DNA from: Anaerorhabdus furcosa
GTDB lineage: Bacteria; Bacillota_I; Bacilli_A; Erysipelotrichales; Erysipelotrichaceae
Length of the DNA: 64,000 nt
Assembly: GCF_900167375.1 (NCBI RefSeq)
Contig: NZ_FUWY01000006.1
Span: 62,001 to 126,000, forward strand
Reading direction: 5' to 3'
Shown: positions 1 to 64,000 of the stretch, piece after piece
Numbering within the stretch: position 1 is the first letter of the stretch
How the letters are laid out: each line of letters opens with the position of its first letter
Made by a program: the position numbers and the translations under genes
The notes under the pieces: model-generated
What the model saw: the letters and a program-made list of their open reading frames with translations, nothing else
The model's database searches: none
Told to the model about the DNA's origin: nothing

Positions 1-81
1 GGTTCTTTGAATCAAATTAGAAAAGAAGCAGGAATCGATATTGAAACATTATTCGAAAAGATCGACAAACTTATAAAATAA
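1..81 (+). CDS. dxs: 3' end of 1-deoxy-D-xylulose-5-phosphate synthase (partial)
   Basis: Frame 1 is open from the window edge to a TAA and encodes 26 residues, beginning GSLNQIRKEAG and ending IDKLIK. Transketolase-like DXS proteins end with a Gly-Ser followed by a short helix carrying the pattern L-x-x-x-x-G-[LI]-D and a terminal amphipathic stretch; this fragment fits that pattern. In Firmicutes dxs commonly lies upstream of tlyA, argR or recN, which supports the call. The fragment is too short to exclude another protein. It sits 9 bases before recN, so the two are probably co-transcribed. Confidence 0.55.
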   Translation, partial: GSLNQIRKEAGIDIETLFEKIDKLIK

Positions 82-90
82 GGGGGACTT

Positions 91-1746
91 ATGATAAAAC
101 ACCTATTTATTAAAGACTTTGTTTTATTCGATCAAATACAACTCGACTTTGAGTCGGGTTTTAGTGCGTTTACAGGAGAAACTGGGGCAGGAAAATCTTT
201 ACTTATTGATGCGATTGGTTTGCTTCTTGCTGATCGTGCTAGCTCATCGATGATTAAGCATGGAAAAGATAGTGCTTTAATTGAAGGAATATTTGATTTA
301 TCAAATAATGAGGATGCAATCCAACTTTTATCAAATGAAGGGTTTGATCATTTTGATGAGGTTGTTATATCAAGAGAGTTAAAAAATGATGGTAAGAGTA
401 CTGCAAAGATTAATTATCGTATAGTTACACTGAATTTATTGAAACAAGTTTTGCAATATGAAATTGATATCCATAGTCAACATGATAATCAATATCTATT
501 AAATCGTAGTTTTCATATTCGTTTATTGGATCAATACATGCATGATTCAAAATTACCACAAGAAGTTGAATCAAAATACAAAATCTATTCTGCATTGCTT
601 AGCGAATTAGAACGTGCTAAACAAGAAGATTACAATGAGAATGATTTAGAATATTTCCAATTTCAAGTTAATGAAATTGAGAAAGCCAATTTAGTATTAA
701 ATGAAGACACAGAGTTAAGTGAACAGGAAAAAATGTATCAATCTATTTCTAAGAATTTAGAAAAATATACAAAGGTATTAGAAATTTATGATGATCAAGT
801 TCAACCACATTTATATGAGTTAAAGAAAATCTTAGAAACATTGAACGGTGGGAATGAATGCAAAGATTTATTAGAACATACATCAAGTTGTTATTATGAA
901 TTAGAAGAATCATTTGATGTGTTTAAAAAGTTTTTTGGATCACTTGAAACAAGTGAAATTGATATTGATGCTATCCAAGAGCGTCTATTTGAAATTCAAC
1001 GTCTTAAACATAAGTATGGGCATTCTATCCAAGATATTCTAGATACGAAAGATGAAATACAAGCAAAGATTGATCGTATTCAAAATCGCCAAGAAGTACT
1101 TGAAAAAATGCAACAGGATGTTGATCAAAGTTTGACTGAGTTTAATCAAGTAGCTATGGAGTTATCAAATAAACGTAAAAAATCATCCATTCAATTGGAT
1201 AAAGATATTATGACTCATTTAAAAGATTTGATGTTACCCAATGCTGAATTTAAAACAAGTATTACCGAGGGTAGTCCTTCTAAAACAGGAATAGACAATA
1301 TTGAATTTTTGATTTCTATGAATCCAGGTGAATCACTAAAGCCATTAGCAAAAGTTGCATCTGGAGGAGAATTAAGTCGATTAATGTTAGGTTTAAAAAC
1401 AATCTTTACATCACTTCAAGGAATTCAAACTGTCATCTTTGATGAAATTGATAGTGGTGTTAGTGGACCTGTTGCAACATCAATTGGGCTTAAGATGAGA
1501 GAGTTATCCAAGAGTTCTCAAGTCTTCTCGGTAACTCATTTAGCACCGGTTGCAGCCTGTGCAAGTCATCATTATCACGTTCAGAAAAATCAAGAAAATA
1601 ATTCAACTGATACAGAAGTCATATTACTTAATGAAGATGAAAAAATTAAGCAATTAGCACTTATTGCAAGTGGTGATATCACTTCAGCTAGTTTAGAAGC
1701 AGCAAAAGAATTGTATTTAAAGAGTCAAGTGATGTCGAATGGGTAA
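91..1746 (+). CDS. recN: DNA repair ATPase RecN
   Basis: RecN is an SMC-like ATPase recruited to double-strand breaks, where it helps tether DNA ends for recombinational repair. The 551-residue protein has the usual length. Walker A (GETGAGKS) is at residues 29-36, a long coiled-coil region occupies roughly 150-370, and the ABC signature (ASGGELSR) and Walker B ([12 protein letters not shown]) lie near the C-terminus. AGGGGG precedes the ATG. The gene overlaps dinB by eight bases, so the repair polymerase is translationally coupled to it. Confidence 0.95.
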
Positions 1747-2917
1747 AGTTATTTATCATATTGATTTAAATTCTTTCTATGCTTCTGCAGAAGTTTTACT
1801 TGATCCAACTTTAAAAGGAAAGCCTATTGCTGTTGCAGGTCATAGTCGACGAGGTGTAATCTCTACTGCCTCATATGAAGCAAGACAATATGGTGTAAAT
1901 TCAGCAATGCCTACGGCAATGGCTTTGCAGCTTTGTCCAGATCTTATTCTTGTTAATGGACACTCGTCATTTTATCAAGAGTTATCTACTAAATTTATTG
2001 ATACCATCAAAAAATATACAAAGATAATTGAACAAGCAAGTATTGATGAGTGCTACGCTGATATGAGTGATGCTGTAAAGTTATTTAAAAGACCGATGGA
2101 TTTAGCGTGGCAAATACAAACAGAATTGTTAAATGATTTAGGACTAAAATGTTCAATTGGTGTTGCACCCAATAAATTTCTTGCGAAAATGGCAAGTGAT
2201 ATGAAAAAACCCATGGGAATTACAGTATTAAGAATTCAAGAGGTACCCACTAAATTGTGGCCACTCAAGGTAGATGAGATGCGTGGTGTTGGTAAGAAAA
2301 CAGCCCCGATTTTACATGATATGGGAATTCATACGATTGGTGACTTAGCAAAACCAAAAGATATCGAAAAATTAAGAAGTGTATTTGGTAAAAATACAGA
2401 TTCTGTAATTCAAAGAGCGAATGGATTGGATGATAGTGAGATTCTATGTGAATGGGATGTAAAAACAATGTCACAATCCTCGACATTCGCAAATGATATT
2501 ACAGATTATGATGAACTTAAAAGTGAATTCTATCACTTGTCTAAGAAACTAGGATTGCGTTTACAAAGAGAAAATAGAATTGGTAATTTGATTTCAATTA
2601 CAATTAAGTATTTTGATTTTTCCACAAGTAATCGTTCAAAGAAAATAACAGAATACATCAACAATGGTGATGAAATCTTTCAACATGCACTTGATTTATT
2701 TGATGAAAATTCAGATGAGAACCCGATTCGATTAGTTGGAGTAGGGGTAAGTAACTTAAAGTACAAAGAAGAAGTTCAAGTACAAATTAACTTATTTACA
2801 CAAAATCAAGAGTTAACTGAAATATCTGAAATTAATAAATTGATTAAAGAGTTAAATAAATCAGTTTCAAAACCATTATTAAAGCCGGCATCATCTTTAT
2901 TAAAGAAGAAGGGGTAA
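1739..2917 (+). CDS. dinB: DNA polymerase IV (Y family)
   Basis: Error-prone translesion polymerase of the Y family, acting in the cytoplasm on stalled forks. The catalytic carboxylates are visible: Asp9 in [10 protein letters not shown], and Asp103-Glu104 in SIDECYAD. A helix-hairpin-helix thumb region follows ([12 protein letters not shown]), then the little-finger domain. QINLF near the C-terminus matches the sliding-clamp-binding motif of Pol IV. At 392 residues it is a normal length. It starts inside recN and is followed after two bases by the recombinase gene, forming a recombination/repair operon. Confidence 0.95.
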
Positions 2918-2919
2918 TT

Positions 2920-3828
2920 ATGGACTTAAGTAAAGCTCTAAAAGAATACCGTATGGAAATCGAAAATAGAGATCCGAAAGCAGCACGCACTGTGAAGAAT
3001 TATATTATTGATGTGACTGCCTATTTAGAGTACCTTAAGGAAAAAGGATTTGATGATATTCAAAAAGTAAAGTATCGGGATATAGAATCGTACATTCTAT
3101 CGATTGATCATTATTCGAGAAATACGATCGCAAGAAAAAGTTGTGCGATACGAAGTTTTCATCAATTTTTAAATTTTAAGTATGATTTTAATAACCCATC
3201 TTTAAACTTGGAAGTAAGAAGAGGTAAAAAAGCACTGCCAGTGTATTGCACGATTGAAGAAATCAATCAATTAATGGATTCTTTCAATGATGAAGTACCT
3301 AATGAGTGTTTCCAACATGCAATGTTGGAGTTTATCTATGCGTGTGGATTACGGGTTAGTGAATGTGTTCATTTGACTTTGAATCGAGTTGATTTGAATA
3401 CAAATATGGTTAGAGTATTAGGAAAAGGGGATAAAGAAAGAATTGTACCTATTCCAGATGAATCAAGAAATATTCTATTAAGATATTTTGATACAGTTCG
3501 ACCTGTATGGAATAAAAGAGGATCGAATCTCTTCTTTGTGAATCATTTTGGGAAGCACATAACGACGGAATACGTTGAAAGTGTGTTAAGATATAAGTGC
3601 AATGAATTGGGGTTTACAAAGCATGTAACACCCCACAAATTAAGACATAGTTTTGCAACGCATCTATTGCAAGGTGATGCAGATTTAAGAGCTATACAAG
3701 AGTTGTTGGGACATAGCAATATTGAAACAACAGAGATTTATACTCATGTACAAGAAAATAGATTAAAGCAAAGTTATGCAAAGTTTCATCCAGGTAATAA
3801 AGAAGGAGACGATGATGATGAAATATAA
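2920..3828 (+). CDS. xerD: Tyrosine recombinase, XerD type
   Basis: Site-specific recombinase that with XerC resolves chromosome dimers at dif. The 302-residue protein has an N-terminal SAM-like core-binding domain and a catalytic domain with all six active-site residues: Arg145 (LRVSE), Lys169 (GKGDKER), His239 and Arg242 ([10 protein letters not shown]), His265 (GHSNIETT) and nucleophile Tyr274 (IYTH). No phage or integron genes flank it, and it sits between dinB and deoB, as xerD does in other Firmicutes. The acidic tail (GDDDDEI) is encoded by bases that also serve as the SD and start of deoB. XerC rather than XerD cannot be excluded. Confidence 0.85.
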
Positions 3829-4999
3829 TAGAATATTTTTAGTAGTAATGGATTCAGTAGGGGCTGGAGCACTTCCTGATGCAGCCAAATACAATGATGA
3901 GGGAGCAGATACAATTGGACATACTGCAGATGCTGTAGGAGGTTTAAAAATGCCTGTTATGCAAAAGTTAGGTTTAGGTAATCTACATCATATTAAAGGA
4001 ATTGATCCAGTTGATGCACCTTTGGGCTACTACACAAAGTTATTAGAAAAAAGTGTAGGAAAAGATACAATGACAGGACATTGGGAAATGATGGGTTTAT
4101 ATATTGATACACCATTTCAAACATTTACTGAAACTGGATTCCCAGATGAATTAATTAAAGAATTAGAAGAAAAAACAGGACATAAAATCATTGGAAACAA
4201 ATCTGCAAGTGGTACTGAAATTCTTGATGAATTAGGTGAAAGACATATGCAAACTGGAGAAATGATTGTTTATACTTCGGCAGATTCAGTTTTACAAATC
4301 GCAGCACATGAAGAAACATTTGGTTTGGAAGAATTATATCGTTGTTGTGAAATCGCAAGAGAAATTACAATGAAGCCAGAATGGAAAGTAGGAAGAATTA
4401 TTGCACGTCCATTCATTGGTGATAAAGCAGGTAATTTCCAACGTACACCAAATCGTCATGACTTAGCACTAAAACCATTCGCAAACACTGTACTTAACTC
4501 TTTAAAAGACTGCAACTTTGATGTTATTAGCGTAGGAAAAATTAATGATATCTTTGTTGGTGAAGGAATTACAGAGTCACATAAATCTCAAAGTAGTATT
4601 CATGGAATGGAACAAACCATTGAAATTGCAGGCAAACCATTTAATGGTCTATGCTTTGTAAATTTGGTAGATTTTGATGCTAAATGGGGACACCGACGCA
4701 ATCCACAAGGTTATGCTAAGGAATTAGAAGACTTTGATGTTCTATTAGGTAAGTTAATTGAAACAATGAATGAGGATGATTTAGTAATCTGTACAGCAGA
4801 TCATGGTAATGATCCAACACATCATGGTACTGACCATACACGTGAAATGATACCAGTTGTAGCTTATGCTAAGAATATGAATGGCTCTGGTCTGATTAGA
4901 CAAGGTCAAACATTTGCTGATATTGGTGCAACAGTTGCAGATAACTTCAAAGTTGAACTCCCTGAAAATGGAGAGTCATTCCTAGATTCACTAAATTAA
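3815..4999 (+). CDS. deoB: Phosphopentomutase
   Basis: DeoB interconverts ribose-1-phosphate and ribose-5-phosphate (and the deoxy forms) in nucleoside salvage. It belongs to the alkaline-phosphatase superfamily. Visible motifs are the first metal-binding segment ([14 protein letters not shown]), the phosphorylated-Thr region ([13 protein letters not shown]) and the metal ligands in [13 protein letters not shown]. The frame is open from 3776, but AAGGAG at 3803-3808 sits 6 bases before the ATG at 3815, giving 394 residues as usual for the family; 3818 is also possible. It overlaps the end of xerD by 14 bases and is followed by a strong terminator. Confidence 0.95.
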
Positions 5000-5006
5000 T
5001 GAAAAT

Positions 5007-5048
5007 AAAAGAGCGACTATCGTGATTTGTATCACATCGCTCTTTTTC
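5007..5048 (+). terminator. Intrinsic terminator after deoB
   Basis: The 10-bp arms AAAAGAGCGA (5007-5016) and TCGCTCTTTT (5037-5046) enclose a second short stem (GTGAT/ATCAC), and a T-rich run follows. It begins eight bases after the deoB stop and ends the recN-deoB operon. The A-run before it means it could also act on the opposite strand. Confidence 0.85.
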
Positions 5049-5425
5049 ATTGCATTTAGCCTAAAAAAGAGGGGCACCCTTCATTCTGCTTTAGATGCAT
5101 CCTAATTTATAGCTCTATTGTTACAAATAGAATGGTTACGCTTTTATTATCTTAATTTAATTTAGATACTTACCTATTAAAAAGAAAAGAATCTTATTGT
5201 AAATAAGATATCATGATTTATAATGAGGGTATGAGAAAGAAGTACCCATTAAATTACTCATAAATAAAAATCGTATAATAAACATTATGCGAAGTACAAG
5301 GAAAAAAGCGGGAATACAATAAAGTATTCTTTTTTTCTATTTATTAAAGCTTATGTGAATCCTATTGATGTTTATTTAGTATCTATTTCCTTATAGTAGA
5401 TCTCTTAAATCTGCTCTAGCGTAAA
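5049..5425. other. Intergenic region without an assignable gene
   Basis: About 380 bases with stops in all frames and no reading frame above roughly 20 codons that looks coding. It holds an inverted repeat ATCTTAT/ATAAGAT at 5191-5209, whose minus-strand reading is followed by a T-rich tract, and a second hairpin at 5312-5329. A ten-codon frame starting at 5231 (MRKKYPLNYS) has no recognisable family. No tRNA, riboswitch or insertion-sequence end was recognised. A small RNA bounded by the two hairpins is possible but unsupported. Confidence 0.4.
5312..5336 (+). terminator. Possible intrinsic terminator in the intergenic region
   Basis: GAATAC (5312-5317) and GTATTC (5324-5329) form a six-base stem with loop AATAAA, followed directly by seven Ts. 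The stem is weak, but the T-run is good. No gene precedes it, so it would end either read-through transcripts from deoB or an unannotated short transcript. Confidence 0.4.
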
Positions 5426-5452
5426 ATAAAAAAAGTCTCATTGATATGAGAC
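5426..5452 (-). terminator. Intrinsic terminator after hup
   Basis: Arms GTCTCAT (5435-5441) and ATGAGAC (5446-5452) form a seven-base stem with a four-base loop. On the minus strand this is followed by a run of Ts (A-run at 5427-5434). It lies 15 bases beyond the hup stop. Confidence 0.8.
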
Positions 5453-5466
5453 TCTTAATTCTTCAC

Positions 5467-5748
5467 TTATTTAACGATGTCTTTAAGTGCTTTTGCAGCT
5501 TTGAATCCAGGAGCTTTGCTAGCAGCAATTGTGATAGCTTCTTTAGTTGCTGGATTGATACCTTTACGTTCTGGTCTATGTTTAACTTCAAATTTACCAA
5601 ACCCGCTAATATCAACTTTACCACCATTTTTTAATGTTTCAGCAATAGTGTCAAAAACTAAGTCTAAAGTTTCTGTTGCAGCTTTCTTAGTCATGTCATT
5701 CTTTTCAGCAATTAAATCTGCTAATACTTTTTTGTTTGTGATTTCCAT
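5467..5748 (-). CDS. hup: DNA-binding protein HU
   Basis: Small basic nucleoid protein that bends and compacts DNA as a dimer. The 93-residue sequence has the HU N-terminal helices (KKVLADLIAEK...MTKKAATETL), the GFGKFEVKHRPERKG strand-arm segment carrying the DNA-binding beta arm, and the terminal helix (KAAKALKDIV). The frame extends seven codons upstream, but GGAGG at 5757-5761 points to the ATG at 5748. It is a single-gene transcript with its own terminator. Confidence 0.95.
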   Translation of the reverse strand: MEITNKKVLADLIAEKNDMTKKAATETLDLVFDTIAETLKNGGKVDISGFGKFEVKHRPERKGINPATKEAITIAASKAPGFKAAKALKDIVK

Positions 5749-5858
5749 ATGAAATACCTCCATCTCCATATACTATTTTATCATTGATTGAACTACTTAT
5801 ACAATAGAATATATGCATTTTATCCTATTTTCATAATAACTTGTGAAATTTGTAATAA

Positions 5859-6788
5859 TTATAACAATCTCTCTAATTCATCAATTAATGTATTGACTTG
5901 GCTAATTGTTAGGTTTTTTACACCACAAGCATTTTTGTGACCACCACCATTGTATTGCGATGCAATATCATTGATAGCAACTTCTTTTGAACGTAGTGAT
6001 CCTTTGTAAACATTGGGGTTCTCTTCATCTTGTGTAAAGATACACCATATTAAATAGTCTTTTACATTTCCAAGTTCAGAAACAAACTCTCTAGCTTGAT
6101 TGATTGACAATTTGAAAGGGCGTATATCTTCTTTGGTAATAATTGCATATGCAACCCCTCCCCTAGTCATTACTTTATTTCTAAGCATACTAATGTAGTT
6201 GAAAGTATCAATATCGATATCAAAGACCTCTTGATTTGTTTTAGAAATGTTAATTCCACGACTCGCAATTAAAGATGCTATATACAACGTATTTGGAGTT
6301 GTGTTATTTGTTCTAAAACAAAGTGTATCTGTTAATATACCTTGATAAAGATATTCTGCTGTTTTAAGTGAGATTGTATCTAATCCAATTTCAATAAAAA
6401 GTTCGCCTAATAGTTGGCAAGTTGCAGCATCTTCTACTTTGATAATTTCGATATTTGCAAATTTCTCTACATAAGGATGGTGATCAATTCGCATTGTTTC
6501 TTTAGCTAAGGTATAGCGATGATCATCGACACGAGCACTATTTGCAGTATCCAAGATAATAGCAAGACTATTTTTAATTGTTTCATCAGAAACGGGATAA
6601 GTTGTTTTTAGTTCAGGATGTCTACCAAAATCAAATCCACACATATGAATTTGTTTAGTTGGATAGTTTTCTATTAACCAATTACTTAAACCGCATTGGC
6701 TTCCAAGTGCATCCATATCTGGATTTTCATGACGAAAAATAGTAATGATATCATATTTTTCGATTGTTTCTTGGAAAATGTTTTTCAT
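5859..6788 (-). CDS. nrnA: DHH/DHHA1 phosphoesterase, NrnA-like
   Basis: NrnA-type enzymes degrade short oligoribonucleotides and dephosphorylate pAp. The 309-residue protein has the standard architecture: a DHH domain with His20, Asp24 and Asp26 (RHENPDMDALGS), a DTA segment (ILDTANSARVDD) and the DHH signature (MRIDHHP), then a DHHA1 domain with the glycine-rich substrate motif GGGHKNACG. No transmembrane, PAS or GGDEF part is present, so it is not GdpP. It starts two bases after the ackA stop and appears to be the last gene of the smc-ftsY-ylxM-ackA operon. c-di-NMP or pAp specificity cannot be told from sequence. Confidence 0.85.
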   Translation of the reverse strand: MKNIFQETIEKYDIITIFRHENPDMDALGSQCGLSNWLIENYPTKQIHMCGFDFGRHPELKTTYPVSDETIKNSLAIILDTANSARVDDHRYTLAKETMRIDHHPYVEKFANIEIIKVEDAATCQLLGELFIEIGLDTISLKTAEYLYQGILTDTLCFRTNNTTPNTLYIASLIASRGINISKTNQEVFDIDIDTFNYISMLRNKVMTRGGVAYAIITKEDIRPFKLSINQAREFVSELGNVKDYLIWCIFTQDEENPNVYKGSLRSKEVAINDIASQYNGGGHKNACGVKNLTISQVNTLIDELERLL

Positions 6789-6790
6789 TT

Positions 6791-7987
6791 TTACAGACCT
6801 AAAATTCTTACTGTATCTCTTGCGATAACTAATTCTTCATTTGTAGGCATTACCCAAACTGTTACTTTAGAATCTGGTTTTGAGATGACAATTTCTTTAC
6901 CACGAATTGTTTTATTTAAATCATAATCCATAGAAAGTCCTAAACCTTTTTCTAAACCTTTACAAATTAATTCACGAATTAATGTATCGTTTTCACCAAG
7001 ACCTGCAGTAAATGCCAATGCATCCACACTACCCATTTGCATAAAGTAACCACCTACAACATTAACAACACGGTTAACATAGATTGCATGAGTTAATTTA
7101 GCTCTTTCATTTCCTTCTGCTACTGCATCTTCAATGTCACGAGCATCACTAGAAATTCCTGAAATACCTAACATACCTGATTTTTTATTTAAAATATCAT
7201 TGATTTCATCTGCAGTCATGTTTGTTTTGTTTTGCATGAAAGTAACAATTGCAGGGTCAATATCACCACAACGAGTTCCCATCATAACACCAGCTAGAGG
7301 TGTAAAGCCCATTGATGTATTTACACATTGTCCATGTTCAACTGCAGTAATAGAAGCTCCATTACCTAAATGACATGTAATAATGTTTACATCTTTAATA
7401 TCTTTCCCCATTGCTTTTGCTGTTTGTTCAGCAACATATTGGTGAGATGTACCATGAGCACCATAACGACGTACTTTGTAATCTGTATACCATTCATAAG
7501 GTACAGGATACATAAATGCTTCTGGTTTCATTGTTTGATGGAATGCAGTATCAAATACAAAGATATGCTCAATGTTTGGTAATGCTTTTGCAAATGCGCG
7601 ATATCCAATTAAATTTGCTGGGTTGTGCAAAGGAGCTAATTCAGCTAAATCTTCTACAATTTTAGTTGATTCAGGTGTAACTTTAACTGATTGATCAAAA
7701 AAGTCTCCCCCTTGAACAACACGGTGACCTGCACCATTGATTTCATTTAAATCAGCAACAACTCCAAATTCAATTAATGATTTCAATAATAAATCAACTG
7801 CTTCATTGTGGGTAGGAATAGGTAGTTTCTTAGTGTGTTTTTCACCATTCACTTTAATTGTGAAGATACCTTCTTCTAAACCAATTCTTTCAGCAATACC
7901 TGAAGTTAATACTGTTTCACTTGGCATTTCAAACAATTGAAATTTTAGTGATGATGAACCTGCATTTACAGAAATAATTTTACTCAT
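6791..7987 (-). CDS. ackA: Acetate kinase
   Basis: Converts acetyl phosphate and ADP to acetate and ATP, the substrate-level phosphorylation step of acetate fermentation. The 398-residue protein carries the ASKHA signatures: NAGSSSLKFQLF near the N-terminus, GHRVVQGG, FDTAFHQTM and HLGNGASI. GGAGGAAAAT lies directly before the ATG. No pta lies nearby; instead the gene sits 12 bases after ylxM, a placement I do not recognise as common. Acetate kinase fits the hydrogenase and PPDK elsewhere in the window as part of a fermentative metabolism. Confidence 0.97.
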   Translation of the reverse strand: MSKIISVNAGSSSLKFQLFEMPSETVLTSGIAERIGLEEGIFTIKVNGEKHTKKLPIPTHNEAVDLLLKSLIEFGVVADLNEINGAGHRVVQGGDFFDQSVKVTPESTKIVEDLAELAPLHNPANLIGYRAFAKALPNIEHIFVFDTAFHQTMKPEAFMYPVPYEWYTDYKVRRYGAHGTSHQYVAEQTAKAMGKDIKDVNIITCHLGNGASITAVEHGQCVNTSMGFTPLAGVMMGTRCGDIDPAIVTFMQNKTNMTADEINDILNKKSGMLGISGISSDARDIEDAVAEGNERAKLTHAIYVNRVVNVVGGYFMQMGSVDALAFTAGLGENDTLIRELICKGLEKGLGLSMDYDLNKTIRGKEIVISKPDSKVTVWVMPTNEELVIARDTVRILGL

Positions 7988-7999
7988 ATTTTCCTCCTA

Positions 8000-8314
8000 T
8001 TATTCGCTCTCTATGCACTTATCTACAATCTTGTTTATTTCTTCATGATTGTATTCTTTAATTTTGTTATAGTATTCCATTCTTTTAGAAAATGATTCAA
8101 AACAATGAAGTTTAGCTTCAAATTCTTCCAGCAAGATTTCACTTCTTTTTAAAGCATCGTGAACCCCTGCCCTACTTATTTTTTCAATCTCTGCAATCTC
8201 TGTAATTGAATAATCTTCACGATAATAATAATTACAAATCTCTTGTTGCTTGTTTGTTAGTAACCTTTCATAAAAATCTAAATAGTAATTGATTTGTTCT
8301 TTCTTACTGAACAT
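8000..8314 (-). CDS. ylxM: YlxM-like putative DNA-binding protein (UPF0122)
   Basis: A 104-residue helix-turn-helix protein of the YlxM/p13 family, encoded with signal-recognition-particle genes in Firmicutes and proposed to modulate the SRP pathway. The sigma-70-region-4-like helices are visible (LTNKQQEICNYYY... SITEIAEIEKISRAGVHDALKRSE). The frame continues 15 codons upstream, but the family starts at MFSKKEQINYYL, preceded by AAGG; that start overlaps the end of ftsY by 11 bases. The ftsY neighbour supports the call. ffh, its more usual partner, is not in the window. Confidence 0.85.
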   Translation of the reverse strand: MFSKKEQINYYLDFYERLLTNKQQEICNYYYREDYSITEIAEIEKISRAGVHDALKRSEILLEEFEAKLHCFESFSKRMEYYNKIKEYNHEEINKIVDKCIESE

Positions 8315-9272
8315 GTTGTATACCTTCGGATATACTATATAAATATGAATCCAAATCAAATGGCCTTAAATCAGTTTCTTTCTCACCAAGTCCAATAAAA
8401 TAAACTGGGATATGAAGAATGTTTTTAATCGCAAGTACAATACCACCTTTTGCAGTACCATCCATTTTTGAAAGAATGATTCCAGAAACATTAGTTGCTT
8501 CTTGGAAAATCTTAGCTTGAGATAAACCGTTTTGTCCTGTAGTAGAATCAAGTACTAACCACACATGGTGTGGAGCTCCTTCTATTTCTCTTCCAACAAC
8601 ACGATGCATCTTTGCTAACTCATTCATTAAATTCTGTTTGTTTTGCAAACGACCTGCTGTATCACATAGTAGAATATCAATCTTGTTCTCTTTTGCCCAA
8701 CGACATCCATCCACAAGAACACTACTTGGATCACTTTGTTCTTTTCCTTTAATACAAGTAACACCTAACTTATCAGCCCATCGAGCTAATTGATCTATTG
8801 CTCCAGCTCTAAAGGTATCTGCAGCAACTACACCAACACTCTTACCTTGATCTTTAAAGTAACGAATGAGTTTAGCGCATGAAGTAGTCTTCCCACTACC
8901 ATTGACACCCACCAAGAAGATAACATTAATCTCATGAGGGTACTCTAGTTCAGGACTAGGTGTTTCATTGTATAAATCTTGCAATATTTCCATTAAGAAA
9001 CTCATTGCATAGCGGAAAGTAATCGTACTATATTGTTGTGCTTTACGTTTTAGACGTTCACAAATTTCATCTGCAGTTTCAATACCAACATCACTTTCAA
9101 GAAGAACAATTGTTAATTCCTCAAGGAACTCATCATTAATTCCTTTGTACTTATAAGCCATGTCATTTAACTTTTGACCCATTGAATCTTTAGTCTTTTT
9201 AAAACCACTTAAATAAACTGCTTGATCATCACGTTTTTTAAATTTTTCTTTTAAGGTATCTAAGAAACTCAT
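8304..9272 (-). CDS. ftsY: Signal recognition particle receptor FtsY
   Basis: SRP GTPase at the inner face of the membrane that docks ribosome-nascent-chain complexes for co-translational insertion. The 322-residue protein has a short N-terminal basic part, the NG domain with G1 (GVNGSGKTTSCAKL), the DTFRAGA insertion-box motif, G3 (DTAGR) and G4 (SKMDGTAKGG). It lacks a long acidic A domain, as in many Gram-positives. Its ATG overlaps the smc stop by four bases (ATGA), so the two are translationally coupled. Confidence 0.97.
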   Translation of the reverse strand: MSFLDTLKEKFKKRDDQAVYLSGFKKTKDSMGQKLNDMAYKYKGINDEFLEELTIVLLESDVGIETADEICERLKRKAQQYSTITFRYAMSFLMEILQDLYNETPSPELEYPHEINVIFLVGVNGSGKTTSCAKLIRYFKDQGKSVGVVAADTFRAGAIDQLARWADKLGVTCIKGKEQSDPSSVLVDGCRWAKENKIDILLCDTAGRLQNKQNLMNELAKMHRVVGREIEGAPHHVWLVLDSTTGQNGLSQAKIFQEATNVSGIILSKMDGTAKGGIVLAIKNILHIPVYFIGLGEKETDLRPFDLDSYLYSISEGIQHVQ

Positions 9273-12211
9273 GATTTCACTTCTTCCTGTCCATCAGCCA
9301 TATCAATTGCATCTTTAAGTTCAACACGTAACATCTGTGATACACCTTGTTTTTGCATTGTAACTCCATAGAGAACTTCACACTGTTGCATTGTTCCTGG
9401 ACGATGAGTTACCACAATAAATTGCGTATCTTCTCTAAAGTTCTTTAAGTAACGTGCAAAACGTTCTACGTTTCCTTGGTCAAGTGCAGCCTCAACTTCA
9501 TCAAAGATACATAAAGGTACAGGACGTACTTTTAATATTGAAAAGAGAACACAAATCGCAATTAAACTCTTTTCTCCACCTGAGAATAAACGAATATTTT
9601 GAACTGACTTTCCTGGAGGCTGTACATCAATATCAACACCTGTATTTAAAATATCACTAGGATCTTCTAAGACAAGTTTTGCTTTACCTCCACCAAATAA
9701 TGCTCTAAAGGTATCATTCAATTCATTGTTGATTGCATCAAACATTTCTTTGAATTGCTTTTTCATTACATGATCCATCTCATCAATCGCAGATAGAATT
9801 TTATCACGACTGCTAATTAAATCTTTTACTTGTTTATCCAAGAATTCATAACGTTCATTTACTTCTTCAAATTCTTGTGGAGCATTCATATTGATATTAC
9901 CAAGACGTTCTATTTCGCTACGAAGTTGTAATACTTCTTCTTTAGCATTTTCAATATGACTATCATTCACTTTTGTTTTCGCAAATTCATAAGTTAATTG
10001 ATATTCGGTTGCTAGGCGTTGTAAGTTATTTTCTAACTTTGTTTCTAAACGTGCTTGATCGATTCTAATTGCATTTTGAGAAGCACTAGCAGTTTCTAAA
10101 TCTTTTCTGATTTGACGAATTTGTTGTTCCTTACGATCAACATCTTGACTCATCTTCATACGATATTCACGTTTGCTACGAATTGAGTTTGTGATTTCAT
10201 CTCGCCCTGAGTAAGCTTCATTTAGTTTAAGAACAACTTCATCAGCAAAGTTTGCATCACCTAATCCATCATCACCGTTTGGTCGAATTAGTTCATAATC
10301 ATTTTTTAGTTTTTCATATTTTGCACGTTTTGCATCCACAACTGGTTCAAGTTGTGCAGAACCAATACGTGATTCCATTAATCCACGTTCTAATTCTTCT
10401 CTTTTTCTTTGTGTTTCTTGCACATTTTTTTCTGCAAGTTCGCAAGCAGCAATTTGTAATTCAATGGATTGATTAATTTCATCAACCTCTTTCTTAACTG
10501 TTAATAAAGAAGTACTGTTCTTTGACTTACCACCTGTCATTGAACCGCCTTTATGAATTACATCACCATCAAGTGTTACAATTTTATAATTGTATTTTAA
10601 TAGTGAAGCAAGATTATTTCCATTTTCTAAAGTATCAGTTACCAATACATTTTGTAAGAATGCTTCTTTAACAGGAATAAATCGATTCTCACATTGCACA
10701 AAATCACTTGCGACACCCAAATATCCTTTTGTATTTTCACATACAATTTGATTTTCACGAGATATATTTCTTGGTTGTAAAACAGTTAGTGGTAAGAATG
10801 TAGCACGACCACTTTGATTTTTCTTTAAGAAGTTAATTGCGTTTCTTGCAGCTTCTTCATCACTAGTTACAATGTTATACATTGTTCCACCAAGTGCTAC
10901 TGAAATTGCTTCTTCATAGCCCTCAGTTGGTTGCATGATTTGAGCAATTACACCGAGTACTCCATGAAGTGATGCAGCATTATCTACAACCGACTTAACT
11001 CCACCTTGGCTATTAAACGGATCTTTTAATAAGTTATCTAAAAATTCTTTACGATTTTGTAGTCGACGAAGCATTCCATTCTCTTCATTATTTTTTTGTG
11101 AGAATTCTGCATATTGCATAGCCACTTGAGAAAGTTGTTCACTAAGTAGTTCAATATTAATTTGGCATTGATCATAACGAGATTTACGATCTTCATATTC
11201 AACTCTTGCTTCTTCAAGCAAACTTTGAAGTTGTTTTGCTTTTTCTTCACTTGTTCCAACTTCAACTACATATTTTCTTTTTTCATCTAATTCAATTTTA
11301 CGAGTTTCTAATATTTGAATTTCATTAACTACTTTCATCAAATTCTCTTGAAGTTTATTGATTTCTTTTTCTAAATCATTTACTTCCTTTTTAGATTCTA
11401 AGTTTTGTGTTTCATGAACTTGAATTGTTGTTTGAAACATTGTCGTTTGTGATTCAATATTAAAAAGTGTTTTCTTCGCATCTTCGATTTGTTGATTGAT
11501 GGTATTAATATCTTCTACAAGTACAGCGATTTCAATTTCTTCAAGACGTGTTTTCTTTTCTTTATAAAGTTCTGCTTTTTTTGCAGCACGCTTTAATGGA
11601 GATACTTGACGTTCAAGTTCGGATAAAATATCTTGTGTACGATCGATATTCTCTTTTGTACGTTCAAGTTTAGCTAAAGACTCCATCTTTCTCTTTTTGT
11701 ATTTACTAACCCCTGCTGCCTCTTCGAAGATTGCACGGCGGTCTTGTGGTTTTGCTTCAGCAAAACTACTAATATTTCCTTGAGAAATCATAGATAAAGA
11801 ATCTTTACCTAATCCTGAATCCAAAATTAAATCAACAACATCTTTTAAACGTACGTTGTTTCGATTAATTAAATATTCTGCATCTTGACCATTACGGTAA
11901 AGTCGACGTGTTACTTCAATCTCATCAAGTTCTGAGTTTAAAGAACGTTTTGTATTATCAAATACAAGTGTTACTTCTGCCATACCAACCATTTTACGAT
12001 CGGCACTTCCTGCGAAGATGACATCAGTCATTGTTGTACCACGAAGTGACTTAACTGATTGTTCACCTAATACCCAACGTATCGCATCGGTAATATTACT
12101 TTTCCCACATCCATTTGGGCCAACTACACCTGTTACAGAATGTTCAAAGTTAATAACTACTTTGTCTGCAAAAGATTTAAATCCTTGCATTTCTACTCTT
12201 TTAAGAAACAT
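9269..12211 (-). CDS. smc: Chromosome partition protein SMC, short-armed
   Basis: SMC with ScpA/ScpB forms the bacterial condensin that organises and segregates the chromosome. Visible are Walker A (GPNGCGKSN, residues 31-39), coiled coil, a hinge region starting near residue 415 (HGVLGVIAQ), a second coiled coil, the signature LFSGGEKSL and Walker B (CIFDEVEAALD). The total is 980 residues against roughly 1,190 in Bacillus; heads and hinge are intact, so the difference is in the arms. AAGGAGG precedes the start. It heads an operon with ftsY, ylxM, ackA and nrnA. The usual upstream neighbour rnc is absent. Confidence 0.95.
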   Translation of the reverse strand: MFLKRVEMQGFKSFADKVVINFEHSVTGVVGPNGCGKSNITDAIRWVLGEQSVKSLRGTTMTDVIFAGSADRKMVGMAEVTLVFDNTKRSLNSELDEIEVTRRLYRNGQDAEYLINRNNVRLKDVVDLILDSGLGKDSLSMISQGNISSFAEAKPQDRRAIFEEAAGVSKYKKRKMESLAKLERTKENIDRTQDILSELERQVSPLKRAAKKAELYKEKKTRLEEIEIAVLVEDINTINQQIEDAKKTLFNIESQTTMFQTTIQVHETQNLESKKEVNDLEKEINKLQENLMKVVNEIQILETRKIELDEKRKYVVEVGTSEEKAKQLQSLLEEARVEYEDRKSRYDQCQINIELLSEQLSQVAMQYAEFSQKNNEENGMLRRLQNRKEFLDNLLKDPFNSQGGVKSVVDNAASLHGVLGVIAQIMQPTEGYEEAISVALGGTMYNIVTSDEEAARNAINFLKKNQSGRATFLPLTVLQPRNISRENQIVCENTKGYLGVASDFVQCENRFIPVKEAFLQNVLVTDTLENGNNLASLLKYNYKIVTLDGDVIHKGGSMTGGKSKNSTSLLTVKKEVDEINQSIELQIAACELAEKNVQETQRKREELERGLMESRIGSAQLEPVVDAKRAKYEKLKNDYELIRPNGDDGLGDANFADEVVLKLNEAYSGRDEITNSIRSKREYRMKMSQDVDRKEQQIRQIRKDLETASASQNAIRIDQARLETKLENNLQRLATEYQLTYEFAKTKVNDSHIENAKEEVLQLRSEIERLGNINMNAPQEFEEVNERYEFLDKQVKDLISSRDKILSAIDEMDHVMKKQFKEMFDAINNELNDTFRALFGGGKAKLVLEDPSDILNTGVDIDVQPPGKSVQNIRLFSGGEKSLIAICVLFSILKVRPVPLCIFDEVEAALDQGNVERFARYLKNFREDTQFIVVTHRPGTMQQCEVLYGVTMQKQGVSQMLRVELKDAIDMADGQEEVKS

Positions 12212-12239
12212 GGGTGCCTCCTTGCTAGTTCATTAAAAT

Positions 12240-12268
12240 ATTATACCAAAATTAGTAGCTCTTTTGAA
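12240..12268 (-). promoter_or_regulatory. Promoter of the smc-ftsY operon
   Basis: On the minus strand, TTCAAA (12263-12268) and TATAAT (12240-12245) are separated by 17 bases. They lie between the U32 peptidase stop and the smc SD, which is the only intergenic gap ahead of the five-gene operon. Confidence 0.5.
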
Positions 12269-12283
12269 GAATTAATTAAAGTT

Positions 12284-14509
12284 CTAAAGTTCATTTTCCT
12301 CACAAATAATGCGAGTTTCTTGATTATTTTCAATTGTGAAACGAATAACTTTTGGATAGTCACTGTTTTCCATCTTTTGGTAAGGATTTGCCTCCAAAAG
12401 ATGTTGTATACAACTTGCATCACCAAATAAAGGATAATGATTTCCTTTGATATCCACCAAACTGTAAGATTGTATTTTACAAAGTGAACAATTTTTCTTA
12501 TTGCCATCACTGCATAAATTGTTAACAACACATGTTTTTGTTGTCATTAGATCACGATAGCCATAGTTAAATAAGGCAATTTGTGGTTTTATTCCATATC
12601 TTTGTACAAAAGAAGATACACATTGTTCTACTTCCTGATCATCCATTTCTTGAGATAGCTCTACACATTGGATCCCTTGTTTGTATAGAAAATGCAATGC
12701 ATAGCTATTAGTGACATTGAAATGATGGGTAGCAAAGAGTCGGTTTTCTTGGAAGAGACCACCTATTTCACTTAATATAAGGGATCTATCTTTTGGATAC
12801 TCACCCTGTTCATTAACAACATTGCATAATCCAAAGCATGTCGGGTGATGATCTATCAATACCGGATTTGATGAGGAAACGATGCAATCACTTGGGACTG
12901 CTTGAAATTGTTCCTCCGTATTGACTTCAACCCAACCCTGATCATAGTTTGAATTAAGCGTATAGTTTTTATGATCATATGGAATTGTATTTCGTGATAT
13001 TGCTGTTGAGCGTAGATGATTTAACTCTTCAATAGCCATTCTACGACATTCATTGATTTGTTTTAGAGGCATGAAGAAAGGTTCAATCTTTCCAGTGATA
13101 TTTTTACATGTATACACTGTATCATTGAGTTTTAATAACTGCTCATTGAGTCGCTCTTTATCAATCGGTGCTTTCATTGCTTCTTGGGCTGCACTTTGAG
13201 ACTGTTTTGTAACTGTATGAAGTCCATCACTTATTGTAAGAACAAGTGGTTTATTGACTTCAACATCTACATGCATGGATAAATTAACTTTGCGAACACA
13301 TTCGCCTTTTTCTAAAGCCTGCATTAATTTTGAATCAGTTGTTTTTACGACAGGACTACCTACCTTGACATAACGTTGATCACTAAATGTAACCAGTTCA
13401 CCAACGGATGCATGATTTACTAATCTTCCATTTACTTCAATTTTATTTGCAACTAAACCCAAATCTTCTTTATCATCTAAAATTCGTAATCCATCATGTT
13501 GATTTAGTTCTTGGTTAAGTTGAATTGTAAAACCATCTTTGCTTGCTTTAACAACCTTACCCAAGGGTATCCCAATGTGATTAGGGCGATTCATACTCAT
13601 CAATGCTTTTCCATTTGTATGAAATAAATGACCTTTTGTAAAGCCTCGATTAAATAATAGCTTTAATTCTTCTAATCGCTTTGGTGTAATTTTATACGAT
13701 TTACCTTCGTAATAACTATCAATAGCTTCTCTAAAACAACGTGTAACTAGATAGACATATTCAGGACGTTTCATTCGTCCTTCTATTTTCAAACTCGTAA
13801 CGCCAGCTTTAATGAGTTGATCTAATTCATCAATAACATTTAAATCACGAGGACTCAATAAATATTTATCTACAGAAGAAATAACTTGTTGTTTATCTTC
13901 GTTGAATAAATTGTATTGCATACGACAATATTGAGCACAAGCACCACGATTACCAGAGCGGTGTTGGAGTAAACTACTCATTAAACATTGTCCAGAATAA
14001 CTTACACAAAGAGCACCATAGGAGAAGACTTCAATCTCTATCCCCTGCTTACAACATTCCTCAATGATTTCAAGTGGTGTTTCTCTTGCTAATACAACTC
14101 GACTTGCGCCCAATGACTTCATAACGCAAACACCTGATACATTATGAATATGCATTTGTGTTGAACAATGAATTTCAAAATCAGGATATTCACTTCTTAA
14201 TCGCTCAAATAAGCCTAAATCTTGAACAATAAGTGCATCCACACCAATTTCATAATAGAATGCAACTTCCTTCATGGCCTCATCAATTTCATTTTCATAT
14301 AAAAGTGTATTCATTGTGACATAGAGTTTAACACCCCATAAATGACATGACATCGTGGCTTCAATCATTTCATCATGATTAAAATTACCCGCAAAAGCAC
14401 GAGCACCAAATTGACTACCACCACAATAAATTGCATCTGCTCCAGCCATAATAGCGGCTTGTAATGCCTCCATTGTACCTGCAGGTGCTAAACATTCTAT
14501 TTTTTTCAT
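12284..14509 (-). CDS. U32 family peptidase-like protein (RlhA/TrhP type)
   Basis: The 741-residue protein opens with the U32 signature (ECLAPAGTMEALQAAIMAGADAIY) and has four conserved cysteines in the ALCVSYSGQC ... GACAQYCRM segment, likely an iron-sulfur or metal site. A long C-terminal extension carries a second Cys group (NLCSDGNKKNCSLC). Characterised members hydroxylate RNA (RlhA at 23S rRNA C2501; TrhP at tRNA U34) with prephenate-linked chemistry; collagenase activity was claimed for others. The length fits the long RlhA-like group. It overlaps the DNA glycosylase gene by four bases. The exact substrate cannot be assigned here. Confidence 0.8.
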   Translation of the reverse strand: MKKIECLAPAGTMEALQAAIMAGADAIYCGGSQFGARAFAGNFNHDEMIEATMSCHLWGVKLYVTMNTLLYENEIDEAMKEVAFYYEIGVDALIVQDLGLFERLRSEYPDFEIHCSTQMHIHNVSGVCVMKSLGASRVVLARETPLEIIEECCKQGIEIEVFSYGALCVSYSGQCLMSSLLQHRSGNRGACAQYCRMQYNLFNEDKQQVISSVDKYLLSPRDLNVIDELDQLIKAGVTSLKIEGRMKRPEYVYLVTRCFREAIDSYYEGKSYKITPKRLEELKLLFNRGFTKGHLFHTNGKALMSMNRPNHIGIPLGKVVKASKDGFTIQLNQELNQHDGLRILDDKEDLGLVANKIEVNGRLVNHASVGELVTFSDQRYVKVGSPVVKTTDSKLMQALEKGECVRKVNLSMHVDVEVNKPLVLTISDGLHTVTKQSQSAAQEAMKAPIDKERLNEQLLKLNDTVYTCKNITGKIEPFFMPLKQINECRRMAIEELNHLRSTAISRNTIPYDHKNYTLNSNYDQGWVEVNTEEQFQAVPSDCIVSSSNPVLIDHHPTCFGLCNVVNEQGEYPKDRSLILSEIGGLFQENRLFATHHFNVTNSYALHFLYKQGIQCVELSQEMDDQEVEQCVSSFVQRYGIKPQIALFNYGYRDLMTTKTCVVNNLCSDGNKKNCSLCKIQSYSLVDIKGNHYPLFGDASCIQHLLEANPYQKMENSDYPKVIRFTIENNQETRIICEENEL

Positions 14510-14973
14510 TTGATTTCCTTTATCACTTTGTACTGTTTGATTAAATCATCTAATTTAAATATTGCATTTGCACTACTTGTACTAGGACACGCAATCACTT
14601 GAATCTTTAAATGACTCAGATATTTTTTATATAAACTTTCAGCTTTTTTGCCATTGAGAATGATGCATTGAATGGGATAATCTTGAATCAATTGTTCAAT
14701 ATTATTTACTTTTACATCTTGAATCGTAGCATCATTACTATTTTCTATCGTACAAGATTGGATAACATCCCATAGTGCTAAATGATGTCTTAAGATAAAT
14801 TCTTTACGATCTATAATTTCTTCATTGTAGATTGCACTTAATACTTTCCAAAAACGATTTTGAGGATTAGCGTAATAAAATGATTGCTTGCGAGAAATAA
14901 CAGAAGGAAATGATCCTAGAATTAATACCTTACTTTTCTTATCAATGATTGGTTCTAATGGATGTTCAATCAT
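14506..14973 (-). CDS. Hypoxanthine-DNA glycosylase-like, UDG superfamily
   Basis: A 155-residue single-domain protein of the uracil-DNA-glycosylase superfamily. The active-site-like segments are LILGSFPSVISRKQSFYYAN near the N-terminus and the C-terminal loop PSTSSANA. This arrangement (GSFPS, YYANPQNRFW, PSTSSAN) matches the family annotated as DNA-deoxyinosine (hypoxanthine) glycosylase, which removes deaminated adenine in base-excision repair. It overlaps both neighbours by four bases, implying coupled translation with serine dehydratase and the U32 gene. The substrate is inferred from family only. Confidence 0.75.
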   Translation of the reverse strand: MIEHPLEPIIDKKSKVLILGSFPSVISRKQSFYYANPQNRFWKVLSAIYNEEIIDRKEFILRHHLALWDVIQSCTIENSNDATIQDVKVNNIEQLIQDYPIQCIILNGKKAESLYKKYLSHLKIQVIACPSTSSANAIFKLDDLIKQYKVIKEIK

Positions 14974-16343
14974 AGTTTGAATTTTATTGGACTTGTAGGT
15001 TCATCGTTTTCATCAAGTACAATGTCATCAAAAACAAGGGTATCTTCAAGTTCAATATCATCTTCCGTTAAAGGTAAGATAATCTTTTGTTTTTCCTCAT
15101 AACAGTCTTTGGCTTCAAGAAGGATTTTAGGTTCATCTTTTGTTTTGAATTCATTTGCTAAGCCACCCAATGAAGTTTCTTTTAATTCAATCGCAATTTT
15201 TTGTCCTGTATAATTCATTGTATTAACAATCATATCGAATGTTACTTTGTTTGGTTTTATCTTGTACATATATTTAGAAAGCGTACACGCATCAAGTGCT
15301 CTTAATACGGCCACTGCATTGCGCTCAATACAAGGAATAATCACATATCCTTCTACTGGATCACAAGTTAATCCTAAATTATGTTCTATTCCAATTTCTG
15401 CAGCATATTCGATTTGTTTAATATTTAAATCATTTAAGTAAGCTGCTGCTGCACTGGCCATAGCACAAGCAGTACCAACCTCAGCTTGGCATCCGCCAAT
15501 AGCTCCCGATATGGTTGCGTTAGTTTTAATTAAGTTTCCAAATATTCCCGCAACCATTAAGGCACGAATCAACTTATTTCTAGAAATCCCTACATCGTTA
15601 TAGTAGTAATACATCAAGGATGCAAGCACACCACAAGCACCTAAAGTGGGTGCAGTAACCACCTCACCAAGAGAAGCATTCTCTTCACATGCACCATAGG
15701 CATAAGACATTAAAAGTAGCTTTGTTTTTTCATTATCATCTTGTGTAGTTTGAGCTTGTATGTTTAATGACTTTGCACATTTCTCTACGTTGAGTCTACC
15801 AGGTAGAATTCCTGTAGCATTGATACCACGATGAACAGAATTCAACATCGCTGTTAAAACACCATTTAAATACTGCTCAATGTTATCATCTTCATTTTCT
15901 AGTACATAATCAACAAGATTTATTTTTTGATTTGTACATAACTCTTTTATTTCATCCAATGATTTCTCTGGATAACATTCTTCGTTATATGATAATTTCT
16001 TTTCTTTGATATCAATACTTCCTCCACCTAAAGAGAAAACAGTCCACAAAGCAATGCACACATTTTCTTGATTATATCCTCTTAGATAGAATCCGTTTGG
16101 ATGTCTTTCTTCCCATGTTGCATTGAAATGAATTTCTACACTAGATGGTGCAAGTGTATCTTCAATAATCTTATCAGTAAAATGTCCCTTTCCAGTTAAG
16201 GAAAGAGAACCAAATAAATCCACTTCATATCGAGGTAATTGCCCATATTCTTCTAAGAATAAAAGACAAGCTCGTTTTGGCGCTAGTGTATGACTGCTAC
16301 TAGGACCAGGTCCAATTTTATATAATTCGCGTAATGATTGCAT
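14970..16343 (-). CDS. sdaA: L-serine ammonia-lyase, iron-sulfur type, single chain
   Basis: Deaminates L-serine to pyruvate and ammonia using a [4Fe-4S] cluster. The 457-residue protein joins a beta domain (GPGPSSSHTLAPKRA at the start) with the catalytic alpha domain. Candidate cluster cysteines lie in TLGACGV, GCQAEVGTACAMASAAAA and GLTCDPVEGYVIIPCIERN, which are the family signatures. A fused chain is common in Proteobacteria, whereas many Firmicutes split it into sdaAA and sdaAB, so the fused form is mildly notable. The enzyme feeds pyruvate to fermentation. It lies three bases after holA. Confidence 0.9.
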   Translation of the reverse strand: MQSLRELYKIGPGPSSSHTLAPKRACLLFLEEYGQLPRYEVDLFGSLSLTGKGHFTDKIIEDTLAPSSVEIHFNATWEERHPNGFYLRGYNQENVCIALWTVFSLGGGSIDIKEKKLSYNEECYPEKSLDEIKELCTNQKINLVDYVLENEDDNIEQYLNGVLTAMLNSVHRGINATGILPGRLNVEKCAKSLNIQAQTTQDDNEKTKLLLMSYAYGACEENASLGEVVTAPTLGACGVLASLMYYYYNDVGISRNKLIRALMVAGIFGNLIKTNATISGAIGGCQAEVGTACAMASAAAAYLNDLNIKQIEYAAEIGIEHNLGLTCDPVEGYVIIPCIERNAVAVLRALDACTLSKYMYKIKPNKVTFDMIVNTMNYTGQKIAIELKETSLGGLANEFKTKDEPKILLEAKDCYEEKQKIILPLTEDDIELEDTLVFDDIVLDENDEPTSPIKFKL

Positions 16344-16345
16344 AG

Positions 16346-17302
16346 TTACCTCGCCGTTCTAATTAAAAATAATTCAAATCCAATTTTTTTATCAACTAAT
16401 CCCATCTTAAAAGACTGATCTAATTCAGCTAAAGAGTTTAAAATAGTAAGACAACGATCTTTCGATAATCCACGTAGTGATTCAATTGCTTTTGTTACTC
16501 GAAATGGATGAACTTTTAGTTCTCGTTGTATTTCTTTTTCACCTAATCCCATATCTAGATAAGTTTTAACTTGATATAAAAGTCTAAACTGACTTGCAAG
16601 TAAAGCTACTAAATAGATTGGGTCCTTATTCAAAACGAATAAATCATTCCATAAATGCAAAGCACCTTTAATGTTTCTGCTTACTACGTCATTAACTAGA
16701 TGAAATACATCTTCATCAAGAGGTCGACTAATTAAGTGTGCTACATCATTTTTATTCATTTCACTTCCATATAAAACCATTTTTTCAAGTTCAGAATGAA
16801 AGTTTTCTAAATCATTAGGAAGTCTAGATAACAATTCTTCTTTACCATCAAGTGTTAGTTTTACATGATTTTCATTGAGTGCCTTTGAAACATAAGACTT
16901 AAAATCTTGCAAAGAAAGACGGTCATATTGAAAACAACGTGCATTTCCTTGAAGCAGTTTTACTATCTTCTTTCGTTTATCAACAGTCACATCACCATAG
17001 AAAATCAAATCAGCATCATAAGCTGAATTTTTTAAGTACTTTTCTAAACTCAACATCTCAGTATCACTTAGACTTTTTTGAGCAGATAAAAATACAGGAT
17101 TATTAATAATAACAGTTTTCCTCTCATTAAAGAATGGAGGTGTATTGCAATCCTCCAAGACTGTATGAATGGAAAAGTCTGGTGATTGTCCATCATAAAA
17201 AATAGTATCCATCGAAGTACTATCCGTTCCACTTTGGCCTATGATTTTATTTAGTTCTTTTCGTAAAAGATATGACTCTGAACCTAGGATTAAATAATTC
17301 AT
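16346..17302 (-). CDS. holA: DNA polymerase III delta subunit
   Basis: Clamp-loader delta subunit, which opens the beta sliding clamp. The 318-residue sequence follows the HolA layout: an N-terminal AAA+-like domain (MNYLILGSESYLLRKELNKII; NTPPFFNERKTVIINN), a mid-domain and a helical collar domain (VHPFRVTKAIESLRGLSKDRC). It lacks a Walker A, as expected for delta. Placement directly downstream of comEC is the usual Firmicutes arrangement (comEC-holA). Confidence 0.9.
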   Translation of the reverse strand: MNYLILGSESYLLRKELNKIIGQSGTDSTSMDTIFYDGQSPDFSIHTVLEDCNTPPFFNERKTVIINNPVFLSAQKSLSDTEMLSLEKYLKNSAYDADLIFYGDVTVDKRKKIVKLLQGNARCFQYDRLSLQDFKSYVSKALNENHVKLTLDGKEELLSRLPNDLENFHSELEKMVLYGSEMNKNDVAHLISRPLDEDVFHLVNDVVSRNIKGALHLWNDLFVLNKDPIYLVALLASQFRLLYQVKTYLDMGLGEKEIQRELKVHPFRVTKAIESLRGLSKDRCLTILNSLAELDQSFKMGLVDKKIGFELFLIRTAR

Positions 17303-17306
17303 TTTA

Positions 17307-19196
17307 TCACCACCTAGATATTATACCAATTTTTCCCCTACTCGTGAGTATGAAATTGAGAAATCTTGTAAAAAATATACTGATATCACCATCTTGTGCA
17401 GTATTTAGTGTATAAACATTGAATTTATTCAATAATTCCAGTGTCTCTTGGTGAGGATGACCATAACGATTGTTTAAGCCACTCGAAATAATCGCTAATT
17501 TAGGTCTAGATTTCGTTAATAACGCTTTAGAAGTACTAGTCTTTGAGCCATGATGTCCAATTTTAAGAATATCAATGTTTAACAATTGCTTATCTTTGAG
17601 CAGATTATGTTCAACTTGTTTGGATGCATCCGCCATCATCAAGAAATGAGTTTGATTCATTTGTATAAAATGAATCAGCGAATTATCATTATCCTCTTCA
17701 AATGTTCTTTGATTTAAGCTTTCAATTTTGAGTTTTTGCGTTGTAAAGGAATCGGTGGTATCAATGACTTCCTTGACTTCAAAATCGTTCATTAAACTAC
17801 CTAGATTCCCTGCATGATCCTCATCATAATGTGTAATGAAAATAACATCTATTTTGTGGATTGTACGAGCTTCTAAGTTTGACTTAAGAAGTTCATAATT
17901 CTTACTTGATCCTGTATCAATTAAAATATTCTTTTGATTAAAAGCTTCACGTATTAACATACTATCTCCTTGCCCTATTTGAAGAAAAACAAGTTCACTC
18001 AACGGATGAAAAAATCCAAATTGTATAAAAAGTAGATAAATAACTAGTGATGCTTCCATACGATGTTTTTTAAAACAAAATGGGACAAGCAAATATAGAA
18101 TAAGCCCAAATCCTTTGGGATTACCAGTTAACTCAAAGACATGGAGCAAATCTACAATAGAGGATAGTAGTTCATAAAAAGAGGAACCCAAAAATGGAAA
18201 AAAAAGAAGAAGAATAGAATAACAGGTCATTAATCCTTGAATTAATACAATAACGAAATAAAAGAAAACAAGACCAACATGTATTTTAGAAAAGAAAAAA
18301 GATTGAATCACACAAATAAATAAGAATCGCACTATCTTTTTATGATTTGTTGTTACTTGAAGTAAACGAAAACCAAACGGAATAATGAAAGATAACGATG
18401 TACATTGATTTATATTACTCAACAAACAAAGAAAGCCAAAACAACCTGTACGAAATTTACTATCTCCATGAATAAAACGACACAAATAAGAGAACAAAAT
18501 ACGCAATGATACAAAACTGAATCCAGTAATTAATAGATTAAGAAAAATTAGAAATCCTTCTATCCATCGAATGGATTTCTCATACATAAAAAAACGAAGC
18601 AGTTTACGTAAAATAAGAAGGAATCCAACAAATGGAAATCCAATTGCATTTAAAACCCCCACAAAATCCTCGCGATCACTGGACACATTAAAGAATGTCT
18701 TATTTAGATATTCTTTTTGAGGATGCTGTTCAATTATTTTTTGAAAATTACGGCGAATGGTAGTTCCCTCTTTTACCTTATGGCAAGTTGTAGCGTAAAT
18801 TGAGGAGTTTAAGGATTGCTGCTTTGCCCATGTTTCAAAAGAAAATCCAAATGAAGATGGTGCACTTTGAATTTCATTCCCCTTTCCTTCAACTTGAATG
18901 ATACTATCATAATCACGTATTTTACAGTTTGAAACCAATGTACGAACACCCTTATGTTCAATCACAATACTATTCGTAGTTAACTGAACAATTTTGCCTT
19001 CATAAATTGTTGCATAAGGAATGTTTGTACTGCTGATGATAAGCCCAGATAAAATAATAAGTAAAATTACTGTCAGGTCACGATACTTATAGAACCAAAG
19101 TAGAACTAAAAAAGGAACTGCAACATAAGAATATTCTTTAAAATACAAAATAATGAAACAATTAAGAAATAAAGGTAAACATCGATTTACAAACAT
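17307..19196 (-). CDS. comEC: DNA uptake channel protein ComEC/Rec2
   Basis: Membrane channel that carries single-stranded transforming DNA into the cytoplasm. The 629-residue protein has N-terminal membrane helices, a short OB-like extracytoplasmic segment (YATIYEGKIVQLTTNSIVIE), a central multi-helix competence domain, and a C-terminal metallo-beta-lactamase domain with FLQIGQGDS and the metal motif HYDEDHAGN. Family members are commonly 700-800 residues, so this one is compact but has every domain. It overlaps comEA by ten bases. Its presence with comEA and a ComK-like gene suggests natural transformability, which is an inference. Confidence 0.9.
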   Translation of the reverse strand: MFVNRCLPLFLNCFIILYFKEYSYVAVPFLVLLWFYKYRDLTVILLIILSGLIISSTNIPYATIYEGKIVQLTTNSIVIEHKGVRTLVSNCKIRDYDSIIQVEGKGNEIQSAPSSFGFSFETWAKQQSLNSSIYATTCHKVKEGTTIRRNFQKIIEQHPQKEYLNKTFFNVSSDREDFVGVLNAIGFPFVGFLLILRKLLRFFMYEKSIRWIEGFLIFLNLLITGFSFVSLRILFSYLCRFIHGDSKFRTGCFGFLCLLSNINQCTSLSFIIPFGFRLLQVTTNHKKIVRFLFICVIQSFFFSKIHVGLVFFYFVIVLIQGLMTCYSILLLFFPFLGSSFYELLSSIVDLLHVFELTGNPKGFGLILYLLVPFCFKKHRMEASLVIYLLFIQFGFFHPLSELVFLQIGQGDSMLIREAFNQKNILIDTGSSKNYELLKSNLEARTIHKIDVIFITHYDEDHAGNLGSLMNDFEVKEVIDTTDSFTTQKLKIESLNQRTFEEDNDNSLIHFIQMNQTHFLMMADASKQVEHNLLKDKQLLNIDILKIGHHGSKTSTSKALLTKSRPKLAIISSGLNNRYGHPHQETLELLNKFNVYTLNTAQDGDISIFFTRFLNFILTSRGKIGIISRW

Positions 19197-19645
19197 AATT
19201 GATCCTTGAGTTGATTAAATCGTGCTTGCTTGATTCCAGGAACATTCATCAAATCTTCTAATGATTGAAATAGACCGTTTTTATTTCGAAATTGTATGAT
19301 TTTATCTGCAGTACTTTCACCAATTCCCTTTAGAGTAATTAATTCCTCTTTACTTGCAAAGTTGATGGATATCTTTTTTATTTCAGTTTTCTTTGATATT
19401 TGAATCACATCACCATCCGCAAGTACAATTTGAGGGTTGATTGTCGATGTATCAGCAGATTTAGTTAATTCTACTTCTCTTAATGCATCACGAATCGTCG
19501 CATAAGGCTTTAAACATACTTCCTTTTCTTCTGCGACTTCTCCTTGAATTGATACACGAATACAGCTTACAGATTCAATTTGAATGGGCTCTAGTTTTGG
19601 ACATGTTATTGAGTAAAGCAACAAAAAAATAAGTAGTATCTTCAT
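19187..19645 (-). CDS. comEA: Competence DNA receptor ComEA
   Basis: Membrane-anchored receptor for extracellular double-stranded DNA. The 152-residue protein has one N-terminal hydrophobic segment (about residues 1-14), a SLBB-like domain (VSIQGEVAEEKEV...YATIRDAL... LADGDVIQIS) and a C-terminal double helix-hairpin-helix (INFASKEELITLKGIGES... FQSLEDLMNVPGI) that binds DNA. AGGTGAT precedes the start. It follows greA with only 43 bases and no visible terminator, so it may be read from the greA promoter. comEB is absent. Confidence 0.92.
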   Translation of the reverse strand: MKILLIFLLLYSITCPKLEPIQIESVSCIRVSIQGEVAEEKEVCLKPYATIRDALREVELTKSADTSTINPQIVLADGDVIQISKKTEIKKISINFASKEELITLKGIGESTADKIIQFRNKNGLFQSLEDLMNVPGIKQARFNQLKDQLCL

Positions 19646-19688
19646 TTTAGATCACCTACTTATTTTTATGGTTTACAATTATGTCTTC

Positions 19689-20162
19689 CTACTTAACAGA
19701 AAGAATTTTTACTTGGTATGGTTCATCAACTTCTACTTCAACCACTGCACCAACTTTTTTCTCAAGAAGTGCCACAGCTAATGGAGTTACATTTGAAAGT
19801 TTACCATTCAATGGATCAGATTCTACTGAACCTACAATAATAAATGTTTCTTTTTCATTTGTATCTAAGTCTTGAATTTCAACCGTAGAACCTAGCTTAA
19901 CAATTTGAGAACGACCCTTCTTTTCTTGGATTAGTTCCACATTGTTTAACATGACTTCTAAATCACGAATACGTGCTTCTACTTGTGCTTGACGATCTCT
20001 TGCAGCATCGTAGTCTGCATTTTCTGATAAGTCACCTTGTGCACGAGCAGCTTTTAAATCTTCAATAACTTCATTTTTTACTACGTGTACTAAATTGTCA
20101 TATTCCTTTTTTAATTCATCTAACCCTTCTTGGGTTACATAAATTTTTTCATCCATTACCAT
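19689..20162 (-). CDS. greA: Transcription elongation factor GreA
   Basis: Rescues backtracked RNA polymerase by stimulating transcript cleavage. The 157-residue protein is of normal length, with the N-terminal coiled coil bearing the acidic tip (GDLSENADYDAARDRQ) and the C-terminal FKBP-like domain (VEIQDLDTNEKETFIIVG). AGGAG lies seven bases before the ATG at 20162. It ends the conserved alaS-ireB-ruvX-yrzB-mltG-udk-greA gene string. Confidence 0.97.
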   Translation of the reverse strand: MVMDEKIYVTQEGLDELKKEYDNLVHVVKNEVIEDLKAARAQGDLSENADYDAARDRQAQVEARIRDLEVMLNNVELIQEKKGRSQIVKLGSTVEIQDLDTNEKETFIIVGSVESDPLNGKLSNVTPLAVALLEKKVGAVVEVEVDEPYQVKILSVK

Positions 20163-20185
20163 AAAATCACTCCTAACGTACCGTA

Positions 20186-20815
20186 TTATAGCATATTACG
20201 GGTAATAATACTACTTATTTTTGTGGTTAGTAAATCGATAGCCACGCTGTTTTTACCACCCTCTGGGATGATAATATCAGCATATCGCTTACTTGGTTCA
20301 ATAAATAAACTATGCATATCTCTTACTGTTTTCATATATTGATTGATGACAGAATCCAAGGTTCTACCTCGATCTTCAACATCTCGTTTAACACGTCTGA
20401 TGAAGCGAATGTCAGCATCTGTATCTACAAATAACTTAATATCCAATAGATCACGAAGGTGCTCATTCTCTAAAACAAACAATCCTTCAAGAATTAATAC
20501 ATCACAAGGCTTAACTATCTCTGTTTCACGACTTCGCGTATGATTTACAAAATCATAAATCGGTTTTTCAATAGTATGACCCTGTAATAATTCACCAATT
20601 TGTTCAAGTAAATAATCAGTATCAAACGCAAATGGATGATCATAGTTTGTTTTTACTCTTTCTTCCATTGGCAAATGTGTTTGATCCTTATAGTAATCAT
20701 CTTGACGTATGATAGTTACAGAATTTGTATCAGCAAACGCTTCCATTACTTTTCTCGCTACACTTGTTTTTCCAGATGCACTGCCCCCAGCAATTCCAAT
20801 AACAATTGGCCTCAT
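20186..20815 (-). CDS. udk: Uridine kinase
   Basis: Phosphorylates uridine and cytidine in pyrimidine salvage. Walker A is GGSASGKTS near the N-terminus; the nucleoside-binding segment DDYYKD and the region [12 protein letters not shown] are typical of Udk. It is 209 residues, a normal length. GGAGG lies before the ATG. Its place between mltG and greA matches other Firmicutes. Confidence 0.96.
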
Positions 20816-20827
20816 TCATTCATCCTC

Positions 20828-21928
20828 CTATTTTTTTAAATATTTATTTACATTCTTTTGATGTTCAGCGTAAGTCTCTGCGTAATAAACAGTTCCATCT
20901 CCATAAACATCAGCCATAAAGTAATAATATTTAGAAGAAGTTGGGTTTAAAACGGCTTCAATTGCAGCCTCACCTGGGTTTAAAATAGGTCCTGGAGGAA
21001 GTCCAGTATATTTATATGTATTGTATGGTGAATCAAAACTAGGATTTACTTCACATTTCATCCAATCATCACCTTTATTGATATCAATTGCATAACATAC
21101 AGTAACACTACTTTGTAACATCATTCCTGTATCCAAGCGATTGTAGAATACACCCGCAATTAACTTCATATCTTCTGCTTTGCTAGCTTCATATTGAACA
21201 ATTGAAGCTAATGTAAAGAGTTCATGTATACTCATTCCTCTTTCAGCAGAAACACGATCAAAGTCAGCTTTGTATTTATCATAGATTTTTAAAGTTTGAT
21301 CTAACATTTTTTCTGTTACATCTTGTGCAGTTGTTTCTTGGAAGAAATCATATGTATTAGGGAATAAATAACCCTCTAAATAAACACGACTATTATCATT
21401 AAAGATATCTTCAGTTAAGAAAGGATATTTAGGCATTAATGATCGAATATAATCTTGATTATTCCATAATGCAAATAATTCATCTTCAGAAACATTGGTT
21501 GTTGCAGTTACTTTTGAAGCAATGTGTTTTGCCCAATCACCTTCAATAATGGTAATACGAGTATCATTGACATTTGCTGATTTGGAATCATTTAAATATT
21601 CTAAAATTTGTTTAGTACTCCAATTTTTATCTAATGTGTACTCACCTTTTTTTACACTAGTAAGATTGCTTGTTTTAGCAAATAACAATGCTGTGAAATC
21701 ATTTTTTATAAATCCTTCATCTCTTAGATTCTTTAATACCGTTTTCATTGATTGACCACTTTCAATCACAAATGACGCTTGCATAGAATCTTTAGATACT
21801 GGTTTTAGAGAATCTGTATAAATAAAGTAAGAAGTTCCACCTGCTAATAAGAACACAAGGACTACTAAAATAAGTAGATTTTTAATGTTTAACTTACGCT
21901 TTCTCTTCTTCGCTATCTTCTTCGTCAT
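20828..21928 (-). CDS. mltG: Endolytic murein transglycosylase MltG
   Basis: Membrane-anchored lytic transglycosylase that cuts nascent peptidoglycan glycan strands. The 366-residue protein has a basic cytoplasmic tail (KKIAKKRKRKLN), one membrane helix (about residues 18-38), a LysM-like domain and the YceG catalytic domain with the predicted catalytic Glu in SIVQYEAS, followed by GVFYNRL. The frame is open a further 13 codons upstream, but GGAGG nine bases before the ATG at 21928 fits the family start. It then overlaps the upstream DUF1292 gene by 35 bases. Confidence 0.9.
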   Translation of the reverse strand: MTKKIAKKRKRKLNIKNLLILVVLVFLLAGGTSYFIYTDSLKPVSKDSMQASFVIESGQSMKTVLKNLRDEGFIKNDFTALLFAKTSNLTSVKKGEYTLDKNWSTKQILEYLNDSKSANVNDTRITIIEGDWAKHIASKVTATTNVSEDELFALWNNQDYIRSLMPKYPFLTEDIFNDNSRVYLEGYLFPNTYDFFQETTAQDVTEKMLDQTLKIYDKYKADFDRVSAERGMSIHELFTLASIVQYEASKAEDMKLIAGVFYNRLDTGMMLQSSVTVCYAIDINKGDDWMKCEVNPSFDSPYNTYKYTGLPPGPILNPGEAAIEAVLNPTSSKYYYFMADVYGDGTVYYAETYAEHQKNVNKYLKK

Positions 21929-22172
21929 TTTCAATTTCCTCCACAAAAGCCCCAAATACTTCTTCAATCATATTCCACTCATCAGGATCATTAACGGGTA
22001 CCATTTCTCCTTCAGGTGTATAGGAGCAAGCGAATACTTCTCCTTCAGGATCTTGTGGGTCAGTAAATAGAACGTAGCTTTTTTCTCTTGAATCATCATC
22101 AAAAGTAAAAAGTATTTCCATTTCTTTTTGTGAACCATCTTCTTCAGTAATTGTAATTTTATTTGTTTCCAT
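21894..22172 (-). CDS. YrzB-like DUF1292 acidic protein
   Basis: A 92-residue very acidic protein of the DUF1292 family (YrzB), found between ruvX and mltG in many Firmicutes, function unknown. Family-typical parts are ITEEDGSQKEMEILFTFDD, KSYVLFTDPQDPEGEVFA and the acidic C-terminus. The frame starts at 22190, but AAGGAG seven bases before the ATG at 22172 fits better. The acidic tail is written over the mltG start region. Confidence 0.8.
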   Translation of the reverse strand: METNKITITEEDGSQKEMEILFTFDDDSREKSYVLFTDPQDPEGEVFACSYTPEGEMVPVNDPDEWNMIEEVFGAFVEEIENDEEDSEEEKA

Positions 22173-22187
22173 GATTGTTCTCCTTTT

Positions 22188-22213
22188 CAAAATAAAGGGC
22201 GTAAAAACGCCCT
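22188..22213 (-). terminator. Hairpin at the ruvX stop codon
   Basis: AGGGCG (22196-22201) and CGCCCT (22208-22213) form a six-base GC-rich stem with a six-base loop, followed on the minus strand by TTTATTTT. The stem includes the ruvX TAG. It may be a partial terminator or an RNA-stability element within the operon, because yrzB and mltG follow without a visible new promoter. Confidence 0.5.
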
Positions 22214-22631
22214 AGTAAGTTCTATCAAGATATCCTTGTAATATTTGAACGGCAGCCATTTGATCAATGACCTTTTTTCTTTTCTTTCTTGAAACATCTG
22301 CAGCAATGAGAATCTTTTCAGCAGCTACAGTTGATAGACGTTCATCGACTAGGATAATTGGACAAGAACATTTTTCTTCAAGCATTTCTTTGAAGTCGAT
22401 ACAGATTTGTCCCCGAATACCAATGTCATTATTCATATGCTTTGGTAATCCTAATACGATTTCATCTGGTGCAAATTCTTTGACGCATTCTAGTACTTGA
22501 TCACAAGCATTTTCATATTGATCAGCTGGAAAGCGAATTGTTTTTACTGCTCTAGCAACGATTCCCAAAGGATCACTAACTGCTACGCCACATGTTACAC
22601 TACCTAAATCTAAGCCTAGAACACGTTTCAT
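22212..22631 (-). CDS. ruvX: RuvX/YqgF Holliday-junction-resolvase-like nuclease
   Basis: RNase-H-fold protein implicated in pre-16S rRNA maturation and proposed Holliday-junction cleavage. The 139-residue protein has the N-terminal metal-binding strand (LGLDLGSVTCGVAVSD), the central LGLPKHMN motif and the C-terminal acidic motif DERLSTVAAE. It starts two bases after ireB in the conserved alaS-ireB-ruvX order. Confidence 0.93.
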   Translation of the reverse strand: MKRVLGLDLGSVTCGVAVSDPLGIVARAVKTIRFPADQYENACDQVLECVKEFAPDEIVLGLPKHMNNDIGIRGQICIDFKEMLEEKCSCPIILVDERLSTVAAEKILIAADVSRKKRKKVIDQMAAVQILQGYLDRTY

Positions 22632-22633
22632 GT

Positions 22634-22897
22634 CTATTTATTTTCCTCTAAGTAGTATCGCACTAATTCTTCGATAAGCTCATGTCTTTCCACGGATTGA
22701 ATAATGCTTCTTGCATTTCTGTGACTTGAAATGTAAGCGGGGTCATTTGAGATTAAATATCCTGCCAATTGATTAACAGAATTATATCCTCTTTCTTCCA
22801 GTGCTTCTTTTGTAAGACGAAGAACTTGTTTGATGTTGTTACGACGAATTTCATCTGATTTGAAATTCATTGTTTCAGTTAAATCTTTATTTGTCAT
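22634..22897 (-). CDS. ireB: IreB-family regulatory phosphoprotein
   Basis: An 87-residue UPF0297 protein. The Enterococcus homologue IreB is phosphorylated on N-terminal threonines by the PASTA kinase IreK and affects cephalosporin tolerance. Here the N-terminus MTNKDLTETMNF offers several Thr residues, and the core (GYNSVNQLAGYLISNDPAYI) is highly typical. It sits between alaS and ruvX as in other Firmicutes. No PASTA kinase is in the window. Confidence 0.92.
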   Translation of the reverse strand: MTNKDLTETMNFKSDEIRRNNIKQVLRLTKEALEERGYNSVNQLAGYLISNDPAYISSHRNARSIIQSVERHELIEELVRYYLEENK

Positions 22898-22951
22898 AGG
22901 TCTTTCCCCCTTTACATTATTTTAGCGTAAAATCGTTTAAAATAAAAGCGT

Positions 22952-25576
22952 TTAAGCAAGTTTTGCTTCGATTGTGTTAAAGATTTCATCGATTTTTGAA
23001 GAATCTTTACCACCTGATTGAGCTAGATCTGGTCTACCTCCACCATTTCCACCACTCATGGATGCAGCAAGTTTAGCAATGTCTCCTGCTTTTAATCCTT
23101 TGTCGATTGCAGCTTTGCTTGAAGCAACAACGAAAGTTACTTTATCATCACTCACATTCGCAATAAATACAAACGAGTCTTCACATTTATTTCTTAATAC
23201 TTCGGCATAGGATTTTAGTGAATTTGGATCAGCATTTTCTTTTCGTAACATGATGACATTCAAACCACCAATTGATTTTGCTTGTTTAACAGTTTCATCA
23301 GCTTCAAGCATCATCATTTTTTCATTTTGTTTTTGTAAATCTTTCTTTAATTGATTATTTTCTTCCATCATGAGTGCTACTTTTTCTTCTAGTAAATTGA
23401 TGGAATTTAACTTCATATTATTTGCGATAGATTTCATTGTATTTTCTCTTGCAATTAAATCAAAGTAAGCAGCCATTTTTGTCTTTGATGTGATACGACG
23501 AATACCAGATCCAATACTTTCTTCAGCTTCAATTTTAAATACTCCAATTTCTTGCGTATTGCTTACATGTGTTCCTCCACAAAATTCCTTAGAAACATCA
23601 CCCATGGAAACAACACGTACAGTATCTCCATATTTTTCATCAAATAAAGCAATTGCCCCTGAATTTTTTGCATCATCTATTGTAAGTACTTCTGTAATTA
23701 CTGGATTATCATGCATAATCATTGCGTTTACTTCTTGTTCAATTTTACGTAATTGCTCATCACTTAGTTTTTCAAAATGAGTAAAGTCAAAACGTGCATA
23801 ATCAGCACATACATAAGAACCTGCTTGTGCGATATGTGTTCCAACTACTTTTCTTAAAGCACTTTGAAGTAAATGCAATGAAGAGTGATTAGCTTTAATA
23901 TTTAAACGACGTTCAATATCAATTGTTCCATCCACAATATCACCTACTGCAAGAGTTCCTTTAATATCTACTAAATGATGAAGATGTTGCTTGTGTGGTG
24001 CCTTTTTAACATCGGTAACAAATGCAGTGAACGAATCATTACAGAAAGTACCCGTATCAGCAATTTGCCCACCACTTTCAGCATAGAAACAAGTTTGATC
24101 AAGGATGATATCACCTTCACCAGTAATACTATCAACTTGAATACCATCTTTAAAACATGCAATTACTTTGCTATGACATGTTGTATCTATATATCCTGTA
24201 AAGAATGATTCAATTTCAAAATTCATTAAATCAATGGATTGACTTGACATTGATTGTTCATCATCACGAGCATTACGAGCTCTTTCTTTTTGAAGATTCA
24301 TTTGTTGATTGAATCCTTCTATATCAACACTATAACCCTTCTCTTCCGCAATTTCTTTTGTAAGTTCTTTTGGAAATCCATACGTATCATAGAGTTTAAA
24401 CATAACTTCACCATCTAATACTTTTGTATTGGATGCTGCATCCAATGCTTCCATAAGAAGTTTTTCACCATTAGTTAATGTTGCATGGAATGTATCTTCT
24501 TCCGTTTTAACTAAACGTGTAACTAAATCCACTTTTTCTTGTAAATACGGATAGAAATCTTCCATCATATCTGCAACAACAGGAACTAGTTGGTACATAA
24601 ATGCACCTTGAATACCTAATTTAATACCAAAACGAACAGCACGACGAAGTACACGACGTAAAACATAACCTCTTCCTTCGTTAGAGAAAACAGCACCATC
24701 ACTTAGTGCAAATGTTACAGTACGGATATGATCAGCAATAACGCGATATGCCATCTTGTATTCACCCTCATAAGGATGTTTAGCTATCTTGCTTGTTGCA
24801 TTTATAACTGGCATAAATAAATCAGTATCAAAGTTGGTTTCTCCATCTTGTATTAATGCAACTAAACGTTCTAATCCCATGCCTGTATCAATGTTTTTTT
24901 GAGGTAGCTCTTTGTAATCTTTACGATCTACTCCCTCTTTTGCATCATATTGAGAGAAAACAACATTCCATACTTCGATGTAACGATCATTTTCCATTTC
25001 TTCAAAGAATAACTTTTCACCCAATCCTTCAGGATCATATTTAGGTCCTCTGTCATAGAAAATTTCACTATCTGGTCCACTAGGTCCTTCCCCTATTTCC
25101 CAAAAGTTATCAGCAGTTCTTAAAATATGACTTGGATCTACTTTACAAATATTCACCCAAGTATTGTAAGCAACTTCATCATCAGGATAAACTGTGATGT
25201 ACATTTTTTCTTTATCAAAACCAATCCATTCTGGTGATGTTAAAAATTCCCAAGCATATTGAATTGCTTCTTCTTTAAAGTAATCACCAATAGAAAAGTT
25301 ACCCAGCATTTCAAAGAAAGTATGGTGACGTGCAGTCTTTCCAACATTTTCAATATCATTGGTACGAATACTTTTTTGAGCATTGGTAATGCGATTGCAC
25401 TTTGGTTTTTCTGAACCATCAAAGTATTTTTTTAATGCTGCAACTCCAGCGTTAATCCAAAGTAATGTAGGATCATTGTGAGGTACTAAACTAGCACCAG
25501 GTTCAATAGCGTGTCCCTTACTTGCAAAATAATCTAAAAACATTTGTCTTACTTGATTTCCTGTTAATTGTTTCAT
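22952..25576 (-). CDS. alaS: Alanyl-tRNA synthetase
   Basis: Charges tRNA-Ala and edits mischarged Ser/Gly. The 874-residue protein has the class II catalytic domain (HHTFFEMLGNFSIGDY), the tRNA-recognition domain, the editing domain with zinc motifs NHSSLHLLQ and CGGTHV, and the C-Ala domain (SGGNGGGRPDLAQSGG). The frame runs 24 codons further upstream, but that stretch is translated T-box leader; AGGAGG precedes the ATG at 25576. Expression is controlled by the T-box just upstream. Confidence 0.97.
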   Translation of the reverse strand: MKQLTGNQVRQMFLDYFASKGHAIEPGASLVPHNDPTLLWINAGVAALKKYFDGSEKPKCNRITNAQKSIRTNDIENVGKTARHHTFFEMLGNFSIGDYFKEEAIQYAWEFLTSPEWIGFDKEKMYITVYPDDEVAYNTWVNICKVDPSHILRTADNFWEIGEGPSGPDSEIFYDRGPKYDPEGLGEKLFFEEMENDRYIEVWNVVFSQYDAKEGVDRKDYKELPQKNIDTGMGLERLVALIQDGETNFDTDLFMPVINATSKIAKHPYEGEYKMAYRVIADHIRTVTFALSDGAVFSNEGRGYVLRRVLRRAVRFGIKLGIQGAFMYQLVPVVADMMEDFYPYLQEKVDLVTRLVKTEEDTFHATLTNGEKLLMEALDAASNTKVLDGEVMFKLYDTYGFPKELTKEIAEEKGYSVDIEGFNQQMNLQKERARNARDDEQSMSSQSIDLMNFEIESFFTGYIDTTCHSKVIACFKDGIQVDSITGEGDIILDQTCFYAESGGQIADTGTFCNDSFTAFVTDVKKAPHKQHLHHLVDIKGTLAVGDIVDGTIDIERRLNIKANHSSLHLLQSALRKVVGTHIAQAGSYVCADYARFDFTHFEKLSDEQLRKIEQEVNAMIMHDNPVITEVLTIDDAKNSGAIALFDEKYGDTVRVVSMGDVSKEFCGGTHVSNTQEIGVFKIEAEESIGSGIRRITSKTKMAAYFDLIARENTMKSIANNMKLNSINLLEEKVALMMEENNQLKKDLQKQNEKMMMLEADETVKQAKSIGGLNVIMLRKENADPNSLKSYAEVLRNKCEDSFVFIANVSDDKVTFVVASSKAAIDKGLKAGDIAKLAASMSGGNGGGRPDLAQSGGKDSSKIDEIFNTIEAKLA

Positions 25577-25589
25577 TTTCTTTTCCTCC

Positions 25590-25790
25590 TGACAAAATAA
25601 AAACGTTCCTATTGCACTAACAGGAACGTAAAAGTTACGCGGTACCATCCTGATTCATATCGTTGTGATATGCACCTTGATTATCCTTAACGCGAGATTC
25701 ACGATGGGTATTAACCACTCTCCAAAGTAGCTTCAATAAAATACTGTGAAGATTTACACCAACCATCTTCTCTCTAGAACTCGTATTTAA
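25590..25790 (-). promoter_or_regulatory. T-box riboswitch for alaS (Ala, GCU)
   Basis: The conserved T-box 14-mer (AGGATGGTACCGCG on the minus strand) lies at 25638-25651, followed by a terminator stem (arms near 25622-25629 and 25602-25610) and a T-run. Stem I features include AGAGAG near 25775 and the specifier GCT at 25729-25731, set in GAAGCTACTTTGGAG as in other T-boxes. Uncharged tRNA-Ala would pair with the specifier and the NCCA-binding bulge to allow read-through into alaS. Confidence 0.95.
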
Positions 25791-25821
25791 TTTACTCGTC
25801 TTTTTCTTCGATTTCTTTATT

Positions 25822-25849
25822 ATTTTAGCATATTTAAAGCCTTTTGCAA
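25822..25849 (-). promoter_or_regulatory. Promoter of alaS
   Basis: On the minus strand, TTGCAA (25844-25849) and TAAAAT (25822-25827) are 16 bases apart, about 30 bases upstream of the T-box stem I base. The match is moderate. Confidence 0.4.
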
Positions 25850-25855
25850 CAAATA

Positions 25856-27106
25856 CTAAATTTGATTTGCATTTTCTTTAGCAATCGCAAGCATCAGCTT
25901 GATTCGGTTTTCTTGATTAACACGAGTTGCACTTGGATCATAGTCAATTGGAACAATATTGGATGTTGGATAATGCTCACGAATTTTACGCGTCATTCCT
26001 TTTCCTACGATGTGATTTGGAAGACAGCCAAAGGGCTGAGCACAAACTATATTGTTATAACCTGATTCAATTAACTCCAACATCTCGGCAGTCAATAACC
26101 ACCCCTCACCCATTTTGTTACCATAACCAACATACCCTTTTATTAACTTCTTCAAATGCATATAACTAGAAGGGAGTTGAAAATGACCATTTTCTTTTAC
26201 TACTTCAATCATTGCGGATTCAAGTTTTTGAATGTAATTGAATAACACAGAAACAACTTTATATTTGATTGGATTTCCTCCATACAATTTGATATCTTCC
26301 ATGCGGTTATCTGCTTTAAACAACATAAAGCCCATAACCCCTGGAACCATCACTTCACAATTTTGCTCCAGCAAAAATTTTTCTAAATGATTGTTACCAA
26401 GTGCTGAGTATTTGATATAGATTTCACCTACTATACCTACTTTTATTTTCTCTTCACTTCGTTTTTCAATGGTATCAAAATCATTAATAATTGATTTTAA
26501 GTTCTTCTTCATATCTTTATAACTCAATCCGCGACCTTGACTAAATTCTTCAGTTAAGTATTGAATCCAGTATTGTATTTTATTCTTTGATGCTCCTTTG
26601 ATTACTTCATAAGGTTCGATTTGATTATTTAATAACATAATCATATCCCCATAAATCAAAGTCATTAATGCTTGTCGAATCATTTTCAAAGTGAATTTAA
26701 ATCCAGAATTTTTTTCTAAACCAGATAAATTCAATGAAATAACAGGAACTTGTGAATAGCCTGCTTTAACTAAAGCTTTGCGTAATAAATGAATATAATT
26801 TGAAGCACGACATCCACCACCAGTCTGCGTAATCATTAACGCTGTTTTATTCACATCATATTTGCCACTATTTAATGCATCAATTAATTGACCAATAACT
26901 AAAAGTGCTGGATAACATGTATCATTATGAACATATTTTAATCCATTTTGCGTAACACTAGGACCTACATTTTCTAAGATTTCAGCATCATAGCCATGAA
27001 TTTTAAAAACATTGCATAAAAGTGAAAAATGAATTGGCAACATATTGGGTGCAAGTATTTTGTACCCTTTCATTTCTTTAGTAAACTCAATTCGTTGATC
27101 TGTCAT
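25856..27106 (-). CDS. 2-hydroxyacyl-CoA dehydratase-like protein (C-terminal partner of the activase)
   Basis: A 416-residue protein of the 2-hydroxyglutaryl-CoA dehydratase D-component/DUF2229-related type, normally the last third of a roughly 1,400-residue CoA-dehydratase-activase protein in Clostridia. It begins with the joint region of the fused form (IEFTKEMKGYKILAPNMLPIHF) and has cysteines in NDTCYPALLV and GGGCRASNY that could bind an Fe-S cluster. The start was placed at 27106, with GGTGAT five bases upstream; 27118 is also possible. It overlaps the activase gene. The reaction is unknown; ATP-driven low-potential electron transfer is inferred from the family. Confidence 0.75.
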   Translation of the reverse strand: MTDQRIEFTKEMKGYKILAPNMLPIHFSLLCNVFKIHGYDAEILENVGPSVTQNGLKYVHNDTCYPALLVIGQLIDALNSGKYDVNKTALMITQTGGGCRASNYIHLLRKALVKAGYSQVPVISLNLSGLEKNSGFKFTLKMIRQALMTLIYGDMIMLLNNQIEPYEVIKGASKNKIQYWIQYLTEEFSQGRGLSYKDMKKNLKSIINDFDTIEKRSEEKIKVGIVGEIYIKYSALGNNHLEKFLLEQNCEVMVPGVMGFMLFKADNRMEDIKLYGGNPIKYKVVSVLFNYIQKLESAMIEVVKENGHFQLPSSYMHLKKLIKGYVGYGNKMGEGWLLTAEMLELIESGYNNIVCAQPFGCLPNHIVGKGMTRKIREHYPTSNIVPIDYDPSATRVNQENRIKLMLAIAKENANQI

Positions 27107-30020
27107 TTTTATCACCATCCTTTAATGCTGCAAATAAACTGCGCAGCCTTATCTTCACTGCACCTAAATTTGTGATTTCATCAATTTTTATTTGCGTATA
27201 GATTTTATTCCCTTTATTTAATAACAATCGAACTTCATCGGCAGTAATCGCATCCACACCACAACCAAAAGACACAAGTTGAATTAGATTAAGATTCTTT
27301 TGATGTGTTACAACATCTGCAGCTGCATAAAGACGAGAATGATATGTCCATTGATTTAAAACCGTTGTACTTACTTTCTTTGATAAATGGCTAATACTGT
27401 CCTCAGTAATGATGGCAGCGCCACACGACAAAATTAATTTATCAATCCCATGATTAATTTCAGGATCAATATGATAAGGTCTACCCGCTAATACTATTAC
27501 AGGTTGATTCTTCTTTTCTGCATTTTCAATGATTTGTTTTGCTTTACAGTGAATTTTATCAAAATAGATATTGTTTTCCTTAAAACCTGCTTCAACTGCT
27601 TTGGTAACATCTTTTAATTGAATTCCTTTAAATGTATTCCCTAATATCTTTGTCATCTTCTTCGCAAAGTCTTTTGGACGATGAATGCCTATGTAATCAT
27701 AAATAAAAGATATATTCTTTATTTCTGATACATTCGCTTGAATAACTTCAGGGTAATAAGCAACAACTGGACAGTTATAATGATTATCACCAAGTGACTC
27801 ATCAATGTTGTAAGTCATGCATGGATAAAATATAGCGTCAATTTCTTTGGTCAATAATTCTTCGATGTGACCATGAACAAGTTTAGCGGGATAACATGCG
27901 GTATCGGATGGTATTGTATGCTGTCCTTTTAAATACATTCTATGTGTTGAAAAATCAGTCACCTCACATTGAATTCCTAAAGTGTTAAAGAAACTTGTCC
28001 AAAAAGGAAGAAGTTCATACATATTAAGAACTAATGGAATACCTACAACACCTTTTTTGTGTTCCACTTTTTTCATACGATATTCTTGGAGAAGATTACG
28101 TTTGTATTCATACATGTTATCTTGGTCAGATTGAGTTAAATTGGTAATTGGTTTCTCACAGCGATTTCCACCAATATACTTTCGACCTTCACCAAATGTA
28201 TTTACTGTTAAAGCACAATGATTATTACAACCTTGGCAATTGATTGATTGTACTTCATGTGTAAAATCATTCAATTGTTCTAAAGTTAAAATCGTTGATA
28301 TCTCCTTTTGATTTTGCTTTGCATACAAAGCAGCACCATATGCACCCATCAAACCTGCAATATTTGGACGAACAACATGACCATCAATTTCTAATTCAAA
28401 GGCACGAAGAACAGCATCGTTATAAAATGTTCCACCTTGAACAACGATATTTTTACCTAATTCTTTGGCACTTGTAATACGAATAACCTTATATAGAGCA
28501 TTCTTAACGACACTCATTGAAAGACCTGCCGAAATATTATCTACTGTGGCACCCTCTTTTTGAGCTTGTTTAATGGATGAGTTCATAAATACGGTACAAC
28601 GTGATCCCAAATCAACTGGATTTTTAGCAAACAAACCAATCTTTGCAAAATCTTCAATGGAATAACCAAGTACTTCTGCAAAACTTTGTAAGAAAGAACC
28701 ACAACCTGATGAGCAAGCTTCATTTAAAAATATATCATCGATGACACCATTTAATACTTTGAAACACTTGATATCTTGACCACCAATATCAATAATAAAA
28801 TCAACTTGCGGGTTAAATTTCTTAGCAGCCTTAAAATGAGCGATTGTTTCGACAATACCAAAATCAAGTGATAATGCATTGCGCAACATTTCTTCTCCAT
28901 ACCCAGTTACAGCGCTAGACTTGATGGTTGCATGTGGATACTCAACATAAAATTGTTCAAGAAAATTCTTAACGATACCTACAGGGCTTCCTTCATTGGA
29001 TTGATAGCTTGATAAAAGAATGTTTTCCTCTTCATCAAGAACCGTCATTTTCACAGTAGTCGATCCAGCATCAATACCTAAATAAACATTCCCTGAATAA
29101 TTTTTATTTTCAATTGTTTTTACTGTACTTTGATTATGACGATTAGCAAACTCTTCATATTCTTGTTCACTTTGAAAAAGTGGACGTGTTGAAATATAAT
29201 TAAAAGAAGCAACATAGTTTTTTACTCTTTCAAACATCTCTTGAAATAAAATAGGTTCACTTGCCATGAGTGCTGTTCCAAGTGCTACAAAATACAATGC
29301 ATTTTTTGGACAGTTACCCTTGCATTTTAATACCTTATCAAATGTATTTCTTAATTCAGAAAGAAACGTAAGTGGGCCACCAAGATACACAATGTTTCCT
29401 TTTAATTCACGACCTTGTGCAAGACCTGCAATCGTTTGATTAACCATCGCATAGAAGATACTTGCGGAGATATCATTTTTTTGAGCACCTTGATTTAAAA
29501 GTGGTTGAATATCTGATTTTGCGAAAACACCACAACGTGATGCAATAGAGTAAATTTTTGAGTGATCCTTTGCAAGAATGTTCATTTCGTCTGGCGTACT
29601 ATTTAATAAAGTTGCCATTTGATCAATAAATGCTCCCGTACCACCTGCACAAGAACCATTCATTCTTACTTCCAAACCATCACTTAAAAAAAGAATCTTC
29701 GCATCTTCACCACCAAGTTCTATCACAACATCAGCTTCATTTAAATATTCATTTACAGCTACTTTGGTTGCATAGACTTCCTGGACAAAAGGTAATTGAA
29801 TCACTTCTGCATAACCCATACCTGCAGATCCAGAAATTGCTACTTCCATTTTACTATCTAAAATATTCTCAACCTGGTTAGATATCGCTTGTAACTCTTC
29901 ATACAAGGCTTCATTAATCTTTGAATAATGTCTTCGATAATTCTTATAAATAATTTCTTTTTCATCATTAAACAAAATACATTTAATGGTTGTTGATCCT
30001 ATATCAAAACCTAATTTCAT
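27087..30020 (-). CDS. 2-hydroxyacyl-CoA dehydratase activase (BadF/BcrA ATPase), double domain
   Basis: A 977-residue ATPase with two ASKHA activase domains: the first starts at residue 1 (KLGFDIGSTTIK), the second near 312 (YLGIDAGSTTVK). In the first, Cys124 (NGSCAGGTGAF) and Cys163 (SRCGVFAKSD) match the [4Fe-4S] ligands bridging the HgdC dimer; the second repeats the pattern (NEACSSGCGSF, GSRCTVFMNSS). A DUF2229-like part with a Cys cluster (NCQGCNNHCAL) follows. Relatives use ATP to push an electron into a dehydratase or double-cubane protein. The C-terminal partner is encoded separately just downstream, and a MarR gene lies one base upstream. Confidence 0.85.
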   Translation of the reverse strand: MKLGFDIGSTTIKCILFNDEKEIIYKNYRRHYSKINEALYEELQAISNQVENILDSKMEVAISGSAGMGYAEVIQLPFVQEVYATKVAVNEYLNEADVVIELGGEDAKILFLSDGLEVRMNGSCAGGTGAFIDQMATLLNSTPDEMNILAKDHSKIYSIASRCGVFAKSDIQPLLNQGAQKNDISASIFYAMVNQTIAGLAQGRELKGNIVYLGGPLTFLSELRNTFDKVLKCKGNCPKNALYFVALGTALMASEPILFQEMFERVKNYVASFNYISTRPLFQSEQEYEEFANRHNQSTVKTIENKNYSGNVYLGIDAGSTTVKMTVLDEEENILLSSYQSNEGSPVGIVKNFLEQFYVEYPHATIKSSAVTGYGEEMLRNALSLDFGIVETIAHFKAAKKFNPQVDFIIDIGGQDIKCFKVLNGVIDDIFLNEACSSGCGSFLQSFAEVLGYSIEDFAKIGLFAKNPVDLGSRCTVFMNSSIKQAQKEGATVDNISAGLSMSVVKNALYKVIRITSAKELGKNIVVQGGTFYNDAVLRAFELEIDGHVVRPNIAGLMGAYGAALYAKQNQKEISTILTLEQLNDFTHEVQSINCQGCNNHCALTVNTFGEGRKYIGGNRCEKPITNLTQSDQDNMYEYKRNLLQEYRMKKVEHKKGVVGIPLVLNMYELLPFWTSFFNTLGIQCEVTDFSTHRMYLKGQHTIPSDTACYPAKLVHGHIEELLTKEIDAIFYPCMTYNIDESLGDNHYNCPVVAYYPEVIQANVSEIKNISFIYDYIGIHRPKDFAKKMTKILGNTFKGIQLKDVTKAVEAGFKENNIYFDKIHCKAKQIIENAEKKNQPVIVLAGRPYHIDPEINHGIDKLILSCGAAIITEDSISHLSKKVSTTVLNQWTYHSRLYAAADVVTHQKNLNLIQLVSFGCGVDAITADEVRLLLNKGNKIYTQIKIDEITNLGAVKIRLRSLFAALKDGDKNDRSTN

Positions 30021-30021
30021 A

Positions 30022-30453
30022 CTATTTCCTCCAAAAATAGTCTCCTATTTTCATTGCGATATGATTCATCGAATCAATTTCGGCGTCAGTTAGAAAACTA
30101 AAAATATCCTTACGAATTTTATTCGCCTTTTCATTTACAAATTTAACATATGCTTTTCCCTCATCTGTTAAATAGATTGAAAATTTCCGTGAATCAGCAT
30201 TTTTTTTATCACAGAATACAAACCCTAGTTCACCCAACTTTTTAATTGCATTGGTTGTATACGCTTTATCAAAACTACTTAACTCGGTTAAATCTTTTAG
30301 TGTACAACCTTCATATTGCGAAAGAATTAATAAATAAACTACATCCTTTCCTTTAGCAGGAGAATCCTTTAATTCATCATTTAACTTCGAACGAAATTCT
30401 TTTTCTACTTTACCCATGAGAATAGGTATTAGTTCTACTTTAAATTCTCTCAT
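30022..30453 (-). CDS. MarR-family transcriptional regulator
   Basis: A 143-residue winged-helix protein: recognition helix region SSFDKAYTTNAIKKLGELGFV and wing CDKKNADSRKFSIYLTDEGKAY are typical of MarR. It is the first gene of the activase operon, with one base between its stop and the next start, so it probably controls itself and the activase genes. A palindrome overlapping its own -35 box (30494-30505) supports autoregulation. The ligand is unknown. Confidence 0.85.
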   Translation of the reverse strand: MREFKVELIPILMGKVEKEFRSKLNDELKDSPAKGKDVVYLLILSQYEGCTLKDLTELSSFDKAYTTNAIKKLGELGFVFCDKKNADSRKFSIYLTDEGKAYVKFVNEKANKIRKDIFSFLTDAEIDSMNHIAMKIGDYFWRK

Positions 30454-30477
30454 TAGTTTACCTCACATATGTTTTAT

Positions 30478-30505
30478 ATTTTACCACTTTAGATTGAAAA
30501 TTCAA
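30478..30505 (-). promoter_or_regulatory. Promoter and candidate MarR operator
   Basis: On the minus strand, TTGAAT (30500-30505) and TAAAAT (30478-30483) are 16 bases apart. The -35 box is half of an inverted repeat, TTGAA-AA-TTCAA at 30494-30505, so a bound dimer would block RNA polymerase. The site is short, and the assignment to this MarR protein is by position. Confidence 0.45.
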
Positions 30506-30653
30506 CTTAAATGATGTATTTGTATTACTTCTCTTATCAATAAAATTGTTTGACATAAAGCTATATTTACACTTTCATGCAGAATAACAACTAATTAAAT
30601 TACATGTAAGAATAAAACAAATATACTTTCCTAAAAAATTTTTCTAGTAAAAT

Positions 30654-30682
30654 TTGACAGATACTTATCAATATAATAGGAT
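30654..30682 (+). promoter_or_regulatory. Promoter of mtnN
   Basis: A consensus -35 TTGACA (30654-30659) and -10 TAGGAT (30677-30682) are separated by 17 bases, giving a start site about 15 bases before the mtnN ATG. The TTG of the -35 box is also the first codon of a longer open frame, which is therefore unlikely to be used. Confidence 0.5.
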
Positions 30683-30704
30683 TAAAAAAAGTGATGTGCA
30701 TCGC

Positions 30705-31391
30705 ATGAAAAAAATAGGTATTCTATGTGCAGGTGATGAAGAGCTAGCTCCATTTTTATTGCATTTGGAAAATGTTAAAGTATCCAATAAAGCAATGTTA
30801 AAATTTTATGAAGGTCTGATAGATGATATTCCCGTTGTTTTATTATACAGTGGTGTTTGTAAGGTCAACGCCGCCATTGCATCACAAATATTAATTGATT
30901 TTTACAATGTCACTATGATTATAAATGCAGGTGTTGCTGGTGGAATGAATGAGAAAATAGAACTTTTTGATACTGTTATCTCTACGCAAATTGCTTATCA
31001 TGACGTAGATGATGGGATATTAACAGAATTTCATCCATGGCTACCTTCCATTTATTTTGATGCTGACAAGTATTTACTTGATGTTGCAAAAAATGTTTTT
31101 AGCAATCATCCTAAGATTTATTTTGGTCGAATGGTTACAGGAAAAAAATTTATTGAAGATGATGGAAGAGATGTCATCAATGCAAAATATTCCCCACTAT
31201 CAGTTGATATGGAAACAGCAAGTATTGCTCATGTATGTCACGTAAATAAGATACCTTTTATTGCAATCCGTTCAATTACAGATACAGCTAATCATATTGG
31301 CAAGCAAAACTTTGAAAACAATTGTAAAAAAGCATCTATTGTTGCTAAAGATGTTACACTAAGCTTTTTAAAAGACTTGAATATGTACTGA
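30705..31391 (+). CDS. mtnN: 5'-methylthioadenosine/S-adenosylhomocysteine nucleosidase
   Basis: Cleaves MTA and SAH to adenine and the thioribose or ribosylhomocysteine, for methyl-cycle recycling and autoinducer-2 precursor supply. The protein of 228 residues matches the family length and fold: N-terminal KKIGILCAGDEELAPF, the purine-site motif INAGVAGG, and the active-site region VDMETASIAHVC ... IRSITDTA with the catalytic Asp. The frame is open from a TTG at 30654, but that codon lies in the -35 box. The SD is weak. It is a single-gene unit with a good terminator. Confidence 0.88.
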   Translation: MKKIGILCAGDEELAPFLLHLENVKVSNKAMLKFYEGLIDDIPVVLLYSGVCKVNAAIASQILIDFYNVTMIINAGVAGGMNEKIELFDTVISTQIAYHDVDDGILTEFHPWLPSIYFDADKYLLDVAKNVFSNHPKIYFGRMVTGKKFIEDDGRDVINAKYSPLSVDMETASIAHVCHVNKIPFIAIRSITDTANHIGKQNFENNCKKASIVAKDVTLSFLKDLNMY

Positions 31392-31425
31392 AATACAATC
31401 AATACAAATAACTTCCTATTTGAAG

Positions 31426-31457
31426 AACAGCTCGTCTTATAAAGATTAGCTGTTTTT
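31426..31457 (+). terminator. Intrinsic terminator after mtnN
   Basis: AACAGCT (31426-31432) pairs with AGCTGTT (31448-31454), with an inner TCTT/AAGA stem, and is followed by a T-run. Confidence 0.8.
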
Positions 31458-31567
31458 GCATACTCGACAGAAATGCTACTATCCATTAATAGTGGCTAGA
31501 TCATGACTGAATTACAAGTGATAAAGCTGTTCCTTAATCATACCGATATTAATAATCTATCTAAACT

Positions 31568-31607
31568 AAATAAAAAGACAAAAATATCATGTGACATTCT
31601 TGTCTTT
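31568..31607 (-). terminator. Intrinsic terminator after recD2
   Basis: AAAGACAA (31574-31581) and TTGTCTTT (31600-31607) form an eight-base stem; on the minus strand it is followed by TTTTTATTT. It lies about 80 bases past the recD2 stop. The interval between the two terminators (31458-31567) contains no supported gene. Confidence 0.65.
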
Positions 31608-31684
31608 AATTTAGTATTTTGTATTTTTTAAGCTTTTCGTGAAATTCTATTAGAATGATTAGTCTCTCTAGAACTTTTTTTCAT

Positions 31685-33850
31685 CTACAAAATTCCTTTT
31701 AATCGTTTAATTAGTGTTGTCTCTCTTCTTTTCTCAATTGTATGGCACGCTTCTAATGCAATGGATTCACTTCCAAGTAGTACAAGCGACTTCTTTGCAC
31801 GAGTTACTGCTGTATAAACCAAGCTTTTCTTCAACATATGGCGATGTTGTGAAATAAGAGGCAAGATGACAATTGGATACTCACTTCCCTGACTCTTATG
31901 AACAGAGATACAATATGCATGCGTAATTCTTTCAAATGTTTCAGGTGAATATTCAACATAGATACCTTCAAAATCAACAATAAAACGAACTGTATTGTTT
32001 GGATCTTCAATTGGATAAATAATTTCAATCAGTGTTCCAATATCGCCATTATATACATCATCATCAGGTTGATTTTTTAATTGAAGAATCTTATCATTCT
32101 CTCTAAAGGTTCGATACCCTACCTTCCATTCACGACGGCTTGAATCTTGAGGATTAAAACAATTTTGTAGTGCATTATTTAAGCGGTCAATTCCAGCGAC
32201 ACCGGAATACATACATGCTAAAACTTGAATATCTTTTAAGTCATATCCTTTGTCTAAGGCATTCTGGACAATCTTAACTACCATATCTTTTACATCATAT
32301 TGACTCGCATTAAAGAAAGCAACATCATTTTTTAACTTAGTAAAATCCAAATGACCTTCTCTAATTTGAGCAGCAAGTTCAATTACATCAGAGCCATCTT
32401 GTTGTCTAAATATATGTTCAAGTCGTATTACTGGAAATAAATTAGAATCAATTAAATCCTTTAGCAAACAACCAGGTGAAGCACTTGGCAATTGATTCTC
32501 ATCACCAATAATACATATCTTTTTAACATGAACAGATGCTTGAACTAAATTATAAAATAACCAATTATCAACCATGGAGAATTCATCAACAATCAATAAA
32601 TCAATAAATAATGGTTCATTAGCATTTTTACCAAACGTATTTGATTCTAAATCCCATTGCAGTAAACTATGAATTGTATATGCATCCACCTCAGTTAATT
32701 CAGCTAATCGTTTTGCTGCTCTTCCAGTGGGTGCACAACAAGCGATATTGGCTAAAGGATATAGTTTCTTAAAGATGGATACCATTCCACGAACAACAGT
32801 TGTCTTACCAGTACCTGGCCCACCTGTAAGAATCATAATATCTTGAGAGATAAAAGAATGGATTGCTTCCATTTGTTTTGGATCGTATTCAATATTTAAC
32901 TTTTCTTGAATCTCTTGTAGAGAATCATTTAGTAATTCTTCACTATAGGGATCAAGTTTTTCATAAGGAAACAAACTCAAGAAACCTTGAATTCCATTTT
33001 CTGCATCAAACTGAGTTACTGGATAAATACGATTTTCTTCTTGTACAAGTCTTCTTTTTTTAATCAATAAATTTCTATATTCTTCATAGTTGACTTCAAT
33101 TTGTTTACAAGCCTTTATAAATTCAACCTGAAGTACCTCATCTAAGACATAACTATTACCCGTACGCATACAACAATCCATCGCAAGTGTTGCTAAAAAG
33201 GCTTCAACACGATAAGGATGATCTAATTCATAACCCATAGATAACGCAATTTTATCCGCAGTCTTAAATCCAAATCCATCACATTCTTCAATAACGCGGT
33301 ATGGATTCTCTGATATCTTCTTTATCGAATCACTACCATAAGCACGGTTTAGACGAATGATGTTCCTTATACCTAGTCCATGCATCGTAAAGAATTGCAA
33401 AGCTTCTTCAAATGAATCCTGGTTTGAAGATAATCCTTTCATCAATGACTCTTTTTTCTTATCTGTCATTTTTGGGATTTGATCTAAGCAAGATACATCT
33501 TCTTTTATCATATCGATGCAGTTTGTACCTAAAATATCAACGATTTTCTCTGCAAACTTTTTCCCAATTCCCTCAAACAAAGGACTTGATAAATAACGTA
33601 CAATGGAGTCAGTATCAGTAGGTGTAACTTTACGATAAGCTTTTATACTAAATTGCATACCATACTTGGGATGTTCAATATAATCTCCATCTAATTCATA
33701 AAGAAGATCCAAATCATCGATAGTTGGTAAATAGCCTGTAACAATGATTCCTTTTTCATCCAAAGAGTGAAGTTCAAAACGAGCCACTGTAAAATAGGAC
33801 TCGTCATGTCGATAAATTGTATGTGTGAACTTCCCTGTGATTTTTTCCAT
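31685..33850 (-). CDS. recD2: RecD-like 5'-3' DNA helicase RecD2
   Basis: Superfamily 1B helicase of the RecD2 type, acting without RecBC in fork maintenance and repair. The 721-residue protein has the N-terminal OB-like extension (GKFTHTIYRHDESYFTVARF), helix-hairpin-helix repeats (FEGIGKKFAEKIVDIL), Walker A (GGPGTGKTT), Walker B (LLIVDEFSM), motif III (GDENQLPS) and motif VI region (VYTAVTRAKKSLVL). It precedes nothing on its strand before the terminator and follows the CPBP gene by three bases. Confidence 0.93.
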   Translation of the reverse strand: MEKITGKFTHTIYRHDESYFTVARFELHSLDEKGIIVTGYLPTIDDLDLLYELDGDYIEHPKYGMQFSIKAYRKVTPTDTDSIVRYLSSPLFEGIGKKFAEKIVDILGTNCIDMIKEDVSCLDQIPKMTDKKKESLMKGLSSNQDSFEEALQFFTMHGLGIRNIIRLNRAYGSDSIKKISENPYRVIEECDGFGFKTADKIALSMGYELDHPYRVEAFLATLAMDCCMRTGNSYVLDEVLQVEFIKACKQIEVNYEEYRNLLIKKRRLVQEENRIYPVTQFDAENGIQGFLSLFPYEKLDPYSEELLNDSLQEIQEKLNIEYDPKQMEAIHSFISQDIMILTGGPGTGKTTVVRGMVSIFKKLYPLANIACCAPTGRAAKRLAELTEVDAYTIHSLLQWDLESNTFGKNANEPLFIDLLIVDEFSMVDNWLFYNLVQASVHVKKICIIGDENQLPSASPGCLLKDLIDSNLFPVIRLEHIFRQQDGSDVIELAAQIREGHLDFTKLKNDVAFFNASQYDVKDMVVKIVQNALDKGYDLKDIQVLACMYSGVAGIDRLNNALQNCFNPQDSSRREWKVGYRTFRENDKILQLKNQPDDDVYNGDIGTLIEIIYPIEDPNNTVRFIVDFEGIYVEYSPETFERITHAYCISVHKSQGSEYPIVILPLISQHRHMLKKSLVYTAVTRAKKSLVLLGSESIALEACHTIEKRRETTLIKRLKGIL

Positions 33851-33853
33851 AGA

Positions 33854-34552
33854 TTACCCTAAGAGTAATAAAACTGCTACCGCTACGAAATTATTAATAA
33901 AGTGAAACATCCATGCTCCTGCAAAACTTCGTGTATCGCGATAATTCTTCGCAATCATAAACCCTTGCACCATATAAGGAAAAGCAAAGAGTAAATCAAC
34001 AAAGTTTAATGAGAAAATGGAAAAGAAAACATGCATTCCACCAAATAAAAACGAACTAACAAGCGCGGCAATCCAAAACCCTTTTCTTTCTTCAATATGT
34101 TTATAGATAACACCTCTAAATACAAACTCTTCGACAAATGGTGCAAATATTACTGCCACAAACACAATCAATAAAGGCGTTGATGAAAGTTGTGATTCGA
34201 TATTCACTTGATTTGCTGAAGATGTTTGTGAAGTGAAATAAAGTAAAAACATATTAATAACATAGTTTAACAAATAAGAATAAAGTACATTTTTACCTGT
34301 TATCTTTAATATTGAACCAAATCGTTCTTTTAGTGATACCTTCATCTCTAATAATAAAGGTTTACATAAATAACAAAAATAGAGAAGAAATGCAACATAA
34401 AATACCAGTTGAATTCCATAAGAAATATCTACTCCTATTATCTTGTATGCAAACGATGCAAGGAAACCTAATAAAATAGGATAAACAACTAAGTATCCTA
34501 TTAAGTATTGAATCAAAACAATTATTTTATTTTTATTCTTTATTTCAAACAT
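33854..34552 (-). CDS. CPBP-family intramembrane protease
   Basis: A 232-residue polytopic membrane protein with the Abi/CPBP (Rce1-like) metalloprotease motifs: EEFVFRG (motif 1, Glu-Glu and Arg), FGGMH (motif 2, His) and HFINN (motif 3, His-Asn). About six membrane helices are visible. Characterised relatives process prenylated proteins or protect against bacteriocins; the substrate here is unknown. It overlaps mnmA by 13 bases and is likely co-transcribed with it and recD2. Confidence 0.85.
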   Translation of the reverse strand: MFEIKNKNKIIVLIQYLIGYLVVYPILLGFLASFAYKIIGVDISYGIQLVFYVAFLLYFCYLCKPLLLEMKVSLKERFGSILKITGKNVLYSYLLNYVINMFLLYFTSQTSSANQVNIESQLSSTPLLIVFVAVIFAPFVEEFVFRGVIYKHIEERKGFWIAALVSSFLFGGMHVFFSIFSLNFVDLLFAFPYMVQGFMIAKNYRDTRSFAGAWMFHFINNFVAVAVLLLLG

Positions 34553-35691
34553 AACATTCTCTCACGAATTATTTTCTTAAATAAATCTTCTTCATCTTGA
34601 TAAACTTCATCGATAACACCTCCACCAAGCACCAAACCATCTTTATAGAAAACAGCTTCTTGACCTGGTGTTACAGATTTAATTCCATGAGGATAAATAC
34701 ACTCCACAGTGTCTTCATCGAGAATATGAAGCTTAATTTCATTATCCTTTTGGCGATATCTGAATTTCGCTTGGCAATCCAATGTATCAAAGTCATGACT
34801 TGCCAACCAATTCATACCACGTACAATGCAACGAGTAGATCGTAACCATTTGTTATCTTCTCCACTTGCAACGTAGAGTTCATTTGTCGTTACATCTTTT
34901 CCTACAACAAACCAAGGTCCGCCAGCACCACCAATATTTAACCCTTTTCTTTGTCCAATTGTATAATACAATACACCATCATGTGGTCCTAATTCTTTGT
35001 TTGTTTCAATATCAATAATTTTTCCTTGTTTTGCAGGTAAATAGTTTTTAAGAAATTCTCTAAAATTTCTTTCACCAATAAAACAAATTCCAGTAGAATC
35101 TTTCTTTGCTGCGATTGTAAGATTCAATTCTGAAGCGATACGTCTTACCTCTGGTTTATCTATATCACCTAGTGGAAATAAAGTATGTTTCAATGCTTCT
35201 GGATTGATTTGGCACAAGAAATAACTTTGATCTTTGTTGTCATCATCTGCTTTATACATAAATGATCCATTCTCTTGATGAACTACCTTTGCATAATGTC
35301 CTGTAGCTACCCAATCAAAACCATGCTTCTTTGCAAATTCAAAGAAACTTTGAAACTTAATGTATTTATTACATAAGATATCTGGATTTGGCGTTCTACC
35401 CTTTTTGTATTCATTAATAAAAGTCATAAAAACATCATCCCAATACTCTTTTACAAAATCCACACGTAAAAGTTCTAGACCTAGTGTATCTGCAACACTT
35501 TTTGCATCCATCCAATCACTCTCTTGTGGACATACATCATTTTCAAGAGTAGGATTCCCTAAAACATCATTATTCGCAAGTGCATCCCAATTACGCATAA
35601 AAGCACAAGTTACATCATGTCCTTGTTGTTTTAATAAATATGCACAAACAGCGGAATCAACCCCACCTGATAAACCAACTAATATTTTCAC
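34540..35691 (-). CDS. mnmA: tRNA-specific 2-thiouridylase MnmA
   Basis: Adds sulfur to U34 of tRNA-Lys, -Glu and -Gln. The 383-residue protein has the PP-loop (GLSGGVDSAVCAYLL), the first catalytic Cys in PDILCNKYIKF, ATGHYAK, the second Cys in STGICFIGERNF, and the C-terminal beta-barrel (GLNIGGAGGPWFVVGKD). The start is GTG at 35691, preceded by GAGGTG. A TATAAT at 35714-35719 may be its -10 box. Confidence 0.95.
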   Translation of the reverse strand: MKILVGLSGGVDSAVCAYLLKQQGHDVTCAFMRNWDALANNDVLGNPTLENDVCPQESDWMDAKSVADTLGLELLRVDFVKEYWDDVFMTFINEYKKGRTPNPDILCNKYIKFQSFFEFAKKHGFDWVATGHYAKVVHQENGSFMYKADDDNKDQSYFLCQINPEALKHTLFPLGDIDKPEVRRIASELNLTIAAKKDSTGICFIGERNFREFLKNYLPAKQGKIIDIETNKELGPHDGVLYYTIGQRKGLNIGGAGGPWFVVGKDVTTNELYVASGEDNKWLRSTRCIVRGMNWLASHDFDTLDCQAKFRYRQKDNEIKLHILDEDTVECIYPHGIKSVTPGQEAVFYKDGLVLGGGVIDEVYQDEEDLFKKIIRERMLCLK

Positions 35692-35722
35692 ATTAACACC
35701 TCATTGCCTTCCTATTATAATA

Positions 35723-35752
35723 CAAAAGTAGAGCTAAATAAATAGCTCTACT
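35723..35752 (-). terminator. Intrinsic terminator overlapping the spx stop
   Basis: AGTAGAGCTA (35727-35736) and TAGCTCTACT (35743-35752) form a perfect ten-base stem with a six-base loop, followed on the minus strand by TTTTG. The downstream arm of the DNA contains the spx TAG. Confidence 0.8.
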
Positions 35753-36182
35753 CTTCTGTTTCACGGACTTTCCCGCAGCCATCAAAATTTGGACAAGATG
35801 TGTTACAAGAGAAAACTGCCAATTTTCTAAGTTCATGTGGAATGAATGCATCTATTTCTTCTTCGTCATATCCTACTTGGAATACTGATTCATTTAGGAT
35901 AATAGGACGCTTTAGAATAGATGGATTCTTTTGGATAAATTTTACAAGTTCGTTTAGAGATAACAGGTCTAAATCTATCTTATCTTCTTGCATGATTTTA
36001 GAACGTTTCGAAATTATGTCTTCCGTTCCATTTTCGCTTCTTTGAAGTAAATGTTTAATTTCCACTTCATTTAGCAAGGTTGTAAATATATTTTTCTCAA
36101 CGAAGGGTAAGTTTCTCTCTTTCAACCAATTCTTAACTTTCCTACATGATGCACAGCCAGGAGAAGTGTATACAACGATCAT
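35748..36182 (-). CDS. spx: Spx/ArsC-family thiol-stress regulator with extra Cys tail
   Basis: Spx binds the RNA polymerase alpha C-terminal domain and redirects transcription under disulfide stress. The 144-residue protein has the redox CXXC at Cys10-Cys13 (SPGCASC), the ArsC fold and the RPIILNESVFQVGYDEEEI segment typical of Spx. The frame continues 22 codons upstream, but GGAGG before the ATG at 36182 fixes the start. Canonical Spx is about 131 residues; here the C-terminus adds Cys126, Cys130 and Cys136 (CNTSCPNFDGC), a possible metal site. The terminator hairpin covers the stop codon. Confidence 0.85.
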   Translation of the reverse strand: MIVVYTSPGCASCRKVKNWLKERNLPFVEKNIFTTLLNEVEIKHLLQRSENGTEDIISKRSKIMQEDKIDLDLLSLNELVKFIQKNPSILKRPIILNESVFQVGYDEEEIDAFIPHELRKLAVFSCNTSCPNFDGCGKVRETEE

Positions 36183-36241
36183 AGAATACCTCCATCTATT
36201 AATAATTATACAATAAAGTTTAGCATACGTATAGAAATATG

Positions 36242-36269
36242 TTGACAAATATGACTTTTTTTATATATT
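36242..36269 (+). promoter_or_regulatory. Promoter of the amino-acid permease gene
   Basis: TTGACA (36242-36247) and TATATT (36264-36269) are 16 bases apart. The start site would be about 15 bases ahead of the SD (AGAGGAG). Confidence 0.55.
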
Positions 36270-36290
36270 TAGAGAAAGAGGAGATTTAAT

Positions 36291-37667
36291 ATGAATAACA
36301 ATATACCCAATTTACCAAAAAGAAAATTCGGCCTTTTAACGACCATTGCCATGATTGTTGGTATCGTCATTGGTTCAGGAATTTTCTTTAAAACGCCAGT
36401 CATTATTCAAAATACAAATGGTAATGTGATTATGGGGATCCTTGCATTTGTTGTAGCAGCTTTAGGAATTATATTTGGAGGATTAACGATTTCTCAATAC
36501 TCTTCCAATGATAATAATATCGGTGGTCTTGTCTCCTATTGTGAAACAAGTTGGGGAGAAATACTCGGCTTTTTAGCTGGTTGGTTTCAATCAATAATTT
36601 ACTATCCTGCAATTATTGCAGTTATTGCATGGGTAGGTGCTAATTATACCTTCGGCCTATTTGGTTTACCTAATTTATTAACTACTGGTGATTTTAACCC
36701 AGCAATTTGGCCACTAGCAGTTGTTTATCTAGTTTTCTATTATGCAATCAATACATTTCAAACAAAGAATGCTAGTAAATTTCAAAGTTTTGCTATGTTC
36801 GCTAAAATATTTGCACTATTAGTTTTATCAATAGCTGGTCTTTTATTAGGAAGCCCAACAACAGTAATTGCACCCAATCCAAATTATGTAACAACTTCTA
36901 CAGGGTTTCTTACTGCGGTGATTGCTGTAGCCTTCGCAACGGATGGATGGATGATAGCACCAAGTATTGCACATGAAATAAAAGATCCACAAAAGAATTT
37001 AACAAGAGCACTTGTCATTGCACCTATGATTATTATTGCTTTGTATCTGCTTTATTTCTGTGGTGTATGCGCCTTCTTAGGACCAGATGCTTTATTAGCA
37101 GGTGTTGATCCTATTTCAAGTATTTCAAATGCTATCTTAGGACCTTGGGGAATTAAAATTGTTTTATTGTTTATTGTACTCTCTGTACTTGGAACTCTCA
37201 ATGGATTAATACTTGGTTACATTCGTACACCTTATGCCCTTGCGGTGCGTGGCGAAATTCCATTTAGTAAAACCATTGCTAAAATCAATAAAAAATTTGA
37301 TACACCAATTAATGCAAGTCTAGTATGTTTTGTTATTAACTTAATCTTCTTATCCTTCCATTTTCTATCTTTAGATGGTGCTGCAGTGTATGGATTATCT
37401 ATGTTTGAAGGATTAGCAATTGATGACTTACCTATTGTTATGAACTATTTATTCTTGTGTTGTATGTATTTTGGAGTCTTGCTTCGACCAGATAGAGTTA
37501 AAACAAATTCTTTTGCAGGACGCTTTATCTACCCAGTTTTAGCAATCTTGGGTTCATTAATCATTCTTTACGGTGGCATTACAAGACCTAAATTTAATGT
37601 CTACATGTTGATTACCTTGGTATTAATTGCAGTTGGACTCTTGATTAGAAAGAAGAAAAGTGCTTAA
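36291..37667 (+). CDS. APC-superfamily amino-acid permease
   Basis: A 458-residue membrane transporter with about 12 hydrophobic segments. The first helix has the APC signature IVGIVIGSGIFFKTP, and the sixth-helix region (AVAFATDGWMIAPSIAHEIKDPQKNL) has the unwound substrate-site pattern of LAT/YfnA-like amino-acid transporters. AGAGGAG precedes the ATG. No terminator separates it from the trpS T-box, so some read-through into the leader is possible. The substrate cannot be determined; nearness to trpS is weak evidence for an aromatic amino acid. Confidence 0.85.
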   Translation: MNNNIPNLPKRKFGLLTTIAMIVGIVIGSGIFFKTPVIIQNTNGNVIMGILAFVVAALGIIFGGLTISQYSSNDNNIGGLVSYCETSWGEILGFLAGWFQSIIYYPAIIAVIAWVGANYTFGLFGLPNLLTTGDFNPAIWPLAVVYLVFYYAINTFQTKNASKFQSFAMFAKIFALLVLSIAGLLLGSPTTVIAPNPNYVTTSTGFLTAVIAVAFATDGWMIAPSIAHEIKDPQKNLTRALVIAPMIIIALYLLYFCGVCAFLGPDALLAGVDPISSISNAILGPWGIKIVLLFIVLSVLGTLNGLILGYIRTPYALAVRGEIPFSKTIAKINKKFDTPINASLVCFVINLIFLSFHFLSLDGAAVYGLSMFEGLAIDDLPIVMNYLFLCCMYFGVLLRPDRVKTNSFAGRFIYPVLAILGSLIILYGGITRPKFNVYMLITLVLIAVGLLIRKKKSA

Positions 37668-37699
37668 ATATAGTTAGCGTTGAAAAAGATAAGTAATTA

Positions 37700-37892
37700 A
37701 ATGATGTACTATTTAGAGATATGGTGGCTGGTGAAAACCATAATACATGATTTAATGAAATGGGACTTTGGAGCATTAAATGGCATGAGTCATTTACGGA
37801 AACTAACCGTTATCTAGAAGTGATTCTCAATTATGAGAATAAGTCAGGTGGTACCACGTTCAAGCGTCCTTTCATGAGGATGCTTTTTTATT
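37700..37892 (+). promoter_or_regulatory. T-box riboswitch for trpS (Trp, UGG)
   Basis: The T-box core AGGTGGTACCACG is at 37846-37858, and the terminator stem GCGTCCT/AGGATGC (37864-37870 and 37877-37883) is followed by TTTTTT. Stem I features include AGAGATATGGTGG near 37717 and the specifier TGG at 37761-37763 in GAAATGGGACTTTGGAG. Uncharged tRNA-Trp would induce trpS. Confidence 0.95.
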
Positions 37893-37909
37893 TTAGGAGG
37901 ACAAAGCAA

Positions 37910-38899
37910 ATGAAAAAAATGTTGAGCGGAATTAAACCAAGTGGGCAATTGACACTTGGAAATTACATTGGAGCACTAAGAAACTTTGTAAAGTATCAAG
38001 ATGAATATGAAATGATTGTATTTATCGCAAACTTACATTGCATAACAGTACCGCAAGATCCAATTGAACTAAAAAAGAATTTAAAAGATGCAATCGCATT
38101 GTATCTAGCTTGTGGTTTAGATCCAAATCGTAGCACGATTTTCTTACAATCAGATGTAATGGAACATGCACAACTTGGATTCATTATGTGTTGTTCAACT
38201 TATATGGGTGAATTAAACCGTATGACTCAATTCAAAGATAAACAAGCAAAAGGAGAAACAAACCTTACTGGAGGTCTCTATACCTACCCTTCTTTAATGG
38301 CAGCTGATATCTTAATTTATGATCCTGATTATGTACCTGTTGGAGAAGATCAAAAACAACATGTTGAATTAACACGTGACTTGGCTTTACGTTTCAATAA
38401 TCGTTATGAAACAGAATTATTCAAAGTGCCTGAACCAATTGTACCTACTGTTGGTGCACGCATAATGTCACTAAGTGAACCAACTAAGAAAATGAGTAAG
38501 TCTGATAAAGGTGATAAAGGATGTATCCATTTATTGGACGACTTAAAGGCAGCTCGTAAAAAAGTAATGTCTGCAGTAACAGATAATTTAGCAAAAGTGA
38601 ATTATGATCCACAAAATCAACCCGGTATTTCTAACTTACTCGAAATCATGTCAAGTTTAACAGGAACACCAATTGATGAGTTAGTAAAACAATTTGAACA
38701 TGCTGGTTATGGTGACTTCAAGAAAGCTGTTGCAGATGTTGTTGTTAGTGAACTTGAAATGATCCAAAGTCGATATAATGAAATCATGGCTAGTGGAGAA
38801 ATTGAAAAAGTTCTTGAAGATGGTGCTAATAAAGCACGCGCTATGGCACATAAAAAATTAATGAAAGTACAAAAAAAGATTGGTATCGAAATTCGATAA
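37910..38899 (+). CDS. trpS: Tryptophanyl-tRNA synthetase
   Basis: Class I synthetase of 329 residues. The HIGH-like element is in SGIKPSGQLTLGNYIGAL and the KMSKS loop is KKMSKSDKGD. The open frame begins at 37760 inside the T-box, but AGGAGG at 37895-37900 and the family start (MKKMLSGIKPSG) place translation at 37910. The last codons form part of the terminator hairpin. Confidence 0.97.
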   Translation: MKKMLSGIKPSGQLTLGNYIGALRNFVKYQDEYEMIVFIANLHCITVPQDPIELKKNLKDAIALYLACGLDPNRSTIFLQSDVMEHAQLGFIMCCSTYMGELNRMTQFKDKQAKGETNLTGGLYTYPSLMAADILIYDPDYVPVGEDQKQHVELTRDLALRFNNRYETELFKVPEPIVPTVGARIMSLSEPTKKMSKSDKGDKGCIHLLDDLKAARKKVMSAVTDNLAKVNYDPQNQPGISNLLEIMSSLTGTPIDELVKQFEHAGYGDFKKAVADVVVSELEMIQSRYNEIMASGEIEKVLEDGANKARAMAHKKLMKVQKKIGIEIR

Positions 38900-38913
38900 C
38901 CAATTCTTTTTTT
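38879..38913 (+). terminator. Intrinsic terminator within the 3' end of trpS
   Basis: ATTGGT-ATCGA (38879-38889) pairs with TCGAT-A-ACCAAT (38893-38904) with a single bulge, followed by TTTTTTT. The stem contains the last trpS codons and its stop. The facing yitT-like gene ends at 38912, so its coding end lies under the T-run. Confidence 0.85.
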
Positions 38914-39775
38914 ACTCTAATGGCTTTTGATAGTAATTTCCTACAATACGATCACTATTTGCTACGTTAATAAATGCTTTTGGATCTGCAAGTAATATCG
39001 ATTCAACGACTTCATTAACTTGATAAGCATTGATTGTCATAAACATAAAGCACCGTGGTTGATGAGAATATGCACCCTCACCCCATAATTTTGTAATACC
39101 GTGACGTGTATTTCTAAAAATAGCTTCACATACTTCGTCAGGTGTTGTTGTTATAATGTATAAGTTTTTTAGTTTGTATCGTGTGTGTAATTCATTAATG
39201 ATTTGTGTACTACAGAATTGAAAGATGATTGAATATAACGCTTGATTCCAACCAAACAATAAACCTGCAATGACTAGAATTCCTGAATTGAACATAAAGA
39301 CATAATTCCAAGTAGACACATTAAATCTGCTTGATGCATAGATTGCTATAAAATCCAATCCTCCACTGCTAGCATTATTTCTAAGTGCAATGGACATTCC
39401 TAACCCACTCAAAATACCACCAAAAATTGTGATTAATAATAGATCTTGCGTTAATGGAAATTCGGGTAAAATTGAAGTGAATATACTTGTACAAGTAAAC
39501 CATAATATAGAATATGTAATAAACATTTTACCCACATATTTATATACCAAAATGGTTACTAAAATATTTAAAGAGAAATATAAAACCGAAAATGAAATAT
39601 TGACATTGAAGAATGCTTTAGCAGAACGAGAAATCAATAATGAAATTCCTGAAAATCCTCCAGGAAACAAATTACCCGCTTCAACAAAGGCATTCATTGA
39701 TATTGAATAAATTAATGATGAAAATATAACAATAGTGATTGTGCGGATAAAATTTCTAATTTTCTTCTGATCCAT
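38912..39775 (-). CDS. YitT-family membrane protein
   Basis: A 287-residue protein with about five N-terminal membrane helices (including FPGGFSGISLLIS and SGLGMSIALRNNASSGGLDF, the YitT signatures) and a soluble DUF2179 domain at the C-terminus (FMFMTINAYQVNEVVESILLADPKAFI). The function is unknown; the C-terminal domain resembles small ligand-binding ACT-like folds. It overlaps the end of rmuC by 20 bases. Confidence 0.88.
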   Translation of the reverse strand: MDQKKIRNFIRTITIVIFSSLIYSISMNAFVEAGNLFPGGFSGISLLISRSAKAFFNVNISFSVLYFSLNILVTILVYKYVGKMFITYSILWFTCTSIFTSILPEFPLTQDLLLITIFGGILSGLGMSIALRNNASSGGLDFIAIYASSRFNVSTWNYVFMFNSGILVIAGLLFGWNQALYSIIFQFCSTQIINELHTRYKLKNLYIITTTPDEVCEAIFRNTRHGITKLWGEGAYSHQPRCFMFMTINAYQVNEVVESILLADPKAFINVANSDRIVGNYYQKPLE

Positions 39776-40931
39776 CTTCGTCTTCCTCTAAAAGTCTTCT
39801 TACTGGCTTTTCCTCATCTAATTGGACAGATTCTATTTGCTTGAATCTTTTGATAATTTTGTCGCTTGTGATACTTACTGATTGCATATCTTTGTATGTC
39901 TTATCAAAATCTTTAGTAACTGCCATATAGCGGTCTTGGAAGCGTTCAAATTCTTTTGATAGTTTAATGAATTCTTCTTGTATTTCTACAACCCTATCAT
40001 TTCGTTCTTGACCTAAATAGATTGCTTTTATAGCAGTAATATATGCCATTAAGGTTGTTGGTGATACAAGGAAAACTTTAGATTGATATGACAATTGAAT
40101 CAAATCATCATAGTGACCATATATTTCTGCAAAAACTGCTTCTGCTGGAATAAACATATATGCGATTTCCGCGGTTTCACCCTGAATAATATATTTACTA
40201 CTAATATCCTTGATATGCTTTGCTACATCTTTTCTAAATTCATTCTTAACACGAATTAATTCTTGCGAAGAAGTCTGCTCATCATACATTCTATTGAAAT
40301 TCTCTAAAGGAAATTTAGAATCAATAACAATCTCTCCTAGTGGTGAGGGTGCATGAAGTACACAATCTGCTATTGAACCATTGGATAATTTCACTTGTTT
40401 AGAAAAACGATTTTCATTGTTTCCAAATACATTTTCTAAAATAGAATAAAGCTCTATCTCTCCATAAGTACCTCTAGTTTTCTTATCAGTTAAAACATTT
40501 TGTAAACTTGTAATATTTGATGAAAGTGACTTTAAATTTTGTTGCGTTTCATCAATTCTTGCCATTTGTTCAAGAATATTTGTAAATGCTTTATTGGTTC
40601 TATCAAATCCTTGAAGCAAACTCTCATTTACTTTAGTTTCAATATTTACCAAACGTGTGACCGTGTTTTCATTTAATTGATTGAAATCACCTTTCATTGA
40701 ATTTACAATATTGGTTTGAAAGAAAATTAAATCTTCCATCATTTTTGTTTTTAAATTATCCATTTCTTCTGATGTTTCAATCTTTGATTGCCGAATCGTA
40801 TCTTTGATAAAATATTGTTGCTTCATGTTATTTCTACTAACAACATAAATTAAAATACCAATGCCAATAAACACCAAAATAAACAAGAATAATAATAAAT
40901 AAAGTATGCTATCTGTATTCAAATTTATCAC
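39756..40931 (-). CDS. rmuC: DNA recombination protein RmuC
   Basis: RmuC has a nuclease-fold domain and limits recombination between inverted repeats in E. coli. The 391-residue protein has an N-terminal membrane helix (about residues 8-28), a long coiled coil, and the RmuC core (GTYGEIELYSILENVFG, GEIVIDSKFPLENF, AYMFIPAEAVFAEIY). The start codon is GTG at 40931, with no strong SD; a TATAAT lies immediately upstream, so a very short leader is possible. It follows the ComK-like gene by 22 bases. Confidence 0.88.
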   Translation of the reverse strand: MINLNTDSILYLLLFLFILVFIGIGILIYVVSRNNMKQQYFIKDTIRQSKIETSEEMDNLKTKMMEDLIFFQTNIVNSMKGDFNQLNENTVTRLVNIETKVNESLLQGFDRTNKAFTNILEQMARIDETQQNLKSLSSNITSLQNVLTDKKTRGTYGEIELYSILENVFGNNENRFSKQVKLSNGSIADCVLHAPSPLGEIVIDSKFPLENFNRMYDEQTSSQELIRVKNEFRKDVAKHIKDISSKYIIQGETAEIAYMFIPAEAVFAEIYGHYDDLIQLSYQSKVFLVSPTTLMAYITAIKAIYLGQERNDRVVEIQEEFIKLSKEFERFQDRYMAVTKDFDKTYKDMQSVSITSDKIIKRFKQIESVQLDEEKPVRRLLEEDEDGSEEN

Positions 40932-40953
40932 CCATGATATTATACCATGGTTA

Positions 40954-41409
40954 TTATCTGATAAATATGAATTTTCGTTCTATTAAATGTAATTTAATTA
41001 GATAGTCTGTTGCTCGTTTATATTGCTTCTTTAGAATTCTTGAATCACTATCTAATTCATAACGAAACCCCTCTTTTGTTAAGAGAATGGTTTTGTTATC
41101 ATCTGTTGTCATGATTTTGTTAATTATCTTGTATTGCACATAAACACAATCTTTTGAATGAATAGAATGAGTTGGTAAAAATAATACTAGATCGACTTCA
41201 TTGACTAGAATACATGGTTTTTGTCTAATACCACATAAATATTTAAAACTATCTTCTCTTCCTTTTAAAGATGAACCAGCAGCTAGACACCACTTATTTA
41301 ACCAAGAAAGTGGTTTTCCTTCTAATCGTTTTAATTCGTTGTTTTGTTTCATTAATACAGTCTCATTTGTTTTGCTATCATAAAACATCACATCACAATA
41401 AACATACAT
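40954..41409 (-). CDS. ComK-like putative competence transcription factor
   Basis: A 151-residue protein that I align by eye to the ComK family (recalled, not searched). Shared features are Cys41-x3-GSS-x2-GR (45-51), a KPCILVN strand (64-70, compare KPPIMVD), FLPTHS (77-82, compare FLFPT) and a following segment ending in an ELxxSxxxxKxQYKRA-type helix. ComK activates late competence genes by binding AT-rich boxes in the minor groove. It is about 40 residues shorter than Bacillus ComK. The frame begins at 41451, but AAGG eight bases before the ATG at 41409 and no SD farther up favour this start. The gene follows guaB. comEA and comEC in the same window support a competence role. Certainty is moderate. 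Confidence 0.6.
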   Translation of the reverse strand: MYVYCDVMFYDSKTNETVLMKQNNELKRLEGKPLSWLNKWCLAAGSSLKGREDSFKYLCGIRQKPCILVNEVDLVLFLPTHSIHSKDCVYVQYKIINKIMTTDDNKTILLTKEGFRYELDSDSRILKKQYKRATDYLIKLHLIERKFIFIR

Positions 41410-41462
41410 TTTTATACCTTCTTCTCTACAATGAGTACAGTTATCTCTCATATATTTTGTAA

Positions 41463-41488
41463 ATAAAAAATTCGCCTTTTGAGCGAAT
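41463..41488 (-). terminator. Intrinsic terminator at the guaB stop
   Basis: ATTCGC (41470-41475) and GCGAAT (41483-41488) form the stem; on the minus strand it is followed by TTTTTTATTT. The stem begins in the guaB TAA. It separates guaB from the ComK-like gene. Confidence 0.75.
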
Positions 41489-42996
41489 TATTTATAATTA
41501 TCATTTGTTTTATCTTTTACGATAACATCATGTGCTCCACCCTCTACAATAGAAGTCGCACTTACTAATGTTAATTTGGCTTTTTGTTGAAGTTCTTCAA
41601 TGGTAAGCGCTCCACAATTGCACATTGTTGATTTAACTTTTGCAAGAGTTGTTAAGACATTATCTTTTAATGGTCCAGCATAAGGAACATAAGAGTCAAC
41701 ACCTTCTTCAAAGCTTAGTTTTCCAGCACCACCTAAATCATAACGTTGCCAGTTACGTGCACGGTTACTTCCTTCACCCCAATATTCTTTAACGAAGTTA
41801 CCATTTATCATTAATTTATTTGTAGGTGATTCTTCAAAACGAGAGAAATAACGTCCAAGCATAACAAAGTCACTACCCATAGCTAACGCCAACGTGATGT
41901 GGTAGTCATAAACAATACCACCATCTGAACATATTGGAATATATACACCTGTTTTTTCAAAATATTCATCACGTGCTTTAGCAACTTCAATGACAGATGT
42001 TGCTTGTCCACGTCCAATACCCTTTGTTTCACGCGTAATACAAATTGAACCTCCACCAATACCAACTTTAATAAAATCAGCACCAGCTTTTGCTAAAAAC
42101 TCAAAACCTTCTTTATCGACAACATTTCCAGCACCTACTTTAACGCGATCACCATATTTACTACGAATCCAATCGATTGTAAGTTTTTGCCAGTCACTAA
42201 ATCCTTCACTTGAGTCAATACAAAGAATATCCGCACCTGCTTCAACCAAAGCCGGTACACGTTCGGCAAAGTCACGGGTATTGATTCCTGCACCAACAAC
42301 ATAACGTTTGTCATTATCCAATAATTCATTTGGATTTTCTTTATGAGAATCATAATCTTTTCTAAAAACAAGATAAACCAAGTTATTGTTATCATCAATA
42401 ATTGGTAGTGTATTTAATTTATGGTCCCAAATTAAGTCATTGCATTCACTTAAAGTACTTTTTACATTTGCAGTAACTAGTTTATCAAATGGTGTCATGA
42501 ACTCAGCTACTTTTGAATTACCATCTAAACGAGAAACACGGTAATCACGACTAGTAACCATACCTAGAAGTCTTCCATTTGCACTACCATCATGAGTTAC
42601 TGGCATTGTTGAATGTCCAGTTTTCTCAAGTAAATCCATTACATCATTTAAAGTTTGATCCGGTGTTAAATTAGAATCACTTCCTACAAAGCCCGCTTTA
42701 TAATTTTTTACTTTTGAAACCATCATAGCTTGAGATTCAATGCTTTGTGATCCAAAAATGAAGGCAACTCCACCCTCTTTAGCAAGTGCGATACCCATTT
42801 GTTCACCTGAAACAGATTGCATAATTGCACTAACCATTGGAATATTCAATGAAATTGCAGGTTCTTCACCCTTTTTGAATTTAACTAGCGGTGTTTTTAA
42901 ACAAACCTTGCTTGGTACACACTCACTACTAGAATAACCTGGTACTAATAAATATTCACTGAATGTGTGACTTGCTTCGTTGTAATAAAATGCCAT
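41488..42996 (-). CDS. guaB: Inosine-5'-monophosphate dehydrogenase
   Basis: Oxidises IMP to XMP, the committed step to GMP. The 502-residue TIM-barrel protein has an inserted CBS pair (about residues 100-220), the phosphate-binding loop [15 protein letters not shown] with the catalytic Cys, the [10 protein letters not shown] flap-adjacent segment and the catalytic flap ([10 protein letters not shown]). AGGAGG precedes the ATG. It has its own promoter and terminator. Confidence 0.95.
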
Positions 42997-43029
42997 GAAA
43001 TGACTCTCCTCCTTATTTTAATTTATGTA

Positions 43030-43058
43030 ATTATAGTTCAAATTATCTTTTAAGTAAA
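43030..43058 (-). promoter_or_regulatory. Promoter of guaB
   Basis: On the minus strand, TTTACT (43053-43058) and TATAAT (43030-43035) are 17 bases apart. It diverges from a likely proS -10 box (TATAAT at 43071-43076, with a poor -35). Confidence 0.55.
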
Positions 43059-43101
43059 GGCATTTTGATATATAATCATATAGATAGCGAGGAAAGAGAA
43101 T

Positions 43102-44796
43102 ATGAAGTTAAAAAATAGTTTCTTTTATACATTAAGAGAAAATGTAAAAGATGAAGATTCAAAGAGTAGTAATCTATTAGTACGCGCCGGAATGATTAAA
43201 AAAAGTTCTGCCGGTGCTTATATGATTCTACCCTTAGGGTATAAAGTATTAAATAATATTACACAAATCATCCGTGAAGAAATGAATGCTACTGATTGCC
43301 AAGAATTAATCATGCCAGCTTTATTACCTGAAGATGTTTATGTAGCATCTGGACGACGTGAAGGTTTTGGTAAAAGTATGTTTTCATTAAAAGACCGTTT
43401 CAATAAACCTTTTGTACTTGGCCCAACACACGAAGAATTATTCGCAATTGCTGCACAAATGAAGATAAGATCATACAAAGACTTACCCTTCTCTTTATAT
43501 CAAATCCAAACAAAATATCGTGATGAACCTCGTCCACGTTTTGGTTTAATTCGTGTTCGTGAATTTATTATGAAAGATGCTTATACATTTGATGTTGATG
43601 AAGCTGGACTAGACATTGCTTATGCAAAACAATTTAATGCTTATAAGAATATATTCGATCGTTTATGCTTAGATTATAAAATTGTTAGAGCAGATACAGG
43701 AGTTATGGGTGGTTTGTTATCGGAAGAATTCCAAGCAGTAACCGATATTGGAGAAGACATCTTAGTTTTATGTGACCAATGTGATTTCGCAAGTAATATT
43801 GAAGTCGCACAATGCATCAGTGAAGAATTACCTACAACATTAGAAGCAATGAAGCTTGAATTAGTCGAAACTCCTAATGCTAAAACCATTGAAGAAGTTG
43901 TAAATTTCCTTCAACAACCTGCTGAGAAATTCGTGAAGACATTAATCTACAAAGTTGATGATAAAGTAGTAGCGTGTATGGTAAGAGGAAATCGCGAAGT
44001 TAATGAAACAAAACTTAGAAAATTATACAATGCATTGGAAGTTGAACTTGCAGATCCTGAAACCGTTGTACGTGTTACAAATGCTCAAGTAGGATTTGCT
44101 GGACCAATTGATATTCAATGTGAATTGGTTATGGATGATGAAGTGAGTAAAATGCATAATTTCATTACTGGAGCAAATAAAACAGGATATCATTATATTG
44201 GTGTAAATCATTCTGATTTTAAACCTACTCATGTAGCTGATATACGAAATATTCAAGAAGGTGATACTTGCCCTAAATGTGGTGGTAAAATTCATTTCAA
44301 ACATGGTATTGAAGTTGGAAATACATTTAAATTAGGTACTAAGTATTCAAATGCTTTGGGCTTAGAATACTTGAATTCTGAAAACCAACTTAAACCAGTA
44401 TGGATGGGAAGTTATGGTATTGGCCCTGCTCGTTGCATGGCTGCAATAGCTGAGCAATATGCAGATGAAGATGGTCTAAAATGGCCAATTGCTGTTGCAC
44501 CTTATCAAGTTGCAGTTGTCTTAATCTCAATTAAAGATGAAGTTCAAACAGAACTTGCAAATAAAATCTACAACATGGTGCAATCAAATAAAATTGACTG
44601 TCTATTAGATGATCGTGACGAAAGACCTGGAGTTAAATTCAAAGATATGGATTTAATTGGTGTTCCTTTTAGAGTTACTGTTGGTAAAAAAGCAAGCGAA
44701 GGCATTGTTGAATTTAAACAACGTGGTCTAAGTGAAGTGGAAGAAGTTCATTTAGATGATTTAATGAATAAATTGACTGAACTGTGTAAAAGATAA
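43102..44796 (+). CDS. proS: Prolyl-tRNA synthetase, bacterial type
   Basis: Class II synthetase of 564 residues with the editing insertion domain (about residues 220-385). Motif 1 and 2 regions are seen as AGMIKKSSAGAYMILPLGYK and RDEPRPRFGLIRVREFIMKD, and motif 3 as GSYGIGPARCMAAIAEQ. It has the usual length for the bacterial form. GAGGAAAGAGA precedes the ATG. Unlike alaS, trpS and thrS in this window, it has no T-box: only about 60 bases separate it from guaB's promoter. Confidence 0.97.
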   Translation: MKLKNSFFYTLRENVKDEDSKSSNLLVRAGMIKKSSAGAYMILPLGYKVLNNITQIIREEMNATDCQELIMPALLPEDVYVASGRREGFGKSMFSLKDRFNKPFVLGPTHEELFAIAAQMKIRSYKDLPFSLYQIQTKYRDEPRPRFGLIRVREFIMKDAYTFDVDEAGLDIAYAKQFNAYKNIFDRLCLDYKIVRADTGVMGGLLSEEFQAVTDIGEDILVLCDQCDFASNIEVAQCISEELPTTLEAMKLELVETPNAKTIEEVVNFLQQPAEKFVKTLIYKVDDKVVACMVRGNREVNETKLRKLYNALEVELADPETVVRVTNAQVGFAGPIDIQCELVMDDEVSKMHNFITGANKTGYHYIGVNHSDFKPTHVADIRNIQEGDTCPKCGGKIHFKHGIEVGNTFKLGTKYSNALGLEYLNSENQLKPVWMGSYGIGPARCMAAIAEQYADEDGLKWPIAVAPYQVAVVLISIKDEVQTELANKIYNMVQSNKIDCLLDDRDERPGVKFKDMDLIGVPFRVTVGKKASEGIVEFKQRGLSEVEEVHLDDLMNKLTELCKR

Positions 44797-44818
44797 GGGA
44801 GATTTTCCCTTTTCTTTT
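44795..44818 (+). terminator. Intrinsic terminator after proS
   Basis: AAGGGA (44795-44800) and TCCCTT (44806-44811) form a six-base stem followed by TTTTCTTTT. The stem begins at the proS stop. A TATAAT at 44825-44830 just downstream may be the -10 of the next gene. Confidence 0.6.
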
Positions 44819-44851
44819 GTGTGTTATAATAATGAAGTGAGGATGAGTTAT

Positions 44852-45883
44852 ATGAAATTTGTGCAATTATCTATCGATGAATTCAATGAATATGCATATC
44901 ATTCAAATGAATCAAGTATATTTCAATCAGAAGCGTGGGCTAAACTTAAATCAAACTGGACACCTTATTATTTAGGTGTAAAAGATAATGAAGAACTTAT
45001 CGCTGCTTGTTTAGTTTTATGCCGCAGTGTTCCTTTTGGGTTTAACTTTGCCTATGCACCTCGAGGTCCATTACTCAATTTTAAAGACAAAGAATTATTG
45101 AACTTCTTTATATCGAACATTAAATCATTTCTTAAAACTAAAAAGGTTTTATTAGCAAAGTTTGATCCCAATATAGTCATCGCTTCCTATCCTTTTGATG
45201 AAAAAGAAAAAGTACCAACTGCTAAAAATGATGTCCTCATCCAAGAATTAAACCATGTAGGATTAAAGCATTGTGGGTATACATTATTAATCAAGGATAC
45301 AATCCAGCCAAGAATTCAACTGGTTTATCCACTTGAAGAAACCTTTGATCATCGTATTCCATCTAAAACAATGAAAAAAGTGCGTGCAAGTATTAAGAAA
45401 GATGTCATCATAAAAGAGGAACATGATTCAAAGAGTTTAGTTGCAATGGTTCATTGCACTGAACAAAGACATCAAATTAAACTTAGAAATGAAAAGTACT
45501 TCAATGACATTTTAGATGCATTTAAAGAGAATGCATGTGTTCTAGCCTGCTACAGTGATGATATTTTATTAAGTGCTTGTCTATTAGTTAAGAGTAAAAA
45601 TACCACAGAAATTCTATACTCTGGATATGATGACAATTATAAACAATACAATTCTACCTACCCTTTACGCTACGAATCAATTCGATGGGCAAAAGAGCAT
45701 GGATGCACTGAATTTAGTTTCGGTGGTGTTGAAGGTACACTAGATGATGGCTTAACGATGTTTAAATCTAGTTTCAATCCTCTTATCCATGTATTTGTAG
45801 GTGAATTTGATTTACTACCTATTCCACTATTGAGTAAGCTTACACAAGTTTTCTATCCAATGCTAAAAAAATATATCATGTAA
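44852..45883 (+). CDS. FemX/MurM-like peptidoglycan interpeptide-bridge aminoacyltransferase
   Basis: FemABX enzymes transfer amino acids from aminoacyl-tRNA to the lysine (or similar) side chain of lipid II. The 343-residue protein has two GNAT-like halves, with SIFQSEAWAKLKSNW at the start, FAYAPRGPLL, and the late KEHGCTEFSFGGVEGT motif of the family. No coiled-coil arm is obvious, as in FemX. The frame begins at 44819, but GAGG about nine bases before the ATG at 44852 sets the start. It suggests a branched peptidoglycan with a Lys-type stem. The amino acid added is unknown. Confidence 0.83.
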   Translation: MKFVQLSIDEFNEYAYHSNESSIFQSEAWAKLKSNWTPYYLGVKDNEELIAACLVLCRSVPFGFNFAYAPRGPLLNFKDKELLNFFISNIKSFLKTKKVLLAKFDPNIVIASYPFDEKEKVPTAKNDVLIQELNHVGLKHCGYTLLIKDTIQPRIQLVYPLEETFDHRIPSKTMKKVRASIKKDVIIKEEHDSKSLVAMVHCTEQRHQIKLRNEKYFNDILDAFKENACVLACYSDDILLSACLLVKSKNTTEILYSGYDDNYKQYNSTYPLRYESIRWAKEHGCTEFSFGGVEGTLDDGLTMFKSSFNPLIHVFVGEFDLLPIPLLSKLTQVFYPMLKKYIM

Positions 45884-45910
45884 AAAAGCATATCATAAAA
45901 TATGCTTTTC
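45883..45910 (+). terminator. Bidirectional terminator between convergent genes
   Basis: AAAGCATA (45885-45892) and TATGCTTT (45901-45908) form an eight-base stem flanked by A-run and T-run, so it can serve the FemX-like gene on the plus strand and the truncated flavoprotein gene on the minus strand. Confidence 0.7.
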
Positions 45911-45911
45911 T

Positions 45912-46265
45912 TTATTTTCCTTGATACTTATGCAACCCATATTCACAATGTTCAATATCAAATACTTCCATATAAGGGTCCCCATTATCATATATCCAAC
46001 ATTCGATTCTAGTGGGTGTTACTTCAAATAATCTTTCATTTTCTAAATGTGAATAAGCATGATATGAATTTTCAAAATGTTCTTTGAATTTATGCATAAA
46101 CTCATCATGACTACTTGGCTTACCAATTTCTTTGCAAACTCCTTCAATTTGAATGTTATCAATACACAAAGCAACCCATTGATTCTGAATTAACTGATCA
46201 TACTTTCTGAATGTACTATCTGTTTGAAAGTAAAACTTATTCTTTATTTTTATGATACTCATCAT
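45912..46265 (-). pseudogene. N-terminally truncated pyridoxamine-5'-phosphate-oxidase-family protein
   Basis: A 117-residue frame with the PPOX-like pattern SIIKIKNKFYFQTD...FRKYDQLIQNQWVALCIDNIQIEG. Family members normally have about 30 further N-terminal residues forming the first flavin-barrel strands. In frame before the ATG the sequence still reads YNSVSSR, which is what the family would have, and is then cut by a TGA. There is no SD before the ATG. This looks like a gene that lost its 5' end by deletion or mutation, although a leaderless transcript (TATAAT about 20 bases upstream) could still be translated. Confidence 0.6.
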
Positions 46266-46305
46266 TCGTGATGAAACAGAATTATATCATAACTATTAAT
46301 CTAAA

Positions 46306-46833
46306 TTACCCTAATCGTTTCTTGATTAGATATCGCTTTGCAAGAATTGTAGCTACTATTATTTTTAGAATATCGCCTGGAATAAATGGATAAACACAAT
46401 AGACAAGTGCTGATGATAAAGTCATTTCAGTAACACTCATAAACCATACTGTACCAAATGCATAACAACTAAGAGTACCTACCAAACAAAGTATGAAAAT
46501 TGTTGGTAATGTAGGTTTTAATTTCTCTAAAGCCAAACTAATCAATACGGCATCTAGAATATAACCTACAATATACCCTCCAGTTGATCCAAGTAGTACT
46601 TGAGCACCTCCAGAAAAGTTTGAGAATACAGGTAATCCAATAAAACCTAACAAAATATAAAGTAATACTGTAAGTAATGCATATTTAGGTTTTAATAATA
46701 TCCCAGTACAATGAACTGCAAGCAATGCCAAATTAATAGGAACCATTGGGAGTGGTATTTGAATTTGTGAACATACTGCAATAAGCCCTGCAAAAAGAGC
46801 ACATTGAACATATTGTAAAGTTTTTTTATTCAT
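46306..46833 (-). CDS. bioY: Biotin transporter substrate-binding S component BioY
   Basis: The ECF-type biotin-binding membrane protein. The 175 residues form about six helices with the BioY signatures IQIPLPMVPINLALLAV, LLLGFIGLPVFSNFSGG-like segment and GPTGGY-related GSTGGYIVGY. It needs EcfA/EcfT from elsewhere in the genome for full activity. It overlaps birA by eight bases and is under the BirA operator. Confidence 0.93.
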   Translation of the reverse strand: MNKKTLQYVQCALFAGLIAVCSQIQIPLPMVPINLALLAVHCTGILLKPKYALLTVLLYILLGFIGLPVFSNFSGGAQVLLGSTGGYIVGYILDAVLISLALEKLKPTLPTIFILCLVGTLSCYAFGTVWFMSVTEMTLSSALVYCVYPFIPGDILKIIVATILAKRYLIKKRLG

Positions 46834-47779
46834 CTCTTGTTTTATACAGTGTAACTTCTCCTGAAGTTAACTCTCTCTTTCTATCATCTTCAAATAATAC
46901 AAGTAAATTTCCGCTTGTAGTAATGTCGAGTACTTTTGCTTTACCAGTTTCACCACCGCGTACAAGTACTGTTTTATCTTTTAATAAATTATGCTCTCGA
47001 TAAAATTGTACGATGTCTTCCATCGGTAACTTTAGTGATTCTTGAAATTTATTAATGATGCTTGCGACAAATAAATTCTTATCTCCTTGATAATCGATAT
47101 CTGTAATCACATCTGTTAACTCATTTGGAATTTCATTTAATTTTAAATTAATTCCAAATCCAATGACTAAATAATTTAGTGATCCTGTTTCAAGATTAAG
47201 TGATGCTTCAGTTAAAATACCACATACCTTTTTATCATGATAAAATAAATCATTTACCCACTTAATATCTAATTGTTTATTGCAAAGTTCACTAACAGTC
47301 TTACATATCGCAATAGCAACTAACATCGTTACACGTAGTGTATCTTGTACAGAAGTTGTAGGTCGAAGAATAAAAGAGCAGTAACATCCACCTTTTGGTG
47401 AATAAAAGTCTCTTTCAAATCGTCCTCTTCCTTTTGTTTGAGATTTACTTAATACAACTGTCCATTCATCTCCACCCTCTTCAGCTAACTTCTTAGCTGT
47501 GGTATTGGTTGATTCTAGCGTATCATAAACCATTACTTTTGAACGATTTGCTTCATTCAAGTAACGCAGTATAGCTTCTTTATTAAATTCTTGGCTCTCT
47601 TGCAATATAAAATAACCTTCACTTGGTTTTCCTTGAATTAAATGTCCTTCACTTTTTAGTGAATTTATCGCCTTCCAAATAGCTGTACGAGATACATTTA
47701 ATTTCTTAGCTATAACTTCTCCCGACAACGGAAGATTTGATTCAATTAAACATGTATATACTTTCTCTTTCGTACTCAT
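46826..47779 (-). CDS. birA: Biotin-protein ligase / biotin operon repressor BirA
   Basis: Attaches biotin to carboxylase subunits and represses biotin genes when biotinyl-AMP is plentiful. The protein of about 317 residues has an N-terminal helix-turn-helix (LSGEVIAKKLNVSRTAIWKAI), the catalytic loop GRGRFERDF, the KWVNDLFYHDKKVCGILTE segment and an SH3-like C-terminal domain. GGTGAT before the ATG at 47779 is the best SD; 47785 is a second option. The divergent site at 47818-47850 shows it is autoregulated. Confidence 0.92.
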   Translation of the reverse strand: MSTKEKVYTCLIESNLPLSGEVIAKKLNVSRTAIWKAINSLKSEGHLIQGKPSEGYFILQESQEFNKEAILRYLNEANRSKVMVYDTLESTNTTAKKLAEEGGDEWTVVLSKSQTKGRGRFERDFYSPKGGCYCSFILRPTTSVQDTLRVTMLVAIAICKTVSELCNKQLDIKWVNDLFYHDKKVCGILTEASLNLETGSLNYLVIGFGINLKLNEIPNELTDVITDIDYQGDKNLFVASIINKFQESLKLPMEDIVQFYREHNLLKDKTVLVRGGETGKAKVLDITTSGNLLVLFEDDRKRELTSGEVTLYKTRDE

Positions 47780-47796
47780 TTTCATCACCGTGTATA

Positions 47797-47825
47797 AGAA
47801 TACTTTATTTTTGTTTTATTGTCAA
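47797..47825 (-). promoter_or_regulatory. Promoter of birA-bioY
   Basis: On the minus strand, a consensus TTGACA (47820-47825) and TATTCT (47797-47802) are 17 bases apart. The -35 box lies inside the BirA operator. Confidence 0.7.
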
Positions 47826-47850
47826 CTATGTGTTTATGTTGGTTAACAAT
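47818..47850. promoter_or_regulatory. BirA operator
   Basis: ATTGTCAAC (47818-47826), a 15-base spacer, and GTTAACAAT (47842-47850) form the inverted repeat known for BirA sites in Firmicutes, with a single mismatch. It covers the -35 box, so binding blocks birA-bioY transcription. No biotin biosynthesis genes lie nearby. Confidence 0.85.
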
Positions 47851-47852
47851 GG

Positions 47853-47880
47853 AAAGAAAAAGAAACCAGTTTGCACTGGT
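47853..47880 (-). terminator. Intrinsic terminator after hydA
   Basis: ACCAGT (47865-47870) and ACTGGT (47875-47880) form a stem with a four-base loop, followed on the minus strand by a T-rich run (TTTCTTTTTCTTT). It lies ten bases past the hydA stop and ends the hydrogenase operon immediately before the BirA operator. Confidence 0.75.
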
Positions 47881-47889
47881 CTCATTAAT

Positions 47890-49647
47890 TTAGATTGTAA
47901 ATTTTTCTTTCTTGCTATATGTTGTATGAAGTAATTCATGTGATTTATGTGAACAAGGTTCACCTAAGAAATTCTTATACAATTGTTGTATTTGTTCATT
48001 TTCATGAGATTTTCTCTTTTCACAATCCAAATCTTCATCATATAACGTCTTTGCACGTAGATTCTTGAAGTTATTCATTGCCTCAGCATTTCTAATTGAT
48101 GCTGGAACAATTGATTGTCCTCCACCATTGATACAACCACCAGGACATCCCATAATTTCAATGAAATGATATTTTGATGTTCCCTTTTTGATTTGATCTA
48201 ATAGTCCTTTTGCCATCGACATTGAACTTGCTACTGCAACATTTACTTCTAAACCTGCTATTTGAAGACTTGCTTCTTTAATACCACCCATTCCACGTAC
48301 TTCTGTGAAATCAAGTTCATCCAATGGTTTGTTCTCTAAGATTTCTTTTACTGTTCTTAGTGCAGCTTCCATAACACCACCAGAAGCTCCAAAAATAACA
48401 CCTGCACCTGTATACTCACCAAACATGTCTTGATCAAATTCCTCATCTTGTAAGTTATTGAAATCAATACCAAACAATTTAATTAGTCGACCACATTCTC
48501 TTGTTGTTAATACAGCATCAACATCTTGGATATCTCCAACTCGATTTTCAGGTCGTAAGATTTCAGTTTTCTTTGCAGTACAAGGCATAATTGATACAAC
48601 ATAAATATTACGTGGATCAATTCCCTTAGTTTTAGCATAGTATGATTTAATAATCGCACCTAACATCATGTGAGGACTCTTACATGTACTTAAATGAGGT
48701 AATAATTCTGGATATTCATATTCAATATACTTTATCCATCCTGGTGAACAAGATGTAATCATTGGTAAAGTACCACCTTTTTGAACACGTCCAATGAATT
48801 CCGTACCTTCTTCCATGATAGTTAAATCAGCTCCAAAGTTTGTATCATAAACACGATTGAATCCACATCGTTTAAGAGCTGCTACCATTTTACCTGTAAC
48901 ACGTGTTCCAATTGGATAACCAAATTCTTCACCAAGAGAAGCACGAACTGCAGGTGCTGTTTGTACAATAACATGTTTATTTGGATTATTAAGTGCCATA
49001 AACACATCATGTATATTTTCTTTTTCTGTTAATGCACCTACTGGACAAACATTGATACATTGACCACATTGAATACAGTTAACTTCATTAAAACTCTTAT
49101 CAAATACAGGTCCAACTTTTGACTCGAATCCTCTTCCTTGGAAACTCAATACCCCAAGGCCTTGATAGAACTTACACGCAGAGACACAACGTCCACAAAG
49201 AACACACTTACTTGTATCACGTACGATTCCAGGTGATACTTCATCAAATGTAGGTTTAGAAAAATGACCCTCATATTTATTTTCACGAATATTTAAATCG
49301 CTTGCAAGTGTTTGTAGTTCACAAGTTTGATTACGTTTGCAACTCAAACAATTCTTATTGTGATTTGACATTAGTAATTCAACAGAATTACGTCTACCTG
49401 ATAATGCTCTTTCTGAGTGAGTGAATACTTCCATACCCTCACTTACAGGATAATTACATGAAGCAGCAAGATTCTTTGCACCTTTTACTTCTACCAAACA
49501 AACACGACATGCACCTGATTTATTTAATCCTTTTAAGTAACAAAGTGTTGGAATTTTAATACCTGCAACTTGTGCAGCCTCTAAGATTGTAGCTCCAGAT
49601 TCTACTTGAACTGGAATATTATTTATTTTTATATTTACAATTGCCAT
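47890..49647 (-). CDS. hydA: [FeFe]-hydrogenase catalytic subunit HydA (NADH-dependent, multimeric type)
   Basis: Catalyses H2 production or uptake. The 585-residue protein has an N-terminal [2Fe-2S] domain (Cys36, 47, 50, 64), a His/Cys-ligated cluster (HNKNCLSCKRNQTC, about 96-109), two [4Fe-4S] clusters (CVLCGRCVSAC, CIQCGQCINVC) and the H-cluster domain with TSCSPGW (Cys300), MPCTAKK (Cys356) and MGCPGGCINGGG (Cys501, Cys505). It is the M3-like form found in electron-bifurcating HydABC. The first H-cluster motif has Ser where TSCCPxW has its second Cys. It is the last gene of the operon, six bases after hydB. Confidence 0.95.
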   Translation of the reverse strand: MAIVNIKINNIPVQVESGATILEAAQVAGIKIPTLCYLKGLNKSGACRVCLVEVKGAKNLAASCNYPVSEGMEVFTHSERALSGRRNSVELLMSNHNKNCLSCKRNQTCELQTLASDLNIRENKYEGHFSKPTFDEVSPGIVRDTSKCVLCGRCVSACKFYQGLGVLSFQGRGFESKVGPVFDKSFNEVNCIQCGQCINVCPVGALTEKENIHDVFMALNNPNKHVIVQTAPAVRASLGEEFGYPIGTRVTGKMVAALKRCGFNRVYDTNFGADLTIMEEGTEFIGRVQKGGTLPMITSCSPGWIKYIEYEYPELLPHLSTCKSPHMMLGAIIKSYYAKTKGIDPRNIYVVSIMPCTAKKTEILRPENRVGDIQDVDAVLTTRECGRLIKLFGIDFNNLQDEEFDQDMFGEYTGAGVIFGASGGVMEAALRTVKEILENKPLDELDFTEVRGMGGIKEASLQIAGLEVNVAVASSMSMAKGLLDQIKKGTSKYHFIEIMGCPGGCINGGGQSIVPASIRNAEAMNNFKNLRAKTLYDEDLDCEKRKSHENEQIQQLYKNFLGEPCSHKSHELLHTTYSKKEKFTI

Positions 49648-49653
49648 AAACTG

Positions 49654-51450
49654 TTATCCCCTTTCAATCGCTTGGAAGCGACATGTAGTAAAGCAAGCAC
49701 CACATTTAATACATTTTGTTATATCAATTACATATGGTTCTTTACCTGGTACTCCGGAAATCGCACCCACAGGACATGTTTTAGCACACATACTGCATTT
49801 GCGACATTTATCTGGATCAATTTTGTATTGTAATAATGCTTTACATACTCCAGCTGGACATTTCTTATCAACAACGTGAGCAATGTATTCATCTTTAAAT
49901 TGAGATAATGTAGATAAAATTGGATTTGGTGCTGTTTGACCTAAACCACAAAGTGCTGTTTCTTTAATGCGGTTGCACAACTCTTCCATTTCATCAAGTA
50001 GTTCAAGTGTACCCTCACCTCTACAAATTGTTTCAAGCATTTCCAAAAGTCGTTTTGTACCTACTCGACATGGTGTACATTTACCACAAGATTCTTCTAC
50101 AATGAAGTCCATATAGAAACGTGCAACGTCAACCATACAATTGTCTTCATCCAAAACAATCATTCCACCAGATCCCATCATGGATCCTAGTGATACTAAA
50201 TTATCGAAGTCGATTTTTGTATCAAGATGCTTATCTGTTAAACATCCACCTGATGGTCCACCTGTTTGAACTGCTTTAAAGTTTTTATTATTTGGGCATC
50301 CTCCACCAATTTCATAAATTACTTCACGAAGTGTAGTCCCCATTGGAATTTCTACTAATCCTGTATTCGCAATCTTTCCACCAAGCGCAAATACTTTTGT
50401 CCCTTTTGATTTTTCTGTACCAATTGATGAGAACCAATCAGCACCAATTAAAATGATTTGTGGCACATTCGCAAAAGTTTCTACGTTATTAATAATTGTA
50501 GGTTTACCCCATACCCCAGAAACTGCAGGGAATGGTGGTTTCGAAACTGGCATACCACGTTTTCCTTCGATGGACATGATGAGTGCTGTTTCCTCACCAC
50601 AAACGAATGCACCCGCACCCAAACGAATTTCAATATCAAAACTGAAATCAGTACCTAAAATATTTGTTCCAAGTAATCCATATTCCTTAGCTTGATCAAT
50701 TGCAATTTTCAAACGATCAACAGCGATTGGATATTCAGCACGAATGTACACATATCCTTGTTGAGCACCGATAGCATAACCAGCAATTGCCATTGCTTCC
50801 AGTACCGCATGAGGGTCACCTTCTAGAATAGAACGATCCATAAATGCTCCTGGATCTCCCTCATCCGCATTACAAATTACATACTTATCACCTTTAGGTT
50901 GATCAGCTGCAAATTGCCATTTAAGTCCTGTAGGGAATCCTCCCCCACCTCTTCCTCTTAATCCAGATTTTTTAACTTCATCGATTACATCTTGAGGTGT
51001 CATTTCAGTAATAGCTTTACCTAATGCCATATAACCATCCTTCGCAATATATTCTTGAATATCCTCCGGATTAATTACACCACAATTTTTTAAAGCAATA
51101 CGCTTTTGTTTTGCATAAAAGCGAATACTATCAATATCAAATATCTTTTCTTTTGTTTCCTCATCGATATCTGTCATTTCAAGACGTTCTACTTTTCTTC
51201 CTTTGTAAAGATGTTCACTAACAATTGTTTCAACATCAACAACAGCCACATGATTGTAGAAAACTTTATCTGGGTAAATTGCAACAATAGGACCTTTTTG
51301 ACACAATCCAAAACAACCCGTTTTGATTACTTTCACTTCTTCTGTTAAATGATACTTCTCTAACATTTCATGAAACTTTTCAACAACAAGCATTGAGTTA
51401 GATGATGTACACCCTGTTCCAGCACATACTAGTACATTTATTCTCTCCAT
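49654..51450 (-). CDS. hydB: Hydrogenase NADH/flavin subunit HydB (NuoF-like)
   Basis: Carries FMN and oxidises or reduces NAD(H), passing electrons to HydA and ferredoxin. The 598-residue protein has an N-terminal thioredoxin-like [2Fe-2S] domain (CAGTGCTSSNS), the FMN/NADH fold (RGRGGGGFPTGLKW, GAGAFVCGEETAL), the [4Fe-4S] site ESCGKCTPCRVGT and a C-terminal pair of ferredoxin clusters (CRKCSMCAKTC, CIKCGACFTTC). This layout is that of HydB in bifurcating hydrogenases. It is translated from an AGGAGG site. Confidence 0.95.
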   Translation of the reverse strand: MERINVLVCAGTGCTSSNSMLVVEKFHEMLEKYHLTEEVKVIKTGCFGLCQKGPIVAIYPDKVFYNHVAVVDVETIVSEHLYKGRKVERLEMTDIDEETKEKIFDIDSIRFYAKQKRIALKNCGVINPEDIQEYIAKDGYMALGKAITEMTPQDVIDEVKKSGLRGRGGGGFPTGLKWQFAADQPKGDKYVICNADEGDPGAFMDRSILEGDPHAVLEAMAIAGYAIGAQQGYVYIRAEYPIAVDRLKIAIDQAKEYGLLGTNILGTDFSFDIEIRLGAGAFVCGEETALIMSIEGKRGMPVSKPPFPAVSGVWGKPTIINNVETFANVPQIILIGADWFSSIGTEKSKGTKVFALGGKIANTGLVEIPMGTTLREVIYEIGGGCPNNKNFKAVQTGGPSGGCLTDKHLDTKIDFDNLVSLGSMMGSGGMIVLDEDNCMVDVARFYMDFIVEESCGKCTPCRVGTKRLLEMLETICRGEGTLELLDEMEELCNRIKETALCGLGQTAPNPILSTLSQFKDEYIAHVVDKKCPAGVCKALLQYKIDPDKCRKCSMCAKTCPVGAISGVPGKEPYVIDITKCIKCGACFTTCRFQAIERG

Positions 51451-51459
51451 ATCTACCTC

Positions 51460-51822
51460 CTATTTAACACTATCTATCGTGTATTCATCAACACGTTCAC
51501 CTAAACCTACATGTCGACGTAAAATGATTGCAGCTTTATCGGGATTTACATGAACATAGGTTGTTTTATTTCCATCACGATCAAAGATTTCAACAATCGG
51601 TTCATACACACATAATCCAATGCAACCCGTTTGGGTAACTAGACATGAATAATTATTTTTCGATGCCTCTTCAACAAGACGATTTAAAACAGGACGAGCT
51701 CCTGCAGCTATACCACATGTAGCCATACCAACAACAACACGATAGTCTTTATCGTTATCACGCATATCGACCTTTTTTAAAGCTTCTTCTCTCATTTTCT
51801 TTAAATCTTCTAAACTTTTCAT
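51460..51822 (-). CDS. Thioredoxin-like [2Fe-2S] ferredoxin (HndB-like)
   Basis: A 120-residue protein with a (2Fe-2S) thioredoxin-like fold and cysteines at 36, 60, 67 and 71 (MATCGIAAGA, TGCIGLC). Similar proteins (HndB) accompany NuoE/NuoF-type hydrogenases and may shuttle electrons or replace the domain of HydB. It overlaps the HATPase gene by four bases and precedes hydB by nine. The exact role is unknown. Confidence 0.8.
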   Translation of the reverse strand: MKSLEDLKKMREEALKKVDMRDNDKDYRVVVGMATCGIAAGARPVLNRLVEEASKNNYSCLVTQTGCIGLCVYEPIVEIFDRDGNKTTYVHVNPDKAAIILRRHVGLGERVDEYTIDSVK

Positions 51823-52373
51823 ATACGATTCTCCTTCGCAAGTTGTATTCCTTGATTAATGTATTCTCTAATCCAAAGAAGGATATCAGGTTCAGTAATA
51901 CGAACACCTTCAATCTTTTCTTTTACTTCTCTAGATTCAAAGACAAATTTTTGTGTATCGGTTTCATAGGTGAAATAGTAATCAATTTTTTCATTCGCCT
52001 GGATACTACACATCATCATTTCACCTAAGTCTCCCAATGTTGGTGTATCCCAATGATCTCTTTGAACCGTAGCGATAATCACAGTACCATGATTTAGCTT
52101 TGATTCAATTTTAAATGTTCCATTGCACTGTTCAGTTAATCCTTTCATAAAGGCGACTCCGAGCCCTACTCTACGTGTAGTTCTTGAAGTAAGAAATGGG
52201 CTAGTTACTTTTTGAACAGTTTCTTCATTCATTCCTTTTCCATTATCTTCAACAGTAAATTTGTATTCATTCTTTTTAACACTATCCTGAATTGAAATTA
52301 CAATATAGGTTGAATCCGCATGGATACTATTCATAATTAGTTCAAGAATTTGCATTGCACAATCTTGCATCAT
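51819..52373 (-). CDS. Histidine-kinase-like ATPase (HATPase) without sensor
   Basis: A 184-residue protein with the GHKL ATP-binding fold: N box (QILELIMNSIHA), G1 (VEDNGKGM), G2-like (RVGLGVAFMKGL) and a C-terminal tail with a long acidic segment. It lacks a histidine phospho-acceptor or membrane part. A GGGGGA SD precedes the ATG at 52373. It lies within the hydrogenase operon between the PHP gene and the ferredoxin, a place shared with clostridial hydrogenase clusters. Its partner is unknown. Confidence 0.75.
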   Translation of the reverse strand: MMQDCAMQILELIMNSIHADSTYIVISIQDSVKKNEYKFTVEDNGKGMNEETVQKVTSPFLTSRTTRRVGLGVAFMKGLTEQCNGTFKIESKLNHGTVIIATVQRDHWDTPTLGDLGEMMMCSIQANEKIDYYFTYETDTQKFVFESREVKEKIEGVRITEPDILLWIREYINQGIQLAKENRI

Positions 52374-53065
52374 ACTGTTTTCCCCCAAAACAATTCGAAT
52401 TCTTTACTACTCATTGCATTTTCCGGTTCGCTAATATCAATCAACTGATGCGCATCCGAATTAATAAACCACGTTGTCTCTTGAATCCAAGGATGCTTTT
52501 GTTTAACGGTGATCATTTGATTTAAGTTTTTTACTTCTAATCCATCAAATTTACAATCTTGTGGAATGAAACCCAATTGATGAGTAACACTATTAACACG
52601 GTCAAGTACATGTGCTAATACAACCTTGCCATGAAAACAATGCACCACATCGATTGTTTCGTTTAAACTTGCATTCAATGAATTGATAAGTAGATATTCC
52701 TCTTTACCAATCACTTCATCAAACTCATTGCATAAATTTTGTTCCCCAAAAAAGCTTTCATTATTCTTGATTGGATTTGTTTTTTTATCAATCCATTCTT
52801 GAAATAAATTACAATCATTCATCTCCAAAAAGTATGCACAAACATGAACTTCTTCACTTGTTTGAATTTCTACACCATACATCATTTTAATTCCTACTTG
52901 ATTACACGCAATTTTAAATGCAGGTTGTTGTCGCAAAGAATTGTGATCACAAATTGCAATATAGTCTAAACCTTTGATTTTTGCCATCTGTGCAATGTTG
53001 TTGGGTGTCATATCATTGTTACTACAAGGTGATAAGCAGCTATGAATATGAAAATCATAAAACAT
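52370..53065 (-). CDS. PHP-domain phosphoesterase
   Basis: A 231-residue PHP-fold protein with metal motifs FHIHSCLSPCS at the N-terminus, CDHNSL and later MYGVEIQT. PHP enzymes hydrolyse phosphoesters or act as nucleases; single-domain forms such as this are common in [FeFe]-hydrogenase operons of Clostridia. The gene overlaps both neighbours by one to four bases. No experiment known to me defines its substrate in this setting. Confidence 0.8.
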   Translation of the reverse strand: MFYDFHIHSCLSPCSNNDMTPNNIAQMAKIKGLDYIAICDHNSLRQQPAFKIACNQVGIKMMYGVEIQTSEEVHVCAYFLEMNDCNLFQEWIDKKTNPIKNNESFFGEQNLCNEFDEVIGKEEYLLINSLNASLNETIDVVHCFHGKVVLAHVLDRVNSVTHQLGFIPQDCKFDGLEVKNLNQMITVKQKHPWIQETTWFINSDAHQLIDISEPENAMSSKEFELFWGKTV

Positions 53066-53397
53066 TAGTAGCCAAATTCAATTAACTTTCTAGTACATTC
53101 AAAGGGTGAGCAATCCGCAAGAACTATCGCTAGATTTTCTTCAATCGCCTTTTGTAGTACATCTTCAGGAACAATAACTCCATCAGCAATGATGACACAA
53201 CTAAATTCAAGTAAGACTGCAACCGCAATCACATTTAGATGGGATTGAACGGTAATCCAAGCTTGGCCCTGTTCACCTTTTCCCATTACCCAACTTAGTA
53301 AATCACCTACATAAACACCCATGATTTCTTTATCTAAGGATGCCTCCGTTGAAATATTCTTCCACCCTGTTTTCTCAATTAACTCATTTACTTTCAT
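53065..53397 (-). CDS. DRTGG-domain protein, copy 1
   Basis: A 110-residue DRTGG protein (MKVNELIEKTGWKNIS..., VYVGDLLSWVMGKGEQGQAWIT). DRTGG domains often sit next to CBS domains in phosphotransacetylase-like or inorganic-pyrophosphatase-like proteins and may bind nucleotides. The gene overlaps the HydS-like gene by 14 bases. A second, diverged copy is encoded at 54983-55342. Confidence 0.75.
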   Translation of the reverse strand: MKVNELIEKTGWKNISTEASLDKEIMGVYVGDLLSWVMGKGEQGQAWITVQSHLNVIAVAVLLEFSCVIIADGVIVPEDVLQKAIEENLAIVLADCSPFECTRKLIEFGY

Positions 53398-54574
53398 CCT
53401 GAATCACCTCATTTCGATGGATACGACAATCTTCTAATGTCTTTTTACCTGTTGCGATTTCTTCTGCCATAATACGACAACTTGCAAAGCCACATGCACC
53501 ACAATCAAAACCTGGTAGTTTTTCTAGTTGTTGATTTACTTTGGAGAAGAAAACGAGTTTCTCTTGAATACTTCTCATATCATTAACATTATCAATGGTA
53601 CTTTCACCATAGATTTCTTCAAATGGTAGATCAGAAATCGGTTTTTCCTTTGCCTTGCATAATTGATGAATGTTATTTTTAGTTAAATAACTATTTCCCC
53701 ATAACAAGTTACCACCCAAACAACCATTAAAGCATGGAAACAATGTTAATAAATCAAATTCATTTAATAAACCAAATTCAGCATGCTCTAAAATATTGCA
53801 TACTTTGTCAAACCCATCCGCAACTAAATGATTCTCTGCAAGCATCATCATCGCTGGATTACAACTTTGTAGTCCTTCTTTACATAAGGTAACTGGCAAT
53901 TTACCCTTACCCATATTTGCTTTAATAATTGGAAATATATCCACGATAGCTAAAGCATGATCTACTTCAAATTGATGATTTCCATAAGGATATTTTGCTA
54001 GGTTTAATTTTGCAATACATTCGCAACAATTAAAGATACCAACTTTTCCTTTATCACTGCATCTTTTTCTAATTTGTCTTGCAGCTATTTCACTTGGATA
54101 ATCAATTGCAGTAATACTGCTTAATAACATTGGAAATTTTACTTCGATTAATTTATTGATTACTGGACAAAATGAAGAAATCAAACTTTTACCACGTTCA
54201 ATATCAGATAAAAGAATGGCTTCCTTTGTTACTTGCCCTTCTATATCACTAATGTCAATGACTTCATCAAATCCTAATAATTTTATTGCATAGAATAATT
54301 CTTCTACTTGTTCATGTGTTTTATAATCACTAATCATAGAACTTGGAACTATACAAACTGTATAGTCGTAATTACTAATATCAACAAGTGTACTTCCTTT
54401 GGATTGAAGTCCTTGATTTAGACATGCATCCAAGCACTTACCACAATTAATACATTTACTATGATTAATGTGAACACGATCTTTTTGAATAAATACTGCG
54501 TTGGTTGGGCACGCTCTTAGACACTTCATACATTTCACACATTGACTCAATGTATAAGTAACTACACTTCTCAA
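53384..54574 (-). CDS. HydS-like iron-sulfur protein (degenerate [FeFe]-hydrogenase domain)
   Basis: A 396-residue protein: two ferredoxin clusters (CVKCMKCLRAC, CINCGKCLDAC), a hydrogenase-like domain, and a C-terminal [4Fe-4S] element (DCGACGFASCRIMAEEI). The H-cluster motifs are altered: SSFCP for TSCCP, so the proton-relay Cys is Phe, NCCECIAKL for MPCxxK, and PCFNGCLGG for the third motif. It may still bind a cluster and sense H2 or redox state, as proposed for HydS in Ruminococcus albus. Overlap with both neighbours implies a tight operon. Confidence 0.75.
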   Translation of the reverse strand: MRSVVTYTLSQCVKCMKCLRACPTNAVFIQKDRVHINHSKCINCGKCLDACLNQGLQSKGSTLVDISNYDYTVCIVPSSMISDYKTHEQVEELFYAIKLLGFDEVIDISDIEGQVTKEAILLSDIERGKSLISSFCPVINKLIEVKFPMLLSSITAIDYPSEIAARQIRKRCSDKGKVGIFNCCECIAKLNLAKYPYGNHQFEVDHALAIVDIFPIIKANMGKGKLPVTLCKEGLQSCNPAMMMLAENHLVADGFDKVCNILEHAEFGLLNEFDLLTLFPCFNGCLGGNLLWGNSYLTKNNIHQLCKAKEKPISDLPFEEIYGESTIDNVNDMRSIQEKLVFFSKVNQQLEKLPGFDCGACGFASCRIMAEEIATGKKTLEDCRIHRNEVIQDESK

Positions 54575-54996
54575 CTTGTAACTAAAAATCCAATCGTTAG
54601 TGTAGTACCTTGAGGTGATGTTTGAATGTCAAAGTGATCTGAAACACGTTTAATATTGAATAAGCCCATACCCGCACCAAATCCCAATTGTCTTGCTTTT
54701 TCACTAGCAGTTGACCAACCTGGAGTTAATGCTTTATCAATATTTGGAATACCTGGACCTGGATCTTTAAATGTTAGCGTTAATTCTCCATTATCTTCAA
54801 GTGTACATTGTATTGTTCCACCCCAAGCATGAATAATCATATTAATTTCAGCTTCATAACAAGCAACCGCTACTCTTCTTAATAATTCACCAGGAATACC
54901 TATTTGATTTAATGTTTGTTTTACTTGGCTTGATACTTTTCCAGCATTTGCATAATCATCACGTTCAACGATAAACTGCTGATTAATCACCTGCAT
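54571..54996 (-). CDS. RsbW-like serine-kinase/anti-sigma HATPase
   Basis: A 141-residue GHKL protein with the RsbW layout: VAVACYEAEINMIIHAWGG (N box), DPGPGIPN (G1) and a glycine-rich GFGAGMGLFNIKRVSD (G2). RsbW types phosphorylate anti-anti-sigma factors or sequester sigma factors, but none is encoded here. The frame starts at 55059, but AAGGTT just before the ATG at 54996 supports the later start, which overlaps the DRTGG gene by 14 bases. Confidence 0.78.
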   Translation of the reverse strand: MQVINQQFIVERDDYANAGKVSSQVKQTLNQIGIPGELLRRVAVACYEAEINMIIHAWGGTIQCTLEDNGELTLTFKDPGPGIPNIDKALTPGWSTASEKARQLGFGAGMGLFNIKRVSDHFDIQTSPQGTTLTIGFLVTS

Positions 54997-55342
54997 GTAA
55001 ACCTTCTTGATAGAGAATACCAGATGCTTCAAACATTGAGTAGTCGGTAGAAAATACATTAAATCCCATTTCCATTGCGAGTTTCAATACTTCTTCATCC
55101 AATTTCTTACCACGTACATAAATTATTAATTCAAGATCTAACATCTCTGCTGTACGAAGTGATTGTGCATTACATAAGCCAGTAAGTAAAACAGTTTGGT
55201 CACAAGAGTTATTAATCATAGCTAAAGCATCGCTCATTAAATCTGTTGCGAACACATATTGATAGTCCTTGTTCATGAGGTTTTGATTCCACACACCCAA
55301 GGCAGTTGCATTTAATTTTTGAACGATTTGGTTTGCTAACAT
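54983..55342 (-). CDS. DRTGG-domain protein, copy 2
   Basis: A 119-residue DRTGG-type protein (MLANQIVQKLNATALG; TAEMLDLELIIYVRGKKLDEEVLKLA). It is the first signalling-type gene of the cassette, three bases after the NuoE-like gene. Sequence similarity to copy 1 is weak by eye. The role is unknown. Confidence 0.7.
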   Translation of the reverse strand: MLANQIVQKLNATALGVWNQNLMNKDYQYVFATDLMSDALAMINNSCDQTVLLTGLCNAQSLRTAEMLDLELIIYVRGKKLDEEVLKLAMEMGFNVFSTDYSMFEASGILYQEGLHAGD

Positions 55343-55344
55343 AA

Positions 55345-55845
55345 CTATGCACCCATTGGTTTTCTTTCAGAATCTAAGATGGATTGAATAATTTCAGAAA
55401 TAATTTTTGAAGAATCTGCATTACCATAAACTTTTCCATCAATAATAACAACTGGAGCAAGTCCACACGCACCTAAACAACGAGTAGCATCCAAAGAAAA
55501 CAAGCCATCAGAACTTGTTCCATTAACAGTAGCTCCCGTCATATTAATTACATCGTTAACTAAATTTTGTGCTCCTTTAACATAGCATGCTGTTCCCATA
55601 CAAACATTAATGATGTGTTTGCCTTTAGGTTCAGTTGTAAATTGGGAATAGAATGTTACTACACCATATACTTCAGCAACAGAAGCATTTGTAGCATTAG
55701 AAATTTTTTCCATTGCTTCAAAAGGTACATAACCCAATTCATGTTGAACATCATGTAACATGAGTTTAATAGGTCCTGGTCGACTCTCATGTTTTGCTAC
55801 AATCTCATCAATTTTACGAAGCGATTCAGCATTTAACTTTTCCAT
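55345..55845 (-). CDS. hydC: Hydrogenase NuoE-like [2Fe-2S] subunit HydC
   Basis: A 166-residue thioredoxin-fold ferredoxin with the four ligands CMGTAC and CLGAC, as in NuoE and HydC. It relays electrons between HydB and the other clusters. It opens the hydrogenase operon proper, two bases after the ABC permease stop. Confidence 0.92.
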   Translation of the reverse strand: MEKLNAESLRKIDEIVAKHESRPGPIKLMLHDVQHELGYVPFEAMEKISNATNASVAEVYGVVTFYSQFTTEPKGKHIINVCMGTACYVKGAQNLVNDVINMTGATVNGTSSDGLFSLDATRCLGACGLAPVVIIDGKVYGNADSSKIISEIIQSILDSERKPMGA

Positions 55846-55847
55846 AA

Positions 55848-56579
55848 TTAACCTCCATTTGATTTTCTATTTATGAATTGATCGAATATCCAATCAATTA
55901 TAAAACAAATACAGATGATGATAATTGTCCAAGCAAACAAACTTGTTGTATCCAAATTAAGTCTTGCTATATGCAATTGTTTACCGATACCATTTCTAAC
56001 TTGTCCTAGAATTTCTGCCATAACTGCAACTTTAAATCCTAAACCGAAAGCCATTTTACTTGAACTTAAAATGGTTGGGATTAACATCGGTAACGTTTTC
56101 TTTTTCACTAATTCAAAGAATGATTCTGGATAAATGGATTGAACATCTTTTAATTCTTGTGGTTCATTATCCATTGAAAACAGAAAGTTATTATAAAATA
56201 TTGGAAACAAAATAAGAAAACAAATAATACTTACACTTTTTTCTGAACCAAACCAAACTAATGCAATAATAATATAACTAATATTGGGAATGGATTTAGT
56301 TAGAAGTTGTAATGGTGCAAATAAGTTTCGAAACACTTTAGAATAACTTGATACTATTGATAAACAAATCGCCGAAATAAACGAAATTCCAAATCCAACA
56401 ACGACTCTTCCTAGCGTAGAAAATATGCTTTGATAAAAAATAGATTTTGTAAACAATAGACAAACATTTTGAAGTACATCCAGTGGATAAGGTATTAGAA
56501 TATCATTATGAACAACCATGGATAAAACTTGCCATAATGCAACCAGTATCAAGATTGTAATACCATGTTCCTTTTTCAT
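55848..56579 (-). CDS. ABC transporter permease, nitrate/sulfonate/taurine type
   Basis: A 243-residue membrane protein with about six helices and the EAA-loop-like segment MDNEPQELKDVQSIYPESFFELVKKKTLP, typical of SsuC/TauC permeases. It lies between the lipoprotein and the hydrogenase genes. No ATP-binding protein is encoded beside it. The substrate is unknown. Confidence 0.82.
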   Translation of the reverse strand: MKKEHGITILILVALWQVLSMVVHNDILIPYPLDVLQNVCLLFTKSIFYQSIFSTLGRVVVGFGISFISAICLSIVSSYSKVFRNLFAPLQLLTKSIPNISYIIIALVWFGSEKSVSIICFLILFPIFYNNFLFSMDNEPQELKDVQSIYPESFFELVKKKTLPMLIPTILSSSKMAFGLGFKVAVMAEILGQVRNGIGKQLHIARLNLDTTSLFAWTIIIICICFIIDWIFDQFINRKSNGG

Positions 56580-56656
56580 GTATTCACCATATCATTTACA
56601 TTTAAGATGTTTTCATTATACCATTACCCTTAATAAAAAAATAGACTTTTTCACAA

Positions 56657-56681
56657 GAAAAGGAAGCGATTTTTCGCTTCC
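56657..56681 (-). terminator. Intrinsic terminator or attenuator after the lipoprotein gene
   Basis: GGAAGCGA (56662-56669) and TCGCTTCC (56674-56681) form a perfect eight-base stem with a four-base loop, followed on the minus strand by TTTTC. The stem reaches the lipoprotein stop codon. It may reduce read-through into the permease and hydrogenase genes. Confidence 0.7.
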
Positions 56682-57625
56682 TACTTAATAATAGATTCCT
56701 CAAAATTTTCAATACCAAATAGTGCTAAGAATGCTTGCAACTGCTCTATTGATTCACTAGCAGGCACATAACGAATATTCATTCGATCCCATGTCTTAGA
56801 AACAATTTCACTACTTGGAACCCCTAGCTCTTCTGGTGTTATTTCATCAATATCTAGTTTCAATTGATCCATCGTATCAGCATTAACATTACTTACATAA
56901 TCTTGAATGGATGCAATGAATTGATCATAGACTACTTTATTTTCATTGTATTTATCTTCAAGTACATAAATTGCAGCTTGAGGATAACCTACAGTTCCTG
57001 ATTTTGCTTCAAACTCTTTTTGAAGGTCCATAATAATTTTAAATTCTTTTCCTTGCTCTTTTCCCTTAGCAATCGTTGCAGTTGCTGCAGGTTCTGCAAG
57101 TAAAGCAACATTTGCTTTTCCAGATAATAATGCTGCTTGAGCATCTGTAACTGAGTTATAGTAAGTCACATTGGGTTTAATATCCACGACTGTTTCATTA
57201 AACACAAGACCTGGTACGGCACCTTCTCCAAATGCTGCTAACTCACCTTCATTACTCAATGCATCTTCACTATCTGCTACAAGGTACAAATTACCCCAAG
57301 TAAGAATACCTAACATTTTGTAATTTGTTTTTCCAGCACTACCCAGCTTCGTTCCTAAATTAGTAGGTGCAATAATTACACTGTATTCAGGATTTGGATT
57401 AACAAAAGCTGCTTGAATTACATCCGTTCCATCTACAAATGTTACATCTGCACTTTTATCAAGCACAACTGGAATCAGTGGAAGTGATGTTGCCCCTTTT
57501 GGTGCAAGAACACTTAATACAACAGGTTCAGTTTTCACTTCAGGATCAGCTGTTTTATCAATTGGCGCTGTACTACAGCCAACAAGCAATAAGACAGCAC
57601 TTAGTACTGCAATCATTTTTTTCAT
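56681..57625 (-). CDS. ABC transporter substrate-binding lipoprotein
   Basis: A 314-residue NMT1/SsuA-like periplasmic-type binding protein with a lipobox: MKKMIAVLSAVLLLVGC, cleaved before Cys17. The rest fits the two-lobed fold (FVDGTDVIQAAFVNPNPEYSVII). Relatives bind thiamine precursors, sulfonates or nitrate. The start overlaps the thrS stop by one base. The gene pairs with the permease at 55848 and lacks a local ATPase. Confidence 0.83.
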   Translation of the reverse strand: MKKMIAVLSAVLLLVGCSTAPIDKTADPEVKTEPVVLSVLAPKGATSLPLIPVVLDKSADVTFVDGTDVIQAAFVNPNPEYSVIIAPTNLGTKLGSAGKTNYKMLGILTWGNLYLVADSEDALSNEGELAAFGEGAVPGLVFNETVVDIKPNVTYYNSVTDAQAALLSGKANVALLAEPAATATIAKGKEQGKEFKIIMDLQKEFEAKSGTVGYPQAAIYVLEDKYNENKVVYDQFIASIQDYVSNVNADTMDQLKLDIDEITPEELGVPSSEIVSKTWDRMNIRYVPASESIEQLQAFLALFGIENFEESIIK

Positions 57626-59364
57626 TATCTCACCTTATCGTTAATTTCTAGAAGTACCTTCTCAAGAAATTCATTTAATTCAACAGTTTCAGATTCTTGT
57701 TTTCCATAACGTCTTACATTTACGCTATTTGATGCAATTTCACCTTCACCAACTACAAGTTGAACTGGAATTTTATGAGTTTGAGCTTCCCTAATACGAT
57801 AGCCTAATTTTTCATTTCTTGCATCAATTTTGACCCTAATGCCATTTTCTTTTAATATAGCCTCTACTTTTTGTGCATATTCTAAATGGTTTTCATGATG
57901 AACTGGAACAATAACAACTTGTTCAGGTGCTAACCACAATGGGAATGCCCCTGCAAAATGTTCAATTAAAATCCCAATGAAACGTTCAATTGATCCAAAA
58001 ATTACACGATGTAACATCACTGGACGAACTTTCTCACCATTTTGATCAATATAATTCAAATCAAATCTTTCAGGAAGATTCATATCCAATTGAATAGTTC
58101 CACATTGCCATACTCTTCCAAGTGAATCGCGAATATGGAAATCAAGTTTAGGACCATAGAAAGCACCATCACCTGGATTAATTTTAAATTCTTTACCAGC
58201 AGCTTTACAAGCTTTTGCAAGTGCTTCTTCACTCTTATCCCAAATCTCAATTGAACCAATGTATTTTTCTTCAGGACGAGTACTTAATTCAATTGAATAT
58301 TCTAATCCTAGTTGAGAATAGATGCGATCAATAAAGGCAATCAGTGAAACTACTTCGCTTTCAATTTGTTCAGGAGTCATATAAATATGAGCATCATCTT
58401 GAGTAAAAGTACGAACTCTAAATAATCCATTTAAAGCACCACTTGCTTCATGACGATGTACTTGTCCAAGTTCACCCATACGAATTGGTAAATCTTTATA
58501 AGAATGCAAACCACTTTTAAATACAAGCAAACTACCTGGACAATTCATTGGTTTTATCGCAAACTCACGATCATCGACATCAGAAATATACATATTTTCT
58601 CTATAGTTAAACCAATGCCCTGATACTTCCCATAACTCTTTTGACATCATAATTGGAGTCTTAATGAACACATAGTTTTCTTTTGTATGTTCATTGTACC
58701 AATATTGCTCAAGAATATTACGTAATATCATGCCATTTGGTAAAAAGAAAGGCATTCCTGGTGCATATTCACTCATCATAAATAGATCTAATTCACGTCC
58801 AAGTTTCTTGTGATCACGTTTTTTAGCTTCTTCTAATAAATATAAATGTTCTTTTAAATCTTCTTCATTTTCAAAACAAATACCATAAACACGTTGAAGC
58901 ATTTTGTTCTTAGCATCGCCCTTCCAATAAGCTCCAGATACTTTTAGAAGTTTAAAATACTTTAATTCTTTTACTGTATCCACATGAGGTCCACGACATA
59001 AATCAACAAATTCACCTTGGCGATAACATGTAATCACTGTATCATTTTCATCCATATTTGAAATTAAATCGATTTTGTAAGGATCATCTTTGAACATTTC
59101 CAAAGCTTCCTCTTTTGATAATTCTTCACGAACGATACGTTTACCATCTTTGGAAATCTTTTTCATTTCCTTTTCAATCTTCTCTAAATCTTCTTCTTTA
59201 AGTGAAACATCACCTAAGTCTATATCATAGTAAAACCCATCAGTAATAACTGGTCCTACCCAAAACATAGCTTGTGGATAAATTCTTTTTACTGCTTGTG
59301 CCAGTAAATGTGCACAACTGTGATTCAATACATTCAGTTTTTCATTTTCTTTAATGTTTATCAT
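57625..59364 (-). CDS. thrS: Threonyl-tRNA synthetase lacking the TGS domain
   Basis: A 579-residue class II synthetase, shorter than the usual 640 because the N-terminal TGS domain is absent: the protein opens with NVLNHSCAHLLAQAVKRIYP, already the editing domain. Editing-site residues remain (HSCAH; LCRGPH). The catalytic core (KPMNCPGSLLVFKS; RMGELGQVHRHE) and the anticodon domain follow. AGGAGG precedes the ATG at 59364; the frame upstream is leader sequence. It is controlled by the T-box. Confidence 0.95.
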   Translation of the reverse strand: MINIKENEKLNVLNHSCAHLLAQAVKRIYPQAMFWVGPVITDGFYYDIDLGDVSLKEEDLEKIEKEMKKISKDGKRIVREELSKEEALEMFKDDPYKIDLISNMDENDTVITCYRQGEFVDLCRGPHVDTVKELKYFKLLKVSGAYWKGDAKNKMLQRVYGICFENEEDLKEHLYLLEEAKKRDHKKLGRELDLFMMSEYAPGMPFFLPNGMILRNILEQYWYNEHTKENYVFIKTPIMMSKELWEVSGHWFNYRENMYISDVDDREFAIKPMNCPGSLLVFKSGLHSYKDLPIRMGELGQVHRHEASGALNGLFRVRTFTQDDAHIYMTPEQIESEVVSLIAFIDRIYSQLGLEYSIELSTRPEEKYIGSIEIWDKSEEALAKACKAAGKEFKINPGDGAFYGPKLDFHIRDSLGRVWQCGTIQLDMNLPERFDLNYIDQNGEKVRPVMLHRVIFGSIERFIGILIEHFAGAFPLWLAPEQVVIVPVHHENHLEYAQKVEAILKENGIRVKIDARNEKLGYRIREAQTHKIPVQLVVGEGEIASNSVNVRRYGKQESETVELNEFLEKVLLEINDKVR

Positions 59365-59383
59365 GTTTTCTCCTCCTAAACAA

Positions 59384-59597
59384 ATAAAAACGCCCTTCAA
59401 TAAAAGGACGTATAATTACGCGGTACCACCTTAATTCCTAGTTATTTAACTAAGCACTCAAACAATAACGGTTGCTTCCGGCATCTTTTCAAAAATGCTA
59501 CTCCCAAGTGGTAATCATAAATCTCATCAATAGTTTTTCACCAACCAACTATCTCTCTAATCAAAGTATTTATCATCATGTCTTGTTCATCGTATCT
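59384..59597 (-). promoter_or_regulatory. T-box riboswitch for thrS (Thr, ACC)
   Basis: The T-box 14-mer (AAGGTGGTACCGCG on the minus strand) is at 59419-59432, and the terminator arms ACGTCCTT/AAGGGCGT with a T-run lie at 59384-59412. Stem I has AGAGAGATAGTTGGTTGG near 59545-59560, and the specifier ACC is at 59510-59512 in GATTACCACTTGGGAG. Confidence 0.95.
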
Positions 59598-59603
59598 GTA
59601 ACT

Positions 59604-59632
59604 ATAATAGACTTCTACCTCAAATTTGTCAA
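59604..59632 (-). promoter_or_regulatory. Promoter of thrS
   Basis: On the minus strand, TTGACA (59627-59632) and TATTAT (59604-59609) are exactly 17 bases apart, just ahead of the T-box. Confidence 0.75.
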
Positions 59633-59723
59633 CACCCTTGCATCGTACTTAAATCACTTTCCTTTTATTAATTAGCAAGGAAGATATAATAGAATTATAC
59701 AGGTAGCTAAAGGAGGATATATC

Positions 59724-60236
59724 ATGGGCAAAAAATCTGTAAATATTGTAGATGTAGATGTTGAGAAGCTGTTAGAGTATTTAAACAAAGCACTAGCAGA
59801 AGAGTGGTTAGCTTACTATCAATACTGGATTGGTGCAAGAATTATGGAAGGTCCTATGCGTAGTGAAATTGAACCAGAACTATTAATTCATGCCAATGAA
59901 GAATTAAATCATGCAACATTAGTTGTTAATCGCATCATTCAACTAGGAGGTACTCCCGTACTTACTCCAGCCGATTGGATGAAACTCTCTGATTGCGAAT
60001 ATCAAATACCAAGTGATCCTTACGTTGAAGTTATCCTTGATCAAAATCTTGATGGAGAACGTTGTGCTATTGAACGCTATCAACAAATCGCAAAATTTAC
60101 TGAAGGAAAAGATTTTTCAACCTATCAAATGGCAGTTACAATTCTAAATGATGAGTTAGAACATGAAGAAGATATCGAAAGTTGGCTCAAAGACATTGAC
60201 CGCCTTAAAGAAGATATTAAGAAGTTTAGACTATAA
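59724..60236 (+). CDS. Dps-like thioferritin (DPSL)
   Basis: Iron-storing, peroxide-detoxifying ferritin-like protein of 170 residues. It has a four-helix layout with ferroxidase residues: Glu26/Glu27 (ALAEEWLAYYQYW), Glu60 and His63 (NEELNHA), Glu112 (LDGERC) and Glu146/His147 (DELEHEED). Cys91 (SDCEY) and Cys114 (GERCAIERYQ) match the extra thiol pair recalled for DPSL proteins such as that of Bacteroides fragilis, which sit near the metal site. A thiol-coupled peroxidase role would suit an anaerobe. AAGGAGG lies before the ATG, with TATAAT at 59685-59690. Confidence 0.8.
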   Translation: MGKKSVNIVDVDVEKLLEYLNKALAEEWLAYYQYWIGARIMEGPMRSEIEPELLIHANEELNHATLVVNRIIQLGGTPVLTPADWMKLSDCEYQIPSDPYVEVILDQNLDGERCAIERYQQIAKFTEGKDFSTYQMAVTILNDELEHEEDIESWLKDIDRLKEDIKKFRL

Positions 60237-60242
60237 TACACA

Positions 60243-60270
60243 AAAAGATATTCTTTATTGAATATCTTTT
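60243..60270 (+). terminator. Intrinsic terminator after the thioferritin gene
   Basis: AAAAGATATTC (60243-60253) and GAATATCTTTT (60260-60270) form a perfect 11-base stem with a six-base loop. The ends make it usable on both strands. Confidence 0.75.
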
Positions 60271-60278
60271 CTAATAAA

Positions 60279-60304
60279 TGAAAAGAACTGTTAATAGTAA
60301 CAGT
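60279..60304 (-). terminator. Intrinsic terminator after ppdK
   Basis: ACTGTTA (60287-60293) and TAACAGT (60298-60304) form a seven-base stem; on the minus strand TCTTTTC follows. It lies 16 bases past the ppdK stop. Confidence 0.6.
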
Positions 60305-60319
60305 CCTAATCCCTATAAT

Positions 60320-60739
60320 TTATTTTTTAGTTGTTTTTTTAGCAACTGTTTTTTTTGCTACAGCTTTTTTAGCAACAGGTTTCTTTGCTACTGCTTTTTT
60401 AGCAACTGGTTTTTTTGCTACAGCTTTTTTAGCTACTGCTTTTTTAGCAACAGGTTTTTTAGCTTCAACTTTTTTAGCTACTGCTTTCTTAGCAACTGGT
60501 TTTTTTGCTACAGCTTTTTTAGCAACTGGTTTTTTAGCTTCAACTTTCTTAGCCACTGCTTTTTTAGCAACTGGTTTCTTAGTTTCAACTTTTTTAGCTA
60601 CTGCTTTCTTAGCAACTGGTTTTTTTGCTACAGCTTTTTTAGCTACTGGTTTTTTAGCTTCAACTTTCTTAGCCACTGCCTTTTTAGCTACTGGTTTTTT
60701 TGCTACTGCTTTCTTAGCTACTGGTTTTTTTGCTACCAT
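60320..60739 (-). CDS. Candidate nested histone-H1-like protein (internal start in ppdK)
   Basis: The last 139 codons of ppdK can be translated alone from ATG at 60737-60739. AAGGAGG (60748-60754) is eight bases upstream, as good as any SD in the window. The product, [15 protein letters not shown]..., is almost only Lys, Ala, Val and Pro and resembles bacterial H1-like proteins such as chlamydial Hc2 or Bordetella BpH1, which condense DNA. It could be an ancestral separate gene fused in frame, or a nested gene still made by internal initiation. Free expression is inferred and not shown. Confidence 0.45.
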
Positions 60740-63400
60740 TCTATTAGCCTCCTTCTTAGCATTTTGTTCCGAATCATATTTGATTGCAGCTTGTGCTGCA
60801 GCCAATCTAGCAATTGGCACACGATAAGGTGAACAAGATACATAAGTTAATCCTACGCGATGACAGAACTCAATAGAGCTTGGATCCCCTCCGTGCTCAC
60901 CGCATATGCCCAATTTAATATTTGGACGAGTTTGTCTGCCTAATCTAGCAGCCATCTCGACTAACTTACCCACTCCTTTTTGGTCTAATCTAGCAAATGG
61001 ATCTTGCTCATAGATTTTCTTATCATAATAATCTGATAAGAATTGACCAGCATCGTCACGACTGAAACCAAATGTCATTTGAGTTAAGTCGTTTGTTCCA
61101 AAACTGAAGAACTCAGCTTCTTTTGCTATTTCATCTGCAAGTAATGCAGCTCTTGGAATTTCAATCATTGTACCAACCATGTAATTTAGTTTAGCTCCTG
61201 ATTCTTTAATAATTGAATCTGCTGTGCTAATTACGATGTCTTTTACATATTTTAATTCAGCAACTTCTCCAACAAGTGGAATCATAATTTCAGGTACAAT
61301 ATTGTACTTAGGATGTTTTTTGTTTACATTAATTGCTGCTTCAATTACAGCACGAGTTTGCATTTCTGCAATTTCTGGATAAGTAACACTTAAACGACAT
61401 CCACGATGACCCATCATTGGATTAAATTCATGAAGTGATGCAATAACTTGTTTAAGTTCATTAACAGTCATTTTCATTTCATGTGCTAATTCTTCAATAT
61501 CTTTTTCATTTGTTGGTAAGAATTCATGCAATGGTGGATCTAAGTAACGAATTGTTACTGGACGGTTTTCCATTGCTTCGTAAATTCCTTCAAAATCTCC
61601 ACGTTGCATTGGAAGTAATTTATCTAATGCAGCACGGCGATGTTCTTCATCACTTGAAACAATCATTTCTCTTACTACTTTAATACGGTTTGCATCAAAG
61701 AACATATGTTCAGTACGTACAAGTCCAATACCTTCTGCACCAAATAGAATTGCTTGTCTAGCATCATTTGGTGTATCAGCATTTGTTCTTACTTTCATTG
61801 TACGACGAGCATCAGCCCATTTCATAAATGTATCAAAATCACCAGAAATAGATGCAGGAACAGTTTTAATTGCTTGTCCATAAATATTTCCAGTTGAACC
61901 ATCTAATGAAATGAAATCTCCTTCGTGATATTGAATACCACCCACTTCGAAGTAGTGTTCTTTCTCATTTATTTTAATTTCGCCACATCCCGATACGCAA
62001 CAACGACCCATACCACGAGCAACTACTGCTGCATGTGATGTCATACCACCACGTACTGTTAAGATACCTTGAGCAACATGCATACCTTCAATATCTTCAG
62101 GACTTGTTTCTAAACGAACTAAGATAACTTTTTTACCCTTATTTGATTCAATAATAGCACTTTCAGCTGTGAATACAATTTGTCCACAAGCAGCACCAGG
62201 TGATGCAGGAAGTGCACTAGCAATTGGTTTAACTGCTTGCATTTCATAAGCATCAAATTGAGGATGCAATAAAGAATCCAAAGACTTAGGATCAACCATC
62301 ATAAGTGCTTGATCTTTTGTAATTAGTTTTTCTTTTACCATGTCACATGCAATTTTTAATGCTGCAGCTGCAGTACGTTTACCATTACGAGTTTGAAGCA
62401 TATAAAGTTTACCCTCTTCAATAGTAAATTCCATATCTTGCATATCTTTATAATGTTTCTCTAAACGACTACAAATTTCTGTAAATTGTTTATATGCTTT
62501 TGGCATAATATTTTTAAGTTCATTAATAGTTTGAGGTGTACGAATACCAGCAACAACATCTTCACCTTGAGCATTCATTAAGAATTCTCCAAATAATTTG
62601 TTTTCTCCAGTAGCTGGATTTCTTGTAAATGCAACTCCAGTACCACAATCATCACCCATATTACCAAATACCATGGATTGAACATTAACTGCTGTTCCCC
62701 AAGAACTTGGAATATCATTCATCTTACGATAGAAAATAGCACGTGGATTATTCCAAGATTTAAACACTGCTTCAACTGATTTTACAAGTTGAGTTTTTGC
62801 ATCTGTAGGGAAATCCTCTTTTAAGTTTTCACGATAGAATGCTTTAAACTTGATTACTAAATCTTTTAAATCATCCGCTGTTAAATCAGTATCCAAAGTA
62901 ATTCGTTTTTCTTCTTTCATTTCATCAATAAGTTCTTCAAAACGACTTTTTGGAAGTCCCATAACAACATCCGCAAACATTTGGATGAAACGACGATAGC
63001 TATCGTAAGCAAAACGTGGATTATTTGTTTTCTTTGCGATTGTTTCAACTACTTCATCATTAATACCAAGATTTAAGATTGTATCCATCATCCCTGGCAT
63101 TGAAGCACGAGATCCAGAACGTACAGATACAAGAAGTGGATTATCTTTACTTCCCATCTTTTTCCCTGTAAGTTTTTCTAGAGCTTCTACATTTTGGAAA
63201 ATTTCTTTTTTAATTAAATCACTAATTTTTTCTCCATCATTGTAGTAAGCAGTACATGCTTCAGTAGTAACTGTAAATCCTTGTGGTACAGGCATTCCTA
63301 AACTTGTCATCTCTGCAAGATTAGCACCCTTTCCTCCCAAAAGGTCACGCATTGATCCATTACCTTCTGAGAATTTGTAAACGTATTTTTTTGTTGGCAT
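60320..63400 (-). CDS. ppdK: Pyruvate, phosphate dikinase fused to a histone-H1-like tail
   Basis: PPDK interconverts pyruvate, ATP and phosphate with PEP, AMP and pyrophosphate. Residues 1-887 are a complete enzyme: ATP-grasp N-terminus ([21 protein letters not shown]), phosphohistidine loop ([16 protein letters not shown]), and the PEP/pyruvate barrel with [16 protein letters not shown] and [18 protein letters not shown], where relatives end at about 875-880 residues. Residues 888-1026 are 27 pentapeptide repeats (mostly VAKKP or VAKKA) rich in Lys and Ala. The linker codons for KKEANR carry an AAGGAGG SD ahead of an internal ATG. GGAGG precedes the main start. Confidence 0.93.
60332..60736 (-). 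repeat. Tandem array of 27 fifteen-base units in ppdK
   Basis: 27 units of 15 bases each encode one pentapeptide ([25 protein letters not shown] or VAKKT). A longer period is visible: blocks of P-A-P-A-V units of 75 bases recur, with shortened blocks in the middle. Synonymous codon differences (AAA/AAG, GCT/GCA, GTT/GTA) show it is not a perfectly recent expansion. There are no spacers, so it is not a CRISPR array. Confidence 0.95.
60748..60754 (-). promoter_or_regulatory. Internal Shine-Dalgarno in ppdK
   Basis: AAGGAGG on the minus strand, eight bases before the in-frame ATG at 60739. It is written by the codons for Lys-Lys-Glu-Ala in the linker between the enzyme and the repeat tail. Confidence 0.6.
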
Positions 63401-63498
63401 ACTTTCCTCCTATTTATTATATGAACTAAAATTTAAAACGGTTACATTTAACTCTAATCTAATAATAAACTATTCAACGTTTTTTCACAACCAAAAAA

Positions 63499-64000
63499 TT
63501 AATTCTCATTTTTATTTATATGAAGATTTATAAACTCAAATACTTTTTCAAAATATTTATGATCTAAAAATGATTCAGCATGTTTAGATTCTTGGAATGT
63601 ACAAAGCTCTTTTTCTGCAGTACACGCATAGAATAAATCAAACACCATTTCAAATGGTGCGAAACAATCTAGTTCACCATGTAAGAACAATGTAGGTGTA
63701 CTTGATTGCTTTACTTGACGCAAAGTATTTGCTTCATACAAATTAAAATTCATTTTTGATTTACACAAAATATTTACACCTGGAACTAGTGCTCCTAGTG
63801 GAACTTTTAGGAATCGTTTGATTTGATACTTCAACAAACTATCAATCGAAGTAAACGCACAATCTGAGATTGCACAAACTACATTGCTAGGTAAGAACTC
63901 ACCTGTTGCATTGAGTACCGCTGTTGCACCCAAAGATGTTCCATGCAATACAATTTTCGCGTTTTGATTTTGTTTGATTATAAAATCAATCCAATCAATA
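63499..64000 (-). CDS. Alpha/beta hydrolase (partial, 5' end beyond the window)
   Basis: The frame stays open from the stop at 63499 to the window edge, reading IDWIDFIIKQNQNAKIVLHG before the nucleophile elbow GTSLGA (GxSxG type). The acid and histidine are plausible in LHGELDCFAP and ESKHAESF. The protein resembles the BEM46/YfhR-type hydrolases that are often annotated without substrate. The true start is past position 64000; an apparent TTG start at 63948 lies inside the elbow and is not real. Confidence 0.8.
   Translation of the reverse strand, partial: IDWIDFIIKQNQNAKIVLHGTSLGATAVLNATGEFLPSNVVCAISDCAFTSIDSLLKYQIKRFLKVPLGALVPGVNILCKSKMNFNLYEANTLRQVKQSSTPTLFLHGELDCFAPFEMVFDLFYACTAEKELCTFQESKHAESFLDHKYFEKVFEFINLHINKNEN

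Follow-up and report, generated by a model that had tools for sequence, protein, structure and literature searches.

An in-frame fusion of PPDK to a histone H1-like repeat with its own ribosome-binding site and start codon in Anaerorhabdus furcosa

Chlamydial Hc2 (hctB; PF07382, NF038052) is a separate DNA-binding protein (PMC2848022), and the H1-like proteins of Bordetella and Burkholderia (NF038053) are free Lys/Ala repeat proteins. In Pseudomonas, AlgP and PhaF carry an H1-like Lys/Ala/Pro repeat tail on another domain and bind DNA; AlgP, whose KPAA repeats are DNA-binding, is also associated with polyP granules (PMC9239181). Topoisomerase I (TopA) is a conserved enzyme with Lys-rich C-terminal tails, and it acts on DNA. 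A different kind of precedent comes from Salmonella, where N-terminal proteoform pairs arise from in-frame internal starts, two to one ORF, as seen by Ribo-RET (PMC11005335).

An ORF of Anaerorhabdus furcosa resembles each of these systems in part. It lies within a 64,000-nucleotide stretch of the genome (the window) at positions 60320-63400 of the minus strand, starts with ATG and encodes 1026 amino acids, comprising a core of pyruvate phosphate dikinase (PPDK), which is a central enzyme of sugar metabolism, a short linker and an H1-like tail (Table 1). Unlike Hc2, the repeat is fused to PPDK. It differs from AlgP and PhaF in being joined to a catalytic enzyme of metabolism and in having its own ribosome-binding site (RBS) and start. 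It is similar in size to the Bordetella and Burkholderia proteins; TopA acts on DNA, whereas PPDK does not. Finally, the inner ORF corresponds to a separate gene in relatives, in contrast to internal-start proteoforms, which are shortened forms of one protein. In the set of papers searched, nothing on point was found for a PPDK-H1 fusion or a lysine-tailed PPDK.

Table 1. Features of the ppdK::H1 locus, in positions of the window
Feature	Position	Strand	Basis or remark
PPDK enzyme core, residues 1-874	60779..63400	-	TIGR01828 1431 bits; PF02896, PF01326, PF00391; PDB 1dik/1kbl
13-residue linker	60740..60778	-	Y-D-x-E-Q continues normal PPDK end (IKxDx); remainder contains RBS
A4 run	60762..60765	-	one extra A would end ppdK at ...DSEQKC-TAA just 5' of GAAGGAGG
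Shine-Dalgarno AAGGAGG, 8-nt spacer, -11.9 kcal/mol	60748..60754	-	anti-SD duplex energy
In-frame ATG, putative start of free 139-aa H1-like protein	60737..60739	-	strong SD; layout of free genes
H1-like tail / nested ORF of pentads, 14.5 kDa, ~+51	60323..60739	-	PF07382 HC2 89 bits; composition; pentads
Shared stop codon TAA	60320..60322	-	sequence
Terminator-like hairpin, 10 pairs, 3' of ppdK::H1 stop	60284..60307	-	shuffled sequence expected to give about as many

The enzyme core is complete. In a profile search, TIGR01828 matches residues 4-873 over its full length (profile 1-865 of 865), scoring 1431 bits against an equivalog cut-off of 843, and the match to the PDB structures 1dik and 1kbl stops at residue 874; PPDKs of the family usually end at about 875 residues. 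The His-bearing motif region is present, and the core is predicted to be an enzyme. The host genome also encodes pyruvate kinase, so PPDK was rejected as its sole PEP-pyruvate enzyme. Beyond the terminator-like hairpin lies a convergent, ferritin-like gene. An open frame on the plus strand (60278-60832, 184 aa) faces the lysine repeats; as a candidate gene it was rejected as a mirror artefact of lysine codons.

The tail is a highly basic, regular repeat. It consists of a methionine and 138 further residues, including 56 K, 37 A, 27 V and 10 P, with a computed pI of 11.0, a charge of about +51 and a mass of 14.5 kDa. Its only methionine sits exactly where the repeats begin. An earlier note on this DNA had described a full-length PPDK followed by 139 residues of repeats from an in-frame ATG, with AAGGAGG eight bases upstream; the TIGR01828 match and the sequence bear this description out. 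The tail scores 89.3 bits against PF07382, the Hc2 family of Pfam (gathering cut-off 40), although a low-complexity match of this kind is weak evidence of homology. It falls below the curated cut-offs of NF038052 for chlamydial Hc2 (64.5 bits against 135) and NF038053 for Burkholderiales H1-like proteins (49.6 bits against 80). Low-complexity repeats evolve convergently. Since such composition makes similarity weak evidence, the argument is carried by position and start site.

At the DNA level the tail is a tandem array with two nested periods, a 15-nt pentad repeating within a 120-nt higher-order unit (90% match). The pN/pS ratio between pentads is 0.21, so the repeat is better conserved as protein than as DNA. 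The fraction of KK pairs spaced by five residues is 0.93, compared with 0.20-0.42 for the other PPDK tails that reach 50 aa, seven in number. Free H1-like ORFs span 0.18-0.91, four of them at 0.86-0.91 and the others at 0.18-0.60, so that the low end of their range overlaps the PPDK tails. By this measure the window tail looks like the regular free H1-like proteins and not like ordinary PPDK tails, although recent tandem expansion would also regularise an array.

A strong RBS and an in-frame start lie within the ppdK::H1 ORF. The site reads AAGGAGG CTAATAGA ATG, and the surrounding region is mostly unpaired in folding (mean 0.66). Its Shine-Dalgarno (SD) energy of -11.9 kcal/mol ranks first among 2641 internal in-frame ATGs from 464 kb of the window genome (those lying 240 nt or more within ORFs of at least 150 codons), with the next at -10.1 and the median at -1.5. 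An SD this strong is found at 7% of 351 gene starts in the same genome. Of the family's 51 lysine-rich PPDK tails that are 10 aa or longer, only that of the window has an SD-like motif or an in-frame ATG; the motif is absent from all 50 others. The earlier note had held that a nested gene would be refuted by the lack of an initiation signal and of a short product, together with relatives in which the tail is always fused and devoid of an SD; the fused pattern with no SD is confined to the other, irregular PPDK tails.

The motif alone is no proof of initiation, because AAG-GAG is expected at about 5% by codon usage once K-E is given (AAG 0.25, GAG 0.19). The H1-like segment might thus be made only together with the enzyme, with the SD and ATG being either left over from an earlier gene start or an accident of codon choice, and the tail alone mattering. 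Such tails exist: those of G072 (120 aa), G106 (83 aa) and G089 (95 aa) are kept with neither an adjacent free H1 gene nor an internal SD, and elongating ribosomes compete with internal starts inside a translated ORF. We nevertheless regard this explanation as rather doubtful, given that the SD outranks all other internal ATGs sampled, that the site is laid out like the starts of free genes and that the tail's only methionine stands at the first repeat.

The H1-like segment exists as a free gene at the matching place in relatives. The window genome shares with them a valS-hydrolase-ppdK-...-thrS-lipoprotein block, its own order being valS-hydrolase-ppdK::H1-ferritin-thrS-lipoprotein. In the large sister genus g32, G103 has the order valS-hydrolase-ppdK-H1-glpK-thrS-lipoprotein, and G104, G105 and G090 are similar. 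In genus g3, two genomes (G002, L130; G185, L128) have valS-H1-mscL-thrS, with H1 free and ppdK elsewhere on the genome. The window tail therefore lies where two other genera have a free H1-like gene, an argument that is independent of low-complexity similarity. In the closest tailless relatives (G035, G030 and G217) the block is present but has no H1 gene; because of this, common descent of the H1 gene needs several losses, or else the gene would have been gained by transfer.

Separate orthologues, which the earlier note had proposed looking for, are thus found: a free H1-like ORF lies immediately 3' of ppdK in 13 of the 48 g32 genomes with a readable 3' end, and another is free between valS and thrS in g3. 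Twelve of the 13 have an ATG and are separated from ppdK by 4-76 nt, while the thirteenth (G099) is degenerate and has no ATG. Most of these g32 ORFs have a clear SD of their own. The SDs of free genes range from -5.7 to -16.3 kcal/mol, and two starts are similar to the site in the window, that of G103 (AAGAAGGAGGAAGTGGCAAG-ATGGTGGCAAA) and that of G098. In G099 (L135), the H1-like frame has ATA where relatives have ATG and adjoins a 71-aa PPDK tail; it is possibly a decaying free gene.

Lysine-rich PPDK tails are patchily distributed across the family, in at least three genera. In g32, 37 of 48 readable PPDK ends carry a tail of at least 10 residues (range 10-120 aa), and the 13 PPDKs fetched from g3 carry tails of 13-49 aa. 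The PPDKs nearest to that of the window (79-80% identical; G035, G030 and G215-G217) have no tail. On the PPDK tree, the window sequence groups with tailless PPDKs, apart from g32, which suggests either several origins of the tails or repeated losses. Outside the family, the 80 best PPDK loci on contigs of named genomes include none with a tail. No other genome with the same ppdK::H1 fusion was found; the remaining PPDK tails are irregular and lack an RBS. The fusion, and with it an SD inside a fused gene, is seen in a single genome, which counts against our reading.

This distribution also bears on whether expansion of repeats could have built the tail directly on PPDK, like the short lysine tails of g32 and g3, with no neighbouring gene involved. 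The range of tail lengths in those genera and the position of the window among tailless PPDKs would fit such growth, as would the resemblance of the window linker to the start of the G077 tail, IKVDREQKAAKEAEKAAKKPAKK. However, the window tail greatly exceeds every other long PPDK tail in regularity, begins with a methionine preceded by an RBS and sits where the free H1 gene lies in two other genera. In-place growth is accordingly improbable.

A single base in a draft assembly decides whether the two genes are fused. If one A is inserted into the AAAA run, a ppdK stop precedes the SD, and the spacer adds the stops TAA-TAG in that frame before the ATG. Stops are common in the alternative frames of AT-rich DNA. 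The layout obtained by this insertion is the arrangement seen in relatives, which suggests that a one-base deletion in the A-run was the fusion event. The base was either truly deleted or, with lower probability, lost through an error in the assembly. In the latter case the true sequence at 60765-60762 would be AAAAA, ppdK would end there and the H1-like gene would be an ordinary separate gene downstream. An error would account for the stops that one inserted A restores, ...DSEQKC-TAA before the SD and more in the spacer, and would give the separate ppdK and H1 arrangement of 13 g32 genomes. Yet a run of four A is short for indel errors, the flanking ORFs are intact and the genome is assembled in 11 contigs at 96% completeness, making an error very unlikely. 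Deletion or error alike, the ATG at 60739 looks most simply like an inherited gene start.

We favor a fusion of ppdK, in frame, with a former H1-like downstream neighbor whose start was retained and is still used by ribosomes, so that two products would be made; we judge the chances of this reading to be about even. We infer an ancestral state in which ppdK and the H1-like gene were separate neighbors in a block of the form valS-hydrolase-ppdK-H1-...-thrS. The likely last step was the loss of one A from the short A-run at the ppdK 3' end. This loss would have removed the ppdK stop and put both genes in one frame while the RBS and ATG of the H1 gene were retained within the fusion. Ribosomes would most likely still initiate at 60739, yielding two products from one mRNA. 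The first would be PPDK as a 113-kDa protein whose disordered tail carries a charge of about +51 per subunit. The second would be a free 14.5-kDa H1-like protein, for which this locus is the only free source found in the window genome. The earlier note had proposed an enzyme-nucleoid protein fusion with a nested gene, in which PPDK may be tethered to nucleic acid or multimerised through the tail. The strong SD and ATG and the free genes of relatives support that proposal in part, but we recast it as the joining of two ancestrally separate neighbors, hinging on a single base, within a lineage that bears H1-like tracts on several proteins.

With a charge of about +51 and a pI of 11, the tail could plausibly bind or condense DNA. 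Nucleic acid is favored as its partner by analogy, because Hc2 (PMC2848022) and the AlgP repeats (PMC9239181) bind DNA. Like Hc2- and AlgP-type repeats, the tail and the free protein would probably both bind nucleic acid through their charge, and some of the PPDK in the cell would thereby be drawn to the nucleoid or to RNA. Alternatively, and compatibly with the other readings, the tail may bind polyphosphate or other non-nucleic polyanions in the manner of AlgP, or may cluster glycolytic and glycogen enzymes, instead of binding DNA. The association of AlgP with polyP granules (PMC9239181) and the similar tracts on enolase, GlgP and GlgB of relatives are consistent with this. Against it, neither ppk1 nor ppk2 has a match in the window genome, leaving polyphosphate unsupported as the target in this host, and inspection of 72 genomes revealed no evident link between ppk1 presence and tails. 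We consider this partner choice unlikely.

More tentatively, ppdK may have captured a whole H1-like gene with its start in working order, such that one mRNA would give both PPDK bound to polyanions and the sole free H1-like protein of the cell, in a ratio set by competition between start sites. The PPDK tails of the family would then point to recurrent selection for holding PPi-linked PPDK on nucleic acid. If true, the locus would represent a gene fusion that keeps the start of the inner gene, while related genera still show the two genes apart. The patchiness of PPDK tails across at least three genera also makes the role of a disordered cationic tail on a soluble metabolic enzyme testable by comparing tailed and tailless sister species.

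H1-like cationic tracts on core enzymes and on the main sigma factor may represent a wider, little-described habit of the family. A scan of 273 family genomes for four KK pairs at five-residue spacing gave matches in 115; not all of these are H1-like, since matches to the reversed control pattern were frequent too. The sites in relatives given here are examples and not a census, with protein identities read by eye from the sequence. Within the window genome, the only other H1-like tract found is an N-terminal extension of about 230 residues on RpoD (G000:C3:39723-41673, L041; outside the window), which has its own strong SD (-10.0). RpoD was rejected as a second nested case, since no strong internal SD follows its H1-like N-terminus (best -6.0). 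RpoD N-termini of relatives are among the scan sites as well; RpoD frames in relatives are mostly 390-460 aa, with longer ones in G033 (632), G002 (584) and G004 (516).

H1-like Lys/Ala tracts are also present at the C-terminus of enolase (G113, L212), the N-terminus of GlgB (G111, L211) and the C-terminus of glycogen phosphorylase (GlgP; G063, L185), and an H1-like tract ends L20 in G068. TopA C-termini are Lys-rich in relatives (L189, L191, L192, L200 and L205), and a small conserved family (INWKKWEAHNMNWLYIEVNAGDLM...) has Lys-rich N-termini (L194, L197, L201, L202, L206, L207 and L209).
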